Source of the DNA: Acidobacteriaceae bacterium
GTDB lineage: Bacteria; Acidobacteriota; Terriglobia; Terriglobales; Acidobacteriaceae
Assembly (NCBI GenBank): GCA_027307045.1
Contig: DAHUXR010000011.1
Span: 1-63,458 of the forward strand
Length of the DNA: 63,458 nt
Direction: 5' to 3'
The position numbers and the translations under genes are program-made. The notes below the pieces were generated by a model, which saw only the letters and a list, made by a program, of their open reading frames with translations, had not been told where the DNA came from and did no database searches. Every line of letters begins with the position of its first letter. Position 1 is the stretch's first letter. Below, piece by piece: positions 1-63,458 of the stretch.

Positions 1-102
1 TTCAGACAACCAATTTCGAGAATGTGAGCATCTCAAAATTACGGCACTGGCTCCTCCCTCTTCCGGATTGCTCGTAAGCCAGCGAAAAAAAGCTATCCAA
101 GG

Positions 103-132
103 TTGACAGTTTGTAGTGAGGCTGGTTAGGAT
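103..132 (+). promoter_or_regulatory. sigma70-like promoter of the gas vesicle operon
   Basis: A perfect -35 box TTGACA at 103-108 is followed after 18 bases by TAGGAT at 127-132, four of six matches to the -10 consensus. It lies about 70 bases before the first gas vesicle gene and points at it. The rest of bases 1-199 shows no convincing gene. This suggests gvpJ is the first gene of the transcript, although the window edge hides what lies further upstream. Confidence 0.6.
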
Positions 133-199
133 GCGGTGACACGAGTCGCGTGGATTCTCCCAGTCCCCGGCGATCTCTTCTGTTTTTTCCTGAGATATT

Positions 200-520
200 A
201 TGCAAAGAGTTCCTACGGTTTCCGGAACAGCAAACCTGCTGGACATCCTTGATCGAGTACTCGATAAAGGACTTGTGATTGCGGGTGACATCCGCGTTTC
301 GCTTGCGAACGTGGAGTTGCTCACGATCCGTATCCGCTTGCTTGTTTGTTCCGTCGATAAAGCTGAGGCCATAGGTCTCAATTGGTGGAAGTACGACCCA
401 AATCTCACGGCTCCTGTGCCTGAGAACGTTGTGCGGAGGACCCAGTTACCCGGTGCGCCACCGGCGTCCCAGACGCCGAACCGGAAGAGGCCCGCTGTCC
501 GCGCAAAAAGAGTGAAGTGA
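200..520 (+). CDS. gvpJ: gas vesicle protein GvpJ (GvpA family minor shell protein)
   Basis: This 106-residue protein belongs to the gas vesicle GvpA/GvpJ/GvpM fold family. It has the GvpJ hallmarks rather than those of the main shell protein: [20 protein letters not shown], then [17 protein letters not shown] around residues 52-68, where GvpA has VIDAW and ETYLKYAEAVG-type motifs. GvpJ proteins are minor components thought to help nucleate or cap the growing vesicle. The last 40 residues are a proline- and arginine-rich basic tail without obvious domain. The ATG at 200 has only a weak ribosome binding site. gvpA follows 31 bases later on the same strand. Confidence 0.88.
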
Positions 521-551
521 GCCGATCGATCTTAATGAAGGAGGCCCTCGA

Positions 552-842
552 ATGGCCGTTGAAAGAGTTTCCGGCGGATCAAGTTTAATCGATGTTCTGG
601 ATCGAGTACTCGACAAAGGTATCGTCATTGATGCCTGGGTCCGCATTTCGCTGGTCGGCATTGACTTGATCACGGTAGAAGCCCGCGTCGTCGTTGCGTC
701 CATTGATACCTACCTCAAGTACGCTGACGCTGTGGGTCTCACGGGTCTGGTTTCCCGTCCCACGTTGACTGAAGGCGGCGCTGAAGGCGAAGAAGGAGAT
801 CTGGGTGAAGTCAGGCCTCGTACACCCCGCCGGCGGCGGTAA
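552..842 (+). CDS. gvpA: gas vesicle major structural protein GvpA
   Basis: The first 70 residues match the main gas vesicle shell protein almost word for word: [40 protein letters not shown] and [11 protein letters not shown]. GvpA polymerises into the ribs that form the hollow, gas-permeable protein shell used for buoyancy. The protein is 96 residues, longer than the usual 70 or so, because of an acidic then arginine-rich tail (from about residue 72) ending in RTPRRRR; this tail is unusual for GvpA. A clear GGAG ribosome binding site precedes the ATG. The next gene, a histidine kinase, starts only 21 bases after the stop. Confidence 0.95.
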
Positions 843-863
843 GGCCTGGACTCGGGGACACGC

Positions 864-2981
864 ATGGCTACGGCCGAAATCCGGATGCAACCGGCGCGCA
901 TGAATGGACGGCGTACAGCCCAGCCTCGCCGTCCTGCCGTTCTTCGTCTGTTGCAGGCGGAACGCTCGGAAGAAATCTTCCCGCTCTTGCTGGAAGAGAT
1001 CATCGCCCTCGGCAATCCGCGCGCGCTTGTTGTTGACGTGAATCTTGACAGCGGTGAAATCACGCCGGCTGCCGCGCTGAAATGGCCTCGCGCGCAGATG
1101 GAAAAGTTTACCAGCGCGCTCTGGATGCAGGACCATCCTCTTACCAGCGTGCTCCACGCGGTGCGGCCTGAGGTGCTGGAAAAAAGCAACCTGCACACCC
1201 GCCCCATTTACGTCCATCCCATCCTTTATTCCAACCGCAATCTTTGCTGGGAAGCGGACCGCATTCGCACCTCAAGCTGTCTGGCGGTGCAGAATTCGCG
1301 CGGGGAAAAACGCGTCCGCCTGGAAGACCAGGTTTGTTCCACCTGTGAGATGCGCGCCTATGCCGCGGTTGTGGTGGTGGAACTGCCCAAGAACCACTCT
1401 GCCCAGGTCATTGCCGAGCTAGGCGAGCTGATTGACCTGGCTAATCGCTATCTTTCGCGCCTGTTCAAGGTTGAGCACTATTACAACCGCATGCGTGATA
1501 TGGAAATCACCATCGCGCAAATGGGCACCGTAATGCAGAGCATGGCTGACCCGGTCATTCTCACTGACACGCAGCATCGCGTGATCATGCAGAACAAGGC
1601 AGCCGAGCGCTTTTTCCGCGTGCCGGAAGAAATGACGGAAGGTTTGGTGCGCGCGGTTGAGTTCAATAATCTGCTTTTCTCCGCGGCCCTCTCTTCCATG
1701 CTGGTTTCCGGCAGCGATTCTCATCGTGACCTCACGCTGGTGGACGCTATTGAAGGCGAAGAAATGCTGTTTGAGGCCGTCTCCGCGCCCACTTTCGGCC
1801 CGGACGGCATTCAGCTTGGCACCGTAACCGTGATGCGTGACGTGACCGATCTCCGTCGCGCCGATCAGGAACTGCGGCTGAATTACGAGCGGCTCAGCGA
1901 GGCCGAAGAAGTTGTCCGGCAGGACCGTGACCGCCTGAACCTGATCATTGAAAACGTCGGCGACCCCATTGTGGTCTGCGACGGCAAAGCCAAGATCGTG
2001 CTGGTGGACCCTCTGGCCCAGGAGTTGTTCGGCACGGAGATGGACGTGGTGCGGGACACCGTCCAGTTCCAGAATCAGACCAAGCTCACGGCCTTTATTG
2101 ACGCCTTTACGTCTTCTTTCGCCGATCGCGAAACCGCACCGTTGCGTTTGTACAATCCCACGCTGCGGCAGGATATCGATTACGACGCCCGCTCCGGCAA
2201 GATCTATGGTGAGCGTGGCCAGGTTGCATATACCGTCACGGTCCTGCGCGATCTCACGGCCTTGCGCAAAGTGGAGCAGCTCAAGGTGGAGCGGCGCATG
2301 CTGGAGATTGAAAAGTTCGCCGCCACGGGCCGGCTGGCCGCCACCATCGCCCATGAGGTCAATAACCCCATGGAGGCCATCAAGAACGCGATCTACCTTT
2401 TGGCCAGCGCCATTCCGGAGAATGCCGCGCCCGTTTACAACATTTTAAAGTCAGAAACTGAGCGCGTTGCGCGCATTGTGCGCCAGATGCTTGGGCTTTA
2501 CAGGAATACGGAACAGGTAAAGCCGGTCAACGTCAACACCATCATCGAAGATACGCTGCTGCTGCTGAACCGCCAGCTCCAGCGCGCCAATGTTGAAGTC
2601 CAGACGCAGTTGGACGTGCTTCCGGACGCCGTGATCGCCGCCGACCAGATTCGCCAGGTGCTATCCAACCTGGTCATTAACGCCCGTGACGCCATGCCGA
2701 ATGGAGGCAAGCTGCGCATACGCAGCCGCCATATTCCCGGCTACGACGACCTGCACGGCTGGGTGCGCATCTTAATCGCTGATACCGGCTCGGGAATTCC
2801 CCCGGAAATGATTCGCACCATCTTTGAGCCGTTTGTTACCACCAAGGGCGAACGCGGCACCGGGCTGGGCCTCTGGATAGTAAAAGGAATCATCCAGAAC
2901 CATGCGGGCAAGCTTTCCGTCAAGAGCCGTTTGGGACGCGGCACGACTTTCAAGATTGATTTGCCAGTCGTAAAATTGTGA
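864..2981 (+). CDS. soluble PAS-domain sensor histidine kinase inside the gas vesicle operon
   Basis: This 705-residue cytoplasmic protein has no membrane segment. Residues 25-175 form a GAF-like input region with four cysteines (C128, C139, C158, C161, the last two in a CSTC motif), which could bind metal or sense redox state. Two PAS domains follow (about 215-330 and 350-465), then a HisKA dimerisation domain with the phospho-accepting H497 in IAHEVNNPMEAI, and an HATPase_c domain with N (NLVINARDAM), G1 (ADTGSGIP) and G2 (GTGLGLWIVKG) boxes. The start has GGGGA upstream. Its stop overlaps the GTG start of the receiver gene, so the two are probably translationally coupled. Kinase identity is certain; its role in vesicle control is inferred from position. 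Confidence 0.93.
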   Translation: MATAEIRMQPARMNGRRTAQPRRPAVLRLLQAERSEEIFPLLLEEIIALGNPRALVVDVNLDSGEITPAAALKWPRAQMEKFTSALWMQDHPLTSVLHAVRPEVLEKSNLHTRPIYVHPILYSNRNLCWEADRIRTSSCLAVQNSRGEKRVRLEDQVCSTCEMRAYAAVVVVELPKNHSAQVIAELGELIDLANRYLSRLFKVEHYYNRMRDMEITIAQMGTVMQSMADPVILTDTQHRVIMQNKAAERFFRVPEEMTEGLVRAVEFNNLLFSAALSSMLVSGSDSHRDLTLVDAIEGEEMLFEAVSAPTFGPDGIQLGTVTVMRDVTDLRRADQELRLNYERLSEAEEVVRQDRDRLNLIIENVGDPIVVCDGKAKIVLVDPLAQELFGTEMDVVRDTVQFQNQTKLTAFIDAFTSSFADRETAPLRLYNPTLRQDIDYDARSGKIYGERGQVAYTVTVLRDLTALRKVEQLKVERRMLEIEKFAATGRLAATIAHEVNNPMEAIKNAIYLLASAIPENAAPVYNILKSETERVARIVRQMLGLYRNTEQVKPVNVNTIIEDTLLLLNRQLQRANVEVQTQLDVLPDAVIAADQIRQVLSNLVINARDAMPNGGKLRIRSRHIPGYDDLHGWVRILIADTGSGIPPEMIRTIFEPFVTTKGERGTGLGLWIVKGIIQNHAGKLSVKSRLGRGTTFKIDLPVVKL

Positions 2982-3418
2982 GTGCCGATCAAAAATACCG
3001 CGTGCTGGTGGTGGACGATGAAGCGGCCGTCCTGCTTACCTACCGTCTTATTCTTGAACGGCAGGGCTATGAAGTTGTTGCGTGCGGCACCTCCAAGGCC
3101 GCGATTGAGGCCATGGGGAAGCAGCAGTTTGATGTGGTTCTGTGCGATTATTCACTGGAAGAGCAACATACAGGGTTTGAAGTAATCTCTGCGGCAAGAA
3201 AAATTAACTCCACCATTCCCGCGGCCCTGCTTACAGGGTATGCCACCAAGGAAACCGCGGATGAAGCAGCCAGCCGTGGCATTGGCGTAATGTTCAAGCC
3301 GATTGAGATTGAAGAATTTTTGGCGACAACCTCCAACATGTTGAGGAGAGACAATGAGTCCAAGCAAGAAGGCAGGCAAGAAGACAACCGCGGTCCGCAA
3401 GGCAACCATCAAGGCTGA
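2978..3418 (+). CDS. single-domain response regulator (CheY-like receiver)
   Basis: The protein is 146 residues and is a receiver domain only: acidic pair D13/D14, phospho-acceptor D57 in VVLCDYSLEE, T86 in LLTGYAT and K107 in MFKPIE. There is no DNA-binding or enzymatic output domain, so it must signal by protein contact or pass phosphate on. Translation starts at a GTG that overlaps the kinase stop codon, making the kinase its obvious partner. The last 20 residues are rich in Q, E, G and N and are encoded by DNA that also encodes, in another frame, the start of GvpF/L. This tail is outside the receiver fold and may simply reflect the overlap. Confidence 0.9.
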   Translation: MSADQKYRVLVVDDEAAVLLTYRLILERQGYEVVACGTSKAAIEAMGKQQFDVVLCDYSLEEQHTGFEVISAARKINSTIPAALLTGYATKETADEAASRGIGVMFKPIEIEEFLATTSNMLRRDNESKQEGRQEDNRGPQGNHQG

Positions 3419-4253
3419 ACCGGCGACGGCGGTACTGGATCTTGTGCCTCCGCCGGCGAGCCTGAAGATGGAGCCGCGAAGCGGACAGCAGCAGGAAGGC
3501 CGCTACGTTTATGGCGTGATTGAATCGCGCGCCCCTGTCGGCTTTGGCCGCAGCAGCATCGGCGGCGTGAATGAGGACGTGTACACGGTCCATTACGGCG
3601 ATATCGCAGCCGTCGTCAGCCGCACGCCCGTTTTCATCTTTGACCCGACGCGTGACAACGCGCTGGCCCATGAGCACGTCATCGAATCGGTGATGAAGAA
3701 TTACACCATCATCCCCATGAGCTTTGGCACGGTGTTCCGCACGGACGACGATATCCGCGAAGTGCTGAAAAGCATTTATTCGTCGCTGAAAGACGTTCTC
3801 AAGCAGATGACCGGCAAGCTTGAGTTCGGCCTGAAAGTCACCTGGGACCGCGACCGCATCATTGAAGAGCTGCAGCGCGAGCATGATGAGATCCACCGCT
3901 TCCACCAGGAACTGACGCGCAAGCACCTGCAATCCACGTACTTCGCGCGCATGCAACTGGGCCGCATGATTGACAAGGCCCTGGCCGAACTGGCCGCGAA
4001 CTACGTCCGTGAAATTTATGACGGACTGCGGGCCGTCTGCGTGGCCTCGCGTGACAACAAGCCCATCGGCGACAAGATGATCATGAACGCGGCGTTTCTC
4101 ATCCAGAAAGCCCGTGAAGCCGAGTTCGACGCAGCCGTAAACAAGGTCGCCCAGAAATTTGGCGACCGCCTGAATTTCAAATATACCGGCCCGTGGCCGC
4201 CTTACAACTTTGTGAATATCCGCCTGAAATTGGAGCGCGGCGGACAGGGATAA
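3354..4253 (+). CDS. gas vesicle protein GvpF/GvpL family
   Basis: Residues 49-295 match the GvpF/GvpL family, whose members are assembly proteins that bind GvpA and are needed for vesicle formation. Recognisable parts are GRYVYGVIES at the domain start, HEHVIESVMKNYTIIPMSFG, the VTWDRDRI and HDEIHRFHQE helical region, and the family's closing KYTGPWPPYNFVNI. A 48-residue lysine- and alanine-rich extension precedes the domain. The ATG at 3354 has a strong GAGGAGAG ribosome binding site located inside the receiver gene, which it overlaps by 65 bases. I cannot say from sequence alone whether it is better named GvpF or GvpL; only one copy is in the window. Confidence 0.93.
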   Translation: MSPSKKAGKKTTAVRKATIKAEPATAVLDLVPPPASLKMEPRSGQQQEGRYVYGVIESRAPVGFGRSSIGGVNEDVYTVHYGDIAAVVSRTPVFIFDPTRDNALAHEHVIESVMKNYTIIPMSFGTVFRTDDDIREVLKSIYSSLKDVLKQMTGKLEFGLKVTWDRDRIIEELQREHDEIHRFHQELTRKHLQSTYFARMQLGRMIDKALAELAANYVREIYDGLRAVCVASRDNKPIGDKMIMNAAFLIQKAREAEFDAAVNKVAQKFGDRLNFKYTGPWPPYNFVNIRLKLERGGQG

Positions 4254-4266
4254 GCTTTTGTTTTTG

Positions 4267-4363
4267 AATCCCGAGCGTGGCGAGGGACCGCTATAGCCAT
4301 AAAGGCCCATACGGATCGGTTCATGTTCCCAACATGTATTTGGGCCCCTCGCTTCGCTCGGGG
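4267..4363. repeat. pair of inverted GC-rich repeats between gvpF/L and gvpG
   Basis: Bases 4267-4289 (ATCCCGAGCGTGGCGAGGGA core) and 4345-4363 (CCCCTCGCTTCGCTCGGGG) are near inverted copies of one element with the core CCCTCGC-NN-CGCTCGGG. They frame about 55 bases in the only real gap of the gas vesicle operon, and could fold into a long hairpin in the transcript. A third copy lies at 22166-22184. This looks like an interspersed extragenic palindrome. It could lower readthrough into gvpG or stabilise the upstream message. Confidence 0.6.
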
Positions 4364-4386
4364 TTGGAGAAAAGAAACGGCACACT

Positions 4387-4728
4387 ATGCTCTTAATTGA
4401 CGATCTGCTCTTCGCGCCCTTTTCCGGCTGGAACTTCATCATGCGTACCCTGCTGAAGGTGGCCGAAGAGCAGTGGACTGACGATGCGCCGCTCAAAGAG
4501 CAACTCCTTCACCTGCAAGTCGAGTTGGAAGAAGGCTCCATCACTGAAGAGCAATATCTGGAAGCGGAAGCGGCCATCCTGCGCGAAATCCGCGAGGTGC
4601 AGCGCCGCAAGATCGAGCTTGCCGGCGGCGATCCTGACCAGTTTGAAGGCGGCATCTCCGGCTCCGCCGTCCAGGAAGGCTCTGGCGCGTCCATTACCTG
4701 GGACCCGAACGAAAGCAACGAAGAGTAG
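4387..4728 (+). CDS. gvpG: gas vesicle protein GvpG
   Basis: The 113-residue protein matches the GvpG family: an N-terminal hydrophobic start (MLLIDDLLFAPFSGWNFIMR) followed by a charged amphipathic helix pair containing LKEQLLHLQVELEEGSITEEQY, close to the family pattern in which a leucine-rich helix precedes an acidic GxISEEEF-type turn. GvpG is a small accessory protein needed for vesicle assembly. The glycine-, serine- and glutamate-rich last 30 residues are not part of the conserved region. It is separated from gvpF/L by 133 bases holding an inverted repeat. It is the last gas vesicle gene here; gvpN, gvpK and others are not in the window. Confidence 0.85.
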   Translation: MLLIDDLLFAPFSGWNFIMRTLLKVAEEQWTDDAPLKEQLLHLQVELEEGSITEEQYLEAEAAILREIREVQRRKIELAGGDPDQFEGGISGSAVQEGSGASITWDPNESNEE

Positions 4729-4752
4729 TAAACGCGATCCTTCCAGTCGCGG

Positions 4753-5943
4753 CTAGACCACCTCCGCTTCGCGCAGCTTCGTGATCTCTGTATCGTTGTA
4801 TCCAATCTCCCTCAGCACCTCATCCGTGTGCTCGCCCAGCGCGGCTGCTCTTCTGCGAATGCCGCCCGGAGTTGCCGACAATCGCACAGCCGTATCCGCC
4901 AGCGGCACCGGCTTGGCCGCTCCAGGGTGCTCGACATACCTCAGCAACTCCCGCGCCTTCACCTGCGGATCGTCCAGCACCTGCTGTAAGTTCTGCACAG
5001 GTCCGGCAGGGACACGCGCCTTCTCCAACTCGGCAATGGCCTGTTCCGTCGTGCGGGTTGAAAGCCACGCATTCATCGCATCCGTGATTGCCTCGCGATT
5101 ATCGGCGCGAAGCTGGTCACTGGCAAAGCGCGGATCGCCGATGAAATCTTCGCGTCCCACCAGCCGCGCCCAGCGGGCAAACATATCATTGCCAACGGCT
5201 GAAACCACAATCCAGCCGTCTTTGGTCTTGTAGGCGTCCGATGGCGCAGCATAAAAACTTGTATTGCCCAGTTGCCGCCGCTCAATGCCCAGGACTGACC
5301 GCTCGGCCAGCAATCCCTGCACGTAGGTGACGCCCGTTGCCAGCAAAGACCCGTCTACAATCTGCCCTTCGCCCGTTTGTGCGCGATGGTACAGCGCCAC
5401 CATTACGCCGAACGCCGTGTGCAGCGCCGTGCCGTAGTCTTCAAAAGGGACGATGTCGCGCACGGGTGCGCCGGCAAATCCCGTAAGGCTCATGGCGCCG
5501 GACATGGCCTGCGCCACCGTGTCAAAGCCCACTCGGTTGGCATATGGCCCATCGGGGCCAAAAGTTGATATGCGGGCAAGAATAATATCCGGCTTGGTGG
5601 TCTTTAGGGACTCATAATCCAGCCGCATGCTCTTCAAAACATTGTTAGGCAGGTTCGCCACCACCACGTCTGCGCCTTGCACCAGACGGCGGATGATTTC
5701 CGCCGACTCGGGCTTTGACGTGTCCAGCGTGAGGTTGCGCTTGTTGCGATTAAGCGAGAGAAATCCTCCGCCTTCGCCGCTTTCGGTGATCGCCGCAATG
5801 TACCGGTCTTCACTTCCGTGACGACGGTCAACACGAATCACGTCCGCGCCCATGTCCGCCAGCAGCATGGCGCAATACGGCCCGGCAATGAACCGGCCGA
5901 AGTCTATGACGCGAATACCGGCCAGGGGGAGCGAACTTTGCAT
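4753..5943 (-). CDS. CaiB/BaiF family (family III) CoA-transferase
   Basis: This 396-residue protein is a family III CoA-transferase, which moves coenzyme A between carboxylic acids through an enzyme-bound anhydride. It has the family opening [20 protein letters not shown] and [10 protein letters not shown], the [10 protein letters not shown] motif near residue 66, and an aspartate at position 169 ([10 protein letters not shown]), the position of the catalytic aspartate in formyl-CoA transferase. The substrate cannot be told from sequence. It is transcribed toward gvpG. The ATG has no Shine-Dalgarno; a TAGAAT hexamer ends six bases upstream, suggesting a leaderless message. Confidence 0.93.
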
Positions 5944-5997
5944 CGCAGGATTCTAACCTAGCGCTTTGAATAAAAATGAATGCAAGTAGGCCGAGCG

Positions 5998-6444
5998 TCA
6001 GCCGTACGTGAGGTCTGTGCTCTGTCCGACCTCGATAATATATCCGTCAGGATCGCGGATGTAGCAGCGCGTCTCGCCGTACTTGGGGATCGGCTCCGTG
6101 ATGAACTCTGCTCCTCGACTTTTCCATAATTCATAGCACGCTTGAATATCCGCAACGCGGAAATTCATAAAGCTGTTGATGTGATTAGGGTCGGGGACGC
6201 TGAGCGTTACCGTCGGCTTATCCGGGGTCGGCCCGCCTCCGACGTTCAGAATCATCCAGATATTCGCAAGCTGAAGGTACCCAGGTGCGTTGCCGTCACC
6301 CAGGCTCAGAATGCGAGCACCGAAGACTTTTTCGTAGTAGCGAGCCGATCGCTCGATGTCGCCGACGGTGAGAAAATGCGCGATGCTGATCCCTTCTCGC
6401 GGGGGCATCTCATAACTCTTCTGCCCGATTTGTACGCTGCTCAT
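5998..6444 (-). CDS. VOC family (glyoxalase/dioxygenase-fold) protein
   Basis: A 148-residue protein with a single vicinal-oxygen-chelate module: HFLTVGDIERSARYYEKVFG opens the first beta-alpha-beta unit and CYIRDPDGYIIEVGQS closes the second, as in glyoxalase- and extradiol-dioxygenase-like enzymes. Likely metal ligands are H24 near the start and the glutamate in IIEVGQ. The ATG at 6444 is preferred because GGAG lies 8 bases before it; a TTG four codons upstream is possible. It is probably monocistronic. A near-perfect 24-base palindrome lies about 105 bases upstream. The substrate is unknown. Confidence 0.88.
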   Translation of the reverse strand: MSSVQIGQKSYEMPPREGISIAHFLTVGDIERSARYYEKVFGARILSLGDGNAPGYLQLANIWMILNVGGGPTPDKPTVTLSVPDPNHINSFMNFRVADIQACYELWKSRGAEFITEPIPKYGETRCYIRDPDGYIIEVGQSTDLTYG

Positions 6445-6547
6445 TGACGACTCCAATTCCGATAAACCTGCTCATCCGCTGATTCTGGTTCTTTCGTATT
6501 CATACCTGTTGCCTATTAAGCCCATGAGGAAAGGCAAAACAATTGGA

Positions 6548-6571
6548 CCAAGGTATCGTGCGATACTTTGG
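6548..6571. promoter_or_regulatory. 24-base near-perfect palindrome, possible operator
   Basis: CCAAGGTATCG-TG-CGATACTTTGG has 11-base arms with one mismatch, centred at 6559-6560. It lies in the 240-base gap between the VOC gene and dacB, upstream of the VOC gene. A length of 24 with no spacer fits a dimeric regulator such as a TetR- or MarR-type repressor. Nearby are a second overlapping palindrome, GATAC-TTTG-GTATC at 6562-6575, and a stem-loop at 6616-6636 (TTGCCGC/GCGGCAA) just past the dacB stop. Confidence 0.45.
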
Positions 6572-6683
6572 TATCATTTGCAACCAGCTGTCCGATAAGG
6601 TCGTTATCCGTTAACTTGCCGCGGGAGAAGCGGCAATAAAAACTAATCCACAAAAGAGCCGCTGGATTTTTTCTCTCCTTACT

Positions 6684-8306
6684 TTACTTCGCCGGGCTCT
6701 CCTCCGTCACCACTGCCCTCACCACTGCATCCATCGCTGCCAGCACTTTGCTCGCGGGCAGATTATGGTTGTTGCAGAAAATTGAAAACACAAATCGTTC
6801 GCCTGCTTGTGTCTGCCCGTAACCGGAAAGCGCATTCACATGGCTCAACGATCCTGTCTTGGCATGAATCAGGCCGATGGCTGGCGTTTTCTGAAATCGC
6901 TCAGATAATGACCCGTCTATGCCGCTCACCGGCAGCGATTCCTCAAACGCCGGTCCCCATGGCTGGCGTGATGCATAGATCAGCAACTGCACCGTGGCAG
7001 CGGGCGTGACCAGGTCGCGGCGGGAAAGTCCTGAGCCATCGAGAAACGTAAATTCATCTTCTTTAATCCCGGCCTGCAACAGAAACTGTTTCACCGCGGC
7101 AACGCCGCCTTCAAACGATCCACCATTTCCGCGCAGTTTGCCCGCCAGACGCAACGCAAGCTCGGCGTGCAGGTTCTCGCTCACTTTGTTGGTTACACGG
7201 ACATCGTCCAGCAGAGGCGCGGAAAAATGCTCGGCAAGAATCTTATTGGTAGACGCTGGATTGAGGTCAGGCTCTTGTGGTGGCGTGACTGCAGTTATTG
7301 CAGGATTAATGACGGGAGGCATAACTGCTGCTGTCGGCGGGCGAGGAATTTGCTGATCAAAGAACTGCGCGTCATCTCCGTGCCGTGCCCGTGTCTTGCC
7401 GCGAATGGTAATGCCGCGCCGCTCCAGCATCGTGCGAAATAATTGCGCCACAAATTCCGCCGGGTCCTCAATGGACATTGGCTCTTTCATGCCCGGATCG
7501 CCCAGCGGCAGAGATCCCCAGAGCACAATCTTCTTCGATCCGGGATCGCGGTGGATGCCGACCCGCTTCGGCACTCCAACGGACGACGTAACCACGCGGT
7601 TGTCCAGCTCGTAGTAGCTCGTCTCCGGCTCGACGGTGGCGACTGCTTTGTCGCCCGGATGCTCTCCCGGCAGAACGTTGACGAAAACCACGTTGTCATT
7701 AAACGTAAGCGCGGAAACCGGAGCGCCATCGATCCACTGTAAGTCGTCCCACGCCCAGCCTTCAGCGTAGCGTTCAAACGCGTAAAACGTATCGTCGCCG
7801 ATCAGGTCTCCATCCACAATTTTCAGGCCGTTACCCGCTACCTGGTCGGCCATCTCTTCTAAAATCTGCGTATGCGGAGGCGTGCGGTGCGTTTTTAATG
7901 CATAGGGCAATACGCGGCCGGAAATGTTGGGATCGCCCCGGCCAAAGATCACCAGATCACCCAGCAACCTTCCGTTGGCGTCGATCTTTCCTTCAGCTTC
8001 CGCCGTGGTGCGGAAGCGATAATCCGGCCCGGCAATGGCCAGCGCGGCGGCCGTGGTAAAAAGCTTGGCGTTTGAAGCAGGAAGAAAAAGCTGGTCAGAA
8101 TTTTGTGAATAGAGTGCCTTGCCTGTTTCCAGATCGACCACATCAACACCCCAGTGCGCGCGGCTGAGCGGCGGCTGGCCCAGTACGGCGGCAATCTCTT
8201 TGCCTAAATCCTTTTTGGGCGCGGGCTTCTTTTCTCCGGCGGAGGAGATGTGAAGGGACAGGAGCAGTATCAGCGCACACAGCGCTCTTGCTGAACGATG
8301 CAGCAT
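6684..8306 (-). CDS. dacB: D-alanyl-D-alanine carboxypeptidase/endopeptidase, PBP4 (DacB) family
   Basis: The 540-residue exported protein starts with a signal peptide (hydrophobic residues 7-22, cleavage near SSAG). It carries the three serine-penicillin-binding motifs: SNAK at residues 78-81 with the nucleophile S78, the SGLS motif (DGSGLSRRDLVT), and KTG in HAKTGSLSHVNALSG. The long insert between the first two motifs is typical of PBP4/DacB. It trims or cuts D-Ala peptide bonds of peptidoglycan in the periplasm. A proline-rich stretch near residues 320-340 is unusual. The start is divergent from folP; TATAAT on the minus strand at 8321-8326 would place the transcript start only a few bases before the ATG. 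Confidence 0.92.
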   Translation of the reverse strand: MLHRSARALCALILLLSLHISSAGEKKPAPKKDLGKEIAAVLGQPPLSRAHWGVDVVDLETGKALYSQNSDQLFLPASNAKLFTTAAALAIAGPDYRFRTTAEAEGKIDANGRLLGDLVIFGRGDPNISGRVLPYALKTHRTPPHTQILEEMADQVAGNGLKIVDGDLIGDDTFYAFERYAEGWAWDDLQWIDGAPVSALTFNDNVVFVNVLPGEHPGDKAVATVEPETSYYELDNRVVTSSVGVPKRVGIHRDPGSKKIVLWGSLPLGDPGMKEPMSIEDPAEFVAQLFRTMLERRGITIRGKTRARHGDDAQFFDQQIPRPPTAAVMPPVINPAITAVTPPQEPDLNPASTNKILAEHFSAPLLDDVRVTNKVSENLHAELALRLAGKLRGNGGSFEGGVAAVKQFLLQAGIKEDEFTFLDGSGLSRRDLVTPAATVQLLIYASRQPWGPAFEESLPVSGIDGSLSERFQKTPAIGLIHAKTGSLSHVNALSGYGQTQAGERFVFSIFCNNHNLPASKVLAAMDAVVRAVVTEESPAK

Positions 8307-8337
8307 GGGATTGCAGGAAAATTATACAATCGCCGCC

Positions 8338-9222
8338 ATGCAGAGACCTGTCTTTCAATGGCGGCTGCGCGCGCGCACGCTGGAACTTGGGGTCCGCACG
8401 CTGGTGATGGGCATCTTGAACGTCACGCCCGATTCATTTTCCGATGGTGGCCGATTTCTGGCCCGCGACCACGCCGTGGCCCACGCGCTCAAAATGCTGG
8501 ACGAAGGCGCTGATCTGCTGGACATCGGCGGTGAATCCACGCGCCCGGGAACGCCAGTGGCGGAAAGCGGCATTCCCGCCGCAGAAGAGCTGCGCCGCAT
8601 TCTGCCCGTGATTGAAGACGTGCTGCGCGAGCGGCCCAACGCCATTCTCTCCGTGGATACATACAAAGCCGAAGTGGCACGGGCCGCGGTGAATGCCGGA
8701 TGCGAAATTGTGAATGACGTGAGCGCTCTGCGCTGGGACGAGCAGATGGCGGCAGCCGCTGTCGGCCTGAACTGCGGCGTCATTCTTATGCATACGCGCG
8801 GGCGTCCGCAGGAGTGGCGCAACCTGGCGCCCTCGGCCGATATTGTGGCCGAGGTAAAAGCCGATTTACGCGACTACGCCAAGGCCGCGCTGGCACACGG
8901 CATTGCCCAAGACCACATCATGCTCGATGTAGGCATTGGCTTTGGCAAAAAGTTCGATCAGAACTATCCCCTGCTGGCCGGTCTGGACCAGTTGCAGGAA
9001 CTTGGCTTTCCACTGTTGGTTGGGACCTCACGTAAATCTTTCATCGGACGCACGCTTGCTCACGATGGCAAAGACGCGCCGCCCGATCAGCGTCTCAACG
9101 GCTCACTGGCGGCCGCCACTGCATCCATTCTGAAAGGCGCACACGCGGTGCGAGTGCATGACGTGAAGCAAGCCGTGGAAGCGGTAAAGATTGCGGACGA
9201 GATTTTGCGATTTAGTAAATAA
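8338..9222 (+). CDS. folP: dihydropteroate synthase
   Basis: This is the folate-pathway enzyme that joins 6-hydroxymethyl-dihydropterin diphosphate to p-aminobenzoate. It shows the family's GILNVTPDSFSDGGRF near the start, LLDIGGESTRPGTPV, the D-P-type loop region NDVSALRW, and the C-terminal VGTSRKSFIG and RVHDVK motifs. From the ATG at 8338 the length is 294 residues, normal for FolP. An upstream in-frame ATG at 8305 is less likely since it overlaps the dacB start. TACAAT at 8325-8330 ends seven bases before the ATG and there is no ribosome binding site, so the message may be leaderless. Confidence 0.95.
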   Translation: MQRPVFQWRLRARTLELGVRTLVMGILNVTPDSFSDGGRFLARDHAVAHALKMLDEGADLLDIGGESTRPGTPVAESGIPAAEELRRILPVIEDVLRERPNAILSVDTYKAEVARAAVNAGCEIVNDVSALRWDEQMAAAAVGLNCGVILMHTRGRPQEWRNLAPSADIVAEVKADLRDYAKAALAHGIAQDHIMLDVGIGFGKKFDQNYPLLAGLDQLQELGFPLLVGTSRKSFIGRTLAHDGKDAPPDQRLNGSLAAATASILKGAHAVRVHDVKQAVEAVKIADEILRFSK

Positions 9223-9267
9223 ACCGCTGAGTTTAGGGAAGCGCCCGCGCGTTTCGCCGCCAGCAGT

Positions 9268-9744
9268 TTATGTGCGGCTTTGTCTTTCCAGTTCCTTGCA
9301 TAGATAGATGATCTGCCCGGTGTGGTGAGAAATATGCGCGGCGCAGCGCAGAAACGCGGTGAATCGGTCGCCGCAGTCTTCAAAGCCTTTGGCCGTGTAC
9401 GCGGCAGACCAGTCTCGCTCAGACTGTTTCCGCAACACCGCTGCAACCGTGGCGATTGCTGCGTCAAACTTCGCCAGCAGCTCCACTTTCGGATGATGGA
9501 CCGTATCGCTGAATTCCAGCGGGCGATTGCGTACATACCCCGTCCCGCCCATCTCCGCGCCAATGTAAAAACTGAGGTTGCCGGTCAAATGCAACAGCAG
9601 ATGGCCAATGGTGTTTCCGTAAGGATAAGGCCGCGTCCATATCTGCTCGTCGGTCAGCGGTTCAACCAGCGCGTGTATCTTCTGCGCCGCTTCACGGTAA
9701 TTACGCTCAAAGTCGCGGACAAGGGTGGCATTAAGGTCAGGCAC
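9268..9744 (-). CDS. DinB/YfiT-like four-helix metalloprotein (DfsB family)
   Basis: The 158-residue protein fits the DinB superfamily of four-helix-bundle proteins, which carry a metal site of three histidines and often act as thiol-dependent transferases. Candidate ligands are H48 in GNTIGHLLLHL and two histidines in AAHISHHTGQIIYL near residue 140. Such genes are abundant in acidobacteria; the substrate is unknown. Translation starts at GTG 9744 with TAGAAT seven bases upstream and no Shine-Dalgarno. It is divergent from polA, with the two -10-like hexamers only about 30 bases apart. Confidence 0.85.
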   Translation of the reverse strand: MPDLNATLVRDFERNYREAAQKIHALVEPLTDEQIWTRPYPYGNTIGHLLLHLTGNLSFYIGAEMGGTGYVRNRPLEFSDTVHHPKVELLAKFDAAIATVAAVLRKQSERDWSAAYTAKGFEDCGDRFTAFLRCAAHISHHTGQIIYLCKELERQSRT

Positions 9745-9797
9745 GGAAGCGATTCTAACAAACCTCGTCCGCGCTCTGTTTAGGATAGAATTTTCTA

Positions 9798-12551
9798 TTG
9801 TCCACTAATCTTTTGGCGACTAACCCCCAACCCGCGCAGAAGGGCCGTGTCTTTCTCATGGACACGATGTCCTTCATCTTTCGCGCATACCACGCCATGG
9901 CACGGCAACGGCCCATGTCTACCAAGAAGGGCGTGCCGACGGCCGCCACCTATGTTTTTGTAAACATGCTGCGCAAGCTGCGCGCGGACTTCAACCCTGA
10001 ATACCTGGCTGCCGTGTTCGATGTGGCCGGCCCCACGTTCCGCGACGAGCAGGCCAAAGCCGTCACCTCCGTCCGCAAGTTCGATATCAAGACCCAGACT
10101 TTTAAGGATGTGGAATATCTCGGCTACAAGGCCCAGCGCAAAGAGATGCCTCACGATCTCGTCCAGCAGGTGCCTTACATACGGCGAGCGCTTGAGGCTT
10201 ATCGCATTCCGATTCTTGAGTCGCAGGGCTTTGAGGCCGACGACGTGATTGGCACTCTCGGCCGCAAGGCCGCCACGCAGGGGTATCAGGTCTTTGTCGT
10301 CTCCAGCGACAAGGACATGCTGCAGCTGGTGAATGACAAAGTCTGCGTGCTCAACCCACCGAAAGATAATCTGATCTGCGATGCTGCGAAGGTTGAAGAA
10401 ATTCTCGGCGTGCGCCCTGAGCAGGTGATTGACGTAATGGCTCTTCGCGGCGACTCTATCGATAATATTCCTGGCGCTCCGGGTATTGGCGACAAAGGCT
10501 CGGTCGAGATCATCAAGCGCTTTGGTACCCTGGAAAACGCGCTCGACCACGCCGAGGAGGTTGAACGCAAGACCTATCGCGAATCGCTGCTCAACAATAA
10601 AAAAGACATTCTGTGGAGCAAGCAAATGGTCACGATTGACCAGAAGGTGGACATCGCCCTGGATCTTGACAAGATGATCGCCGGCGAGCCGGATATGGAT
10701 GCATTGCGCTCGCTCTTCAGCGAGCTTGAGTTCACCACGCTGCTCAAAGAGCTTGTGCCTGTGATGGAGGTGCGCGAAACCGAATATCGCGAACTGAAAT
10801 CGGTAAAAGAGCTGAAGGCGCTGGCCAAGGCAAAAGGCCCGCTGGCGATTGCCTTTGAATTCGCTGCTGCGCCAAAAATTATTGAAGAAGAAGAGCCCGA
10901 AGCGGGCGACCAGAAATCCGGCGATCTGCTTTTTGATGGCCCACCTTCGCCGGAGGTCAATGCTCTTGCGCCGCTCAAGCTGGCGATCTCCGCCGAGCCA
11001 GGAAAGGCCTTTATTGTGGTCTTGGCGGAAGACGAAGTTTCCGCCGAACTGAAGAAGCTGCTGAGCGATCCCAGGATTCCCAAGGCCGTTCACGATTACA
11101 AATCCGCGCTGCGCCAACTGGCGGCGCACGGCGTTGAGCTCGCGGGCGTTCGCGATGAGCCCATGCTGTATTCCTACATCATCAATCCCACGTACACGAA
11201 CCACTCGCTGGCGGAGATTGCCGTGCGCAGCTTCAACCTCAAGCTGTCACTGGCTGTTCCCGAAGCAGCGGACGTGACCGGCCGCATCTCGCCGGTTTTG
11301 CGCAAAGAAGTGGAAGCCGCGGGGCAGATGCAGCTTTATGAACAGATCGACCTGCCGCTGGCGCCGGTGCTGGTGCGCATGGAGCAGGCGGGCGTAAAGA
11401 TCGATCGCCAGATGCTGGGCACGCTTTCCGTCGATCTGGAAAAGCAGTGCGCGGCAAAAGCAAGTGAGATCCATGAGAAGGCCGGCGTCACGTTTAACAT
11501 CAATTCGCCCAGGCAGCTTGGCGACGTATTATTCAACCAACTCAACCTGCCCAAGCCGATCAAATATGGCAAGGGCAAGACAATTTCTACCGCCGTTGAC
11601 GTGCTGGAAGAGCTTTCTGAAACGCATGAAGTGCCGCGCCTGGTGCTGGATTATCGCCAGCTCTCCAAGCTCAAGAGCACATATGTCGATGCGCTGCCCG
11701 TGTTGATTGATCCGCAGACCGGGCGCGTGCACACCACCTTTAACCAGACCGGCACCACCACAGGGCGGCTTTCATCGACTAACCCGAACCTGCAAAACAT
11801 TCCTATCCGCACGGAACTGGGCCGCGAGATCCGGGCCGCGTTTATCGCCGAGCCGGGCTACTCGCTGCTTTCGGCTGACTACTCGCAGATTGAACTGCGG
11901 CTGCTGGCGCATTTTTCTGAAGATCCGCTGCTGGTGGAGGCGTTCCGCAATGGCGATGACATTCATCGGCTCACCGCCTCACAGGTTTTTGGCGTGCCGC
12001 CCATGCTGATTGACGCGGAACATCGCCGCCGCGCCAAAGCAGTAAACTTCGGGATCGTTTATGGACTTTCGGCCTTCGGCCTGTCCCAGCAACTCGGAAT
12101 CGACCAGCGCGAAGCCAAGAAGTTTATCGACGCTTACTTTGAAAAATATGCCGGCGTGCGCCGCTACATTGACCGTACGCTGGAAGAAACGCGCAAAGAG
12201 CAGAGCGTAAAAACTCTGTTTGGCCGCACGCGTCCCATCCCGGACATCAACAGCAAGAACGCCAACATGCGCGGCTTTGCCGAACGCACCGCCGTGAACA
12301 CCCCGCTGCAAGGCACCGCCGCTGACCTGATCAAGCTGGCCATGATCCAGATTGACGAAGAGCTGCGCTCACGCAAATTAAAGTCGCGCATGCTACTGCA
12401 GGTGCATGACGATCTGCTGTTCGAAGTGCCGGAAAATGAAATCGAGCTGATGCGCGGTCTGGTGCGCGAGAAAATGGAAAACGTGCACAAGCTGAGCGTC
12501 CCCTTGCTGGTGGAACTGGGCGTGGGACCTAACTGGCGCGACGTGAAATAG
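9798..12551 (+). CDS. polA: DNA polymerase I
   Basis: A full-length 917-residue family A polymerase for Okazaki-fragment processing and repair. Residues 1-310 are the 5' nuclease (FIFRAYHAMARQRP, GFEADDVIGTLG, GDSIDNIPGAPGIGDKG). Residues 330-520 are a 3'-5' exonuclease-like domain in which the catalytic acidic residues are not conserved: the DxE motif is replaced by AFEFAA and the KYD motif by YKSA. The polymerase domain has motif A (SADYSQIELRLLAHF), motif B (KAVNFGIVYGLSAFGLSQQ) and motif C (QVHDDLLFE). The start is TTG at 9798, needed to include the conserved GRVFLMD strand; TAGAAT ends six bases before it. Confidence 0.96.
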   Translation: MSTNLLATNPQPAQKGRVFLMDTMSFIFRAYHAMARQRPMSTKKGVPTAATYVFVNMLRKLRADFNPEYLAAVFDVAGPTFRDEQAKAVTSVRKFDIKTQTFKDVEYLGYKAQRKEMPHDLVQQVPYIRRALEAYRIPILESQGFEADDVIGTLGRKAATQGYQVFVVSSDKDMLQLVNDKVCVLNPPKDNLICDAAKVEEILGVRPEQVIDVMALRGDSIDNIPGAPGIGDKGSVEIIKRFGTLENALDHAEEVERKTYRESLLNNKKDILWSKQMVTIDQKVDIALDLDKMIAGEPDMDALRSLFSELEFTTLLKELVPVMEVRETEYRELKSVKELKALAKAKGPLAIAFEFAAAPKIIEEEEPEAGDQKSGDLLFDGPPSPEVNALAPLKLAISAEPGKAFIVVLAEDEVSAELKKLLSDPRIPKAVHDYKSALRQLAAHGVELAGVRDEPMLYSYIINPTYTNHSLAEIAVRSFNLKLSLAVPEAADVTGRISPVLRKEVEAAGQMQLYEQIDLPLAPVLVRMEQAGVKIDRQMLGTLSVDLEKQCAAKASEIHEKAGVTFNINSPRQLGDVLFNQLNLPKPIKYGKGKTISTAVDVLEELSETHEVPRLVLDYRQLSKLKSTYVDALPVLIDPQTGRVHTTFNQTGTTTGRLSSTNPNLQNIPIRTELGREIRAAFIAEPGYSLLSADYSQIELRLLAHFSEDPLLVEAFRNGDDIHRLTASQVFGVPPMLIDAEHRRRAKAVNFGIVYGLSAFGLSQQLGIDQREAKKFIDAYFEKYAGVRRYIDRTLEETRKEQSVKTLFGRTRPIPDINSKNANMRGFAERTAVNTPLQGTAADLIKLAMIQIDEELRSRKLKSRMLLQVHDDLLFEVPENEIELMRGLVREKMENVHKLSVPLLVELGVGPNWRDVK

Positions 12552-12554
12552 CTT

Positions 12555-12893
12555 TCAGCTTTGTGGCCCCCGGCGCTGGCCCCGTTGGATAACATCCTTC
12601 ATATAACGCGCATTGCGAATGCGATTGATGTGCCATGCGCGCAGATACGGACGGAGAAAAACTGAGTAAGCGAATCGCGCCAGCGCAAAAAACATCAGCG
12701 GCAGCATGACCACCGCAAACAGATACGCCAGGACATAAACTGCGCCAGCGGCAATTCCCACGCCGGATCGCAAGGCCGAACGAAGCATGGGCACGAATGC
12801 AAAGGCGGCCAACAGAATCAGTACAAGAACCACGGCCCTGGGCGACAGCCGCTTTTTTTGTGGAGGCACCAGGTCAATGGGCAGAAGGCACAC
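12555..12893 (-). CDS. small membrane protein with two transmembrane segments
   Basis: I do not recognise the family. The 112-residue protein has two hydrophobic stretches, about residues 19-36 and 45-72, followed by a strongly basic cytoplasmic-type tail (RAWHINRIRNARYMKDV). It starts at a GTG 20 bases inside the 3' end of glmM on the same strand, so it is probably translationally coupled to glmM and is the last gene of the xseA-glmM operon. It ends four bases from the convergent polA stop. Confidence 0.6.
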   Translation of the reverse strand: MCLLPIDLVPPQKKRLSPRAVVLVLILLAAFAFVPMLRSALRSGVGIAAGAVYVLAYLFAVVMLPLMFFALARFAYSVFLRPYLRAWHINRIRNARYMKDVIQRGQRRGPQS

Positions 12894-14235
12894 CCAGTCC
12901 TATGGCGGATTCCAGCGCCGCCGCAATCTGGCCTGCAAGACGCTGGACGATCTCTTCTGTTTCCGCTTCCACCATCACGCGCGCCAGCGATTCCGTGCCG
13001 GAATACCGGACGTTCACGCGGCCATTGCCTTTCAGCTGCCGTTCCGCTTGTTCAATGGCTGTCATGACTTGCGGCAGCTGGTCCAGCGGACGCTTTTCCT
13101 TCACGCGGACATTCTTGATGGTCTGAGGAAAAACTTTCATGCCTGAAGCCAGCTCCGCCAGCGAGCGGCCACTTGCGCCAACAATCCCCAGCACGCGGAT
13201 AGCGGTGAGCAGACCGTCACCAGTGGTGGCTTCGCGGGAAAGAATGATGTGACCGGACTGTTCGCCGCCCAGCACGGCGCCGGTCTTCCGCATCTCTTCC
13301 AACACGTACTTATCGCCCACGGGAGCGCGCAGCATCTTGATGCCGGATTCGCGCAGCGCCGCTTCCAATCCCATGTTTGACATGGTTGTAGCGACCACCG
13401 TGTCGTTGGTGAGTTCGTTCCGCTGCTTCAGGTCGCGTGACAGCAGAAGCATTACGGCATCGCCATTTACAACGTGGCCGTTGCTGTCGGCAAACAGAGC
13501 ACGGTCGGCATCGCCATCAAAGCAGATGCCAAGATCGGCGGTACGCGCCAGGACTTCGCGCGCCACGATCTCAGGATGCAGCGCGCCGCAGTTCTCGTTG
13601 ATGTTGCGGCCGTCCGGCGTGCGGTGCGTGAACTCCGCGTGTGCGCCGGAGCGCTTGAATATTTCTGGAGCAACCGTGCTGGCCGCGCCATTGGCGCAGT
13701 CCACAACAATGTGCAGGCGTTCAGCGCCCGCGATGGTACGGGCCAGCCAGTTCAGGTAATCGTCACGCAATGAGGAAGTGCCGGGAAGCGAAGGCTCTGC
13801 GTGGCTGTCTTCACTTTGCGCGGCGTCTTCTTTCAGCAGCGCAAAGATTTCGGCTTCGATTTCGAGTTCAACTTCGTCCGGCAGCTTGTAGCCATCGGGG
13901 CCAAAGACCTTGATGCCATTATCGCGCCATGGATTGTGTGAAGCGGAAATGACCACGCCGGCGGAAAAGCTGTGTGTGTGGGTCAGGTATGCGATAGTCG
14001 GTGTGGGGACGACACCGGCGCTGGCCGTTTCGACCTTGGCGGCGCGCAGTCCTGCGGCCAGCGTATCGGCCATCCAACCGCTTGATTCGCGCGTGTCCTG
14101 TCCAATGACCACCCGGCGCGGGCCGGCGGGAAGATGATCGCCCAGTGCGCGGCCAACCGCATGGACGGTCTTTTTGTCCAGCGGATATTCGCCGGCCACG
14201 CCTCGGATTCCATCCGTACCGAAAAGTTTTCTCAT
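12874..14235 (-). CDS. glmM: phosphoglucosamine mutase
   Basis: The 453-residue enzyme converts glucosamine-6-phosphate to glucosamine-1-phosphate for UDP-GlcNAc, feeding peptidoglycan synthesis. It begins with the family signature MRKLFGTDGIRGVAGEYPL, has the phosphoserine loop VISASHNPWRDNGIKVFG (active serine near residue 100), the metal-binding DGDADR loop, the sugar-binding GGEQSGHI motif, and the C-terminal phosphate-binding RYSGTESLARVM. Length is standard. It lies 77 bases downstream of xseA, with a small membrane protein gene overlapping its 3' end. Confidence 0.97.
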   Translation of the reverse strand: MRKLFGTDGIRGVAGEYPLDKKTVHAVGRALGDHLPAGPRRVVIGQDTRESSGWMADTLAAGLRAAKVETASAGVVPTPTIAYLTHTHSFSAGVVISASHNPWRDNGIKVFGPDGYKLPDEVELEIEAEIFALLKEDAAQSEDSHAEPSLPGTSSLRDDYLNWLARTIAGAERLHIVVDCANGAASTVAPEIFKRSGAHAEFTHRTPDGRNINENCGALHPEIVAREVLARTADLGICFDGDADRALFADSNGHVVNGDAVMLLLSRDLKQRNELTNDTVVATTMSNMGLEAALRESGIKMLRAPVGDKYVLEEMRKTGAVLGGEQSGHIILSREATTGDGLLTAIRVLGIVGASGRSLAELASGMKVFPQTIKNVRVKEKRPLDQLPQVMTAIEQAERQLKGNGRVNVRYSGTESLARVMVEAETEEIVQRLAGQIAAALESAIGLGVPSAH

Positions 14236-14312
14236 GATTTAGTAGTTGGCGCTTGGTGTTTAGTATTTAGCAATTTCTCGCGAGTTGCAAACATGCGCGT
14301 GGAACCGCCGGC

Positions 14313-15689
14313 TTAATCGGGAATCGTCTTTTTCACTTCAGCTGTGAACCTGCCTCGCGCCACCTGCGCGGAAATTTCCGAGCCCGCCTTAAGCTGCGAC
14401 ACATCTTTTACCAGCGCGCCTTTGGCGTCGAAGACCAGAGCGTAACCGCGTTCCAGAATCTTGACCGGTGAGAGCGCATTGAGCTGTGCTGTGAGCCGCT
14501 CCGTCCGCGAACGCCGCGCGGCCAGATATGACTGGAATGCATGGACCACGGTTTCAGTGCCGGCGTCGAGCTGGCTTCGTACTACGGCCAGCGACCGCCG
14601 AAAATCAAAATGCCGGACGCGCGCCGCGGCGATATCGAGCCGGCGATGATATTCGTGCAGCAAGGTGCGGTAGTTAGCGGCCAGCCGGTAGGACAGTTCA
14701 TCCAGCCGTTGCGACCGCCGGACCATCAGGTCCTGTATGCGTGCAAACGCGCCGTGCTGTGAAAGCTCCTGTAAATGATTGCGCGCCATTAGCAGGCGAT
14801 AGCGCGTGGCGCGGCCCAGCCGCTGGTGCAGATGGGCTAGGTGCTCGGCCAGGCGGTGCTTGGACTCAATTACCAATTCTGCCGCTGCGGAAGGCGTGGG
14901 CGCGCGCAGGTCGGCGACAAAGTCGGCGATGGTGAAATCCGTTTCGTGACCGACAGCCGAAATAACGGGAATTGTCGAACCGAAGATGGTGCGGGCAAGC
15001 GTCTCGTCATTGAAGGCGGCCAGGTCTTCAATGGATCCTCCGCCGCGCGCGATGATGATCACGTCCACGGATTTTGCGCGATTGAAATGCTTGATGCCTG
15101 CCGCCACTTCCGCCGCCGCGGTCTCGCCCTGCACCTGCGCGGGATAAATCTGTATCCCCACATTTTCATGGCGACGGGCAAGAATGTTGAGCATGTCCTG
15201 CAGGGCCGCGCCGCGCGGAGAAGTTACCAGGCCAATACGCCGGGGCAACGGAGGAATGGGCTTGCGCCGAGTGGCGTCAAACAGGCCCTCCTGCGCCAAC
15301 CTCGCTTTGAGCTGCTCAAACGCTACTTGCAGCGCGCCCGCGCCCACGGGCTCCAGGAATTCGGCGGAGAGTTGCAGTTCGCCACGCGCGTCATAGATGG
15401 TTACGCGGCCGCGTGCAATCACCTGCATGCCCGCTTCGGGACGAAAGCGCAACAACCGCGCCTGGCTGCGGAACATCACGATGCGCAACTGCGCGTCTCC
15501 ATCTTTTAAGGTGAAATATAGATGGCCTGATTCCGCCGGACGGAAGTTTGAGATCTCGCCTTCCACCCAGACGTCGGTATAGGCGCGTTCCACGGTCGTT
15601 CGCACGGCGCTCACCAGATCGGCTACGCGCCAGATTCGGCGAGTGGGCGCCTGCTCAAAGGTGAACCCGAGTTGATCTGCGAAGGACAC
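14313..15689 (-). CDS. xseA: exodeoxyribonuclease VII large subunit
   Basis: The 458-residue protein has the N-terminal OB-fold of XseA (VWVEGEISNFRPAESGHLYF, residues 40-60) and the catalytic core motifs RIGLVTSPRGAALQDM, IIARGGGSIEDLAAFNDE and SAVGHETDFTIADFVADLRA, followed by a long coiled-coil region and the closing ILERGYALV. With XseB it degrades single-stranded DNA to oligonucleotides during repair. xseB is not in the window. Translation starts at a GTG at 15689. It is the first gene of the xseA-glmM run. Confidence 0.96.
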   Translation of the reverse strand: MSFADQLGFTFEQAPTRRIWRVADLVSAVRTTVERAYTDVWVEGEISNFRPAESGHLYFTLKDGDAQLRIVMFRSQARLLRFRPEAGMQVIARGRVTIYDARGELQLSAEFLEPVGAGALQVAFEQLKARLAQEGLFDATRRKPIPPLPRRIGLVTSPRGAALQDMLNILARRHENVGIQIYPAQVQGETAAAEVAAGIKHFNRAKSVDVIIIARGGGSIEDLAAFNDETLARTIFGSTIPVISAVGHETDFTIADFVADLRAPTPSAAAELVIESKHRLAEHLAHLHQRLGRATRYRLLMARNHLQELSQHGAFARIQDLMVRRSQRLDELSYRLAANYRTLLHEYHRRLDIAAARVRHFDFRRSLAVVRSQLDAGTETVVHAFQSYLAARRSRTERLTAQLNALSPVKILERGYALVFDAKGALVKDVSQLKAGSEISAQVARGRFTAEVKKTIPD

Positions 15690-15849
15690 TCAAGTGAGTT
15701 TAACAACAGGAGAGCAGGAGTTCCAAAATGGCCCCAATCTTGAGTTTTTTCCACGCAAGCACGATCGGAACGCCGCCCTCAGGGTTACGATTTATTTCTG
15801 GATTTGCAACAGAGTATCAGGGTACTGCTTTACCAAAGGAGCAAGTCAC

Positions 15850-16074
15850 ATGGCCAAAAAACTTATGTTCGTTGCGATGCTCACAGCCACTCTTTCGGCG
15901 GGAGCGTTATCTGTCCATCAATTGAGAACAGGTACTCACGCAATTGTGGCGTGTGGGAGTCCCTGCACCAGCGGCGATATCTGCAAACGTCCATGCGGTT
16001 GTTTTTTTGGCCTGGGCGGAGGTACCACAGGCGTTTGCCAGCCGGAAGGTCCGCCGCCTTCGCCGACAAAATGA
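15850..16074 (+). CDS. small secreted six-cysteine peptide, function unknown
   Basis: A 74-residue precursor. It has a signal peptide (MAKKLMFVAMLTATLSAGAL), a short linker, then a compact core with six cysteines in about 30 residues spaced C-x3-C-x6-C-x3-C-x-C-x12-C, and a proline-rich end. Even cysteine number and export suggest a disulfide-rich mini-protein; a modified peptide is an alternative. I do not recognise a family. The ATG at 15850 is chosen because GGAG lies 8 bases upstream and the signal peptide begins there, although the frame stays open upstream to 15694. A broken paralogue follows at once. Confidence 0.6.
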   Translation: MAKKLMFVAMLTATLSAGALSVHQLRTGTHAIVACGSPCTSGDICKRPCGCFFGLGGGTTGVCQPEGPPPSPTK

Positions 16075-16098
16075 GCTAATAAACATAAGGAGAGGACC

Positions 16099-16177
16099 AT
16101 GGTGAAGAAAGTTTGTGACCGCGGCAATGTTCGTGGCGGTCCTTTCCGCCAGGGCAACCTCTGTTCGCCAACTGTAG
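16099..16177 (+). pseudogene. decayed paralogue of the six-cysteine peptide gene
   Basis: Right after the peptide gene, AAGGAGAGGACC precedes an ATG whose translation begins MVKK. A frame change near 16113-16116 then gives a reading that closely tracks the neighbour's signal peptide: VTAAMFVAVLSA and SVRQL, against MFVAMLTATLSA and SVHQL in the intact gene. An in-frame TAG at 16175 ends it before any cysteine core. This looks like a tandem duplicate that has lost function. The unshifted frame gives a 38-residue peptide with no resemblance to anything. Confidence 0.5.
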
Positions 16178-16225
16178 CCCGCTCCGATTCGCGGCTCTGC
16201 TCGGACCGTATTTAACGCAATGCCG

Positions 16226-16450
16226 CTATCGATGTCCCCGACCAAACAACCAGAAAAGCAATGACAGCACCACGCTGATGATGATGCATGTGGAAAGAGG
16301 AAAGTAGAAGACAGTGTTTTTGCCGCGATAAACAAAATCGCCAGGCAGGCGGCCCAGCGGCAGGTTGAAACGGCCTGCCAGCAGCAGGGCCGCGCCAACC
16401 AGAATGATCATGCCGCCAAGCACCAGCAGCAGTTTTCCCAGGTCAGTCAT
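16226..16450 (-). CDS. DUF2905 family small membrane protein
   Basis: The 74-residue protein has two transmembrane helices (about residues 5-25 and 48-69) flanking the conserved loop GRLPGDFVYRGKNTVFYFPL, the signature of the DUF2905 family. The function of this widespread bacterial family is unknown. It appears to be a stand-alone gene transcribed toward the decayed peptide gene. Confidence 0.82.
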   Translation of the reverse strand: MTDLGKLLLVLGGMIILVGAALLLAGRFNLPLGRLPGDFVYRGKNTVFYFPLSTCIIISVVLSLLFWLFGRGHR

Positions 16451-16513
16451 TATTCAAATACCAATGGAATGATTGTAGCCCTGAGGGATGTGGGCGAGTA
16501 TCTGCGCTGTGAG

Positions 16514-17017
16514 CTAGTGAAATGCTGATGTCTTGAGCGGGTATGCGGCGGAACCAGGGCGATGTCCGCCGACCTTCAGGACCTTTACGCTGCTATTGAG
16601 GTCGGAAGTGCCGACCAAAGCGATGGCGCTGCTTTCCAGAGCTACAGTTTGCATCTGCATGCCATTGGACACCACGGCAATTGGATCGTGACCGGGCTTG
16701 TGGGCGATGCGTCTCTTTCTCCAGTATTGCTGGAATTGCAGGTCACTCATATGCAGAACACGCCGAAGAAGCACGTCACGTTCCATGGCGCTGGGCGCGC
16801 GCACAATTGGAACAATCTGAGTGCCATGTTTCCAGAATTGCTGCGTGCCCAGAAAGATATTGCGGAGCTCCGCGAGCGAGAGCGACTGGGTGGAATTTCG
16901 CGGGTTCACGATCACGGCAATGCTGGTATCGCGCGCCGAGAGATGACCGGGGAAGAGCGCGAGACCAAGAATCCCGGCTGCCATCGCAAATGCTTTTCTG
17001 CGGATTGCAACTTTCAT
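16514..17017 (-). CDS. exported PBP-like (phosphate-binding-protein-fold) protein
   Basis: This 167-residue protein has a signal peptide (AFAMAAGILGLALF, cleaved near HLSA). The rest resembles a one-lobe phosphate ABC transporter substrate-binding protein: IAVIVNPRNSTQSLSLAELR, IFLGTQQFWKHGTQIVPI and a QFQQYWRKR segment are typical of the short PstS-like domains. Full-length PstS is about twice as long, and no ABC permease or ATPase genes are nearby, so a transport role is doubtful. It may be a free periplasmic binder. It lies 75 bases upstream of the amidohydrolase stop in opposite context to any transporter. Confidence 0.7.
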   Translation of the reverse strand: MKVAIRRKAFAMAAGILGLALFPGHLSARDTSIAVIVNPRNSTQSLSLAELRNIFLGTQQFWKHGTQIVPIVRAPSAMERDVLLRRVLHMSDLQFQQYWRKRRIAHKPGHDPIAVVSNGMQMQTVALESSAIALVGTSDLNSSVKVLKVGGHRPGSAAYPLKTSAFH

Positions 17018-17071
17018 GGTCCTGAAAACAAATGGGAGCCGCCGCGAGAATGCCGCCGGCTCCCTTATCTG

Positions 17072-18439
17072 TTATTTCCAGTATTGGTCACGCAACTCCG
17101 TTTGCTTGCTGACCAGGGGGATTTCCTGGCCTTGAATAAAGACGTGCTTCACATCTGTCTTCACGTCGAGCGGATCACCGTTGGCGACAACGACGTTGCC
17201 CATCTTCCCTACATCGAGTGAGCCCAGGTCTTTCTCCACGCCCCACATCTGCGCGGGGTTGATGGTCAGGGCCTTGAGCGCTTCTTCGGCCGGCAATCCA
17301 AAACCGACAGCGTAGCCGGCGGCGTAAGGCAGGTTGCGTGCCTGGTGAGAATCATAAGAAGCAAACGCGATCTTAACGCCGCGCCTGGCCAGTTGCGCCG
17401 GCATGCTATAAACCGCGTCATAGCGCTCAGACTCCTTTGGCTGTTCGTAAATGGGACCAACGATCACTGGCAGCCCAGTAGCGGCAATCTTATCCAGCAG
17501 GCTGGCCGAGTGAGTTACGTGGTTCAGGATCACTTTGAGATGAAACTCATTCGCCAGATCCAGCGCGGTTTGCAGGTCATTAGGCTGCTCCGCCGCCAGC
17601 ACAACGGGTTTCTTGCCATGAAGGTAGGGCAGCAACGCTTCCAGCTTCAGGTCGCGCTTGGGAGGAGCACCGGCCTTGTCCTTATCTTTGGCGTCAGAGC
17701 TGGATTTCTTCTTTTCATAGGCTGAGACCTTCTGGTCATAATCCAGTGCGTCAATAAAAGCCTGGCGCAGCTGCGTTGCCATGCCCATGCGGGTGAAGGG
17801 AAACTTGGCTTGCTCAAAGCTCTGGTTGCGGCGCTGCGCACCGGTAAAGTTAAGCGGCATGGCGATATCGCGCACGGTCAGCATTTCCGTGGCGGATGCG
17901 CCAGCGAGTTGGATGAATGAATCCTGTCCTGGCAGCGTGTCACCGCTGGCTGGGGCCACAATGGCGTTGGTGATGCCATTGAGGCGCGTGACAGGAATGA
18001 GCGTGGTCTCAGCATGAAAGGCGTCGTAAACATGCATGTGCGGCATGATTTCGTCGCTCATCTCGATCTCGTCATTGGTCATGCGCTCGGCGGAAATTTC
18101 CGTCAGGCCGAGATGCGTTTCTGAATCGATCAGCCCGGGATAGACCGTCATGCCGGTTGCGTCGATCACTTTTGCTCCGGAAGGAATCGCCGTGCCGGGG
18201 CCCCCGACTGCGGTGATACGTCCGTTGTGCATCACCACAACGCCGTTTTCAATAACGCCGTGCGTGATAGTGAGCAGCTTGCCGCCTTTCAGCGCAATGG
18301 TTTCATTGGAAGTTGGGGCTGCAGAGATTGAGTGGGCTGCTGGCGCAGACGAGGATTTAGTTTTCTTGCCTTGCGCATTCAAGCTTAGCGTAGAGATGCT
18401 CGCTACAAGGGCGATGACAACAATCAATTTTTTCAACAT
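17072..18439 (-). CDS. exported amidohydrolase-superfamily protein, metal site degenerate
   Basis: A 455-residue protein with a signal peptide (residues 4-20) and the amidohydrolase barrel plus flanking beta-sandwich (GKLLTITHGVIENGVVVMHN, later LDVGKMGNVVVANGDPL). In this superfamily two histidines in an HxH motif bind metal after the GLID segment; here the motif reads GLIDSETHLG, so the first histidine is gone, and the histidine seen in the neighbour as VQIHCYRADE is replaced (VVLAAEQPND). It may be inactive or metal-poor. It starts two bases after the stop of its paralogue at 18442-19869, so the pair is almost surely co-translated. Confidence 0.85.
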   Translation of the reverse strand: MLKKLIVVIALVASISTLSLNAQGKKTKSSSAPAAHSISAAPTSNETIALKGGKLLTITHGVIENGVVVMHNGRITAVGGPGTAIPSGAKVIDATGMTVYPGLIDSETHLGLTEISAERMTNDEIEMSDEIMPHMHVYDAFHAETTLIPVTRLNGITNAIVAPASGDTLPGQDSFIQLAGASATEMLTVRDIAMPLNFTGAQRRNQSFEQAKFPFTRMGMATQLRQAFIDALDYDQKVSAYEKKKSSSDAKDKDKAGAPPKRDLKLEALLPYLHGKKPVVLAAEQPNDLQTALDLANEFHLKVILNHVTHSASLLDKIAATGLPVIVGPIYEQPKESERYDAVYSMPAQLARRGVKIAFASYDSHQARNLPYAAGYAVGFGLPAEEALKALTINPAQMWGVEKDLGSLDVGKMGNVVVANGDPLDVKTDVKHVFIQGQEIPLVSKQTELRDQYWK

Positions 18440-18441
18440 GG

Positions 18442-19869
18442 TTACTGGACCTCCTTGTAGTGGGTAAGACCGAGCCCGGGAAGCGAACGGTCAAAGTAAA
18501 GGTCGCCGTCGATCAGCACTTTATCGACCAGCGCAGCAGATGAGAGCGGATAGCTGTTCCAGATTGCGATATCGGCATCTTTGCCCACGTCGATCGAGCC
18601 GACGCGATCATCCACGCCAATGATCCATGCGGGATTGATCGTGATGGCTTTCAGCGCTTCGTCTTCCGTCAGGCCGTAGTGGATGGCCTTGCCGGCTTCC
18701 TGGTTGAGGCGGCGGGTCACGTCTTCCGAATCGCTCTTAAGGGCAACGCGTACGCCTTTGTGCGCGGAGATGGCGGCGTTCCAGGGAATACCGTCCCATG
18801 CTTCATACTTAAAGCCCCACCAGTCTGGCCACGTGGCAATGGCAATGCCGTTGGCAGCAATCTTGTCAGCCACTTTGTATGCCTCAAGCGCATGATGGAA
18901 AGCGCGAATCTTGTAGCCAAACTCCTTGGCCATTTCCATTTCGGTAAGGAATTCATCGGCACGGTAGCAATGGATCTGCACCAGCAGCTTGCCGCGAAGA
19001 ATGTCCGCCAGCGCTTCCAGCTTCAAGTCCTTCTTGGGTGGCGTGGCGTCCTTGTCGCCCTTTTTTATTTTGGCGTCGTAATCGTCCCATGTGCGCATGT
19101 ATTCGCGCGCTTCAATAAAAGCCGCGCGCATCACCTCAAAATTGCCCATGCGGGTAGAAGGCAGCTGGTTCCTGCTGCCGTAAACGCGCTTGGGGTTTTC
19201 TCCGCTGGCAAATTTGATGGACTGCGGCGCGCCGGGGAAAAGCATTTCGTCGCGGCCCAGGCCGTATTTATGCTTGATCACAATGGCCTGGCCGCCAATC
19301 ATGTTGGCCGAGCCATGCAACAGCAACGACGTGGTAACGCCGCCGGCCAGCGCGCGATAGATTGCCTTGTCGTTGTAGTCAAAGGCGTCGCGCATCATCA
19401 TCTGCGGAGTGATCGGGCTGGTAGCTTCGTTCACGTCGTCGTCAAGCGCGATGTGCGAGTGCGAATCGATGAGGCCGGGCATCACGAACTTTCCGCTGGC
19501 ATCGATCACGGTTGCTCCAGCCGGCGCATTCACGCTCTGGCCCACGGCGGCAATCTTTCCGTTATGGATATAAATACTGCCGTTCTCGATTTTGCCGTGG
19601 GTCACCGTGAGAATGGTTCCGCCCTTGATGACCACGTCGTTATGGATGGCGGGCATTTCCGGCGCGGGCTTTTTGTTGGGCGTGGCATTTTCTGTGACGG
19701 CGCTGCCTTTGGATTCAGTTCCCGGCGTGGCTTGCTCCGGACTGGCGGGATTTTGCGATGCGGGCGAAGGCTGCTGCGTGTTCTGGGGCTGCTGCGCTAA
19801 GGCAAAACTGCTCAGCACCCAACACAATGACAGCAGCATCGCGCGATACAGATGAGGGCGATGCGGCAT
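18442..19869 (-). CDS. exported amidohydrolase family protein
   Basis: The 475-residue protein is exported (hydrophobic residues 9-24 ending FALAQ), then has a proline/glutamine/threonine-rich linker to about residue 80. The amidohydrolase domain keeps its metal ligands: HxH in GLIDSHSHIALDD, further histidines in VQIHCYRADE and IRAFHHALEA, and an aspartate in ALKSDSEDV. The substrate is unknown; relatives include imidazolonepropionase-like and dipeptidase-like enzymes. The ATG at 19869 has GGAG 12 bases upstream. The frame remains open upstream through an inverted repeat, but that part is not protein-like and is excluded. Confidence 0.87.
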   Translation of the reverse strand: MPHRPHLYRAMLLSLCWVLSSFALAQQPQNTQQPSPASQNPASPEQATPGTESKGSAVTENATPNKKPAPEMPAIHNDVVIKGGTILTVTHGKIENGSIYIHNGKIAAVGQSVNAPAGATVIDASGKFVMPGLIDSHSHIALDDDVNEATSPITPQMMMRDAFDYNDKAIYRALAGGVTTSLLLHGSANMIGGQAIVIKHKYGLGRDEMLFPGAPQSIKFASGENPKRVYGSRNQLPSTRMGNFEVMRAAFIEAREYMRTWDDYDAKIKKGDKDATPPKKDLKLEALADILRGKLLVQIHCYRADEFLTEMEMAKEFGYKIRAFHHALEAYKVADKIAANGIAIATWPDWWGFKYEAWDGIPWNAAISAHKGVRVALKSDSEDVTRRLNQEAGKAIHYGLTEDEALKAITINPAWIIGVDDRVGSIDVGKDADIAIWNSYPLSSAALVDKVLIDGDLYFDRSLPGLGLTHYKEVQ

Positions 19870-19982
19870 AGGCTTGAACTCCGAAGGAGGGAATGAAAGA
19901 ACCGGCGATTCTATGGGAGGAGATAGCAATTGGCAATGGAATTGAGAAATGCATTTCGTCCCAGAGAAGCGCGCAGCAGACG

Positions 19983-20184
19983 GCTTTTTCTGAAATCCCG
20001 AACGCCGAAGGCGGAGGGATCGCGATGGCCATGACAGCCTTCGCGGTCCTGAAGTTGACCAGTATCTTGTCAATGCTGCCATGGGGAGTTGATGAAAGTT
20101 GAGGTTGGTGCTCCTCGGCGCCGCTGCAAGCTTCGGTGCAATAGGGATCCCTCCGCCTTCGGCGTTCGGGATTTCAGAAAAAGC
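19983..20184. repeat. 39-base perfect inverted repeat framing 124 bases
   Basis: Bases 19983-20021 and 20146-20184 are exact reverse complements over 39 bases (GCTTTTTCTGAAATCCCGAA at the outer part, then CGCCGAAGGCGGAGGGATC). Each arm contains its own small hairpin, CGCC-GAA-GGCG. The element sits between the amidohydrolase operon and dtd, which diverge from it. The 124-base interior has no gene. The layout resembles a miniature mobile element or a pair of extragenic palindromes; a transposase is absent and no target duplication is obvious. Confidence 0.8.
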
Positions 20185-20217
20185 TGAGTGCAGAAGGCTC
20201 TCTGCTACATTATCCGC

Positions 20218-20667
20218 ATGCGAGCTGTCGTCCAAAGAGTGGGCCGCTGCCGCGTGACCGTGGATGGCAACGTGGTCGGCGAGATCGATGCGGGGCTGCT
20301 GGTGCTGCTGGGTGTGAGCAAGGCTGACACTGAAGCTGCGGCGGACTACCTTGTCGAGAAGATCATCGGCTTGCGGATTTTTGAAGATGCGGAAGGGAAG
20401 ATGAATCTTTCCGTACAGGATTCCGGCGGCGCGTTGCTGGTGGTTTCACAATTCACGCTCTATGGCGATGTGCGACGGGGGAAGCGACCGTCGTTTGACG
20501 CTGCGGCACGACCGGAAGAGGCAAAGCGGCTGTACGAATATTTTGTCGGCAAAGTCCGCGCTGCCGGCCTGCGCTGTGAGACCGGACAGTTCCAGGCCAT
20601 GATGGAAGTCGAACTGGTGAACTCTGGGCCGGTGACGATCATGCTGGATTCGGAAAAGACGTATTAG
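20218..20667 (+). CDS. dtd: D-aminoacyl-tRNA deacylase
   Basis: The 149-residue enzyme hydrolyses D-amino acids mischarged on tRNA. It starts with the family opening [17 protein letters not shown] and carries both signature motifs: [17 protein letters not shown] and the Gly-cis-Pro motif in [11 protein letters not shown]. Length is normal. The ATG at 20218 is preferred over an in-frame one at 20188 because the latter falls in non-conserved DNA by the inverted repeat. TACATT at 20206-20211 ends six bases before the start and no Shine-Dalgarno is seen, so translation may be leaderless. Confidence 0.96.
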
Positions 20668-20845
20668 CCGCAGATTTGCACAGATGATCGCAGATCAAGA
20701 CAAAGGCAGAGCAAGATGCGCGGGATTTGTCTCCCGATTTAGGTTTCTCAGCGTTCAGCGCTTCAGCATCTCTTGGTCTCGCGCTCCGTCGTGAATTTGA
20801 CTTCCTCGTTGCGGCAAGACCATCCGCTGTGTAACATTCCCGGCT

Positions 20846-22012
20846 ATGAAAATTTGCATCGCTCTTCTTGCGCTTCTTTCTTCAATAGGTCTTGCTCAAT
20901 CGCATTCACCCGCACCCAGCGATGACACACAGCAACTTCTACAAGCGCTGGCCGACGCTCCCGGGCCTTCGGGGTTCGAAGAGCCTGTGCGCAAGATCAT
21001 GGTAGAGCGCATGAAGCCGCTGGCGGAAAAGTTGAGCTATGACGGGCTGGGCTCCGTGATCGCCGTGCAGGGTACGAGCGGGCCGCGCATCATGGTGGAC
21101 GCGCACATGGACGAACTGGGCGGCGTGGTGCGTCGCGTAAGCCATGACGGCTATCTCACCATGCAGATGCTGGGAGGATGGCTGGACCAGGCACTGGTGG
21201 ACCAGCGCTGGACAATTATCGGCTCGAAAGGGCCGGTGCGCGCCGTTACCGGCATTCGCGATATCCACATTGTGCCGCAGGAAGAGCGCACCAAGGTCTA
21301 TCCTCGCGAGTCGATCTTTCTGGATGTGGGCGCGAAGAACGCCGCTGAAGTTGCTGCCCTGGGTCTTGAACCGGGCGATCCGGTGGTGCCGGATGCGCCA
21401 TTTGCCGTGATGAACGGGGCCCAAAATTATCAAAACCAGAACTATCTAGGCAAAGGCTGGGACGACCGCGTGGGTTGTGCCGTGGTCGTTGAAGCCATGA
21501 AGAAGCTGGCGCACGCGCCGCATCCGAACCAGATTTTCTGGGTGGCCACGGTGCAGGAGGAAATCGGGCTGCGGGGCGCGCATACCTCAAGTGAAATCGT
21601 GAAACCCGAGATCGGCATTGCCATTGAAGGTGGCGTCACGCGCGATGCGCCCGGAGTGCATCCGGAAGAAGCGCAGGAATTGCTCGGCGGCGGTCCGGCA
21701 ATTTTTCTCTATGACTCCAGCGCGCTACCAAATCTGAAGTTGGTCTCGCTGATCAAGCAGACGGCAAAAGAAAAGACTATCCCGCTGCAAATCGACCTGA
21801 TTCAGGGCTATGGCGACGATTCCGCCGAGATACAGAAGAGCAATGGCGGCGCGCCGACCGTGAACATGGTGGTCCCCGTGCGCTACACGCACTCGCACAA
21901 CGGCATCATGAACCGCGGCGACTTTGACAAGATGGTGGACCTGCTGGTGGCGGTGCTGCAGAAGCTGGACGCAAAGACAGTGGCGAATTTGAGGGATTTC
22001 ACGCCACAGTAA
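20846..22012 (+). CDS. exported M42-family glutamyl aminopeptidase-like metallopeptidase
   Basis: A 388-residue dinuclear zinc peptidase. Metal and catalytic residues are visible in VDAHMDELGG, GKGWDDRVGC, ATVQEEIGLRGA, IAIEGGVTRD and the closing RYTHSHNGIM. M42 enzymes are normally cytoplasmic, but this one has a signal peptide (hydrophobic residues 3-16, then AQSHSPAPSDD), so it should be periplasmic or secreted. It seems monocistronic. TAACAT lies eight bases before the ATG and there is no clear ribosome binding site. Confidence 0.92.
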   Translation: MKICIALLALLSSIGLAQSHSPAPSDDTQQLLQALADAPGPSGFEEPVRKIMVERMKPLAEKLSYDGLGSVIAVQGTSGPRIMVDAHMDELGGVVRRVSHDGYLTMQMLGGWLDQALVDQRWTIIGSKGPVRAVTGIRDIHIVPQEERTKVYPRESIFLDVGAKNAAEVAALGLEPGDPVVPDAPFAVMNGAQNYQNQNYLGKGWDDRVGCAVVVEAMKKLAHAPHPNQIFWVATVQEEIGLRGAHTSSEIVKPEIGIAIEGGVTRDAPGVHPEEAQELLGGGPAIFLYDSSALPNLKLVSLIKQTAKEKTIPLQIDLIQGYGDDSAEIQKSNGGAPTVNMVVPVRYTHSHNGIMNRGDFDKMVDLLVAVLQKLDAKTVANLRDFTPQ

Positions 22013-22165
22013 GAGAAGAAGATTGGCCGCAAATCAAAGCGAATAGACGCGAATCAGGAAAGACTGCGCGGCAGCTAGCAATTAGCAACTGGCAATTAGC
22101 CTTTGTGTTTAAGCTGCTGTCGTTTTGGGTAACGTTCAGGCCCAAAGGCGGGAGGTTAGAGGGAT

Positions 22166-22184
22166 CTCTCGCTGCGCTCGGGAC
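22166..22184. repeat. third copy of the GC-rich CCCTCGC-NN-CGCTCGGG element
   Basis: The sequence CTCTCGCTGCGCTCGGGAC sits seven bases after the stop of era (which is read leftwards, ending at 22191). It matches the copies at 4267-4289 and 4345-4363 except for the two central bases and one edge base. Its position between convergent genes fits an extragenic palindrome that may help end transcription. The same 180-base gap also holds short AT-rich near-repeats (AATTAGCAACTGGCAATTAG at 22079-22098). Confidence 0.5.
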
Positions 22185-22190
22185 GTAAGA

Positions 22191-23138
22191 TTATTCTTCC
22201 GTTGACGGCGTCCGACCGGTCAGGTTCTCCAGTTGCCGCCGCCAATCCAACTCGTCAACAAATGCCGCTGACTGACGCCAGCCGGCTTTGACCTTGACGA
22301 ACAGCTCCAGATAGACCTTTTTGCCGAAGCGTTTTTCCAGCTCCATGCGCGCGGAGGTCCCCATCTGCTTGAGCTTCTGGCCGCCTTTGCCGATCAGGAT
22401 GGCCTTTTGGCTATCGCGCTCGCAAAAGATGGCGGCGGCAATGCGCAGCAGCCTGAGCTTATCTTCAAAGCGTTCAACAATGACCGCCGTGGCATAAGGA
22501 ACTTCTTTGCCGGTCTGGAGCAGGACTTTTTCACGGATGATTTCTGAGGCCAGAAAACGCTCCGGCTGGTCAGTGAGCTGGTCTTCAGGAAAATAAGGCG
22601 GGCTCTGCGGCAGCGCTCGAATGACTTTATCGAGCAGCACTTCCAGCCCTTCACCCTTCAAGGCGGAGATGGGAATGACCTCTTGAAATGAGTGCAGCTT
22701 GCTGTAACGCTCGATTACGGGCAACAGTCGCTCTTTGTGTAGCCTGTCGACTTTATTCAGCAGCAGCATTACCGGCGCGCCAGAGTGCTTGACGAGTTCA
22801 AGCACTTGTTCGTCGGCGGGACCGAAACGGTCGGTGGCATCGACCAGCAGCAGGACGAGGTCGCGACTTTCAAGCGCGGAGTGAATTTCCTGCATCATTT
22901 TGCGGTTCAGGCGGCTATCCGGCTTGTGCACGCCGGGCGTATCGATGAAAACGATCTGGCCTCCGGGGCGCTTGCCTTTTGGCTTGACGTTGAGAATGCC
23001 CTGGATGTTCATGCGCGTGGTCTGCGGCTTTTCCGTGACGATGGCGATTTTTTCGCCGACCAGCGCGTTGAGCAGCGTGCTTTTACCGGCGTTGGGGCGG
23101 CCGATGATGGATACAAAACCTGAATGTGGCTGCGCCAT
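22191..23138 (-). CDS. era: ribosome-assembly GTPase Era
   Basis: The 315-residue protein has a GTPase domain with G1 GRPNAGKSTLLNAL, G2 within TTRMNIQGI, G3 DTPGVHKP and G4 NKVD, and a C-terminal KH RNA-binding domain with the GxxG-type loop ILIGKGGQKLKQMGTSAR. Era binds 16S rRNA and acts in 30S maturation. The gene directly follows the CorC-like gene (no gap) and ybeY, the usual neighbours of era. Confidence 0.97.
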   Translation of the reverse strand: MAQPHSGFVSIIGRPNAGKSTLLNALVGEKIAIVTEKPQTTRMNIQGILNVKPKGKRPGGQIVFIDTPGVHKPDSRLNRKMMQEIHSALESRDLVLLLVDATDRFGPADEQVLELVKHSGAPVMLLLNKVDRLHKERLLPVIERYSKLHSFQEVIPISALKGEGLEVLLDKVIRALPQSPPYFPEDQLTDQPERFLASEIIREKVLLQTGKEVPYATAVIVERFEDKLRLLRIAAAIFCERDSQKAILIGKGGQKLKQMGTSARMELEKRFGKKVYLELFVKVKAGWRQSAAFVDELDWRRQLENLTGRTPSTEE

Positions 23139-24425
23139 TTATGCCTCTCGCTGTCGCGGAGAAGAATCAGCTTGCTCCGGCTGCGACCGGCAAACCCTGA
23201 CCTTTTCTATTTTGCGATCTGTGGATTCAAGGATTTCAAAACGGAGACCTTCGTCTTCGACGACTTCACCGGGCTGAGGAATGCGTCCGGCAATGGCGCT
23301 GACCAGGCCGCCGACGGTGGTGGTGTCACGCTGGTCGAGGCGCATATCAAAAAGGTCTTGCAGTCGCCCGACGTCAACGGTGCCCTGCATTACATAAGCG
23401 TGGTCGCCTTCACGAACGATATCATGCGCGAACTCATGCTCGTCCCGAATCTCGCCGACGATTTCTTCCACCAGGTCTTCCAGCGTGACCAGACCGGCGA
23501 CGGAGCCATATTCGTCAATGACGATGGCCATGTGGATGTTGTCTTTCTGCATTTCACGCAGAAGATGAGAAGTCATTTTAGTTTCCGGGACGAACAGTAC
23601 GGGCCGGACGAGTTTGGCCACGGTGGTGGTGCGGGCGTCGGCTTCAGGAAGCTGGATGAGATCATGCGCCAGTACCATGCCCTCTATTTGGTCAATGCTG
23701 GTGGAAAAGACGGGCACGCGGGAATGCGGCTTGTCACGCAGCATGGAAGTGAATTGTTCGATAGTGGTAGTGGACGGCACGGCGAAGATGTTGGGGCGCG
23801 GCGTCATCACGTCACGCACCGTCTTGTCGCCAAATTCAACCACGGACTGAATGAGCTGGCGGTCACCCTCTTCCAGAATGCCTTCTTCTTCAGCGGCTTC
23901 AATAAGCGCGTCCACGGCTTCTGAAGGATGCTCCGGTTCTTCCGGCTCATGCGGCTCCGCCAGCGCGGCAACGGACAGCCCAAACCCAAGAACGACGGTA
24001 ATAGGCAGCATGAGATAGATTAGGGCCTGCAAAAGCGGAATGAACTTAACCAGCCACACGCCGCGCGTCCGCGTGAACAGCATGTAAGGCAACAGCCGGT
24101 TGCAAACAATAATGACCAGAATGATGCCGATGATGGCCTGCACGGTTTCCGGCCAGGTCCAATGCGGGTCTCGAAAGACAAGATAGCCGATGATGAACGC
24201 GACAGAAGCCGTGCTGAGCTGCGTGAGGACGGAAAAAGTAAGAGCTGCGCGCTGGCTGGAACGCAGCAGACGAGGCTCGACCAGATTTTCAAAGGCCTCA
24301 ATGTTCTCTTGAAATTCACGGCTCAGAAATTTGCCGCTTTCAGTGTAGAGGCGCTCGACATACGAGACGAGGACAAGCAGCGCGCAGAGCAGGAGCACGA
24401 CCGTATAAAGAGCGAGCAGGGTCAT
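23139..24425 (-). CDS. hemolysin C/CorC-type CBS domain membrane protein (CNNM family)
   Basis: The 428-residue protein has a DUF21/CNNM transmembrane N-terminus with about four hydrophobic segments (residues 5-20, 60-85, 92-110, 125-150), then a CBS pair ([20 protein letters not shown] and the [13 protein letters not shown] region with [20 protein letters not shown]), and a C-terminal CorC_HlyC transporter-associated domain (residues 335-415). Relatives take part in magnesium or cobalt efflux; older hemolysin labels are not reliable. Its start overlaps the ybeY stop as ATGA and its stop abuts era. Confidence 0.92.
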
Positions 24426-25006
24426 GCATCGCTCCTGCGGCGGAAGCTGGTTGCGCGTTTGGTGGAGGCGGGCTTGCGGCGAGTTTTAGCGATTTTTGTG
24501 GCTGATGGCTTGTGATGATTCTTTGCGGCTTTTGCCGATTGCGCCGCCGGTGGCTTGGCTTGTGGCGCTTTGTCGCGTGGCTGCGTGCGGTCGATGAGCG
24601 ATGCAGGTAGTTTGAGTTGAGAGCGCAGACGCGATTCCGCGCGGGCCATGCGTCCGTTGTCCGATTCATGATCATAGCCGGCAAGATGCAGCATGCCGTG
24701 GAGCACCAGGATTTTTAATTCGATAGCCAGGCTGTGGCCGTAGCGCCGGGCGTTGTCGAGCGCGATCTGCGCGGAGATGGCGATGTCACCGCCGGAGGGT
24801 CGAGGGAAAGAGAGCACGTCTGTCGGCCTATTTTTGCGGCGGAAGCGGCGATTGAGGACGCGCAGGCGTTTGTTGGCGGCAATCAGAATATCCACCTCAC
24901 CCTGGACCTCCGCGAGTTTTTGCGCGCGTCGGGCAAAGCGCTGGAGTTGCTCAGCGTTTACGCTGCGGGTGGAAGCGCCGGAGATCGGTGATTCGAAAAT
25001 TATCAT
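24422..25006 (-). CDS. ybeY: endoribonuclease YbeY (rRNA maturation factor)
   Basis: The zinc site motif HGMLHLAGYDHESDNGRM (three histidines) identifies YbeY, a single-strand endoribonuclease for 16S rRNA 3' processing and ribosome quality control. The earlier VLSFPRPSGGDIAIS segment is also typical. The protein is about 194 residues; YbeY is usually about 150, and the extra length is a lysine/alanine-rich basic tail (residues 140-194) that may bind RNA. The ATG at 25006 is preferred over a TTG five codons upstream. It is first in the ybeY-corC-era cluster after a terminator behind phoH. Confidence 0.93.
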   Translation of the reverse strand: MIIFESPISGASTRSVNAEQLQRFARRAQKLAEVQGEVDILIAANKRLRVLNRRFRRKNRPTDVLSFPRPSGGDIAISAQIALDNARRYGHSLAIELKILVLHGMLHLAGYDHESDNGRMARAESRLRSQLKLPASLIDRTQPRDKAPQAKPPAAQSAKAAKNHHKPSATKIAKTRRKPASTKRATSFRRRSDA

Positions 25007-25055
25007 CGTCGGACCGTGCAACGCGAAACCAGCAAACAGTGGTCGTCAAAACAAA

Positions 25056-25080
25056 GCGGGAGGGCCAGCCGCCCTCCCGC
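25056..25080 (-). terminator. intrinsic terminator of phoH
   Basis: Reading the minus strand, GCGGGAGGGC-GGCTG-GCCCTCCCGC forms a perfect ten-base stem followed by TTTGTTTTG. It lies 18 bases past the phoH stop and before ybeY. This implies that phoH and the ybeY-corC-era cluster are partly uncoupled in transcription even though they are collinear. Confidence 0.85.
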
Positions 25081-25098
25081 CAATATTCTACTAAATTG

Positions 25099-26115
25099 CT
25101 ACTGTTGCAGAGGGGGCTCGTTGGGCTCCTGCTGCGGCTGCCCCTCGCGCGGTAGTTCCAGCGACAATTGCTGGCTGCGCGACCGTTCGTCGTAAGCGCG
25201 GACGATGCGCTGGACGAGGTGATGGCGGACAACGTCTTCCTCAGTGAAATAGTTGAAGAAAATTCCTTCCACGGGCTTGAGTACATCCGCGGCCTCAAGC
25301 AGGCCGCTGCGCTTGGCGTTAGGCAGATCAATCTGCGTAACGTCGCCAGTGATGACCGCCTTGGAGTTGAAGCCCATGCGTGTCACAAACATCTTCATTT
25401 GTTCAGGCGTCGTGTTCTGGGCTTCGTCCAGGATGATGAAAGAGTCATTCAGCGTGCGCCCGCGCATAAAAGCAATAGGCGCAATCTCAATCACGTTCTT
25501 TTCCAGGAAGCGATCAACCCTCTCCGGTTCCATCAGGTCGTACAGCGCGTCATACAGCGGACGCAAATATGGATCGACTTTTTCCTGCAATGTTCCGGGT
25601 AGAAAGCCCAGGCGTTCGCCTGCTTCCACCGCGGGTCGCGCCAGGATGATGCGGTTCACCTTCTTCGCGTTCAGCGCCGACACAGCCATCGCCACGGCCA
25701 GATACGTCTTGCCCGTTCCCGCCGGCCCGATGCCAAACACCATGTCATATTTCTCGATCGCGTCAATGTACCGGCGCTGATTCATGCTCTTGGGCTGCAC
25801 CTGCCGCTTGCCAAACGACCGCTGTTTGCCCGCCTCAGCCATGCCGCGCAGCGTAGCCGTTGAGTCCGCCACCACCACGCGCAGCATCGAACTCAAATCA
25901 GCGTCGCTAAATTCCTGGCCAGTACTGCCAAGGTGGTCAAAGTCAGTAAAGATCTGCTCAGCGCGCGCCACGTCCCGGGCGGCGCCTTCCAGTTGTACGG
26001 AATCGGATTTCAGGTCAATGTTTACGTTCAGGCCGCTCTCCATCACCTGGAGATTCTCATCGCGGATACCAAACAGCTTCTGGATATTAGGGACGATTTC
26101 TATATTTTTCTTCAT
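25099..26115 (-). CDS. phoH: PhoH-like ATPase
   Basis: The 338-residue protein has an N-terminal nucleic-acid-binding region (residues 1-110) and a PhoH ATPase domain with Walker A GPAGTGKTYLAVAMAV, the LARPAVEAGERLGFLPG motif, and Walker B FIILDEAQNTTPEQMK. It commonly neighbours ybeY and is linked with RNA metabolism. The C-terminal 25 residues are glutamine- and proline-rich. It leads the phoH / ybeY / corC / era run but is separated from ybeY by a strong terminator. Confidence 0.94.
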   Translation of the reverse strand: MKKNIEIVPNIQKLFGIRDENLQVMESGLNVNIDLKSDSVQLEGAARDVARAEQIFTDFDHLGSTGQEFSDADLSSMLRVVVADSTATLRGMAEAGKQRSFGKRQVQPKSMNQRRYIDAIEKYDMVFGIGPAGTGKTYLAVAMAVSALNAKKVNRIILARPAVEAGERLGFLPGTLQEKVDPYLRPLYDALYDLMEPERVDRFLEKNVIEIAPIAFMRGRTLNDSFIILDEAQNTTPEQMKMFVTRMGFNSKAVITGDVTQIDLPNAKRSGLLEAADVLKPVEGIFFNYFTEEDVVRHHLVQRIVRAYDERSRSQQLSLELPREGQPQQEPNEPPLQQ

Positions 26116-26647
26116 TCAGTTTTTCGCGGTTACCCTCTCATGGCGCACTTGTCGCCAGACTCCGTGCTCGCGCACAGAGAACATAAGATTGCTTTGTGCA
26201 TGGAAACGCAGGATAGTTGGCCCACCGGAACGCGGAGGTAATACCATTGGCCTGAGAGTACCGCCGTTATTTGCCCAAGTCAACAAAGTTCCTGCGGCTT
26301 TTACACCGCTTTAACATTAGATGCTCGACCGCGGCTTTCGGCGGCAGGATTAAGCGTCTAGCGCCTCCGCCCTTTTCCAATTTCCGATCATCAGGTTAAC
26401 GCCGTCATGGCATTATCTCTCCACATCTCTCTCAGCTCCGATTTCCGAAGTCACGTGGCTAAGACGGCGTTAATCCCTCTCCGTCTCTGCTCAGCTCGAT
26501 CTCCAGAATCTTGCGGCTAAGGCATTTAATCTTTCCCATATCTCTGTCCGTTCCATTTCTGGCTTGACGTGCCTCTGGCGCTAAATAATCTCTTTTCGTC
26601 TTTACCGGTCGCCCAAACACATGGCACCATGATTTGAGAGGCGGGGC
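26116..26647. other. 532-base gap with degenerate repeats, no gene seen
   Basis: No reading frame here looks like protein. From about 26385 the DNA consists of loosely repeated units of 55-65 bases built on GGCTAAG-NN-NGCRTTAATC followed by a pyrimidine-rich TCTCCRTCTCTGCTCAGCTC stretch (26395-26450, 26455-26512, 26514-26578, 26579-26600). TTAACGCCGTC at 26397 and GACGGCGTTAA at 26463 form an 11-base inverted pair. The gap separates the divergent phoH and Sm-like genes, so it must also hold both promoters, which I cannot place. Confidence 0.45.
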
Positions 26648-26878
26648 ATGAAAATTTCCGATCTTAAGGCCTTTGTAGATAAGACCGTAACCCTGCGAAT
26701 GACTGACGGCGAGGTTATAAAGGCTCGTGTGGACTGGTTCAGCGAAGAATATGACGACATTATTGTCGATGTGCTGGAATCCACGCGCTCGCAACCGTAT
26801 GACCCCGCTTGTGCGTACACTATTGCTGCTGCTGAAATCGTTCAGCCGAAGTCTCTCCCTAAAGACGATCTAGACTGA
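26648..26878 (+). CDS. small Sm-like-fold protein, function unknown
   Basis: The 76-residue acidic protein contains VTLRMTDGEVIKARVDWF followed by YDDIIVDVLES, which resembles the Sm1 strands of LSm/Hfq-type small barrels (a strand, a turn with DG, a long bent strand, then an acidic turn). It is far too short of recognisable Sm2 to be called Hfq. A GAGGCGGGG ribosome binding site precedes the ATG. It stands alone, divergent from phoH. Real gene status is likely; the fold assignment is tentative. Confidence 0.6.
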   Translation: MKISDLKAFVDKTVTLRMTDGEVIKARVDWFSEEYDDIIVDVLESTRSQPYDPACAYTIAAAEIVQPKSLPKDDLD

Positions 26879-26880
26879 CT

Positions 26881-26970
26881 TCTTCCTGATCTGCGCCCAT
26901 CTGCGCAATCTGCGGCCACAGCCGGGTTCGTTGCTTAAATCTGCGGCGAGCCTCTCCCCACACGCCATTG
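26881..26970. repeat. direct repeat copy 1, flanking a lipoprotein gene
   Basis: This stretch and 27409-27514 share about 85% of their bases in order, beginning TCTTCCTGATCTGCGCCCAT and continuing through CTGCGGCCA, AGCCGGGTTCGTTG and CGCCATTGACC. Within each copy ATCTGCG recurs several times. The two copies lie in the same direction on both sides of the lipoprotein gene at 27004-27394. Confidence 0.75.
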
Positions 26971-27003
26971 ACCGCGTCAACTGCTTATCTTAAGCCGCAA
27001 GCC

Positions 27004-27394
27004 TTAAAGACAATTCGTATACATCCCAACCACCACCGGCTTGGACTTCACATTGCCCGATTCATCCAGATCGACCCTGAGCCCAATCAACGCTTCATCC
27101 GTGCCACATCCATTTGGCGAGCACCCCAGGGTGTAAATCGTCCCAGTTGCACTGGAATGATCAAAGGTAATCGGAAACTTATTTTCTGCGAAAAACCGGA
27201 CTACATCCTCCTTCCTCGCGCCAATTTTCAGTTGTTCGAGCGCCGCTTGCTCCAGCGACTTCACTCGTGCCTGAAGCAACACCGCGTTGCTTGCAGGCAG
27301 TTGATCTATATCGGCAACCCGCCATCAACCCGCACAGTAAGGTGACCGCCATCCCGGCAAAGAACGCTCTTTTCGTTCCATTCATGCCGCTCAT
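27004..27394 (-). pseudogene. lipoprotein gene with an apparent frameshift
   Basis: From ATG 27394 (AAGGA six bases upstream) the frame encodes a lipoprotein signal peptide, MNGTKRAFFAGMAVTLLCGL then MAGC, with a good lipobox. Just after it, that frame becomes low-quality, while the neighbouring frame opens as DIDQLPASNAVLLQARVKSL and runs to TGA-free stop at 27004 with clearly protein-like sequence ending GMYTNCL. A one-base change around 27315-27330 would join them into one protein of about 128 residues. Either the gene is broken or the assembly has an error. The mature part is unrecognised. A GTG at 27282 could restart translation but has no ribosome binding site. Confidence 0.6.
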
Positions 27395-27408
27395 TCTAAG
27401 TCCTTCTC

Positions 27409-27514
27409 TCTTCCTGATCTGCGCCCATCTGCGTAATCTGCGGCCAAAGCCGGGTTCGTTGCGCCAATCTGCGGCAAGCCTCCCACCCGTCTCCCACCCG
27501 TCCCGCCATTGACC
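27409..27514. repeat. direct repeat copy 2, flanking a lipoprotein gene
   Basis: Second copy of the element at 26881-26970, with a small internal expansion (CCCACCCGTCTCCCACCCGT at 27482-27501) before CGCCATTGACC. It lies between the lipoprotein start and rpsT. The pair could recombine to delete the lipoprotein gene. Confidence 0.75.
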
Positions 27515-27596
27515 CAGGCCCATAAACCCAAGTAAAATAGCATCTTCGGCTTGACCCTCCGAAAAAACTCTTTTTGATAGGAACCATACAGTCACA

Positions 27597-27863
27597 ATGG
27601 CAAATCATTTTTCTGCGGTGAAGCGCGCCCGCCAAACCACCAAACGCACGGAAGACAACCGCTCCAACACCTCCCGTCTGCGCACGGCGCTGCGCAAGCT
27701 GCGTGAGACCATGGCCACCGGCGACTCCAAGGCCGCAAATGAGGCCTTCGGCAGCACCGTCTCCATGATCGATAAAGCCGTGAAAAAGGGCGTCATCCAC
27801 AAGAACACCGGCTCGCGCTATAAATCCCGTCTCAGCGCTCGCGTGGCAGCGGTAAAGAAGTAA
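27597..27863 (+). CDS. rpsT: 30S ribosomal protein S20
   Basis: The 88-residue, strongly basic protein matches S20: MANHFSAVKRARQTTKRTED, the central LRTALRKLRETMATGD and the closing KKGVIHKNTGSRYKSRLSAR. S20 binds 16S rRNA helices early in 30S assembly. It is monocistronic as usual. The upstream 60 bases contain the T-rich element CCGAAAAAACTCTTTTTGAT, which may be part of a leader; no strong ribosome binding site is seen. Confidence 0.97.
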   Translation: MANHFSAVKRARQTTKRTEDNRSNTSRLRTALRKLRETMATGDSKAANEAFGSTVSMIDKAVKKGVIHKNTGSRYKSRLSARVAAVKK

Positions 27864-27961
27864 ACTTTCAGGATTTTCGCGAGCGTAGTTCCCACTCCCA
27901 ACCAAGTTCGCGGTCTATTGGTTTTGTAGCCGGTTCTTTTCTCCCGATATGGAGCCAATCC

Positions 27962-28591
27962 ATGACCAATAAGCACGAACTTGTAAATGCGATCCATCCT
28001 GAGGACGTTGCGGCGCTCACCAAAGATACGAATGCTGGCCCAGCAAAACTTGAGTTGACCGCCGCCGAACGCAATGATGAGCTGCTTCCTCAGCCGCTGG
28101 TAAAGATCGTGAATTACAAAACTGGTGACGTTACGCAGGCATCACTGGCGCAACTCAACCAGCAGATGCGCGATTTTCGCAAGGTCATCCTGCTCATTGA
28201 AGACCAGCCCGCCTTTTCTGACACTTGCACCAGGGCCCTGCATGATCTGGGTTATGACGGCGTGCAGCTCATCACCCATGTAATGCAGGCTGAGAACCAT
28301 CTGGACGATATCGTCTCTAACCTGACTGAAGCCCCCGCAGCCATCGTGCTGGACCTGGGCCTTGGCCTGGATAGCGGCTTTACTCTGCTGCGCAAATGCC
28401 ACGCTGAGCCGCGGTTGCAGCAGGTCCCGATTCTGGTCTGGACGAAACATACTGACGATCTTTCAAAAACGTTCAGCAATTATCTTGGAGTCAAGGATTT
28501 TCTGGTGAAATCCGGCGATCCCCAGCTTCTGCGCGACGCCCTGAAACGGCTCATGGCCTCAAACACAGCCCAGAGATCTAAATCCGCCTGA
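27962..28591 (+). CDS. response regulator with N-terminal extension, no output domain
   Basis: A 209-residue protein. Residues 1-70 are of unknown fold; residues 73-200 are a receiver domain with E80/D81 (LLIEDQPAF), phospho-acceptor D131 (IVLDLGLGLDSGF), T161 (VWTKHTD) and K183 (FLVKSGD). No DNA-binding or enzymatic domain follows. No kinase is adjacent on this strand, so its partner is unknown; the kinase at 29538-31454 is read from the other strand and has its own regulator. Confidence 0.85.
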   Translation: MTNKHELVNAIHPEDVAALTKDTNAGPAKLELTAAERNDELLPQPLVKIVNYKTGDVTQASLAQLNQQMRDFRKVILLIEDQPAFSDTCTRALHDLGYDGVQLITHVMQAENHLDDIVSNLTEAPAAIVLDLGLGLDSGFTLLRKCHAEPRLQQVPILVWTKHTDDLSKTFSNYLGVKDFLVKSGDPQLLRDALKRLMASNTAQRSKSA

Positions 28592-28665
28592 GCTGCTCCC
28601 ACCCCTTTTCATCTTGTCATCCTGAGCAAGCCGAGCGATCCCGCGCAGCGGGAGAGTCAGGGTGC

Positions 28666-28792
28666 GTCGAAGGACTCCGAGGATGCTTATGGTGACCAAG
28701 CCGTGTCAGGGAGGTCTTACTGAAATCGCTGATGGGCGCGCAGTCGAAGGATCCCGAGGATATATCCATCACCATGCCGCGTCAGGGAGTTC
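28666..28792. repeat. tandem imperfect 50-base repeats in an intergenic gap
   Basis: GTCGAAGGACTCCGAGGATG at 28666 and GTCGAAGGATCCCGAGGATA at 28743 begin two copies of a unit of about 50 bases that both go on to ...GCCGYGTCAGGGAG. A third, partial copy (CACCAGGGAGTTCCAGCGAG) follows near 28840. Just before them is CGATCCCGCGCAGCGGGAG, a small hairpin. The gap 28592-28920 otherwise shows nothing; the open frames across it are repeat-driven. Confidence 0.65.
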
Positions 28793-28920
28793 TCTCGCGA
28801 CACATGGGGCTTTTCTTCGCACCGACTTTACCCTGCACCAGGGAGTTCCAGCGAGAGACCATGCTTTTTGCGTTTTTCCTGGCATTTCCGCTGACCCGCC
28901 ACTCCGTGGTGGTGGCCCGC

Positions 28921-29541
28921 TTATCGCTGCTTGACCAACTCGTCTGAAAGCAGGCGCGCTTTCACCGCCAGCGTGTGAGCGCGCGCCGGATCGTTTTCCG
29001 TGGTGGCGGTGCGGCTTTGCTTGATGAATTCCCTGATCTGCGCCCGCATCGCTTCCTCGTCTTTCGATAGCGTGCGTGTGATCCCGTTCAGGTTTGCTTC
29101 CGCTCCCTGAAGAAGCTGGTCTGTTGAAGCCTGGCTGTTTCCCCCGTCAGCGGGCGTCGGACCCGGGGAAATCTGGCCCGTCTGCGCCGGAGTGGGTGCG
29201 GGCTCCGCCGGAATGATTTTCCTGGGATTGTTGTGTGCCACTTCAGATTTCTCGCCCGGCTTCTTCGTTGCCGCATGGCGCGTGTGTTTGGGCTTGGTCT
29301 TTTCCGCCGTCTTTTCCCCGGCTTGGGGCTGCTCGGCCGGTGTTGCTGTTGGCTGCGCTTCTGGCTGTTGCGCGGGTTGCGCTTCTGCTTCGGCGGGTGT
29401 GGGCGTCGCCTCGGGAGTTGCCGTCGTGGGCGGCGGTTGCTGCGGCATCACCAGGACCGGCTTCTTATGCTCGCAGCCGATTGAAATCAGCGCGAGCAAT
29501 AATACGCCGGCGGCTGCCGGATTTAGACGAAGTGCTTTCAT
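28921..29541 (-). CDS. proline/alanine-rich lipoprotein coupled to a sensor kinase
   Basis: The 206-residue protein has a lipoprotein signal (VLLLALISIGC, lipidated cysteine near residue 23), a long disordered linker rich in P, A, T, Q and E with a lysine/histidine-rich patch (residues 85-105), and a helical C-terminal part from residue 135 (NLNGITRTLSKDEEAMRAQI). No family recognised. Its ATG overlaps the TGA of the kinase gene as ATGA, so it is made together with the kinase. It may sense or anchor something at the envelope for that system. Confidence 0.8.
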   Translation of the reverse strand: MKALRLNPAAAGVLLLALISIGCEHKKPVLVMPQQPPPTTATPEATPTPAEAEAQPAQQPEAQPTATPAEQPQAGEKTAEKTKPKHTRHAATKKPGEKSEVAHNNPRKIIPAEPAPTPAQTGQISPGPTPADGGNSQASTDQLLQGAEANLNGITRTLSKDEEAMRAQIREFIKQSRTATTENDPARAHTLAVKARLLSDELVKQR

Positions 29542-31454
29542 GCCTTGCTGACCGAATCCTCTTTTGCTGCCGCTTTTGCTATCGCGGGCACGTCTCCGTT
29601 GGCGGCGGCCTCCGCCAGCGGGAAGCGCAGGTAAAACGTGGTCCCATGATCGATGATGGAAGTAAACTCCACCGATCCATGATGCATCTGCACCACCCGA
29701 TAAGCCATGGCCAGGCCTATCCCGCTTCCGCCCGTCTTTGTAGTGAAGTATAGATTAAAAATCTTGTCGCGGATATTCTCCGGAATGCCCGCGCCCTGGT
29801 CGCGAACGCTGATCAGCGCGCTGTCGCCATCGCGCTTCACCGTCAGTCGCAACGTGCCTCCATCGGGCATGGCCTGCACGCCGTTCAAAACGATATTTAA
29901 CAGCGCCTGCTTCACCAGGTCGGCGTCAATGCGCACGGGCAGCGCATCCGGAGTGGCTTCGCGCTCTATCAGCACCTGATGCTTTTCCGCCGCCGGTGAC
30001 GCAAGGCTCACCACGTCCTCCACCAGCTTGCGCATGTCCAGATCGTTCAGCCGCAGCTCCACCGGACGGGTAAAGTCCACCAGCGTTTGCACCACGCGGT
30101 CCAGCCGCTGGATTTCACTGCTGATTACGTCCACGTGGCGGCGCGTGTCCGGATCGATTTCCTTCATCTTCTGCCGCAACACTTCCAGGTGCACCACAAT
30201 GGCGTTGATGGGATTCTTTACTTCATGCGCCACGCCCGAAGTAAGCCTGCCAATGGCGGAGAGCCGCCGCGAAAGCTCGATCTCATCCTCAATGCGATGC
30301 ACGGACTCGGCGTCGCGCAGCGTGAGCAGCGCGCCAATGCGCTCACCGTGTTCCTCAATAAAGTCGAGCGAAATCTGTATGTTCCGTCCCTGCGCATCTT
30401 CTATGTCTTCCTGGCCCACGGCCTCGCGCGAAGCAAATGCATCCAGGACTTTGCGCCCCAGAATCGATTCACGCGAGAAAATCTCTTCCGGCTGGCGTCC
30501 CAGCATCTCACCGCGCGCCTTGCCGATAAATCGCTCTGCTGAAGCGCTGACCAGCACCGCATTGGAGTCGCTGGTAAACAGCATTACGCCGTCCTGCAGG
30601 TTGGCCATCATCTGGTCAAGGTTTTCCTTCAGGGCAGAGAAGACCTCTTTCACGTCGCGCATCTGCCGGCCCAGTCGCTCGATCTTGGTGGCGACCGTGC
30701 CGTATTCGTCGGAGCGCTTTTGCGGAGTGGCTACCAGGTCAGCCTTGCCGGAGCTGATCAGATCAAGCCGCCGGCTGATGGCGGCCAGCGGTCGCAGCGC
30801 AAGGTTTGAAAGTCCTGCCGCCAGAATCATGCTGATCAGGATGGCCGTGCCGGAAAAAATCAGCGCGCGGCGGATTTGCGGCTGAATGTCCTGCTTAAGG
30901 AACGCGGTATAAACGCCAACGCGCACTTCGCCAAACGGCTTGCCCGTTGCCGTATGGATCAAAGGCAGGCGCACGTCATAGGCGCGCGCCGGGCCGTAAA
31001 TCAGCTTCAATTGCTGGCGAAGTCCGCTGTCCAGCACGTTCTTGAAATCTTCTCGTGCGGGAATCACCGTGCCCTGAAGCGCCGGATTCGTATGCAGCAG
31101 CGCCAGGCCGTCTGCGTCCACAATGCTCACGTCAAGAATGTTGGGTGAATCGCCGGTCACCGATTCCAGAAGCGCGGTGATGCCGCTATCGTATTGCAGC
31201 AACTCCTGCACCGCTGCTTCAACCTGTTTGGGATCGTTCAGGTCAATCTTGGAACTGCTCAGGTCCACGCCCATGGCCGGTTTTGATACGGCAAAGACGT
31301 GCAGCTTGATCACGTCAGCCACCTGATAAACCTCATGGATGCGCTGATGCACCACTTCCGAAATGTAAAGCGTCGAAAGCGTGGCCACAATCGCCACCAC
31401 CATGGCGGTGATGGCGAAAACCAGCTTGGTTTTCAGGCTCAAGGCAGGCATCAT
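29538..31454 (-). CDS. membrane sensor histidine kinase (NtrB/AtoS-like)
   Basis: A 638-residue kinase. Transmembrane helices at about 11-31 and 199-221 enclose a periplasmic sensor region of some 165 residues; a HAMP linker (residues 218-275), a PAS domain (280-385), HisKA with H410 in SGVAHEVKNPINAI, and HATPase_c (NIVLNGVQAMPDGG, DQGAGIPENI, GSGIGLAMAYRVV) follow. It lies 76 bases downstream of an NtrC-type regulator gene, its likely target, and overlaps a lipoprotein gene at its end. The ligand is unknown. Confidence 0.94.
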   Translation of the reverse strand: MMPALSLKTKLVFAITAMVVAIVATLSTLYISEVVHQRIHEVYQVADVIKLHVFAVSKPAMGVDLSSSKIDLNDPKQVEAAVQELLQYDSGITALLESVTGDSPNILDVSIVDADGLALLHTNPALQGTVIPAREDFKNVLDSGLRQQLKLIYGPARAYDVRLPLIHTATGKPFGEVRVGVYTAFLKQDIQPQIRRALIFSGTAILISMILAAGLSNLALRPLAAISRRLDLISSGKADLVATPQKRSDEYGTVATKIERLGRQMRDVKEVFSALKENLDQMMANLQDGVMLFTSDSNAVLVSASAERFIGKARGEMLGRQPEEIFSRESILGRKVLDAFASREAVGQEDIEDAQGRNIQISLDFIEEHGERIGALLTLRDAESVHRIEDEIELSRRLSAIGRLTSGVAHEVKNPINAIVVHLEVLRQKMKEIDPDTRRHVDVISSEIQRLDRVVQTLVDFTRPVELRLNDLDMRKLVEDVVSLASPAAEKHQVLIEREATPDALPVRIDADLVKQALLNIVLNGVQAMPDGGTLRLTVKRDGDSALISVRDQGAGIPENIRDKIFNLYFTTKTGGSGIGLAMAYRVVQMHHGSVEFTSIIDHGTTFYLRFPLAEAAANGDVPAIAKAAAKEDSVSKA

Positions 31455-31530
31455 TCACTTCTTAGCGCGCAACTTGCTATGTTTTCATTTGCCATCTTCA
31501 GCTATCGCCACGGCAAATGCAAAGGGTCTT

Positions 31531-32925
31531 TTAGGCGCCGTCGCTGGCCACGGCGGAAGCGCTTCCGTATTCCTTCAGTTTATTGTGCAGCGTCTTCAGG
31601 CTGATTCCCAGAACTTCCGCGGCGCGCGTCTTATTGTTATTGTTCGCCGCCAGCGTCTTTAGGATGAGCATTTTTTCGGCCTCACCCACCGTGGTTCCCA
31701 CTTCCAGCCGTATTCCTTCGCCATCGCTCGCCGGGACGCGAACGCCCATGTTGCCAAAGTTCGGCGGCAGATGGCGCTGGTCCAGCAGTGTGCCGTCACA
31801 AACTATCACGCCGCGCTCCATGGTGTTGCGCAGTTCCCGCACATTGCCCGGCCAGTTATGGTTCTGGAACATTTGCAGAACATGGTCCGCCACGCCCGCC
31901 ACCTTGCGGCCATGCTTGGCGTTCATGTCGGCGAGCAGCGCGTCCACCAGTTGCGGAATATCTTCTTTGTGGTCGCGCAACGGCGGCAGGTGGATATTGA
32001 AAACGTTGAGCCGATAATAAAGATCGCCGCGCAACTCGCCTTTGGCGACGGCTTCTTCTGGAACTTTATTCGTGGCCGCCAGCACTCGCACGTCGACGGG
32101 TGTTTCTACCTTGCTTCCCAGACGGCGAAGCTTGCGGTCTTCCAGCACGCGCAACAGCTTGGCTTGCGTTGCGGCAGGCATCTCGCCGATTTCATCCAGC
32201 AGCAGCGTGCCTTCCTCGGCCAGCTCAAAGCATCCTGCGCGGCGCTCCATCGCTCCGGTAAACGCGCCTTTTTCGTGGCCAAAGATTTCGCTTTCAATCA
32301 GCGTTTCCGGAATCGCCGAGCAGTTGATGGCGACAAAAGGCTTGTTCTTGCGCGGGCTCAGGTCATGGATCGTGCGCGCCACCATCTCTTTGCCGGTTCC
32401 GCTCTCCCCGGTAATCAGCACGGACGCAGTGCTGGGCGCCACCATCTCAATCAGGTGAAAAATCTCCTGCATCGGCCGTGACGATCCAACCATCTGGCCG
32501 AAGACGCCGGTATCGCGCAGCTTCTTTTTTGTGACTTCCAGCTCCACCGTGGTGCCGCGCTGCCGGGAAGCGTTCTGCAAAATCTGCCGCAGCCGCGCTG
32601 GGTCCACCGGCTTCTGGATAAAGTCATACGCGCCAGCCTTCATGGCATCCACGGCGACATCTATGCTGCCCTGGGCCGTCAGCAACACCACGGCGATCTG
32701 CTGCGGCTGGTCAGAAAGCCGCTGCAACAGCTCCATGCCGTCCATGCGCGGCATTTTGAAGTCGGTTACCACGATTCCCGGCGACCATGTGGCTACTTTT
32801 TCCAGGCCTTCCAACCCGTCTTTGGCCGTATCGGTTCGGTAGCCCCACGCGGAGACCAGCTCGGCCAAGCCGGAGCGTTCGTTTTCTTCGTCTTCCACAA
32901 TCAGGACTTTTTCTTGTGTGCTCAA
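31531..32925 (-). CDS. sigma54-dependent response regulator (NtrC family)
   Basis: The 464-residue regulator has a receiver domain (E11/D12, phospho-acceptor D55 in IVVTDFKMPRMDG), an AAA+ domain with Walker A GESGTGKEMVA, the sigma54-contacting GAFTGA loop and Walker B LLLDEIGEMP, and a C-terminal Fis-type helix-turn-helix (NNNNKTRAAEVLGISLKTLH). Phosphorylated, such proteins open sigma54 promoters. It leads the regulator-kinase-lipoprotein operon. I looked for a sigma54 consensus in the flanking gaps and saw no convincing one. Confidence 0.96.
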   Translation of the reverse strand: MSTQEKVLIVEDEENERSGLAELVSAWGYRTDTAKDGLEGLEKVATWSPGIVVTDFKMPRMDGMELLQRLSDQPQQIAVVLLTAQGSIDVAVDAMKAGAYDFIQKPVDPARLRQILQNASRQRGTTVELEVTKKKLRDTGVFGQMVGSSRPMQEIFHLIEMVAPSTASVLITGESGTGKEMVARTIHDLSPRKNKPFVAINCSAIPETLIESEIFGHEKGAFTGAMERRAGCFELAEEGTLLLDEIGEMPAATQAKLLRVLEDRKLRRLGSKVETPVDVRVLAATNKVPEEAVAKGELRGDLYYRLNVFNIHLPPLRDHKEDIPQLVDALLADMNAKHGRKVAGVADHVLQMFQNHNWPGNVRELRNTMERGVIVCDGTLLDQRHLPPNFGNMGVRVPASDGEGIRLEVGTTVGEAEKMLILKTLAANNNNKTRAAEVLGISLKTLHNKLKEYGSASAVASDGA

Positions 32926-33216
32926 ACGCTTCCCCTATGTGTAGAGATTATCACCGGGCCCAGTTTCCTTCGAGCGGGTACTCTGGCTTAGATGGCAAAC
33001 CGTGTAAAAAAGTCTATTAGGCATCTAACCCTTTGAATGTATTGAACTTAAAATCCAGAGTAGACGCTTTTTGTGCCTTTTGCATCTCAATTGGTGACAG
33101 GGAAACCGGTTCTTTGCGAACTGGATTCTGAACGCAAATCTTTCAGGCCCGAATTTTAAATTCAGATTGTCTGACCCAGGGATTTTCAAAACTTTCAATA
33201 CCAAGAGAGGAAAAGA

Positions 33217-34212
33217 TTGAATATGAGGATATTTTGTATGGCCGCGATTATGGCAGGCTTGGTCGCGACGGGTGCCACTGCGCAAACCTCGGCGGGCGGT
33301 TCGGCGTCCGGCAACGCTTCAGTGGCTCCCGGTCAGGCGAGCGCTGGAGCCAACGCCAGCCAGAGCGCGCAGACTCCGGCCGCGTCAACCGGCGTAAATG
33401 GCGCAGCTAACGCTCAGGCATCGCATCCCAATGAGAACAAGAAGGACGATAAAACTTCTGCCGCTGCGGGCAACAACAGCGCAGCTGGCGTCAATGGCGC
33501 TTCCTCAGCGCTGAGCAGCGGGACGACTCTGCAAGCTGAACTGACAAAAGCGATTGACGCTAAAAAAGCAAAGCCCGGTGACGAAGTCACGGCCAAGCTG
33601 ACTCAGGACGTGAAGAGTTCTGGTCACGTGGTGTTGCACAAAGGGACAAAACTTGTCGGGCACGTAACCGAGGCGCAAGCCAGAAGCAAAGAGAACAGAG
33701 AGTCCAAGCTGGGAATAGCTTTTGATAAAGCGATGTTAAAGGGCGGAGAGCAAATGGCATTCACCGGCGTCATTCAAGCGCTGGCGGCCCCGGTGCAGGG
33801 CTCGCTTTCTGCGGCCACAGATGAGGGTGGGAACCTGGGATCGGGAATGGGTAGCGGCACTGCCATGGGCGGCGGACGCAACGGCGGAGGCGGCATTGCT
33901 CCCATGGGTGGCGGCGCAGTCAACTCAACGCTGGGAACTGCTACTAATACCGTGAATAACACCGCCGGATCAGTTACGAACACAGCGACCGGCGCAGTGA
34001 ACGGATCGGTAACCCAGGCAACGGGCGTGGCAGCAAATGGCGCCATCAACTCCGCGACCCGCGGCGTGGTGGGAATGCAGGGAGTAGCGCTGAACACAGT
34101 GACTACCGGCAACGCTCAAGGTTCGGTCGTCAGCTCGGCCACCAAAAACGTGAAGTTAGATACCGGAACGCAAATGATTTTGCAGGTGACCGGTTCTGCC
34201 GCGGCACACTAA
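33217..34212 (+). CDS. exported Ala/Gly/Asn/Thr-rich protein of unknown function
   Basis: A 331-residue protein with a signal peptide (FCMAAIMAGLVATGATAQ). A low-complexity segment rich in A, S, G and N follows to residue 100. Residues 105-195 look folded: TTLQAELTKAIDAKKAKPGD, a KLTQDVKSSGHVVLHKGTKL strand-turn-strand pattern, and VTEAQARSK. The last 130 residues are glycine- then asparagine/threonine-rich. Similar secreted proteins are common in acidobacteria; function unknown. TTG 33217 has GAGAGG at ideal spacing; ATG 33223 is the alternative. CCAGAGTAGA upstream (near 33055) recurs before the two lectin-like genes. Confidence 0.78.
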   Translation: MNMRIFCMAAIMAGLVATGATAQTSAGGSASGNASVAPGQASAGANASQSAQTPAASTGVNGAANAQASHPNENKKDDKTSAAAGNNSAAGVNGASSALSSGTTLQAELTKAIDAKKAKPGDEVTAKLTQDVKSSGHVVLHKGTKLVGHVTEAQARSKENRESKLGIAFDKAMLKGGEQMAFTGVIQALAAPVQGSLSAATDEGGNLGSGMGSGTAMGGGRNGGGGIAPMGGGAVNSTLGTATNTVNNTAGSVTNTATGAVNGSVTQATGVAANGAINSATRGVVGMQGVALNTVTTGNAQGSVVSSATKNVKLDTGTQMILQVTGSAAAH

Positions 34213-34228
34213 CCCTCAGCTCTCTTTC

Positions 34229-34264
34229 AGCGGTCAAGTTTCAAACTTGGCCGCTGTTTCTTTT
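34229..34264 (+). terminator. intrinsic terminator after the Ala/Gly-rich protein gene
   Basis: AGCGGTCAAGTTT-C-AAACTTGGCCGCT folds into a 13-base stem with one G-T pair, followed by GTTTCTTTT. It begins 16 bases after the stop codon at 34212. Confidence 0.85.
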
Positions 34265-34421
34265 GCCATCGCGAATAAGAATGCACTGCAATCCGCGTCC
34301 ATCCACCAACGAAACGCTGACGATCCCACGCCTTCAATGTTTTGCGGAGGATGGGCCCGCCGGTTCGCGTTTTGCCTTTCCGGCTACGGCGATGTCGCGC
34401 GATCACGGCGATCTTCTGGGT

Positions 34422-35249
34422 TTACCAGTACGTCACGCTCACCTTATCCAGATACACACTGTACGGGGTTCCCGAGCCGTTCGCGTCTGACTGATAGGCG
34501 ACGTCCAGGCCGCTGCTGGAGTCGGCGGTGTGTTGCATGCTAAGGTTCACCACGCTGCGCTGGCCGTTCACGGTTACGGCGGTAAAGATCACGTTGCCGC
34601 CGATCTGGCGCTGGAACTCAAAGATCAGATGGTTCCAGGTCTTGGCCGCCGGCGTTGGGCATGTAGCGGCGGAAGCCACCCATTTCTTCCCGATGTTGTC
34701 CCACATGCGCCAGGCATGACCGCCGGCAAGGTCGCACTGTGTGCCAAAGTTATAGCGCGCGCCGCCGGTGCTCTGGGTCACGTAAAACTCAAGTGCCTGA
34801 GCTGCCCCCGGATTGTCCACATAGAAGTTCAGGTCAAAAAGAAAATGCGTGGCGCTGTTATGCGCGCCCAGGGCCTCGAACCACATCACAGCGCCAAAAC
34901 TGCTCGTCCCCGCCAGGAGTGAGAACCGGTCAGACGATCCGCTCAGCGACGGCGAGGCAATCCCCTGCGTCATGGAAAAAACCGCCGCCGGGGTCCCGGC
35001 ACAGGAGAGCACGCAGGTCTGCCATCCGGTGAGCTTCTGTATGTCGGAAATTACCTGGGCATTGCTTGGTGTGCCGCCGGTGGGCGTTGGGCTGGGACTG
35101 GCGCCAGGACTGGGTGCCGGAGTAGCGCTGCTTGCCACCGGCGTGGACGATGAGGACGCCATACTCCCGCCGCATCCGGCAATCGCGGTTGAAGCCGCAA
35201 GGGTAAAGACGACAAGACTCGGGCGTAGCAGGTTCTTCAGTTTCTCCAT
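34422..35249 (-). CDS. lipoprotein with lectin-like (jelly-roll) domain, paralogue A
   Basis: The 275-residue protein has a lipoprotein signal (ASTAIAGCGG), a serine/proline/threonine linker to residue 62, then a conserved domain: VISDIQKLTGWQTCVLSCAG, MTQGIASPSLSG, a beta-rich core with THFLFDLNFYVDNP and HAWRMWDNIGKKWV, ending YSVYLDKVSVTYW. The strand pattern suggests a concanavalin/LamG-type fold, but no family is certain. It is about 60% identical by eye with the protein at 35588-36343, which has no lipobox. Four cysteines are conserved between them (two pairs). Confidence 0.8.
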   Translation of the reverse strand: MEKLKNLLRPSLVVFTLAASTAIAGCGGSMASSSSTPVASSATPAPSPGASPSPTPTGGTPSNAQVISDIQKLTGWQTCVLSCAGTPAAVFSMTQGIASPSLSGSSDRFSLLAGTSSFGAVMWFEALGAHNSATHFLFDLNFYVDNPGAAQALEFYVTQSTGGARYNFGTQCDLAGGHAWRMWDNIGKKWVASAATCPTPAAKTWNHLIFEFQRQIGGNVIFTAVTVNGQRSVVNLSMQHTADSSSGLDVAYQSDANGSGTPYSVYLDKVSVTYW

Positions 35250-35284
35250 TAGGGGAACTCTCTCCGAGTGTCAGGATTTAGACG

Positions 35285-35357
35285 GTGGCGTTCATGGGAG
35301 TCTATAGAGATCCAGAGTAGATGCGGGAAATTTCTAGTGCTGCTGCTTTAGGATTAG
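35285..35357 (-). promoter_or_regulatory. duplicated upstream region of lectin-like gene A
   Basis: Bases 35285-35357 and 36402-36480 are alignable over about 70 bases, centred on CAGAGTAGATG-Y-GGGAAA. Read toward the genes, both have TTTCCC-R-CATCTACTCTG followed by TATAGA or TATACA (plus-strand 35297-35304 and 36424-36431), which can act as -10 boxes. The promoter was therefore probably copied with the gene. Confidence 0.5.
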
Positions 35358-35481
35358 GTGAGTACCCTTACACCTGAGTCTTTGGATTTTTCTCCGATTG
35401 CCTGCAAAGCAGTGCGGCTCGTGGCAGCTCAAGCCTCTGGACATTGCGCTTAGCAGCTTGTGCGTTATCTCAAGCAAACGC

Positions 35482-35516
35482 AAAAAAAGACACCCGGCGG
35501 GGCAAGGCCGGATGTC
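35482..35516 (-). terminator. intrinsic terminator of lectin-like gene B
   Basis: On the minus strand GACATCCGGC-CTTGCCCC-GCCGGGTGTC forms a ten-base stem with one T-G pair and is followed directly by seven T. It lies about 70 bases beyond the stop at 35588. Confidence 0.85.
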
Positions 35517-35587
35517 AGTGGGACGTACCTTTCAGCTTGTAAAACGAAGCATAGGGCGCTTTGTCGGGCAGCCGCAGGTGCTGGTGT

Positions 35588-36343
35588 CTACCAGAACGTC
35601 AGGCTTACCTTGTCCAGCCAGACGGAAAACGGCGTTCCGGCAAAGTTAGAGTCAGATTGGTAGGCGATGTCCAGCCCATTGGTGGAACCGGGCGTGTGCT
35701 GCATGCTCAGGTTCACCAGGCTGCGTTTGCCGTTGACGGATACGGCAGTCCACAGTAACTGGCCGCCCGGCTGGTGCTGAAATTCTAGGGTCAGATGGTA
35801 CCAGGTCTTAGCTGGAGGAGATGGGCACGTCACAGGGGAACCCACCCAGCGCTTGCCGATGTTGTCCCACATGCGCCACGCATGCGCGCCGGCCAGATCA
35901 CACTGTGCGCCAAAGTTATAGCGGATGCCATTGGCGTTCTGCGTTACGTAGAACTCCATTGCCTGGTCGACCGCCGGATTATCCACGTAATAGTTAAGGT
36001 CCAGAACAAAATGCGTCGCGTTATTGTGGCCACCTCCCAGGGTCTTGAACCAGAGAGCAGCGCCCCAGGTTTTGGTCCCGGGAAGCAGGGAAAACTTTGC
36101 CGACGATCCGCTTAACGAAGGATTGGTAATCCCCTGCGTCATGGAGAAAACCGCCATTGGAGTCGCGGTGCAGGAACCAAAACAGGTCTGCCAACCGGTC
36201 AGTTTCTGAATGTTCTGGATTATTTGTGCGGTGCTCGGGATGGTGATCGCCGCTAGTGGCTTCACGGCTAGGCCGAATGCAACCAGCAAGGCAGAACTTA
36301 GGGCTATAAGGCTTGGGCGTAAAACGTCCTTCAGTCTCTTCAT
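35588..36343 (-). CDS. exported lectin-like (jelly-roll) protein, paralogue B
   Basis: The 251-residue protein begins with a signal peptide (LIALSSALLVAFGLAV) rather than a lipobox, and lacks the proline/threonine linker of paralogue A. The domain is otherwise the same: IIQNIQKLTGWQTCFGSCTA, FVLDLNYYVDNPAVDQ, HAWRMWDNIGKRWVGS and a final FSVWLDKVSLTFW. The two genes are in tandem, with separate terminators and related upstream DNA, so this is a gene duplication followed by a switch in membrane anchoring. Function unknown; a carbohydrate or surface-binding role is a guess from the fold. Confidence 0.8.
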   Translation of the reverse strand: MKRLKDVLRPSLIALSSALLVAFGLAVKPLAAITIPSTAQIIQNIQKLTGWQTCFGSCTATPMAVFSMTQGITNPSLSGSSAKFSLLPGTKTWGAALWFKTLGGGHNNATHFVLDLNYYVDNPAVDQAMEFYVTQNANGIRYNFGAQCDLAGAHAWRMWDNIGKRWVGSPVTCPSPPAKTWYHLTLEFQHQPGGQLLWTAVSVNGKRSLVNLSMQHTPGSTNGLDIAYQSDSNFAGTPFSVWLDKVSLTFW

Positions 36344-36464
36344 TCTTAAAGAACCTTTTTTCTGAAACGGCAGATTCAGATTTTTGTTTTTTAAAGACGG
36401 TGGCGGCGTAAATGTTTTTGAAGTGTATAGAAAAGCAGAGTAGATGTGGGAAACCTAAAGGGAT

Positions 36465-36722
36465 GTGGCTTTTGGATTACGAGGAGAGGCTTACTCCGGG
36501 CCTTGCCTTGCCGCTTCGCTGTTTGCCGAAAAACACTTCGAGGTGGGGTTTTCCAATTACACCGCTGCCGACCAGGCGTACCTGCTTCATTTCTATCCCA
36601 CCGGCGACAAGGGCGAGTTCAAAACCTTCTGGCGTGAAGGCGCTCTACCGATTCACTCGAAACTCATCCCTGATTTCAAACCAAAGAAACGCGTTTTCAG
36701 GATGGACGGTGTGGCGATCTAA
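36465..36722 (+). pseudogene. possible gene remnant
   Basis: Within the 590-base gap before the VCBS-repeat gene, one frame reads as credible protein from about 36505 on (EKHFEVGFSNYTAADQAYLL, HFYPTGDKGEFKTFW, then LIPDFKPKKRVFRMDGVAI) and stops at 36722. It has no ribosome binding site at its only candidate start (GTG 36465), and its first codons lie in the duplicated upstream DNA of lectin-like gene B. I take it as the tail of a lost gene, or possibly a small gene. No family recognised. The rest of the gap shows nothing. Confidence 0.35.
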
Positions 36723-36933
36723 AAACTCTCTCATCGGGATGAAATGACAAACTAAAGGGAAGTTGCATCTCCGTCCCCCCTTGGGAACACAATAAAAGTA
36801 TTAAGGCGCGATTGTTTATTTTGTGCAGCAACCCTCGTGTGTTCTGCTGGTTCTTATCCGGCAACAACGCTGTTTGTGCCGATCGTTTAGTCCCTCAAAG
36901 CAAAACTGGTTCCCCACTGGTTGTGAGGTTCAC

Positions 36934-38727
36934 ATGCGTTTCGCTTTCCGGTGTAACGTCTTCTTCTTTGGTTCTAATTTGTTTTGTGCCGCGCTGGCAT
37001 GGATACTTACAGCGCCGATCTTTGCGACACCCAGTTTTGCCCAGGTGTCATTTCAGCCTTCAGTCCATAGCAGCCCAAACATCCCCTTGGATATTTTTCA
37101 AGCCGACCTTAATAACGACGGCAAGCCAGACCTGATCACCACGCAGGGCGGCAGCAACATGGTGAGCGTCTTTCTCAACAATAACGGCACTTTTCCTGCA
37201 GGCCCGTCAGGAACGTTTCTGACCGGCGGCGTTGGCGTGGGCTCGGTGGTCACTGGAGATTTTGACGAAGACGGATTGCAGGACATCGCTACCGCCAACT
37301 GCGGCAACAGTCCTGATCCGCCGCAGACCCCGATTCCTTCCAGCGTTTCCATCCTGTTCAATGCCGGCGGAGGCACCTTCAAGCCGCATCAGGATTACCT
37401 GCTGCCCGCGTGTCCCGATACGATCGGACGCATCACCGCGAGCCCTGAATCGCTCTTCAGCCTGATCGTTTCTTATGGGCAATCGAGCATCACCCTGCTG
37501 ATGAATAACGGCATCGGGCAGTTTACTGAGCGCACGATAGCGGGCCCGGCTGGATCACGGATCACCGGAGTTTCATCTGGCGACTACAACGGTGACGGCC
37601 TGGACGATATCGCCGCCATCATCAATGGAAACTCCGTCGCCATCTTCTATCAGAATTCCGATGGCAGTTTCCGCGTGCCAGTCACCATCTTCTCCAAGAA
37701 CGCGACTCTTATGGCCGCCAACACTGTTGGCTTTAACGCCAGCGGAAGGCCGGACCTGCTGGTTCCATTTAGCAACGCGCCCGGCGAACCTCCCGGAGTA
37801 ATCGCCCTCACCAATAATGGCGGTGGAAATTTCAGCTCTGTCGCTCTGCACGTTGACCCTGTATATAACGGAGACATTGGCCACAAAGCGGCTGAAGGCG
37901 ATCTGCAAAACACCGGCCTGCACAGCATCGTTTTGCCAGTGGCTTATTCAACGGCCACATCATTGTTTGGCGCGTTTGCTGTCTTCACACAGCAGAGTAA
38001 AGGAGCGTGGAGCGGCCCAATCTATCTCGCTGGAGATAATGGTGGAACTGCAACATCCGCCGTGGTGGCAGACTTCAATAGTGACGGACGCCCCGACATT
38101 GCCGCGTCAGGCGGTGAAGACAACCACATGTTCGTCTTCAGAAACACCACTGCCGCGGGCGATTGCACGTTTTTCGCGGGCAGCGCAGGCGTTCATGTCT
38201 GCTCTCCCACATCTGGATCTACAGTGCCTTCTCCGGTTGCGATCAATAGCGCTGCATCGGGTGGGTCATTCCCCATCGTCGCCATCAAGGCTTATATCGA
38301 TGGCACGCAGGTGGCCGCCACTGAAACCAACACCATAAGGACTTCCGTCGCAAAAGCCGCGGGCAATCATCAACTGGCGGTGAACGCATGGGACTCAAAT
38401 GACAAGGTTTATCAAACCATTGTGAATTTCACCATCAGCAGTTCCACGGCGTGCGGCGCGCCCACAACCGCGGGCGTAGGTATCTGCCAGCCGGCCGCAG
38501 GATCAACCGTAACTTCGCCCGTTGCCATATCAGCGGCGGCCAATGGCGGGACTGCAAAAATTTCCGCCATGAAAGCCTATATCGATAACAAACTCGTCGC
38601 TTCTTCCACCACTGGGACCATCAGCGGCTCAGCGGCGGAAGCCGTAGGAACGCACAAGATCGTCGTGAACGCGTGGAACACCGCCGGCAAGCTCTTCCAA
38701 AGCAGCGCAACGTTCACCGTGCACTGA
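36934..38727 (+). CDS. exported VCBS/FG-GAP repeat protein with two C-terminal Ig-like modules
   Basis: A 597-residue surface or secreted protein. After a signal peptide (about residues 10-36, ending SFAQ) come FG-GAP/VCBS-type propeller repeats with calcium-binding-like loops: ADLNNDGKPDLI, GDFDEDGLQDIA, GDYNGDGLDDIA and ADFNSDGRPDIA. Residues 445-597 hold two tandem modules of about 75 residues each (VHVCSPTSGSTVPSPVAI and VGICQPAAGSTVTSPVAI), likely Ig-like. The ATG at 36934 has GTGAGG just upstream; an earlier in-frame start at 36823 would add a cysteine-rich, non-signal segment and is unlikely. Confidence 0.88.
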   Translation: MRFAFRCNVFFFGSNLFCAALAWILTAPIFATPSFAQVSFQPSVHSSPNIPLDIFQADLNNDGKPDLITTQGGSNMVSVFLNNNGTFPAGPSGTFLTGGVGVGSVVTGDFDEDGLQDIATANCGNSPDPPQTPIPSSVSILFNAGGGTFKPHQDYLLPACPDTIGRITASPESLFSLIVSYGQSSITLLMNNGIGQFTERTIAGPAGSRITGVSSGDYNGDGLDDIAAIINGNSVAIFYQNSDGSFRVPVTIFSKNATLMAANTVGFNASGRPDLLVPFSNAPGEPPGVIALTNNGGGNFSSVALHVDPVYNGDIGHKAAEGDLQNTGLHSIVLPVAYSTATSLFGAFAVFTQQSKGAWSGPIYLAGDNGGTATSAVVADFNSDGRPDIAASGGEDNHMFVFRNTTAAGDCTFFAGSAGVHVCSPTSGSTVPSPVAINSAASGGSFPIVAIKAYIDGTQVAATETNTIRTSVAKAAGNHQLAVNAWDSNDKVYQTIVNFTISSSTACGAPTTAGVGICQPAAGSTVTSPVAISAAANGGTAKISAMKAYIDNKLVASSTTGTISGSAAEAVGTHKIVVNAWNTAGKLFQSSATFTVH

Positions 38728-38751
38728 TTGGTTGTGGCAAAAACAGACTGG

Positions 38752-38793
38752 CGGCGCCCCTTGACTCTCACTGGTCGAGAGGGCGCCGTTTTT
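38752..38793 (+). terminator. intrinsic terminator of the VCBS-repeat gene
   Basis: CGGCGCCC at 38752-38759 pairs with GGGCGCCG at 38781-38788; the loop contains a further TGACTCTC/GGTCGAGA partial stem. Five T follow. It starts 25 bases after the stop codon. Confidence 0.85.
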
Positions 38794-38904
38794 CTTGCAA
38801 CGCTTGTGCTTAACAGTTACTTTGCTTTTCTTTGGCACTGGCTTTTGATCTATGAGGCATTTGGGTACTCAGCAAATAAAAACCTGCCTCGCGGCGGGCT
38901 GGTT

Positions 38905-39135
38905 TTACGTGCGAAACAATCTACTGTGAACGCGTCGCCATCGTTTGAGTGGTTTACATACACGGTTTTTCCAGTCTGTCAATTCAGGCACGATCACGGC
39001 ACACGCCTCGACATCGAAACTGAGCGCGGTTTTGTCCTTAAAGCCAATGTCGATTACGCATTCATCAGGAGAAACAACGAGTTCTATCGTTTGAATTATC
39101 TTGCCTTTCACTTGAGGGAATTTGATCTTTTCCAT
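38905..39135 (-). CDS. small conserved protein of unknown function
   Basis: The 76-residue protein reads as MEKIKFPQVKGKIIQTIELV, then IDIGFKDKTALSFDVEAC and a closing DWKNRVCKPLKRW. The pattern of a short beta-rich domain with a DxTxLxF strand and a WKxGxxRxLKxW-type end recurs in small hypothetical proteins of acidobacteria, though I cannot name a family. Its ATG is divergent from an XRE regulator gene 70 bases away. The opposite-strand frame over it (38728-39141) is not protein-like. Confidence 0.6.
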   Translation of the reverse strand: MEKIKFPQVKGKIIQTIELVVSPDECVIDIGFKDKTALSFDVEACAVIVPELTDWKNRVCKPLKRWRRVHSRLFRT

Positions 39136-39148
39136 GGTTAGTCACTTC

Positions 39149-39173
39149 GATAACCTGTCGGAAGTAACCGATA
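39149..39173. promoter_or_regulatory. possible operator between divergent XRE regulator and small protein
   Basis: CCTGTCGG-AAGTAA-CCGATAGG is an imperfect inverted repeat (seven of eight arm bases) in the short gap between the two divergent starts. Its right part, read on the minus strand, is ATCGGTTAC, the same nine bases that form the half-sites before hipB at 43040 and 43066. Autoregulation by the XRE protein is plausible. Confidence 0.4.
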
Positions 39174-39205
39174 GGTCGGAGGAACCTACAGGCGAAAATC
39201 TAAGA

Positions 39206-39424
39206 ATGTCAAGGGAAAACATTAGCGTTAGGATTGGCAGGAGGCTCCGCTATCTGCGAGAGCAAGCAGGACTAAGCCAGGGCGAGATGGCGCACCAATT
39301 TGGAATTGATAGGGGCAACATATCAGAGTGGGAAAATGCCAAGGTATGTCCGTCTCTTCCAATGCTTGAAACACTGGCCTTAGGATTCAAAATAACAATA
39401 TCGAAGCTACTGCAAGGTGTATGA
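39206..39424 (+). CDS. XRE-family helix-turn-helix regulator
   Basis: From ATG 39206 the protein is 72 residues and is almost entirely a Cro/C1-type helix-turn-helix: IGRRLRYLREQAGLSQGEMA, the recognition helix region QFGIDRGNISEWENAK, and the closing LPMLETLALGFKI. In-frame starts at 39122 and 39134 would lengthen it but overlap the divergent gene's start. No toxin partner is visible downstream (gap to a rhodanese gene). It may control the small divergent gene. Confidence 0.8.
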   Translation: MSRENISVRIGRRLRYLREQAGLSQGEMAHQFGIDRGNISEWENAKVCPSLPMLETLALGFKITISKLLQGV

Positions 39425-39545
39425 ACCAAAAATAAAATCGCCGCATCCGCAAACGCCTTACTTGAGCCTGCAATGTCTTTTTGCGGCCCACGTGATTGAC
39501 GCAATCGGTACCTGCAATTAAGATTTTCTCACTCTCAAACAGGAA

Positions 39546-40061
39546 ATGGCGGCCACCATGAAGCCCGGATCTATTACTCCCCGCACCCTTATTTTGCGAC
39601 TGTCATTGCTCACGGCCCTCCTTACGGCAATGGTGATTGCTTCCGCGCAAGGCCCGGCCAAGTCGGCCGCCACTGCCAATGATGTGCCTGCGGCAAGCCA
39701 GATTCAGCCTGAGGAGCTTGTCCAGGCCATCAAGAGTGAGGGCGCTCAAAAACCGTTGGTCCTCTATGTAGGTCCAAAGGCGTTTTACACCCAGGCCCAT
39801 ATACCCGGCGCAGAGTTTATCGGGCCGGTGGCCCGGCCGGAAGGCATGGAGAAGCTGCGTGCTCGTGCCGCTTCGCTCTCCAAGGATGGGCCGGTGGTGA
39901 TCTATTGCGGCTGCTGCCCCTGGGACCATTGTCCCAACATCCGTCCCGCATTTGCGGAACTCAGGAAAATGGGCTTCACGCGGGTGCGCGTGCTTTATCT
40001 CGCAAACAGTTTTGGCGTCAACTGGGCAGAGAAAGGCTTTCCTGTTGCCAAAGGCGAATAG
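39546..40061 (+). CDS. exported rhodanese-like domain protein
   Basis: The 171-residue protein has a signal peptide (LSLLTALLTAMVIASAQ) and a single rhodanese domain: AHIPGAEFIGP, then the active-site loop GPVVIYCGCCPWDHCPN with three cysteines, and RVRVLYLANSFGVNW. The first cysteine after VIY is in the position of the sulfur-accepting residue; the CCPWDHCP extension is unusual and could bind metal or form a disulfide. It is followed 12 bases later by a TlpA-type thioredoxin, implying joint periplasmic thiol or sulfur chemistry. Confidence 0.87.
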   Translation: MAATMKPGSITPRTLILRLSLLTALLTAMVIASAQGPAKSAATANDVPAASQIQPEELVQAIKSEGAQKPLVLYVGPKAFYTQAHIPGAEFIGPVARPEGMEKLRARAASLSKDGPVVIYCGCCPWDHCPNIRPAFAELRKMGFTRVRVLYLANSFGVNWAEKGFPVAKGE

Positions 40062-40073
40062 GAGCACGGGTTA

Positions 40074-40607
40074 ATGTCGCGAATGTCGCGCAGGTTTGTT
40101 CTCTTGATTACGATCGCCGTTCTGGCGCTCGGCGTTTATGAGGGGGTCCACCGTTTTGGCCGCCACCAGGCCGTTACGGCCGTTTCTAATCCCGCGCCTC
40201 AGTTTTCCGCCACGGACATCAATGGCGGCTCTGTGAACACCGCAGACTACAAAGGTAAAGTCGTACTGGTCAACTTCTGGGCAGCGTGGTGCGGACCATG
40301 CACTGAGGAAGTGCCGCAGTTCATCGCGCTCCAGAAAAAATATCAGGACCAGGGATTGCAGGTGGTCGGCGTTTCCGTGGACGATGATCCTGACGTTCTC
40401 CTGCGTTTTTATCGCAAGTACCAGATGAACTATCCGGTGGTTCCGGGCGACCTCAAGGTTGCGGACGCTTTCGGCGGAGTATTGGGTCTTCCCACCACGT
40501 TCCTCATCGGCAGAGACAGCCGTATTCACGGCAAGCACAACGGCGCGGCCGACTTTTCCGTGATCGAGCGGGAAGTGGTTGCGCTGCTGCACGCACCGCA
40601 AAATTAG
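40074..40607 (+). CDS. TlpA/ResA-type thioredoxin-fold protein
   Basis: A 177-residue protein with an N-terminal membrane anchor (FVLLITIAVLALGVYEG) and an extracytoplasmic thioredoxin domain with active site WCGPC in VLVNFWAAWCGPCTEEVP, the cis-proline in GLPTTFLIGRD, and a FAIL-type insert (VVGVSVDDDPDVLLRFY). Such proteins reduce disulfides in the periplasm, for example for cytochrome maturation. It forms a pair with the rhodanese gene just upstream. Confidence 0.92.
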   Translation: MSRMSRRFVLLITIAVLALGVYEGVHRFGRHQAVTAVSNPAPQFSATDINGGSVNTADYKGKVVLVNFWAAWCGPCTEEVPQFIALQKKYQDQGLQVVGVSVDDDPDVLLRFYRKYQMNYPVVPGDLKVADAFGGVLGLPTTFLIGRDSRIHGKHNGAADFSVIEREVVALLHAPQN

Positions 40608-40682
40608 TCCTTATCTCACGAATAAAACTTCTTAGAGAACTCCTCCAATAACGCCGTCATCCCAAAGACCATAAAGCGCAGC

Positions 40683-40702
40683 GCGCGCTGTTACCAGCGC
40701 GC
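40683..40702. other. GC-rich stem-loop between convergent genes
   Basis: GCGCGCTG-TTAC-CAGCGCGC is a perfect eight-base hairpin in the gap between the thioredoxin gene and the convergent alcohol dehydrogenase gene. It lacks a T-run on either side, so it is not a classical terminator. Confidence 0.5.
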
Positions 40703-40810
40703 AAGCAGGGAGGAGGGACCCTGTGCTTCCCAACGAACGCAAGGTTTCTCTGTCCTGTTACTGCAGCCACACTTGCTCACCTGCTGTGATCGATTGTCCA
40801 AAAGCGTTTC

Positions 40811-41887
40811 TCACAGCGACGCCATGTCAATCACAAAGCGGTATTTCACGTCGCTGCGCAGCATGCGCTCATAAGCTTCGTTGATCTTCTGGATCGGGAT
40901 CACCTCGACGTCAGATGTCAGTTTGTGCTTGGCGCAGAAATCCAGCATCTCCTGCGTCTCCGGAATTCCGCCGATCAACGACCCAGCAAGCTGGCGGCGC
41001 TTAAAGATCAGGTTAAAGACTTCAATTGTCGGCGGCTGCGGCGGCGCGCCCACAAGAGTCAGCGTGCCGTCGCGCTTGATCAGCGTCAGGTAGGCGTTGA
41101 GATCGTGCGGTGCGGAGACGGTATCAAGGATAAAGTCAAAGCTGCCAAGGTGGCGGTCCATCTCCTTCTGATTTTTTGAGACCACCACTTCATGCGCTCC
41201 CAGCCTCTGCGCGTCCTCTTTCTTATTGGGCGACGTAGTGAACAGCACCACGTGCGCGCCCATGGCATTGGCCAGCTTTACGCCCATGTGTCCCAGGCCG
41301 CCCAGGCCCACAATGCCAACTTTCTGCCCTTTGCTCACCTTCCAGTGGCGCAGCGGAGAATACGTTGTAATGCCGGCGCAGAGCAGCGGCGCAACTCCCG
41401 CAAGATTCGTCTTGTCCGGCACATGCAAAACAAAATATTCGTCCACCACAATGCTCTTTGAGTATCCGCCATACGTCATGCCGCCCAGATGCTTGTCCGG
41501 CGAGTTGTACGTGCCCACAAAAGCCACGTCGCAGTATTGTTCCAGTCCGGCCTTGCAGTTGGCGCATGTGCGGCATGAATCCACCATGCAGCCCACCGCG
41601 GCCAGGTCGCCCACCTTGAAGCGCTTTACATCGCTGCCAACGGCGGTCACGCGGCCCACAATTTCGTGTCCCGGCACCACGGGGAAGGTTGCGTTGTTCC
41701 ACTCATTGCGCACCGTATGCAGGTCAGAGTGGCACACCCCGCAATAAAGGACCTCAATCTGCACGTCCTGCGGCAGCGGCTCGCGTCGCGCAAAAGAAAA
41801 TGGCGCCAGCGGCGCACTGGCCGACGTGGCCCCATATCCAGCGGTCTTGGTTTTTGCCGGAACTGCTGCAACAAGCGTGGTGAACAT
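40811..41887 (-). CDS. zinc-dependent alcohol dehydrogenase (YahK/cinnamyl-alcohol dehydrogenase-like)
   Basis: The 358-residue enzyme oxidises alcohols or reduces aldehydes with NAD(P). Catalytic zinc ligands are in YCGVCHSDLHTVRNEW and PGHEIVGRVTAVG; the structural zinc site is CMVDSCRTCANCKAG; the Rossmann loop is GIVGLGGLGHMGVKLANAM. This matches the YahK/CAD branch of broad-specificity aldehyde reductases. The start at 41887 has AGGAG nine bases upstream (the frame stays open a further 23 codons). It appears monocistronic. Confidence 0.94.
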   Translation of the reverse strand: MFTTLVAAVPAKTKTAGYGATSASAPLAPFSFARREPLPQDVQIEVLYCGVCHSDLHTVRNEWNNATFPVVPGHEIVGRVTAVGSDVKRFKVGDLAAVGCMVDSCRTCANCKAGLEQYCDVAFVGTYNSPDKHLGGMTYGGYSKSIVVDEYFVLHVPDKTNLAGVAPLLCAGITTYSPLRHWKVSKGQKVGIVGLGGLGHMGVKLANAMGAHVVLFTTSPNKKEDAQRLGAHEVVVSKNQKEMDRHLGSFDFILDTVSAPHDLNAYLTLIKRDGTLTLVGAPPQPPTIEVFNLIFKRRQLAGSLIGGIPETQEMLDFCAKHKLTSDVEVIPIQKINEAYERMLRSDVKYRFVIDMASL

Positions 41888-42009
41888 AATTCTATCTCCT
41901 ATGAATGGCTGATGAATTGTGATGCGGGCTTTTGATTGCAAAGCGTTGATTTGCAAATTATGAATGCAAAATTTTTTGCGACTGCGGGAGCGCTCCTGCG
42001 TCGCCCATT

Positions 42010-42116
42010 TCGCAAGAATGCGTATTCATTCGGCTACTTATTTTTTGCTGCGACGTTAATTTTGCTCTTCCGCAGGCTGTCTCGCAAGAATGCGCTTTAT
42101 CCGGTTACTTATTTAT
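42010..42116. repeat. 35-base imperfect direct repeat
   Basis: TCGCAAGAATGCG followed by TATTCATTCGGCTACTTATTT (from 42010) recurs as TCGCAAGAATGCG followed by CTTTATCCGGTTACTTATTT (from 42082), 72 bases apart. Both lie in the 470-base gap between the alcohol dehydrogenase start and tRNA-Leu. No gene is seen there. Confidence 0.6.
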
Positions 42117-42191
42117 GGATGTGGAAGCGCACTCCGGGGATTCACCGATTGACCATCTTTAAATTGGTGGGTCTTTAACTGTTTGGGTCTT

Positions 42192-42264
42192 CCCGATGAC
42201 CAGATGCCCCGATTTCCCGATGCCCCGAGATGCCCCGATTTTCCGATGTCCCGATGTCCCGATG
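42192..42264. repeat. CCCGATG short tandem repeat array
   Basis: About ten copies of a 7-9 base unit with consensus CCCGATGY or CCCCGATTT (for example GATGCCCCGAGATGCCCCGA) run side by side immediately upstream of the tRNA promoter. The array is imperfect and non-coding. Confidence 0.7.
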
Positions 42265-42282
42265 CTCGTCTCTCCCTCTGAT

Positions 42283-42310
42283 TTGACACCTTCAGCAAAC
42301 CCTTTAAAAT
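42283..42310 (+). promoter_or_regulatory. promoter of tRNA-Leu
   Basis: TTGACA (perfect -35) at 42283-42288, a 16-base spacer, and TAAAAT (five of six) at 42305-42310. It lies about 50 bases before the tRNA, as expected for a strong stable-RNA promoter. Confidence 0.75.
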
Positions 42311-42363
42311 AGATGAGTATTTCCCGTCGCAAGCGCCGGTTTTTGTCTGGCGCCTCATTCAAT

Positions 42364-42450
42364 GCCGAAGTGGCGGAATTGGCAGACGCGCATGGTTCAG
42401 GTCCATGTACTCGCAAGGGTGTGGGGGTTCGAGTCCCTTCTTCGGCACCA
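42364..42450 (+). tRNA. tRNA-Leu (anticodon CAG)
   Basis: The acceptor stem GCCGAAG (42364-42370) pairs with CTTCGGC before an encoded CCA (42448-42450). The D arm TGGCGGAATTGGCAGACGCG, the anticodon arm CATGG-TTCAGGT-CCATG with anticodon CAG, a long class II variable arm (ACTCGCAAGGGTGT) and the T arm GGGGG-TTCGAGT-CCCTT are all present. The type II variable arm and anticodon give leucine. Confidence 0.96.
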
Positions 42451-43094
42451 CTTATTTTGCTATCAATAATTTAGCGGCTTGGTGTCCACCAAAAGAGAGG
42501 TTTCGATGTCCATCCGCGCAGTCTGGCGCGAAATTTTTTGGGACGGACAATCACGGCAATATTGCAACTCGGAAACGGTACCACTGCCAAAATTCGCATC
42601 AACGTTCTCAAAAAGTCAAAAGTGGACAGGCAATGAACGTGAAATCCCGTGCCATCCGTTATTGCTGACTGCGCTCAAGGAGTACAGAGCGGCAGGTTGG
42701 ATCGAACCCGCACACTCTGGTGTTCCCCGACAAGCCAGGGTAGCCGGATAGAAAATTTGAAAATGAGCTGAAAAAATTGCCTGCCGCGGTCAATTGCGGC
42801 AGGGCTGGGCTCGGCCACAGCGATCTTGAATCCACCATGGCCTTACCTTAAGTTCGTGCAGCACAAAGATATTCGGAAGCTGCCGGACAACCGCGAAATG
42901 GCAGAGCTGGCCGTGGAATCACTTGGGGTGCGAATCTAGAACCGCTCCCGACTTGGCCGTTCCGGCCAGACATGTGTATTCGAGCGGTTACATTTAGCGA
43001 TGTCACCGATCGATTACTTGCGAATTATTTTTTGTCCCTGATCGGTTACATGCTAAAATGATACTGATCGGTTACCTCGAAGGGGTTAAAGGCA
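42451..43094. other. non-coding or decayed DNA between tRNA-Leu and hipBA
   Basis: No intact gene is evident over 640 bases. One fragment at about 42830-42940 reads as credible protein (ILNPPWPYLKFVQHKDIRKL, then PDNREMAELAVESLGVRI) to a TAG, without a start, like the tail of a lost gene. Another, 42530-42640, seems split between two frames (DNHGNIATR then TTAKIRINVLKKSKVD). Base composition is lower in GC than the neighbours. No integrase or repeat of the tRNA end was found. The last 110 bases are the hipB control region. Confidence 0.5.
42982..43075 (+). promoter_or_regulatory. hipBA operator array and promoter
   Basis: Four half-sites of consensus GAKCGRTTAC lie in the same direction at 42982-42991, 43008-43017, 43040-43049 and 43066-43075. 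The starts are 26, 32 and 26 bases apart, so they form two like-spaced pairs. A TAAAAT -10 box at 43054-43059 falls between the last two, with TTGTCC at 43032-43037 as a weak -35. The hipB start is 20 bases after the last site. Antitoxin binding here would block the promoter, the usual HipB autoregulation. Confidence 0.65.
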
Positions 43095-43382
43095 ATGATT
43101 ATCCGTACACCCAATGATTTAGGAGCGCTCATTCGGGACCGCCGTATCAAACTCGGGCTCGACCAAATTTCTCTGGCAAAACGGGCCGGTACCAGCCGGA
43201 AGTGGCTCGTGGAAGTCGAACACGGAAAACCGCGCGCTGCCATCGGTCTCATCCTCCGTACACTCCGTGCGCTTGATGTCTCACTTAAGGTGAATGATGG
43301 GAGTAAGTCCAGGGGAATAGAGCATTTCAGTCCTTCCGTAGACATCGATGAGCATTTGGACAGACTCCGCAAGAAGCCATGA
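43095..43382 (+). CDS. hipB: HipB-type antitoxin, XRE family
   Basis: The 95-residue DNA-binding protein has a Cro/C1 helix-turn-helix (LGALIRDRRIKLGLDQISLA, then RAGTSRKWLVEVEHGK) as in HipB antitoxins, and a polar C-terminal tail. It neutralises the HipA kinase and represses its own operon. Its stop overlaps the hipA ATG as ATGA. Four ordered candidate operators lie directly upstream. Confidence 0.88.
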   Translation: MIIRTPNDLGALIRDRRIKLGLDQISLAKRAGTSRKWLVEVEHGKPRAAIGLILRTLRALDVSLKVNDGSKSRGIEHFSPSVDIDEHLDRLRKKP

Positions 43383-44659
43383 CGGACCAACTCATTGCTT
43401 TGCTGGAAGGCGTCGAAGTGGGCCGGGTGCTGCGGGACCGCAGTGGCCGATTCTCGTTTCGTTATGACGAAGGCTGGCAAGGCCATCCTGACGCCTACCC
43501 ACTTTCGCTTTCAATGCCGCTGGCCCTTTCCGAACATGGCCACGCTAAAATCGATGCCTTTCTGTGGGGGCTTTTACCGGACAATGAGAAGGTAATCGAT
43601 ACCTGGGCAAATCGATACCATGTATCCCCACGTTATTCCTTTGGGTTGATCTCCCATGTCGGAGAAGACTGTGCCGGTGCGATTCAGTTTGTCCGTCCCG
43701 AACGACTCCGCAAAATGCAAACCGAGAATGCCGCACAAGAGATTGCATGGCTAACCGAAGCGCAAGTTGCGGAGAGATTGCGTGATCTTCGGGCCGACCA
43801 CGCCGCGTGGCGGAGCCCGCGCGATACCGGGCAGTTCAGCCTTGCCGGCACCCAGCCTAAGACCGCCCTGATTTTGGAAAATGGAAAATGGGGAGTACCT
43901 TCGGGGCGCGTGCCCACGACGCATATTTTGAAACCGCCCACGGGAGAGTGGGACGGCCATGCAGAAAATGAACACTTTTGTCTTGAACTTGCGCGCGCAC
44001 TGGGTTTTACCGTGCCAAATACAACGGTCATGCGATTTGGCCAAGAGACGGCCATTGTGATTGAGCGCTATGATCGCACTCGCTTGGGAGGAAACCTGCT
44101 TCGCCTTCACCAAGAAGATATGTGCCAAGCACACGGCCTCCCCCCAACCCAAAAATATGAAAATGAGGGTGGCCCCAGCATCCAAGAAATTGTCGACCTT
44201 CTCCGTAGTCATTCGAGCCGTTCCGAGGAGGACATTCAAAGCTTCCTCGACGCGATCGCTTTTAACTGGTTAATTGCGGGCACGGACGGCCATGCCAAGA
44301 ACTATTCCATTCTGATTGGGGCCCGCGGGACTGTACGTTTTGCACCCCTATACGATGTCGCCAGTATTTTGCCCTACAAGAATATGAACGTCATGAAAGC
44401 GAAGTTGGCGATGAAAATTGGTGGCGTCTACAGCCTCCGCTACATCAGCCGGGGGCAATGGAAAAAACTTGCGACAGAACTGCGATTTGACTCTGAACGG
44501 CTACTCGCTCGTATCGCCGCCTTCGCGGAAGCCTTGCCAGAACATGCATTGGCTATTAAGAGACGTGTGCACTCGGAAGGCCTCTCGCATCCGCTCATTA
44601 CCAAACTGGCCAATGCAGTCACGGCTAGGGCCCTTCAATGTCGCAGAATATTGCAATAG
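43379..44659 (+). CDS. hipA: HipA-type serine/threonine kinase toxin
   Basis: The 426-residue protein has an N-subdomain 1 (residues 5-110, with FRYDEGWQGHPDAYPLSLSM), the HipA core opening QFSLAGTQPKTALI near residue 155, substrate loop HAENEHFCLELARALG, and the catalytic segment NWLIAGTDGHAKNYSIL followed by the metal-binding FAPLYDVAS. Known HipA kinases phosphorylate glutamyl-tRNA synthetase and cause dormancy. Length is normal and all key residues look intact, so the toxin should be active. Coupled to hipB by a four-base overlap; next to tRNA-Leu and decayed DNA. Confidence 0.93.
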   Translation: MTDQLIALLEGVEVGRVLRDRSGRFSFRYDEGWQGHPDAYPLSLSMPLALSEHGHAKIDAFLWGLLPDNEKVIDTWANRYHVSPRYSFGLISHVGEDCAGAIQFVRPERLRKMQTENAAQEIAWLTEAQVAERLRDLRADHAAWRSPRDTGQFSLAGTQPKTALILENGKWGVPSGRVPTTHILKPPTGEWDGHAENEHFCLELARALGFTVPNTTVMRFGQETAIVIERYDRTRLGGNLLRLHQEDMCQAHGLPPTQKYENEGGPSIQEIVDLLRSHSSRSEEDIQSFLDAIAFNWLIAGTDGHAKNYSILIGARGTVRFAPLYDVASILPYKNMNVMKAKLAMKIGGVYSLRYISRGQWKKLATELRFDSERLLARIAAFAEALPEHALAIKRRVHSEGLSHPLITKLANAVTARALQCRRILQ

Positions 44660-44831
44660 CCTGGGGGAGCTCCCCCATCCCAAAATGGAACCAATATCCC
44701 GCATAATTACGTGCTGCCAGACTGCCGAACGCCCCTTCATTCTTGGTAAAATACCCAGCATCCAGCTAGCTGTATTCCCGTCACAGGAATATTCCGGCAG
44801 CTAACAAACAACATCAGATTAGGAGTGAACT

Positions 44832-46763
44832 GTGTCCACCGCAACTGCTCAGGATTCTTTCCAATTCCAGGCTGAGACTACACAACTTCTTCATCTCATG
44901 ATCCATTCCCTTTACACGCAAAGGGAAATCTTTCTGCGGGAGTTGATTTCCAACGCCTCTGACGCCCTGGACAAGTTGCGCTTTGAAGCGCTGACGAATA
45001 CCGAACTGGTCCCGGACGGCCACAAGTATGAGATCAGGCTGAAGCCGGATGAGGCGAACCGCACGCTGACCATCAGCGATACTGGCATCGGCATGAGCCG
45101 CCAGGACCTGATTGACCATATCGGGACCATTGCAAGATCTGGAACGCAGGAGATGCGCAAGCGCATGCAGGAATCCCAGTCGGCGGAATCTGTTGCCGAT
45201 CTGATTGGGCAATTCGGCGTGGGCTTTTATTCCGCGTTCATGGTGGCGGACAAAGTTGCCATCATCACGCGCCGCGCCGGTGAAGCCACCGCCACACAAT
45301 GGGAATCGGCAGGCGATGGCAGCTACACTTTAGCGGAAGCCGAGAAGGCAAGCAGCGGCACGGACATTATTCTTCATTTAAAAAAGCCGGACGCAGAAAA
45401 CGGGATTGAAGACTATACCGATCGCTGGAAGCTCTCGATGATCGTCCACAAATATTCTGACTTTATTCCGTACCCGATCATTTATGAAGGGCCTCCCCAG
45501 GAGCCGGGCGAGCCGGAGTCCAAGGAAATCAAGATTGAAACCAAAACGCTGAATTCCCAGAAGCCGCTCTGGACGCGCCGGCGCGCGGAAGTCAGCGACA
45601 GTGATTACAACGATTTTTACAAGCACGTTGCCAATGACTGGACTGAACCGCTCAAGGTGCTGCCGCTCAAGGCGGAAGGCACGTTTGAGCTTGAGGCGCT
45701 GCTGTTTATTCCGGCGCAGGCCCCTCACGATCTTTTTTACCATGGCTCGGAATCCGGTCTTAAGCTTTATGCCAAGCGCGTAATGGTCATGGAAAAGTGC
45801 GAGGAAGTTTTGCCGCGCTATCTGCGTTTTGTGAAAGGCGTGGTTGATTCCAGCGACTTGCCGCTCAATATTTCACGGCAAAGGCTCCAGCAGGACCGCC
45901 ACATCACCCAGATCCGCAAATGGCTCACCAAGAAACTGCTGGAAGCTTTGGCCGAACTTAAGGAAAAGGAATCGGAGAAGTATCTGAAGTTCTGGTCGCA
46001 GTTTGGCAGGGCGATGAAAGAAGGAGTCAGCTCCGACTATGAAAACAAGGACAAGATACTGCCGCTGCTGCTGTTCGAATCGTCCCATGACGCGAAGGAA
46101 CTGACGACGCTGGGCGATTACGTTGGCAGGATGAAGCCGGAACAAAAGGAGATCCTCTATCTCACCGGCGAATCGCGCAAGGTGATCGAAAACTCTCCTC
46201 ATCTGGAAAGCGTGCGCCAGAAAGGCTATGAAGTCCTGTACCTGAGCGACCCGGTGGATGAGCTTATGGTACAAAGCCTGCATGAATTTCAGGAACACAA
46301 ACTCAAGTCAGTAACCAAGGGCAGGTTTGAGCTGGGAACTGACGAGGAGAAGAAGCAGGCTGAAGAACAGATGAAGCAAAAAGAGGAAGAGTATAAGAGC
46401 TTCCTGGAAGCCTGCCAGAAAAAGCTGGATGAATACGTCAAACAGATACGCGTTTCCAGCCGCCTGGTGGATTCGCCCGCATGCCTGGTGACGGAGGAGC
46501 ATGAATATAGTCCGCACCTGGAGCGGTTGTTGCAGAAAGGCAAGGGCGGAGGCCCAAAGCAACGCCGCATCATGGAACTGAATCTGGCCCATCCGATCAT
46601 CCAGAAACTGCACGACCGGTTTAAATCCAATAGCGATGATCCAACGCTGGGCGATTCGATTGAATTGTTATTTGAACTGGCCCTGGTGGCGGAAGGCTCG
46701 GAGATTGCGGACCCGGTCCGGCTCAACCGGCTGACTCTGGACTTGCTGCAAAAGGCGGTCTAA
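44832..46763 (+). CDS. htpG: chaperone HtpG (Hsp90)
   Basis: A 643-residue Hsp90. The N-terminal ATPase shows YTQREIFLRELISNASDALD, DTGIGMSRQDL and GQFGVGFYSAFMVAD; the middle domain has LFYHGSESGLKLYAKRVMVM and FVKGVVDSSDLPLNISR; the C-terminal dimerisation domain ends around LLQKAV. Without the eukaryotic charged linker and MEEVD tail, it is a bacterial HtpG. It starts at GTG 44832 with GGAG at good spacing. A lysine/glutamate-rich helix near residues 505-530 is slightly longer than usual. Confidence 0.96.
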   Translation: MSTATAQDSFQFQAETTQLLHLMIHSLYTQREIFLRELISNASDALDKLRFEALTNTELVPDGHKYEIRLKPDEANRTLTISDTGIGMSRQDLIDHIGTIARSGTQEMRKRMQESQSAESVADLIGQFGVGFYSAFMVADKVAIITRRAGEATATQWESAGDGSYTLAEAEKASSGTDIILHLKKPDAENGIEDYTDRWKLSMIVHKYSDFIPYPIIYEGPPQEPGEPESKEIKIETKTLNSQKPLWTRRRAEVSDSDYNDFYKHVANDWTEPLKVLPLKAEGTFELEALLFIPAQAPHDLFYHGSESGLKLYAKRVMVMEKCEEVLPRYLRFVKGVVDSSDLPLNISRQRLQQDRHITQIRKWLTKKLLEALAELKEKESEKYLKFWSQFGRAMKEGVSSDYENKDKILPLLLFESSHDAKELTTLGDYVGRMKPEQKEILYLTGESRKVIENSPHLESVRQKGYEVLYLSDPVDELMVQSLHEFQEHKLKSVTKGRFELGTDEEKKQAEEQMKQKEEEYKSFLEACQKKLDEYVKQIRVSSRLVDSPACLVTEEHEYSPHLERLLQKGKGGGPKQRRIMELNLAHPIIQKLHDRFKSNSDDPTLGDSIELLFELALVAEGSEIADPVRLNRLTLDLLQKAV

Positions 46764-46806
46764 GCCAGCTGGCCGATAGACGAAATTCTCAAGGAGAAAA
46801 AGCGCA

Positions 46807-47025
46807 ATGCCTGAAGAAACTGAAGATAAAACCATCTACAAAGTCGTGGTCAATCATGAAGAGCAGTATTCCATCTGGCCTGCTCATAGGGAAAACGCGC
46901 TGGGCTGGAAAGATGCGGGCAAGAGCGGCCCAAAGGCTGACTGCCTGGCCTATATCAAAGAGGTGTGGACTGATATGCGTCCATTGTCTCTGCGAAAGAA
47001 GATGCAGGAACAAGGGTTGCAGTAA
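46807..47025 (+). CDS. MbtH-like protein
   Basis: The 72-residue protein matches the MbtH family: [39 protein letters not shown], and [12 protein letters not shown] hold the invariant tryptophans and the NxEEQxSxWP motif. MbtH proteins bind adenylation domains of non-ribosomal peptide synthetases and help them fold or act. No synthetase gene is in the window; it sits 43 bases after htpG with AAGGAGAAA before its ATG. It may serve a synthetase elsewhere, or have a separate role. Confidence 0.92.
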
Positions 47026-47057
47026 TCTCAGCTGCCCGGACGCCGTTTTCTGTTCGA

Positions 47058-47075
47058 TTCAGGCGTGCGCCTGAA
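47058..47075. other. perfect stem-loop after the MbtH gene
   Basis: TTCAGGCG-TG-CGCCTGAA is an exact palindrome 33 bases after the MbtH stop. No T-run follows. The rest of 47026-47313 shows no gene. It may protect the htpG-mbtH message end or be an operator. Confidence 0.5.
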
Positions 47076-47313
47076 GGAACTGTTTGCGCGATAAATATAT
47101 CGAGCGCGCAAGGTTTTCCATGCGTGTGTTTTGGCGAGCAGTGTGTAAAGAAGCTTCCTCTGTTCGGCAATACTGCTCTGCCTGAATGTTGGCCGGCGTG
47201 TCTATCTGCGACTTTGTTCAGCTTCAGTCGGGTTTAAACTTCTGATTCTTGGCGCAAAAGTACGCCGCCCCCGCATCCCGGCGGAGGCCGAGCGTCATGA
47301 ATTATCTCGAACT

Positions 47314-47535
47314 TTAGAGCGCGTTCTTGCCGGCTCTTTTGGCTTTGGCCCAGCGTGCCTTCATCCGCATTGAAATGCTTCTTCTTCCCGCTTCACTCAT
47401 CTGGCCGCGTTTGCGCGGACCGGCAGTTGCGGAGGATGAGGCCCGTCGCGTGCGGCCTCCGGTGAGTGCTTCTATGGCAGCGACTACGCGATCCCGCTGC
47501 TCGGTGAGTGCTTCAATAATAGAGGGGGTGTCCAT
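47314..47535 (-). CDS. small basic protein of unknown function
   Basis: The 73-residue protein opens with IIEALTEQRDRVVAAIEALT, a short coiled-coil, and ends with a basic helix ISMRMKARWAKAKRAGK after a glycine/arginine/serine linker. Similar small proteins with a helix plus a KARWAKA end are common in acidobacteria and look like nucleic-acid binders, but I know no assigned function. A perfect TATAAT (minus strand, 47549-47544) ends eight bases before the ATG, with no ribosome binding site. Confidence 0.65.
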   Translation of the reverse strand: MDTPSIIEALTEQRDRVVAAIEALTGGRTRRASSSATAGPRKRGQMSEAGRRSISMRMKARWAKAKRAGKNAL

Positions 47536-47699
47536 GGCGTTGAATTATAAAACAACCCGCCATGTAAGGACATGGCTTTCAGATAGACCGACTCAAGGAA
47601 TATGAGTACGGACGGGAAGATTCGGCTCCAAGCGGACGCCAAAGAATGCAGAGAGAAAACAGTCACGAGCTGGCAACAGCCAATAGCCAATTGCCGCTG

Positions 47700-48152
47700 T
47701 TACTGCTTGCCGCCCGCTGTTCCTTCAATGCTGCGCGAGGCAGTAGTGCTGGGCGTCGCGGCAGGAAGGGCCTTGGGTGGGCCGTTAAGCAGCTCCGCGG
47801 AATAGTTTGGACCCAGTCCCAATTTAATCAGGGCGCGTGAGTCGGGCACAACTTTGGTTTGCCAGCCGTTGTCTCCCTGATATTTGATTAGGGCAGCCTG
47901 GGTGCGGGAATCCCATTCACCTGTAGGTTCGCCGGTCAAATAGTTCTGCCGGATCAGCGCCTGTTGGATCTCCGTTGCCCGCTCCGCGTTGATGCCTTGC
48001 TGGCCCTTTTTCTTCCATGAGGCTTTGCGTTTGGTCTTGTGGCGCCCGTGCCTGGCCGACTTACTCGCCGCCTTGGTTGAGGCCGGAGCGTACCCGGCGC
48101 ACAACACCATGGCAAAGCTTAAAACCACGAGTTTTTTAATGGCTAAACGCAC
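47700..48152 (-). CDS. exported peptidoglycan-binding-domain protein
   Basis: The 150-residue protein has a signal peptide (LVVLSFAMVLCAGYAPA), a very basic linker (RHGRHKTKRKASWKKKG), and one PG_binding_1 domain (residues 58-110: ATEIQQALIRQNYLTGEPTG, then WDSRTQAALIKYQGDNGW). These domains bind the cell wall. No catalytic domain is attached. The last 35 residues are proline/alanine/threonine-rich. Confidence 0.85.
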   Translation of the reverse strand: MRLAIKKLVVLSFAMVLCAGYAPASTKAASKSARHGRHKTKRKASWKKKGQQGINAERATEIQQALIRQNYLTGEPTGEWDSRTQAALIKYQGDNGWQTKVVPDSRALIKLGLGPNYSAELLNGPPKALPAATPSTTASRSIEGTAGGKQ

Positions 48153-48400
48153 CGACTCACCTCTAGAAAAAAATTGCTGACAAATCCTGGGTCAATTTCG
48201 ATCTCAAGCCTATCGGGTTCTGTATTGGCAAAAACCCTGCATCTGAACATCATCCCATGTTTGGATGCCGCTACGCCAGAAGATTGTTGTGCAGCTCGGG
48301 ATTACCGAAGTGCAATGGAATCAATGAATTCTGGTTTTTTTGTTGATTTTTTTGATAGTCGAACGACCCCGGTGCCCCGGCTAACGACCCCAAATCGGTA

Positions 48401-48434
48401 TTTCCGGGGCCGTCGTGAAAGACTGCCCCGGAAA
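48401..48434. terminator. strong stem-loop downstream of degQ
   Basis: TTTCCGGGGC at 48401-48410 pairs perfectly with GCCCCGGAAA at 48425-48434 across a 14-base loop. It begins 16 bases past the degQ stop. A T-run is lacking on the minus strand, so it may be a rho-assisted terminator or a message-stabilising hairpin. The remaining gap up to 48152 holds no gene, only T-rich tracts near 48335-48352. Confidence 0.5.
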
Positions 48435-48449
48435 GCTTTTGGTCCGGAT

Positions 48450-50090
48450 TTACGGCAGCGTGCCGGAAATGAATGAATTTCCGCCAGAAGCGCCCCGCCC
48501 TGAGTGGACAAGGAACACCACATCCTGCCCGCTCTTAAGTTGCGACGTGATCTTGCGGAAATCTTCTTCACTGTTGACTGGCTGTTTATTGATTTTCAGG
48601 ATGATCAGGCCGGGTTGCAGTTGCAGGTCGTCGGCAAACGAGCCCGGTTTTACGTCCACCACCTGCACGCCCTTGCCTTCCGCCGTGCCCATGCGCTCGG
48701 CCATTTCCGGAGAAACTGCCTTCACCGTAACGCCCAGCTTGGTCGGTGTGGGCTGGCTGCTGTCATCAGGGGTATCATCGCTGCTGCTCTGGTCGGTGCG
48801 GTCTCCAAAAAGCTTTTCCCTGTCCGCCACTACCACGGTCGCCTGCTTTTCCTGGCCGTTGCGCAGGTAAGTTAAGTTCAATTTATTGCCCGGATGGGTA
48901 GCCGAGATCAGGCTAACCAGCTCTTCGCCGTTCTTGATCGGCTTGCCGTTCACGGCCGTGATGGTGTCTTCACCCTGCAGACCGGCTTTGGCCGCCGGAC
49001 TATCCGGCCGGACATTGGTGATCGGCACGCCGTTTTTCGCGCCGTAAATGCGCAACACGGCCGGGTTCGGGACGGCGCTGAATTCCACGCCAATCGATCC
49101 GCGCGCAACTTTGTGGTTGCCCGTCCGCAACTGCTCATAAACATCGCGGACCACGTTGGACGGCATGGCAAATCCCACGCCCTGATACCCAAATGACTGC
49201 GTATAAATGGCCGTATTGATGCCGATGACTTCGCCGTTCATGCTTACCAGCGGCCCGCCGGAATTTCCAGGATTGATGGCCGCGTCAGTCTGGATAAAAG
49301 ATTGGAACTGGCGTCCTCCGGGGAGATTGCGCCCTTTGGCGGAAACAATGCCGGCGGTTACCGTTGCTTCCAGGTCAAACGGGCTGCCAATGGCCAGCAC
49401 CCAATCGCCTACGCTCATTTTGTCGGAATCGCCCAGCCGTGCCGCCGTTAGAGGCTTGTCTTTTGGCGGATCAATCTTGATCAGCGCCAAGTCGGTTTCA
49501 GTATCCACGCCTATGATCTTTGCGTCATGCAGCACCGTTGCCGGCTCGTCATAAAGTTTTACGCGGATGCGGTCAGCCTTATCCACCACGTGAAAATTGG
49601 TAATGATGTAACCGTTGCTGTTCAGGATTACGCCTGAGCCGAGCGAACGCTGGCGTCCACCACCGCCGCCGAAGGGGCTCTGCGGGCCTTGATCATCGTC
49701 ATCGCCGCCGGGGCCGGTCTGCGGTCCGCCCTGTTGTCCGCCAAAGAAGCGATCAAAGAAATCCTGGAATGGATCATCGCCGCCGTTGTCGCGCTGTCCG
49801 CGGTTGGGCATCCTGCCGCGCCGCCGCACTTTTGGCGTGGATTCCGTACTAACGTTGACTACCGCAGGTTCAACTGCCGTGGCCACCTGTCCGAAGGTGT
49901 TGCTCAGTTGCTGCGGTGATTGCATTGCCGGAAGCAGCGAGCCGTCAGGGCCCGAATAGCCTCTCACTTTGCCACGGCTCAGGACAGTGCCAATCAAGAT
50001 GCCGACCGTCAATGTCAACAGGATCGCCAGTGTGGAGAGCGCCCTTTGCGTGCGTATGCGTGACACCAGGGCGCCAAAACGCGAGTTCAT
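48450..50090 (-). CDS. DegQ/HtrA-type periplasmic serine protease
   Basis: A 546-residue protease anchored by an N-terminal membrane helix (TLAILLTLTVGILIGTVL). A glycine/aspartate/glutamine-rich stretch with GDDDDQ lies near residues 105-140. The trypsin-like domain has the catalytic histidine in NFHVVDKADRI, aspartate in TDLALIKIDPP and serine in INPGNSGGPLVSMNG; two PDZ domains follow (about 310-400 and 440-535). It acts in envelope protein quality control. The ATG at 50090 with AGAGGAAG upstream is preferred over one 34 codons earlier. Confidence 0.94.
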   Translation of the reverse strand: MNSRFGALVSRIRTQRALSTLAILLTLTVGILIGTVLSRGKVRGYSGPDGSLLPAMQSPQQLSNTFGQVATAVEPAVVNVSTESTPKVRRRGRMPNRGQRDNGGDDPFQDFFDRFFGGQQGGPQTGPGGDDDDQGPQSPFGGGGGRQRSLGSGVILNSNGYIITNFHVVDKADRIRVKLYDEPATVLHDAKIIGVDTETDLALIKIDPPKDKPLTAARLGDSDKMSVGDWVLAIGSPFDLEATVTAGIVSAKGRNLPGGRQFQSFIQTDAAINPGNSGGPLVSMNGEVIGINTAIYTQSFGYQGVGFAMPSNVVRDVYEQLRTGNHKVARGSIGVEFSAVPNPAVLRIYGAKNGVPITNVRPDSPAAKAGLQGEDTITAVNGKPIKNGEELVSLISATHPGNKLNLTYLRNGQEKQATVVVADREKLFGDRTDQSSSDDTPDDSSQPTPTKLGVTVKAVSPEMAERMGTAEGKGVQVVDVKPGSFADDLQLQPGLIILKINKQPVNSEEDFRKITSQLKSGQDVVFLVHSGRGASGGNSFISGTLP

Positions 50091-50207
50091 ACTTCCTCTT
50101 ACCTCCGGACTAAGTCTCCAATGATTATAAATCCAATACTCCCACCGGCTGGTGGATCGTTTTTGTTCTGGAGCGCTATCACTTAGACGCACAAACCAAA
50201 GGCAGCG

Positions 50208-51113
50208 TTATCCACCAGAGCTGGCCGGTGATTCCGCGCCGACCGGGTCGTCGTCCGGCTTCTCAACCTGTCCCAGAAGCTCGGAAACCAGCACGCCCCC
50301 AAGGATGAGCAATGCCCCCGCCCCGGCCCGAAAGCCAAGCCGCTCATGCAGATAGATGAAAGACGTGAGCCAGGCAAAGACCGGTTCCGTAGTGAAAATC
50401 AGCGCCGTATGGGTGGCAGGGGTAAACTGCTGTGCCCAGGATTGAACGCTGAAAGCAACTGCCGTGCACAGTACGCCGGTAATCAAAATTGCGGCGACTA
50501 GCGTAGGCGTCGCCCGTAAATAAGGATGTTCCAGCACTGGCGCGCTCAAAGTCATCAAAATGGCGGCCGTGCCAACTTGTAAGAATGCAACCTGCTCAAA
50601 AGGGAAGCGCTGGCTCGCCCGTCCGACAAAGATGACGTGGAATGTAAAGCAAATGGCGCAACCGACAGTGAGGACATCTCCCAGATTCACGTTGGCAAAA
50701 TCGGCCAGCCCACTGGCGCCGCCCGGTACGGTCATAAGAAACAAACCAGTCAACGCGAGCACGATTCCCGCCACGCGCCACACGTGAATGCGCACGTGCC
50801 AGATCGCGACAAGCGCCAAAGGCACCAGCACTGAAGATGTTCCGGTAAGAAATGCCGATTTCGATGGCGTTGTGAGTTTCAGTCCGCTTGTCTGAAACGC
50901 GTAGCCTGCGAACAGAAAGATCCCTGCAAGAACTCCACCGGTTAGGGCCGGCTTGGTCAGCACGGCAATTTTTTTGCGATAGAAAACGGCGAGCAATACC
51001 GCCGCCACAATCATGCGCGCAGAATTCAAAACCAGCGGAGAAGCGTCATTGAGCGCCGCTTTGACCAGCACGAACGTGCTGCCCCAGATGAAGGCGATCA
51101 TCACCAGCAGCAA
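50208..51113 (-). CDS. EamA/DMT-superfamily transporter
   Basis: The 301-residue membrane protein has ten hydrophobic segments in two EamA repeats: the first opens MIAFIWGSTFVLVKAALND, the second begins around VGCAICFTFHVIFVG, and the family end motif FTTEPVFAWLTSFIYLHERL is clear. Such proteins export metabolites or amino acids. It starts at TTG 51113 (alternative ATG four codons later), 30 bases after the ligase gene, so it may be third in the LigD-like operon. Its end is 115 bases from degQ's start. Confidence 0.9.
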   Translation of the reverse strand: MLLVMIAFIWGSTFVLVKAALNDASPLVLNSARMIVAAVLLAVFYRKKIAVLTKPALTGGVLAGIFLFAGYAFQTSGLKLTTPSKSAFLTGTSSVLVPLALVAIWHVRIHVWRVAGIVLALTGLFLMTVPGGASGLADFANVNLGDVLTVGCAICFTFHVIFVGRASQRFPFEQVAFLQVGTAAILMTLSAPVLEHPYLRATPTLVAAILITGVLCTAVAFSVQSWAQQFTPATHTALIFTTEPVFAWLTSFIYLHERLGFRAGAGALLILGGVLVSELLGQVEKPDDDPVGAESPASSGG

Positions 51114-51142
51114 ATGTGCTTTGAGCGAACGGGAAATGGTAA

Positions 51143-52243
51143 TCAGGTTGTTGCTTCCTCTTCTGCCATGTTGACCTCGGCCTGGGTATGCCGGGGAAAC
51201 TCAAAAACGCACTCGCGCGGCTTTTTATCCAGGCGCAATCCCTGGTATATGGGCGCTCTCATTTTAATTCCGCCGCGCTCGCCTTCATGTGTCCATTCAG
51301 AGAATTTGATTTCCGCCACCAACTCCGGCTTGATCCAATGCGGCTTGCGCGTGCTTTCAATCTTTTCGCCAAACGGATTCTTGTCCGTCTCCAGCGCGTG
51401 CAGTTTCTTCCACAGCGCCGCATGCGTCGATCCGGTAAAGCCGCTGCCTGCATTGCCCACATGAACCAGCTTGCCGTTTTCGTCATACAGCCCAAGCACG
51501 ATGGACCCAAAATTTTCCCGCGATCCTTTGGGATCGGTATATCCGGCAATCACACATTCCTGCCGCCGCGTGATCTTGATCTTTAGCCACTCGCGCGAGC
51601 GCTTCTGCACATACGATCCCGTTCGCAGCTTGGCCACAATTCCTTCAAGACCTTTGTCGCGCGCGACAGTAAAGAGTGCCGTGCCTTGTTCCGGGTAATG
51701 GTCTGAGTAGCGCAGAAAACCTTTGTCTGCCGGAATCGCTTGCTCAAGAAGCGCTTTACGCTGCTCCAGTGGCGCAGCCATCAGGCTATGTCCGTTCAGA
51801 TAGAGCAAGTCAAACGCATAATAAACAATAGGCAGAGAGCGATTGCGCGGACCACGTGTGCCCGGGCTGGTCATGCCGGTGCGCTGCTGCATCAGGCTGA
51901 AAGACGGACGGCCTTCGTCATCTAAGGCCACCACTTCGCCATCAAGGATTGCATTCTCCACCGGCAAGTCTTGCATTGCCTGTGCGATCTCAGGGAACTC
52001 GCCGGTCAGTTCATTCTGGTTGCGTGAAACCAGCCGCGCCCGGCCATCGCTGATGAACGCTACGGCACGATAGCCGTCCCACTTGACCTCGTAAAGCCAT
52101 TGCGGATCGTCGAAAGGCTCTTCCACCAGCGTGGCCAGCATGGGATGAATTTCCCGCGGCATGGCGCCGCGACGAATGTTCGGTGTCTCCGCCAGCAGCT
52201 TATCCAGGTTTTCTGCGATTACTTTCTTAGGCTGCGCGCTCAC
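51143..52243 (-). CDS. ATP-dependent DNA ligase (LigD ligase domain, stand-alone)
   Basis: The 366-residue ligase corresponds to the ligase part of bacterial LigD, the non-homologous end-joining enzyme. The nucleotidyl-transferase lysine is in [13 protein letters not shown] (motif I, near residue 54), followed by [11 protein letters not shown] (motif Ia), [17 protein letters not shown] (motif III), [15 protein letters not shown] (IV) and [16 protein letters not shown] (V); an OB-fold makes the rest. It is coupled to a 3'-phosphoesterase gene through a GTGA overlap. No Ku gene and no LigD polymerase domain are in the window. Confidence 0.93.
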
Positions 52244-52989
52244 GCCGCCTTGCGGGTCTTTTTTTTTACGCTGGTTTTCTTCCGGGGCGTGCTGGGTGAT
52301 TTGCGCTTCTTGTTGACTTCAGGCTCTTGCTTTTGGGTTTTCCGATTACCCGATGACTGAAGCCATTCCGCGCCCTTGCGCACCGTCCTACCGCCGGCTT
52401 TGCGATTACTCTGCCATTCATCGGAGCCTTCGTCGCCCGCAATCTCGTTCAGGCTGCGCTTGGTGAGTACGGAATAATCCAGCTTGTCGATATTAAAGCC
52501 CGGCTTCATCGCGTCATCTTTTTTCTTGATCAGCAGCCACTCCGTGCCTTTCGATCCCGGACGGCGCGAACGCATCTTGGCCAGCACGAACTCGCCTTTC
52601 AGCTTTTCGCCGTTGAGCTGAAACTTCAGGTCGCCCTTGTTGAGCATGGCGTGCTCATCGCCCAGCGGCTTCCATGTGCCGGTGTCCCACACCATTACCG
52701 TACCTGCGCCGTAATTGCCTTCAGGAATTTTGCCCTCAAAATGGAAGTAGGAAACGGGATGGTCTTCCACCTGCATCGCCAGCCGCTTGTCGCCGGGGTC
52801 GAGCGATGGCCCCTTGGGCACCGCCCACGACTTCAACACTCCATCCATCTCCAGGCGGAAGTCGTAATGCAAATGCGATGCGCGATGCTTCTGCACCACA
52901 AAGCGGTGCTGCTCTTCGCGCTCCAGTTTGCCTTCAGGTTCCGGCGTCTCACTAAACCGGCGTTTTTTGTTGTATTGCTCTAAAGCCAT
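52240..52989 (-). CDS. LigD-type 3'-phosphoesterase (stand-alone)
   Basis: The 249-residue protein matches the phosphoesterase domain of LigD, which cleans 3' ends before joining: [20 protein letters not shown] (catalytic histidines), [35 protein letters not shown] and [15 protein letters not shown] lysine- and arginine-rich C-terminal tail of about 75 residues (ending [13 protein letters not shown]) probably binds DNA. The ATG at 52989 begins [10 protein letters not shown], usual for the family; the frame is open 39 codons further. It precedes the ligase gene with a four-base overlap. Confidence 0.92.
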
Positions 52990-53078
52990 AGAAGTTTTGA
53001 TGCGCGTGCCTGGCCGCGTTCTGGCTAACTCTGAATCCCTGTGAAACAATTGCGCTTCTAATTGTACGGGAGAAAAAG

Positions 53079-53759
53079 ATGGCAAAACCTGCCGCAGAGA
53101 AACCATTCAGCCAGGCCGTAAAGGAGCGCCGAGCCACACCCAGCTTTGAAAATGTCCCCATTCACAGCGCAGATCTTGAAAAAATTATCCGTATCGGACT
53201 GGAAGCGCCCAGCGGCTATAACATTCAACCGTGGCGCTTTGTGGTGGTGCGCGATCCTGAGCAGAAAAAGAAGCTGCGCGCGGCCGCTTTCGGGCAGCCC
53301 AAAATTGAGCAGGCCAGCGCGGTGATTGTCGCCTGCGGCGATCCCCTGGGATGGAAAGATGGCGACCTGGAAGAAATGCTGCGCATCAGCGCGCAACACG
53401 GCTTCAATGATCCCGCGGAGCAGGAAAAGATCCTCAAAACAGTCACTGGATTCCTGGGTGGACCCGCCGGAAAAGCCGCCGGCATTGAGCCGACGTTCGA
53501 CCTATGGGCCAACCGGCAGACCATGATCGCTTTCACCACCATGATGTGGGCTGCGGAAACCATGGGTTATGACACCGCGCCCATGGAAGGTTTCATGGAA
53601 GACCAGGTAAAAGCTCTGCTGAAAATTCCGGAGCGCGTCCGCGTGGTTGCTCTGCTTGCCGTTGGACGGCTAAAAGGCAAAGACAAACTTTATGCCGGAA
53701 GATTCGAGCCCGCGCGCGCCGTGTTTGCGGATACATGGGGAAAGAGCATTGAGTTCTGA
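53079..53759 (+). CDS. nitroreductase family protein
   Basis: The 226-residue flavoenzyme has the FMN-binding opening [15 protein letters not shown], the characteristic [16 protein letters not shown] loop, and a C-terminal [13 protein letters not shown] strand. It would use NAD(P)H to reduce nitro compounds, quinones or other acceptors. GGAGAAAA precedes the ATG. It starts 90 bases from the divergent phosphoesterase gene. Confidence 0.92.
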
Positions 53760-53849
53760 CCGGGAAGAATCCTACCGCGGATTGACGCGGATGAACGCGG
53801 ATCGAGATTACAAAAGAAAGAAGAGCCCCTTTAAGGGGCGAAGATAAAA

Positions 53850-54191
53850 ATGGAATTTTCTACGGAACGTATCATCAAACTTGCCGACGCGCACGATTCC
53901 ATTCCCACGCGCGACGGAAAACTTTACGCCGAACTCTTCCGCCATGGCACCTTGACGGTTGAAATCTACGCCCCCAAAGGAACTGATCTGCAACAACCGC
54001 ACACGCGCGATGAGCTTTATATCGTTGTTGCCGGCCGAGGCTGGTTTTCCGTGGAGGGCCGACGCTTTCAGTTTGGCCCAGGTGATGCGCTGTTTGCGGC
54101 AGCGGGGGAAGATCATCGGTTTGAGGATTTCACTGAAGACCTGCTGACCTGGGTGGTCTTCTACGGGCCTGAAGGCGGTGAACGTGCGTAG
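53850..54191 (+). CDS. cupin domain protein
   Basis: A 113-residue single-domain cupin: metal-binding motif 1 in PHTRDELYIVVAGRGWFSV (histidine and glutamate) and motif 2 in FGPGDALFAAAGEDHRF (histidine). The N-terminal DGKLYAELFRHGTLTVEIY region is typical of short cupins of unknown function. Upstream, GGGGCGAAG can serve as ribosome binding site. It overlaps the next gene by 14 bases, so the two are likely coupled. The upstream 90 bases contain the ACGCGGAT-rich tract also common in such intergenic DNA. Confidence 0.88.
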   Translation: MEFSTERIIKLADAHDSIPTRDGKLYAELFRHGTLTVEIYAPKGTDLQQPHTRDELYIVVAGRGWFSVEGRRFQFGPGDALFAAAGEDHRFEDFTEDLLTWVVFYGPEGGERA

Positions 54192-54642
54192 CTGCGCGAC
54201 AGCAATTTTCATTGCGCTGCTCTTTTGTATGATTCTGCGGGCGCAGGATAAGCCGCAACCGCGGGCGGCCCCATCGGCATTTGACGCGCAAGCTGCTTCA
54301 CGTATGCTCCTGCAACTCAGCGAATCATTGCAAGGGCAGAGCCAGAAACACTTCCTTGAGCTGTTCGACCTTTCCCGAATGAAAGATGGCGCGTTGTTCA
54401 GGCAGCAGGTCAGTTCTTTTTTTTCCAAGACCATATCCATACGGCTGCACATGAATCTGGGGGATACATCTGTGGACGGCGACAAGGCGACAGTGGCCGT
54501 TGACGCCGAGATGGAAGCCGAACCGGCCGCGGGCGGAGCTATCACCCGCAGAAATGAGCGGCTGACCTTTGCTGTTGCCCGAGTGGGAGACAAGTGGAAG
54601 TTTGTTGAGGTGCAGCCGCGATCCTTCTTCTCGCTGGAGTAG
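54178..54642 (+). CDS. exported small protein, NTF2/SnoaL-like fold likely
   Basis: The 154-residue protein starts at GTG 54178 inside the cupin gene, has a signal peptide (TAIFIALLFCMILRAQ) and a domain with helices then strands: ASRMLLQLSESLQGQSQKHF, RLHMNLGDTSVDGDKATVAV and a closing KWKFVEVQPRSFF. This layout fits NTF2-like domains, where the last strands measure a pocket. No active-site residues can be named. It is co-translated with the cupin. Confidence 0.7.
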   Translation: MNVRSCATAIFIALLFCMILRAQDKPQPRAAPSAFDAQAASRMLLQLSESLQGQSQKHFLELFDLSRMKDGALFRQQVSSFFSKTISIRLHMNLGDTSVDGDKATVAVDAEMEAEPAAGGAITRRNERLTFAVARVGDKWKFVEVQPRSFFSLE

Positions 54643-54686
54643 GTTTTCGCTGCAATGAAAACTAAAGCAACTTACTTTTTGCTGCC

Positions 54687-55151
54687 ATGAAAACTGGAGA
54701 AAGAACGCCGCAATCGACGACGCGTGAATACCCTGATCGTCCTATCGTTGGCGTGGGCACGGTCATCATCGATCAAGGACGTGTCCTGCTGGTCAAGCGC
54801 GGAAGCCCGCCGCTGCTGGGAGAGTGGTCGCTGCCCGGAGGCGTTGTCGAACTGGGAGAAACGCTGCGCGCCGCTGTCGAGCGTGAAGCGCTGGAAGAGA
54901 CAGGATTGATCGTGAAAGCCGGTGAAGTCCTTGAAGTTCTGGACCGCATCATCCCCGGCAAAGATGCCGCGCCGCAATATCACTATGTGCTGATTGATTT
55001 CCTGTGCGCGATGCAAGGTGGTGAACTGCGCGCCGGTGGCGATGCCGCGGACGTTAAATGGGCGAGTGAGAGTGATCTGGAGAAATTCAAGCTGGAGCGT
55101 TTAGCGCTGGACGTGATCAGAAAAGCGTTCTTAGCCGCGAATTCTCTCTGA
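54687..55151 (+). CDS. Nudix hydrolase
   Basis: The 154-residue protein has a full Nudix box, GGVVELGETLRAAVEREALE-ETGLIV, matching Gx5Ex7REUxEExGU, preceded by GVGTVIIDQGRVLLVKRGSP. Such enzymes hydrolyse nucleoside diphosphates linked to another group; ADP-ribose or oxidised nucleotides are typical substrates, but this one is not assignable. The ATG is 44 bases after the upstream gene and has no strong ribosome binding site. Confidence 0.93.
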   Translation: MKTGERTPQSTTREYPDRPIVGVGTVIIDQGRVLLVKRGSPPLLGEWSLPGGVVELGETLRAAVEREALEETGLIVKAGEVLEVLDRIIPGKDAAPQYHYVLIDFLCAMQGGELRAGGDAADVKWASESDLEKFKLERLALDVIRKAFLAANSL

Positions 55152-55431
55152 GATTCCGAATTCCACGGCTGAGGAACGCTACAGCAAACCACTGGCGAGA
55201 TGTGCAGGTATATCGGAGAGACTCTGCCCGACTATTCTGAGTTTTCAAATTCCATTCGTCCGCTTGTTCAGGTACACCATGGATGCAGAACAGCGAATGA
55301 CAGTGCTGAATGAGACCGTGGACTTCTACAGCCAGTATTCCCAATCTGCCCCAAAATAATACGGCTGTTTACTTTCAGCGCGGCTTTGTTAGCATCGGTG
55401 AAACATTAATGCCCCGAAAGATGACCGCAAA
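55152..55431. other. 280-base gap, nothing recognised
   Basis: I see no gene, terminator or repeat between the Nudix and metallophosphoesterase genes. A short open frame in 55310-55549 overlaps the next gene in another frame and is not protein-like. Confidence 0.4.
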
Positions 55432-56190
55432 ATGCGAGTTTTTGCCTTATCGGATATTCATATTGACTACAGCGCAAACGCCATGTGGATCGCAAACTTA
55501 TCCATTGCTGAATATAAGGATGACGTCCTCATCCTTGCCGGCGACGTGACTGATATCCAGAAGCTGCTTGATTGGGGCCTCAGCATTCTCACAAAGCGGT
55601 TCAAGAAGGTCTTGTTCGTTCCGGGAAACCACGAATTGTGGGTGATGCGTGAAAACCGTGAACAGAATTCACTGCAGAAGTTCGACGACGTATGTGCAGT
55701 GGTTGAATCCACCGGAGCTTCCATGCAGGCATTTCACGAACGCGGTGTTTCGATCATTCCCCTGCTCGGATGGTACGACTATTCCTTTGGCGAGCCGAGC
55801 GAAGAACTTCGTGCAGTGTGGATGGACTACCACTCCTGCCGCTGGCCAACCGGCTTTGCGGACCGGGATATTGCGGCGCACTTTGCGGCTTTCAATGACG
55901 AACAGAGCAGCATTGCAGGCGGCAAAGTCATCACTTTCTCGCACTTTTTGCCTCGCATTGATCTCATGCCGGAATTCATTCCGAGCGCCCAGAGGTTCCT
56001 GTATCCGGTCCTGGGTTCGGTGCACCTTGAGCGCCAGTTGCGCAGGCTCAACTCTGGCATTCACGTCTACGGACATAGCCATGTGAATCGCCAGGTGGAG
56101 ATCGATGGCGTTTTGTACATCAACAATGCTTTCGGCTATCCGACCGAAACCAGGACGTTGAAGCAATTGATGTGTATCTACGAGGGCTAA
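55432..56190 (+). CDS. metallophosphoesterase (calcineurin-like)
   Basis: The 252-residue cytoplasmic phosphoesterase has the dimetal motifs ALSDIHIDYS, LILAGDVTD, FVPGNHELWVMR, a histidine in TFSHFLPRIDL and the closing GHSHVNRQVEIDG. Substrate unknown. The start ATGCGAGTTTTTGCC is fixed by the first motif strand; no clear ribosome binding site precedes it. A second, exported phosphoesterase lies 250 bases downstream. Confidence 0.92.
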   Translation: MRVFALSDIHIDYSANAMWIANLSIAEYKDDVLILAGDVTDIQKLLDWGLSILTKRFKKVLFVPGNHELWVMRENREQNSLQKFDDVCAVVESTGASMQAFHERGVSIIPLLGWYDYSFGEPSEELRAVWMDYHSCRWPTGFADRDIAAHFAAFNDEQSSIAGGKVITFSHFLPRIDLMPEFIPSAQRFLYPVLGSVHLERQLRRLNSGIHVYGHSHVNRQVEIDGVLYINNAFGYPTETRTLKQLMCIYEG

Positions 56191-56261
56191 ACAGCGGGGG
56201 ATCCCAACCCATCTTTACCCTTATTGAGCATTAGCAGAGCGCCAAAGCCGGTCGTCATCCC

Positions 56262-56441
56262 ATGCTGCTGCATCTTAAGCATGACCTGCCGCTGCAATCG
56301 ACTCCGCCGACGCTGCTGAAGAACCTGCCGCCACTTCCCAAAGACCTTCAATATCGGATCGTGGGATCAGCGCTGGTGCTCTATGACATGGCGTCCGGCC
56401 TGATTGTGGACTTTATTCCTGGAGCGGTACCGGCAGCATGA
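56262..56441 (+). CDS. short ORF coupled to the exported phosphoesterase
   Basis: A 59-residue frame from ATG 56262 ends with LPKDLQYRIVGSALVLYDMA and SGLIVDFIPGAVPAA, which reads as genuine protein: two strands ending in a conserved-looking VDF-P pattern seen at the end of some larger proteins. Its TGA overlaps the next gene's ATG as ATGA. It lacks a signal peptide and has no good ribosome binding site, so it may be the 3' remnant of a longer gene that now leads into the phosphoesterase. Confidence 0.45.
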   Translation: MLLHLKHDLPLQSTPPTLLKNLPPLPKDLQYRIVGSALVLYDMASGLIVDFIPGAVPAA

Positions 56442-57364
56442 AACAAAGCAGAGTAGCGATCTACAGGCACATGGTGTTGCTTGTCGCAACGCTGGCGGTG
56501 GCGTTGGTGGGACACGTGCGCGTGGCCCAGGCAGATCCAGGGGCAGTAGTATCGCAAGCGGAGTCCGCGGGCAAGCTTGATATCAGAATTCCGCTGCGGG
56601 ACAAATCAGTGCGATTTGCGGTGATTGGGGACAGCGGGACCGGCGCACGCGCGCAATATGAAGTGGCGCAAATGATGGAAGCCTACCGGCAAGCTACGAA
56701 ATTCGATTTCGTGATCATGCTGGGCGACAACATTTACGGCAGCCACTCGCCAAGGGATTTTGTTAAAAAATTCGAGCAGCCTTACAAGCCCCTGCTGGAT
56801 GCCGGGGTTAAATTCTATGCGTCGCTGGGAAATCATGACGATCCCGACGACGAAAGGCTCTACAAACCATTCAACATGGGGGGTGAACGCTATTATGCGT
56901 TTCGCAAAGGCGAGGCCGCATTCTTCGCGCTGGACAGCAATTACATGGATCCCAGACAGCTCAGCTGGCTCGACCAGAACCTGAAGAACTCACAGGGCAC
57001 CTGGAAAATCTGTTTCTTCCACCATCCTTTATATAACGATGGCCGGCATCATGGCGCTGACGCTGATTTGCGCACGCAGGTGCTTCCGCTCTTCGAACGC
57101 TACGGCGTGAACGCCGTGTTCTCAGGACATGAGCACGTGTACCAGAGAATCAAGCCGGAAAATAACATCTACTACTTTGTTCTGGGCAATTCCGGCAAGC
57201 TGATGACGCATGACTTTGGCGAGGCCAGGGAGAGAGTGAAAGGATTTGATTCTGACCAGAGTTTCATGTTGGTGGAAATTGCCGGGGACAAGCTTTATTT
57301 CCAGACAATTTCACGGAGTGGCGAAACCATTGATTCCGGCGAACTGCCGCGAATTCATCAATAG
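56438..57364 (+). CDS. exported metallophosphoesterase (purple acid phosphatase-like)
   Basis: The 308-residue protein has a signal peptide (residues 9-31, ending VAQA). The calcineurin-type metal site is clear: FAVIGDSGTGARAQYEV, IMLGDNIYG, SLGNHDDPDDE, CFFHHPLYNDG and FSGHEHVYQRIKP. The GNHD and GHEHxYxR pattern is that of purple acid phosphatase-like enzymes; a role in periplasmic phosphate release is plausible. Its ATG overlaps the stop of the short frame at 56262-56441. It ends before a two-way terminator. Confidence 0.92.
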   Translation: MKQSRVAIYRHMVLLVATLAVALVGHVRVAQADPGAVVSQAESAGKLDIRIPLRDKSVRFAVIGDSGTGARAQYEVAQMMEAYRQATKFDFVIMLGDNIYGSHSPRDFVKKFEQPYKPLLDAGVKFYASLGNHDDPDDERLYKPFNMGGERYYAFRKGEAAFFALDSNYMDPRQLSWLDQNLKNSQGTWKICFFHHPLYNDGRHHGADADLRTQVLPLFERYGVNAVFSGHEHVYQRIKPENNIYYFVLGNSGKLMTHDFGEARERVKGFDSDQSFMLVEIAGDKLYFQTISRSGETIDSGELPRIHQ

Positions 57365-57388
57365 AACGTTTGCAGCTATTTTTTAGAA

Positions 57389-57427
57389 AGCCAATGGCCA
57401 TCATCTATATATGGCCAATGGCTTTTA
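57389..57427. terminator. bidirectional intrinsic terminator
   Basis: AGCCAATGGCCAT and ATGGCCAATGGCT form a 13-base stem with one mismatch and a short AT-rich loop. On the plus strand TTTTATTT follows; on the minus strand TTTCTAAAAAATAG follows. It separates the convergent phosphoesterase and PpiC genes; the PpiC stop (57425) lies in its edge. Confidence 0.8.
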
Positions 57428-58558
57428 TTTCGGCGATACAGGTTGTTGCGCCGGATTTCCAGTTGACGTGCCTGGTGTTGGAGTTCCCGGGGTAATGGCC
57501 TTGGGATAAAGTGCATCCGATGACTGGGGATTTCGAAGAACCAGGCCGCCCGCTCTGCCGGTGGGACCAAAAAACTGCTCATTGAGTTCCGGATGTATGT
57601 TGCCGGTGACGGCCTTAAGCGCAATTTCCATATTTTTCTGGTGGAGATCGCGCACAATTTCGGCTTTCACAAATTCAACGGGAATGGTATCGCGGCTGCG
57701 AAGCTTATAAATATTCATTCCGGACATTTCATTTTCAAGCTTGGTGACTTCACCCGGCTTCAAAGCGAGCAGGTCCTTTTCAATCGCGGCAGGCAGGCCG
57801 CCTCTGCGCTTGATGCCAAGATCGGTCTTTGGAGGAGAGGGAAGAGAGAGGGTTTTATAGACTTCATCCTGAAGCTTTTGTGTTTCCTCACCCCGTGCTG
57901 CGCGATCATGAATGTCATTGGCCATTTGCTGGAATTTCTTCGCATACTCAGCGCGCGCGGCGGGCGTGCGATTGGCGTTGATTGAAGGAATGATGATGCG
58001 CTCAACTTTGAAGGAATCGTATTTGGCGATATTTTCCTTGTAGTAGGCCTCAATCTCTTCCTGCGGCGGGTTGCTGAACTTCTCTTCAAGGGAATGGCGG
58101 TAGGAGTCCGCCAGCGCCCGGACGCGAGCTATCCTCATCAATTCCTGGAAGCGGGGATCGCTTTCCGCGCCGGCTTTTTCACCTTCATTGGCCAGGGCCA
58201 GCAACTGGGCATAGCTTTCCGCAAAACTACGCATTGCGGCCGGGTTGGATATTTGCGCCGCAAGATTCATTCCGGAGAGCATTTTGTTGAACTGCTCTTT
58301 GGTGATCACGGTCTGGCAAGACTCGGATTTGGCGGAGCCGGCTTTGGCGGAAGACGTGTCCTTGGGGCAAACACCATGAATTGTCACGACCGGGGCATTC
58401 GGGGACACATTATCGGGATTAAACGGCTGTTGCGGCACGGGAGGCGCGGGCTGCTGGGTTATCGGAATACGAGAAAGGGGTTGCGCCGGAGGAGCGACCG
58501 ATGTCTGCGCGAACGCACATGTGCCGGCCAGAAGAGTGGTAATAAAAATTCGGATCAT
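57425..58558 (-). CDS. exported PpiC/SurA-type peptidyl-prolyl isomerase-like foldase
   Basis: The 377-residue protein has a signal peptide (FITTLLAGTCAFAQ), a proline/glutamine-rich linker, a helical chaperone part (residues 85-190, with TKEQFNKMLSGMNLA and FAESYAQLLALANEGEKAG), and a C-terminal rotamase-like region (KVERIIIPSINANRTP, GIKRRGGLPAAIEKDLLAL, PVEFVKAEIV). The parvulin core is degenerate in places, so isomerase activity is uncertain; a SurA-like holdase role is likely. Start at 58558 chosen by the signal peptide, with AAGG upstream. Confidence 0.83.
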   Translation of the reverse strand: MIRIFITTLLAGTCAFAQTSVAPPAQPLSRIPITQQPAPPVPQQPFNPDNVSPNAPVVTIHGVCPKDTSSAKAGSAKSESCQTVITKEQFNKMLSGMNLAAQISNPAAMRSFAESYAQLLALANEGEKAGAESDPRFQELMRIARVRALADSYRHSLEEKFSNPPQEEIEAYYKENIAKYDSFKVERIIIPSINANRTPAARAEYAKKFQQMANDIHDRAARGEETQKLQDEVYKTLSLPSPPKTDLGIKRRGGLPAAIEKDLLALKPGEVTKLENEMSGMNIYKLRSRDTIPVEFVKAEIVRDLHQKNMEIALKAVTGNIHPELNEQFFGPTGRAGGLVLRNPQSSDALYPKAITPGTPTPGTSTGNPAQQPVSPK

Positions 58559-58811
58559 GAATGACGAGACCTTCCTCAGCAAACGATGGCAAGAAATTTG
58601 GGGGAGATGCGCTATCCTACCATATGTTGTTTTCTGATGGGGGTGTCTTCTTCCGTCCCGCATAGGCTTATAAGGCGATCACCCGATGTGACTTCCGCAC
58701 TGTTAGTGCTTTTGAGGAAGGGACAGCGGGCGAATGCGGATTTTACGCTCAGCCAAACTGCTAAAAAGTGATACAAACATCAGGAAGACCACGGAGGTCG
58801 AAGATTCACGC

Positions 58812-59396
58812 ATGAAATCTTTATTCTTACGCGCAATTTTCCCTGCTCTATTGCTTTGCCAACTGGCAGCCGCCCAGCAAAACGTGCGCACCATATTCCT
58901 GGTGCGGCACGCGGAGAAGGCCTCTGCCGCCGCAGAAGCGCCGCTAAGTGCCGAAGGGGAAAAGCGGGCAGAATGCCTGGCGACGACCCTTAAGGACGCG
59001 GGCATAAAACAGATCTATGTGACGGATGCTTTACGCACACAACAGACAGCTGCCCCACTGGCCAAAACGCTAAAAATCAAGCCCACAATTCTTCCCGCCA
59101 AGGACTCCAACGCGTTGATCAAGAACCTGGTTTATACGGGCGGCGGAAACATTCTGGTGGTGGGACACATTGACACGGTGCCCTTCGTCATCGCCCGCCT
59201 TCAGGGCGGAACAGTGGCGCCCATCGGCGAAAATGAATATGACCGATTGTTCGTGATGACTATTGCGGAAGCCGCCGGCATGCCAGCTTCGACCCTGCAC
59301 TATTGCAGCGCGGGCGCTCCCGCCAAGGCCACGCCCACACCGGCGCATCCGGCCAAGAAGAAGGCGAAGGGTGCGCCGCTGAAGAAAACCCCTTGA
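58812..59396 (+). CDS. exported histidine phosphatase (SixA/phosphoglycerate-mutase fold)
   Basis: The 194-residue protein has a signal peptide (FLRAIFPALLLCQLAAAQ), the RHG-type motif TIFLVRHAEKAS with the catalytic histidine, EGEKRAECLATTL, VTDALRTQQTAAPLA and the second catalytic histidine in ILVVGHIDTVPFVI. A basic, alanine/proline/lysine-rich tail of about 30 residues ends it. It should remove phosphate from an unknown periplasmic substrate. The ATG at 58812 fits the signal peptide; 26 further open codons upstream are excluded. Confidence 0.88.
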   Translation: MKSLFLRAIFPALLLCQLAAAQQNVRTIFLVRHAEKASAAAEAPLSAEGEKRAECLATTLKDAGIKQIYVTDALRTQQTAAPLAKTLKIKPTILPAKDSNALIKNLVYTGGGNILVVGHIDTVPFVIARLQGGTVAPIGENEYDRLFVMTIAEAAGMPASTLHYCSAGAPAKATPTPAHPAKKKAKGAPLKKTP

Positions 59397-59437
59397 TTCT
59401 GTTTGAATCCAGGCACTGGTTGATTTTACGGTGAATG

Positions 59438-59473
59438 AGAATGGCGGATCAGCTGTTGCTGACCCGCCATTCT
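59438..59473. terminator. long hairpin after the histidine phosphatase gene
   Basis: AGAATGGCGG-A-TCAGC-TGTT-GCTGA-C-CCGCCATTCT has a 15-base-pair stem with one mismatch and a four-base loop. It stands between the convergent phosphatase and DUF11 genes. Neither side has a good T-run, yet position and stability suggest transcription termination or 3'-end protection. Confidence 0.55.
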
Positions 59474-59558
59474 GCTGTCTACATCCCCGGTGGATTGAGG
59501 GATTCGGATTTGTGTTTAGAGGAACGCCGAGTGTGGATATCCGGCAGCCCTGGTTGAT

Positions 59559-62306
59559 TTACTTGACTCGGATCACCACCGTTGCAGTTGGGTTTGACGA
59601 GTCAACGCCGTCAAACACAACCGTGCCGCTGGGTGTGAACTGCAAGCCGATCTGGTTCGGTGTGGTGTAGAGCATAGTAATCTTCATGCTCTGCACGGGA
59701 ACGACTTTGTTGACCGTGGGCCCGCCCAGGCTGGCGATGGAGCAAACGACCTTGTTCCCGCCCAACCCGGGTGTTGGCGGTGCGCAAGAGGCCGGATTCG
59801 TCCCGTCACTGGGAGTCACGGTCACACTGTCGATTACCAGCAACGGATCGATCGTGATCGTGAAAGCCACATTATTCGCCGGGGTCGTCGTGTTATTCGT
59901 GACTGTCCAGAGGATGGTGCCCTGGCTTAGCGGGTGAACGTCAGTCGGTACGGCATTCCCCGACACTGTTACCGGGATTTTTACTGGCGGCGGTGGAGGC
60001 GGCAATGAAGGTTGTGTGGTACGGAACGCCTGGCTGAACGTGGTGGAGACGCCATTCGAGTCAAACGCCGTGATTTTGCTGGAGAGAGTGATGGTCGCGG
60101 CATTCATCCGGGCCACTACCGTGATATTGAATGTCTGCCCAGGGGACATGCTGGCGACACTGCAGATGGTTTCCGTAGCCCCCGCTCCGATTGCTGTACA
60201 TGTTCCCTGATCCGGTACCGCTGAGATCAGGAATGCTCCGTCCGTGGTGGTGAGAATGTTATCGATCGTAACGTTGTTGATCGGAAATAGTGAAGCATTG
60301 CCAACCACAACGGTGTAGGTCACCTGTGCTGGCGTACTGGCGACGCCGGCAGGACCAAGCACGATAATCGTCGTGTTCGGCACGTTGGTGATCTGAGGAG
60401 TAATCGGCAGCGACGGGGCCGATTCGAATCCATTACCAGCGGCATTGGTGGCATGAACGGTAAAGGTGTAAGCAGTACCGTTGGCCAAGCCGGATAGGAT
60501 TGCGCTGGCTGAACTTGATCCCGGCGCAGGCGCTGGAACCGTGGAGGTGATGGCGGTGGCAGCTCCGTTGATTCGAGCTGTGACCGTATAACTGAGGATG
60601 CCGTTCACGCTTTGAGGCAGAGTCCAGGTGACAGAAGCCTGCGTGTCTCCTGCTGTCGCTTTTGCAGCGGTTGGGGTGCCGGGCAGGGTGATGCCGAGAG
60701 GAATGCTGTTGCTTGGCGCTGAAAGAGCGCTTGCACCTTGCACGTTGCTGGCAAAAACCTGGAACTGATAGACCACCCCGCTGACCAGTCCTGGGATAGT
60801 GACGGAAGTCGGCGGATATAAGCCGCTGCTATTCGGCACTACACTGACATCCGGCAGAGTCACACCGTTGGAGGCAAAGTTGTTCTGCACCGTGTAGCTT
60901 GTCACCTGCTGGGCAATTTGCGCCGGACTCCAGCTCACGCTGGCTTGGGTGCCAGTTTCGGTTGCTACCACATCAAGAGGAGCACCGGGCACGGCAACTG
61001 CCGCAGCAGTCTGTGTTGTCTGGAACCAGCGGCCTGCGCCGGCAGTGCCAAGACCGCTGGGATCGTCGCCGGTATAGAGCACAAGATTGGCAGGATCAGT
61101 GCTATCCAGAACTAATGCGCCGATGTTCTTGGGCGGCGCGGCGGGAGCAAGCTGAGCTGAATTAATGTAGCTGAGGCTTAGAGTCTGTCCAGCAGTGCCG
61201 CCAGCCACATTTCCCACCCACACCAGGTTGTTGGTTGCAGACTGAGCGACATAAAGATTGTTGCCATTTATGGCCGGATAGACCTGATCGCCGGTCAACA
61301 CGCTCGTGGTCCCGATGGATGCGGCGAATACGCTAGTATCGCTGTTGTTGGTGCAAACGGGATTCGGAGATACCAGGCAAGCAGTATCTGCATTGCGGAT
61401 GAAGAATGGAGACTTGCCGTCTGCGCCCCACAGGTCATGTCCCATCCAGGCAAGACCGGTAGTCAGGTGGCCATCCGGGGTTGCAGCTACAATCTGCATG
61501 AACTGTGCGCATGTGCCGAAGCTTGCCGCAGTGGCTGTATCAGGATGGTTAAAGCGAAGGATCTCTCCACTTCTGCCAAATCCTACCCACAAGTTGCCAT
61601 CAGGGCCAAGAGCGGCGGAGTTGGGCAATTGGGGATTGTTGGGGAACAGGCAGCCGGTCTGGCCACCGGGAAATTTGTCAGTACTGAGGTTTCCGCCCAT
61701 TGAGAAAGTGGTGCTGAAATCCAGAGAGCCGTTCCCGTTGTCTCCGCTGGGAAGATAGCTAATGCGGAAAACTCCGCGGGTCGCCGACTTGTTGTCCACG
61801 AAGTAAAGAAGATTCTGCGTGGAATTGAAGGCCATTGCGCCGCCGGTCACTTTAGTGGCACTGAAAGGGCACATGGCGCTATTGATGGCGTAAGGGCCGG
61901 GAGTATCCAGATCTGGGTCCATGCGACAGATGCCCGAGGTGCCGTCTGCTACCCACAAATGCCTTACGGGCTGGTTGGTTACTGGGTTGAGCGCGGTGCC
62001 GTACAAAACCACTCCACCGTTGGGACCAGTTATAGCGCTTTGCGCATCGGGCGTGCCGGCAAACTGGATTGTGCTGGTGGTTGGGGTGATCGTTGATTGG
62101 GCGTTCGCTGAAAAAGTTGCAAACGCGATAAAAACTGCAAAGCTAAACAAAACTGCCGCGGACTTTCCACGTAAAACAGATTTGTCTGGCGCCAATATTA
62201 CAGCCGTAATTGAGGGTTTCACTTTTAGCCTTCCCGTCCCGGAAACCTTGGCTCCCGGGATCTTTTGCTGACATTCAAAAGAAGGCATCATCCAACTGCC
62301 CGGCAC
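59559..62306 (-). CDS. large exported surface protein with fibronectin III and DUF11-type domains
   Basis: About 915 residues. A hydrophobic export signal lies at residues 50-68 (VLFSFAVFIAFATFSANAQ), so the true start may be later than 62306. Residues 75-420 look like a beta-propeller (repeated GPDGNLWVGFGRSG-like blades). Two fibronectin III modules follow (APLDVVATETGTQASVSW and GTPTAAKATAGDTQASVTW), then two DUF11-like modules ending in DSSNPTATVVIRVK. DUF11 proteins are usually cell-surface proteins. Its last module resembles the end of the partial gene at 62653, which ends NSKTVVITVR, so the two are probably related. Confidence 0.82.
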   Translation of the reverse strand: MPGSWMMPSFECQQKIPGAKVSGTGRLKVKPSITAVILAPDKSVLRGKSAAVLFSFAVFIAFATFSANAQSTITPTTSTIQFAGTPDAQSAITGPNGGVVLYGTALNPVTNQPVRHLWVADGTSGICRMDPDLDTPGPYAINSAMCPFSATKVTGGAMAFNSTQNLLYFVDNKSATRGVFRISYLPSGDNGNGSLDFSTTFSMGGNLSTDKFPGGQTGCLFPNNPQLPNSAALGPDGNLWVGFGRSGEILRFNHPDTATAASFGTCAQFMQIVAATPDGHLTTGLAWMGHDLWGADGKSPFFIRNADTACLVSPNPVCTNNSDTSVFAASIGTTSVLTGDQVYPAINGNNLYVAQSATNNLVWVGNVAGGTAGQTLSLSYINSAQLAPAAPPKNIGALVLDSTDPANLVLYTGDDPSGLGTAGAGRWFQTTQTAAAVAVPGAPLDVVATETGTQASVSWSPAQIAQQVTSYTVQNNFASNGVTLPDVSVVPNSSGLYPPTSVTIPGLVSGVVYQFQVFASNVQGASALSAPSNSIPLGITLPGTPTAAKATAGDTQASVTWTLPQSVNGILSYTVTARINGAATAITSTVPAPAPGSSSASAILSGLANGTAYTFTVHATNAAGNGFESAPSLPITPQITNVPNTTIIVLGPAGVASTPAQVTYTVVVGNASLFPINNVTIDNILTTTDGAFLISAVPDQGTCTAIGAGATETICSVASMSPGQTFNITVVARMNAATITLSSKITAFDSNGVSTTFSQAFRTTQPSLPPPPPPVKIPVTVSGNAVPTDVHPLSQGTILWTVTNNTTTPANNVAFTITIDPLLVIDSVTVTPSDGTNPASCAPPTPGLGGNKVVCSIASLGGPTVNKVVPVQSMKITMLYTTPNQIGLQFTPSGTVVFDGVDSSNPTATVVIRVK

Positions 62307-62652
62307 AATTTACATCCGGAAGTGCCGTAAAACTGATTGTGTAGCGAACCACGGCGTCGGCTCTTTACGCTTTTCACCTCATCAATTCTGATTTCAAAAA
62401 CCGCGAATACTCTTATGGCTTGCGCATCAGCACAGAGTTTCCCCGGTTGGACTTTCACTCTTCAATCAAGAGAGGAATAAACCGGTCTATAAATACATCA
62501 GTTCGCAAACTTAAGTCTTTTTTGGGCGCAAAAAAAACGGGTCATGGAAGAGCCCGCATTCTTTGCGCGAATAATCCTGAAGCAAAACCCTCTTTCCTTG
62601 ATATCGCGGGCCGCCGAGATGTTATTCACGTCCCGGCAGCCCGCGTCTGTTC
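62307..62652. other. 346-base gap between two surface-protein genes
   Basis: No gene is seen. It holds a minus-strand terminator (62530-62557) and a stem-loop at about 62609-62646 (CGCGGGCCGCCG with CGGCAGCCCGCG) near the stop of the partial gene. The promoter of the 59559-62306 gene should lie around 62310-62400 but I cannot place it. Confidence 0.4.
62530..62557 (-). terminator. intrinsic terminator of the window-edge surface protein gene
   Basis: On the minus strand CGGGCTC-TTCCAT-GACCCG forms a six-base stem with one bulged C, followed by eight T. It lies about 95 bases past the stop at 62653. Confidence 0.7.
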
Positions 62653-63458
62653 TTATCTTACGGTGATGACCACTGTCTTCGAGTTAGGCAACGTATCGGT
62701 GCCTCCCGGGCCGAAAGTGACCGTGCCAATCACGTTGAACACCGCTTTGGACGTGCCCGCTGCCGGTGTCACGTTCTGAGTGACGATCATGGTTTGTGGC
62801 GGCTTGGCGCCACCCTTGGTGGATCCGCCAAGGGCCGCGTTTGGATTAGCCACAGTCGCCAGGACAGAGCAAACAAATTGCGTTCCGCTGACGCCATTCA
62901 CGGTTACCGCTGTACCGGCCCCGCAAGTAGCAGTGCCTCCGTTGTTCACCGTCACACTCGGCGGATTTGGATTATTGATGGTCAATCCGTTTGGAGTGAA
63001 GATGGTGAATACAACATTTGGAGCGGCTGTTGTGGTTGTGTTGGAGATGGTCCAGGTAATGTTACCGGCCTGGCCAACGTTAGGATTTGGAACCTGTGCG
63101 TTGCCCGCTACCGAGACAGCCGTCGAGACACTGGAAACGGCCGGCAATGGCACGGTGGTTGCCTGGCTGGTAGTTGCGTTTGCCAGGAGCGTACCTGCCT
63201 CATCGGTCCCGCTTGCGACCACGGTGTTGAGGATGGCCTGGTTCTGGACTTGCACGGTCACCGTCATGGTTGTCGAAGCTCCACCATTCAGGACTCCCTG
63301 ATTGCAGGAAATGCTGATTACGCCAGCGCCGCCCGATGTGCACGTACCCTGACTGGTCTGAGCCGCCAAAATGTTAGAGAGCGGCAAACCGGTAACAGTG
63401 CCTGAACCGCTGGTAGCAGCAGCCCCTGCCTGAGCATAAGTCAGCGTGGTGGCGGTTG
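62653..63458 (-). CDS. DUF11-type surface protein, 5' part beyond the window
   Basis: The frame is open from the window edge to a stop at 62653, giving the last 268 residues. It has DUF11-like modules: a first end at LPAVSSVSTAVSVAGNA, then GQAGNITWTISNTTTTAAPN, FTPNGLTINNPNPPSVTVNN and a final NSKTVVITVR. It is very rich in T, V, A, N and G. The domain pattern is that of repeated extracellular beta-sandwich domains. It is probably the upstream neighbour and relative of the 59559-62306 protein; length and N-terminus are unknown. Confidence 0.8.
   Translation of the reverse strand, partial: TATTLTYAQAGAAATSGSGTVTGLPLSNILAAQTSQGTCTSGGAGVISISCNQGVLNGGASTTMTVTVQVQNQAILNTVVASGTDEAGTLLANATTSQATTVPLPAVSSVSTAVSVAGNAQVPNPNVGQAGNITWTISNTTTTAAPNVVFTIFTPNGLTINNPNPPSVTVNNGGTATCGAGTAVTVNGVSGTQFVCSVLATVANPNAALGGSTKGGAKPPQTMIVTQNVTPAAGTSKAVFNVIGTVTFGPGGTDTLPNSKTVVITVR

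Follow-up and report, generated by a model that had tools for sequence, protein, structure and literature searches.

Gene content of the locus

The window (i.e., the whole stretch of 63,458 nucleotides that was analyzed, from an Acidobacteriaceae bacterium) begins at the first base of its contig and carries gas vesicle genes on one strand between positions 200 and 4728, in the order gvpA1-gvpA2-kinase-receiver-gvpF/L-gvpG. Open reading frame calls and a Pfam scan of the window confirmed the gene positions given in an earlier note on this DNA. The features are as follows.

103..132, + strand: promoter-like TTGACA-N18-TAGGAT between gvpK and gvpA1 (core conservation)
200..520, + strand: gvpA1, GvpA/J-type shell protein, 106 aa (PF00741, 63.3 bits)
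552..842, + strand: gvpA2 (GvpA), 96 aa (PF00741, 62.5 bits; NF006874, 114.6 bits, cutoff 100)
864..2981, + strand: gas vesicle locus histidine kinase, PAS-PAS-HisKA-HATPase, 705 aa
921..1508, + strand: GAF-like sensor domain of the kinase (model; no Pfam/NCBIfam family)
1245..1346, + strand: insert in the GAF-like fold, with the codons of the four invariant cysteines (residues 128, 139, 158, and 161)
1500..2273, + strand: PAS-PAS module common to gvp-adjacent kinases
2978..3418, + strand: single-domain receiver, 146 aa, its C-terminal tail overlapping gvpF/L_a (PF00072, 66 bits)
3354..4253, + strand: gvpF/L_a (GvpL/GvpF; PF06386, 256.4 bits; matches the solved gas vesicle proteins 4qsg and 6l5d)
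4387..4728, + strand: gvpG (PF05120, 51 bits)

The tight spacing described in the earlier note was borne out (gvpA2-kinase gap, 21 bases; kinase/receiver overlap, 4 bases; receiver/gvpF overlap, 65 bases), with a looser spacing of 133 bases from gvpF to gvpG. Between gvpA2 and gvpG, the window holds no genes beyond the kinase, the receiver, and gvpF/L_a. The upstream half of the cluster (arsA, gvpF/L_c, gvpJ, gvpF/L_b, and gvpK) lies on another contig of the same genome, C93. The end of C93 and the start of the window have 5 bases in common, and the gene order across the two is that of genome G005, where both halves occur in one piece. GvpA, GvpF/L, GvpG, and GvpK, by which a gas vesicle cluster is recognized, are all encoded.

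One good promoter had been proposed at positions 103 to 132. A promoter call by consensus alone was rejected, given that the scan found 2 matches to TTGACA-N18-TAGGAT versus 2.1 expected (i.e., chance level). The proposal fared better on conservation: the core GGTTGACAG and TA(N)3TGCG were invariant in all six aligned members of the genus, while the flanks diverged. This conserved element before gvpA1 looks sigma-70-like.

Domain organization of the kinase and the receiver

The kinase contains HisKA and HATPase_c domains with H, N, and G boxes (invariant H497, E498, N501, N602/N606, D640, G642, G665, and G667). For its sensor domain, we found no family in Pfam/NCBIfam and no PDB sequence match; the Pfam GAF family (PF01590) was unmatched, and the sole match (14 bits) was to an unrelated family. 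A predicted structure of the sensor (pLDDT, 89.9) had 11 Foldseek matches at E values up to 0.001, mostly GAF-named (3eea, 5w10, 3trc, and 2vks). The kinase N terminus is modelled on this basis as a GAF fold, and we grade the likeness as moderate because TMq was only about 0.5 (best E value, 4e-5). Fold searches with the whole kinase return mainly the kinase core. At an E value of 1e-6, the sensor domain was detected in 3 of 396 genomes of the phylum, always within this kinase.

The four sensor cysteines were invariant in two alignments (30/30 and 20/20 rows). They would hold a metal or an Fe-S cluster or react mutually, and because of this the kinase would read the intracellular redox state, oxygen, or a metal; we judge the two steps, taken jointly, to be rather probable. 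When these bacteria build vesicles, and for what purpose, become testable questions with a candidate redox- or metal-sensing kinase embedded in the cluster.

The PAS-PAS stretch matched nine other kinases encoded beside gvp genes at 136 to 177 bits, versus 40.3 bits for the next kinase searched. Of the nine, seven belong to additional acidobacterial families, one is from Pyrinomonadaceae, and one is from a Chloroflexota bin. A PAS-PAS profile run over 70 genomes gave eight matches, all at gvp loci, seven of which were rows of the profile itself. The module was found in 0 of 40 genomes without PF00741 and was absent from 22 of the 30 other PF00741 genomes searched. The sensor and the kinase core vary between families. 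By these searches, the kinase family appears to occur almost only beside gas vesicle genes.

Regarding the receiver, the Pfam scan found nothing besides PF00072 in the window protein and no output domain. The 29 aligned receivers (excluding profile matches under 150 bits and the broken gene of genome G002) carry just short tails, in agreement with the earlier statement that the receiver has no DNA-binding domain. The phospho-Asp, Thr, and Lys residues were invariant in all 29. As judged from these residues, the receiver is a phosphorylation-competent, single-domain protein. The kinase would very probably phosphorylate this adjoining receiver, and we strongly expect the receiver to act via contact with another protein, because it has no output domain.

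Conservation across the family and phylum

Among 300 genomes of the family, 46 had both the kinase (E value of at most 1e-90) and PF00741 (GvpA/J), 6 had the kinase only, 7 had PF00741 only, and 241 had neither (Fisher p, 6e-40, a nominal value because the genomes are related). The order gvpA2 to kinase occurred in 30 of the 37 loci read; the receiver came next after the kinase in 24 of these 30, and gvpF/L_a followed the receiver in 23 of those 24. The pair thus has gvpA2 on one side and gvpF/L_a on the other at 23 of the 37 loci, including the window. One clade (6 of the 30 gvpA2-kinase loci) has no receiver between the kinase and gvpF/L_a, and the family also has another kind of gvp cluster, found in 7 of 53 genomes, that is without the kinase. 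The co-occurrence and the recurrent gene order across relatives support the view that the kinase-receiver pair is a conserved part of the gas vesicle locus. The earlier note had named a single insertion as the outcome that would refute its proposal; we rejected this because the arrangement recurs across the family and phylum. The gvp-embedded arrangement is old.

That an unrelated two-component pair is merely carried in the cluster is highly improbable: the clade lacking the receiver and the unlike sensors and kinase cores of different families would fit such hitchhiking, but the position is constant across families, as is the possession of the PAS-PAS module.

A scan of genome contigs with two short generic kinase patterns, which is not a census, returned at least 80 loci. 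Among the matches listed, the first three (L157 to L159) had a cluster with this kinase, and L229 had gvpK-gvpA with other kinases further off.

Reduced loci in genomes without vesicle genes

Five genomes without PF00741 or GvpK retain gvpF/L_b, the kinase, and the receiver side by side. These reduced loci were found via the kinase, so its retention in them is by construction. The other eight cluster genes are absent from the five genomes, apart from an arsA remnant of 28 residues beside gvpF/L_b in G319. At an E value of 0.01, no remnants of gvpA, gvpG, or gvpJ were detected in reduced loci L057, L058, L059, and L137; weak matches away from the trio (gvpK, E value of 0.004, in L058; arsA, E value of 0.001, in L137) were regarded as noise. 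The kinase tree requires at least three independent reductions to the trio. The reverse order, with the trio older than the cluster, is disfavored because full clusters hold the trio noncontiguously, sister lineages have full clusters, and G319 keeps its arsA remnant.

According to simple Nei-Gojobori pairs, which are rough because dS was often near or above 1, dN/dS between two vesicle-less genomes was 0.07 for the core, 0.13 for the sensor, 0.21 for the receiver (76 codons), and 0.29 for gvpF/L_b, compared with 0.03 to 0.08 (core) and 0.05 to 0.09 (sensor) in most vesicle-bearing pairs and with 0.18 (core) and 0.38 (sensor) between G319 and its genus mate G525, which retains gvpA2. Since the ratios exceed those of most vesicle-bearing pairs, constraint is weakened in vesicle-less genomes. 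The reduced kinase of G008 consists of the core only, that of G319 (483 aa) has lost most of its PAS part, and the reading frame of the G002 receiver is broken. On such gene structures, the kinases of reduced loci are eroding. The gvpF/L_b gene is fast evolving, and all three vesicle-less members of the genus have lost the W of its GPWP motif.

The trio as an obligate unit was weakened by six genomes of one genus with gvpF/L_b and neither kinase nor receiver nearby and by G447, which keeps the kinase and receiver and has no gvpF/L_b.

Of 37 family genomes, 34 carried a further, solitary GvpF/L gene, and these 34 included vesicle-less ones. At 14 of the 30 such loci read, a receiver protein was encoded downstream of it in the same orientation, and in part of the family an NtrC-type regulator adjoins the solitary gene.

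The trio might have an independent role in the cell and merely be hosted by the vesicle locus, with vesicles perhaps as one client. The five genomes that retain just these genes, the dN/dS values under 0.3 for one pair of these genomes, and the solitary GvpF/L genes with their downstream receivers are consistent with this. We consider it improbable, however, given that the kinase is absent from 241 of 247 family genomes without PF00741, that no PF00741-less genome searched had the PAS-PAS module, and that erosion is seen in the reduced kinases and in one receiver. The vesicle-less genomes with the trio represent a natural experiment on GvpF/L function.

Candidate output of the receiver

The Gvr regulators of Serratia comprise NtrC-type and receiver-type proteins. 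Like the locus here, the gas vesicle cluster of Serratia sp. ATCC 39006 contains regulators (GvrA, GvrB, and GvrC) together with gvpF genes, and in Serratia low oxygen raises vesicle gene expression, according to the available text of two reports (PMC4982088, PMC11778176). As described there, the Gvr proteins are encoded in a second, gvrA-led operon and control gvpA1 transcription, and sigma-54 is required, vesicles being lost in an rpoN mutant (PMC4982088, PMC11778176). The available text of one report further states that GvrA-C are required for full gvpA1 expression and that similar operons occur across Proteobacteria (PMC4982088). The earlier remark that known operons use factors such as GvpE/GvpD was thus incomplete, since Serratia GvrA-C are also cluster encoded (PMC4982088). 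By description, the locus here is set apart from that of Serratia: here gvpA and gvpF/L flank a kinase and a bare receiver, with a sigma-70-like element ahead of them, and in the 23 loci counted above the pair sits within gvpA2-gvpF/L_a rather than in a separate gvrA-led operon.

It is possible that the receiver, with the same sensor and kinase, is a relay or a brake through which phosphate or contact reaches a DNA-binding regulator encoded elsewhere, the output being gvpA1 transcription. Single-domain receivers often work in relays, and the Serratia dependence of gvpA1 transcription on GvrA-C, its response to low oxygen, the rpoN phenotype, and the NtrC-type regulator beside some solitary GvpF/L genes all point in this direction. 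The sigma-70-like appearance of the element before gvpA1 and the lack of any additional gene between gvpA2 and gvpG in the window argue against it.

The reading that we prefer, plausible though short of probable, is that the kinase and receiver form a dedicated two-component system of the gas vesicle locus whose receiver has a GvpF/L-type protein as its partner. The vesicle-less genomes, by keeping the trio, point to a protein of the GvpF/L type, specifically to gvpF/L_b (on contig C93) and not to gvpF/L_a, with which the receiver overlaps. We would thus, weakly, place a GvpF/L-type assembly protein as the likeliest partner, with gvpF/L_b first; the six genomes that keep gvpF/L_b alone count against it. 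Through such contact, phosphorylation could quite conceivably tune vesicle building; control of assembly by protein contact had been suggested in the earlier note. A bare receiver as the sole output would, if true, mean that assembly of an organelle is controlled without a transcription factor and would provide a handle to switch engineered vesicles serving as ultrasound reporters. A broader and rather doubtful extension is that GvpF/L proteins are both assembly factors and two-component partners: the four-cysteine GAF kinase, the receiver, and gvpF/L_b would switch vesicle building by contact and keep functioning after vesicle loss, and the solitary GvpF/L genes beside NtrC-type or receiver-kinase genes would be a second example.

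Other known gas vesicle loci

Bacteriophytochrome-type light sensors are kinases. One lies near gas vesicle genes in Bradyrhizobium ORS278, in a single acquired island whose description, in the available text, mentions neither a bare receiver nor a conserved position (PMC3899966). The haloarchaeal GvpE/GvpD pair likewise represents vesicle control encoded in the cluster; these two are described in the available text as a transcriptional activator and repressor (PMC9501494), whereas the window proteins match kinase and receiver families. Kinase and receiver models were matched, and no GvpE or GvpD model was among the best 25 matches per window protein.

The cluster of Acidobacteria bacterium Ellin345 includes arsA, two L/F, J, K, and M genes (PMC2963123), and its description seems to be without a two-component pair because the word "kinase" is absent from the available text (PMC2963123). 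Within the available text of the open-access literature, we found no acidobacterial gvp cluster described as containing a kinase-receiver pair. Cluster-encoded vesicle regulators are already known (Serratia GvrA-C), and the kinase family here is a new variant.

Gene order and a probable promoter

The window (contig C22) belongs to a genome assembly of 4.99 Mb in 356 contigs (93.7% complete). Gene calls agreed with the earlier note in placing a histidine kinase (705 aa; PAS-PAS-HisKA-HATPase) and a receiver (146 aa) between gvpA and gvpF/L on one strand, as follows.

103-132: TTGACA/TAGGAT pair (consensus scan)
200-520, + strand: gvpA1
552-842, + strand: gvpA2
864-2981, + strand: kinase
2978-3418, + strand: receiver
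3354-4253, + strand: gvpF/L_a
4387-4728, + strand: gvpG
after gvpG, opposite strand: CoA-transferase

A second contig of the same genome, C93, contains arsA, gvpF/L_c, gvpJ, gvpF/L_b, and gvpK. Its end and the window start share 5 bases, and one related genome (G005) carries both halves in one piece and in the same order. The full cluster is therefore arsA-F/L_c-J-F/L_b-K-A1-A2-kinase-receiver-F/L_a-G (gvpN was outside the genes searched).

The good promoter previously proposed at 103-132 is at chance level as a consensus match (2 matches found versus 2.1 expected). However, GGTTGACAG and TA(N)3TGCG were invariant in an alignment of six genus members while the flanks drifted, making a promoter between gvpK and gvpA1 likely.

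Conservation of the locus within the Acidobacteriaceae

Among 300 family genomes, 52 encoded a close relative of the kinase (E ≤1e-90), 53 had a match to PF00741 (the GvpA/J family), and 46 had both (Fisher p = 6e-40, a nominal value because the genomes are related; the cross-table assumes the same 300 genomes in both searches). PF00741 also takes in gvpJ, which is the sole match in some genomes (e.g., G505). In the seven genomes that had PF00741 but lacked the kinase, the cluster was of a second, different type, as read in three loci (L087, L088, and L242) and judged from match spacing in four.

We read 37 kinase loci from 37 genomes with profiles for the cluster genes. The kinase followed gvpA2 in 30, gvpF/L_b in 5, and gvpK in 1 (G505); the last was a fragment (G546). 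In the 30 gvpA2-kinase loci, the next gene was the receiver (24 loci) or gvpF/L_a (6 loci), the latter six forming one clade in the kinase tree; L157, L281, L282, and L279 (cut off upstream) matched one or the other form. The arrangement of gvpA with an adjacent kinase and receiver was found in 24 of the 37 family loci. In four of the six receiver-less loci (L045, L049, L152, and L155), a receiver gene lay downstream of gvpG on the opposite strand. One cluster (L141, in G447) was decaying, with a gvpA1 fragment, gvpA2, kinase, receiver, gvpF/L_c, and a short arsA remnant; the rest were not found at this locus.

Conservation beyond the family

Of 23 PF00741 genomes from other acidobacterial families, eight (G051, G052, G205, G371, G378, G401, G415, and G426) had a kinase directly downstream of gvpA, and G347 had kinase-receiver-gvpF/L_a with no adjoining gvpA. 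The receiver lay between kinase and gvpF/L_a in G051, G347, G371, G401, and G415, with space behind it for at most about 95 codons. In G205 and in two bins, L158 (Pyrinomonadaceae) and L159 (Chloroflexota), the gene after the kinase encoded a receiver-kinase hybrid.

These gvp-adjacent kinases differed at the N-terminal sensor (a Pfam GAF domain in L095 versus a four-cysteine domain in the window's family) and in the core (HEVNNP or SHEFRTP type). The PAS-PAS stretch of the window matched nine gvp-adjacent kinases at 136 to 177 bits, against 40.3 for the best of the remaining kinases in the loci searched; the exceptions were G052, whose shortened PAS part scored 30.9 bits, and the fragment in G426, which gave no match. 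Judged by sequence similarity, the middle of the gvp-adjacent kinases is one family. A PAS-PAS profile matched 8 of 70 genomes, once each and always at the gvp locus (8/30 with PF00741 versus 0/40 without), seven of the eight being rows of the profile itself.

The trio in vesicle-less genomes

Five genomes (G002, G007, and G008 of the window genus, G448, and G319) had no PF00741 or GvpK match genome-wide, and the stretches read, which were found via the kinase, retained gvpF/L_b, kinase, and receiver. The other eight cluster genes were absent from these stretches except for an arsA remnant in G319 (L138:10199-10282; 28 residues, 75% identity) adjoining gvpF/L_b. In G007, the trio has the same two neighbors as the C93 cluster, an endonuclease-like and a YfiH-like ORF, and the YfiH-like one is also present in G002 and G008. 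The reduced loci of these three genomes thus appear to occupy the old cluster site, best shown for G007, with one shared neighbor in G002 and G008. The kinase tree required four changes of vesicle-gene state, three forced by supported branches.

Between G007 and G002, dN/dS was 0.07 (kinase core), 0.13 (sensor), 0.21 (receiver), and 0.29 (gvpF/L_b); vesicle-bearing pairs gave 0.03 to 0.08 (core) and 0.05 to 0.09 (sensor). The comparison of G319 with G525, a member of its genus that retains gvpA2, gave 0.18 (core) and 0.38 (sensor). These ratios indicate that constraint on the trio persists in vesicle-less genomes but is weakened. The G008 kinase is core only, most of the PAS part is gone in G319, and the W of the gvpF/L_b GPWP motif is gone in the three vesicle-less genus members. 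The G002 receiver frame is broken: the gene at L058:5995-6376 runs across two frames, through either a genuine break or a mistake in the assembly.

An independent profile search of 300 genomes (E ≤1e-40) found gvpF/L_b in 53, of which 47 also carried the kinase and 6, all of genus g277, did not. The g277 stretches that were read (one a 6.3-kb contig) showed neither kinase nor receiver, nor anything else of the cluster besides gvpF/L_b; two of the six genomes (G554 and G589) carry the second cluster type at another site. The lone gene lies at L273:7351-8184, beside what is presumably a polynucleotide-phosphorylase-like ORF, and also in L274 to L278. Five kinase genomes lacked gvpF/L_b (G447, G529, G546, G576, and G594, with a full reading for G447 alone).

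Sensor, receiver, and possible targets

Sensor residues about 20 to 215 matched no Pfam family (one unrelated 14-bit match), no NCBIfam model above noise, and no PDB sequence. Cysteines 128, 139, 158, and 161 were invariant in 30 of 30 kinases, including those of vesicle-less G007, G002, and G448, and were seen in G319 by reading. An AlphaFold model (pLDDT, 89.9; pTM, 0.87) retrieved mostly GAF domains at the top of a Foldseek search (best E, 4e-5; TMq, about 0.5), with all four cysteines in one insert (A4 positions 109-142) between two strands (96-102 and 148-154). At E 1e-6, the domain occurred in 3 of 396 phylum genomes, each time as part of this kinase.

Alignment of 29 receivers showed invariant phospho-Asp, Thr, and Lys residues, an acidic pair kept as D/E-D, and nothing but tails behind the domain, bearing out the absence of an output domain; the window's tail overlaps gvpF/L_a in a different frame.

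The cysteine GAF-like domain would sense a signal inside the cell, probably redox state or a metal, and pass it through the PAS pair to kinase activity and so to the phosphate level of a receiver acting only by contact. Tentatively, the receiver's target is GvpF/L; haloarchaeal GvpF and GvpL are described as hubs of vesicle assembly (PMC9501494). A separate transcription regulator is a possible, if somewhat doubtful, target: in Serratia, the proposed route from low oxygen to the vesicle genes runs via the cluster-encoded GvrA-C, and sigma-54 is needed (PMC4982088, PMC11778176). Both targets are plausible on these precedents. Regulators inside gvp clusters are therefore already known, those of Serratia being GvrA-C, whereas here they are a kinase and a bare receiver. 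The portions of the open-access literature searched showed no family of kinases dedicated to gvp loci and placed, together with a bare receiver, between the genes for the shell and those for assembly.

Solitary GvpF/L genes and weak GvpA-like proteins

All nine genomes tested, vesicle-less ones included, also had a solitary GvpF/L gene at a distance from the gvp cluster (e.g., L237:6847-7572, L238:6756-7526, and L239:6765-7592). Its close relatives (E ≤1e-40) were present in 34 of 37 genomes of the family and in none of 24 other genomes. Within 1.5-kb flanks of 30 of these 34 loci, 14 had a receiver-bearing protein downstream on the same strand (10 sigma-54 NtrC-type and 4 receiver-kinase); additionally, L259 had a PhoB-like protein further off. 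Upstream of the gene in L237, and likewise in L244 and L245, is an ORF with a HisKA domain and no ATPase (L237:6388-6633; 82 aa; 26.0 bits versus a Pfam cutoff of 26.9). Weak GvpA-like proteins (32 and 26 bits) lie off-cluster at L004:1417-1734 and L004:2046-2666 and at L005:1333-1680; by eye, the first in L004 has a receiver-like ORF upstream on the same strand. Other genus members had weak matches of a similar kind.
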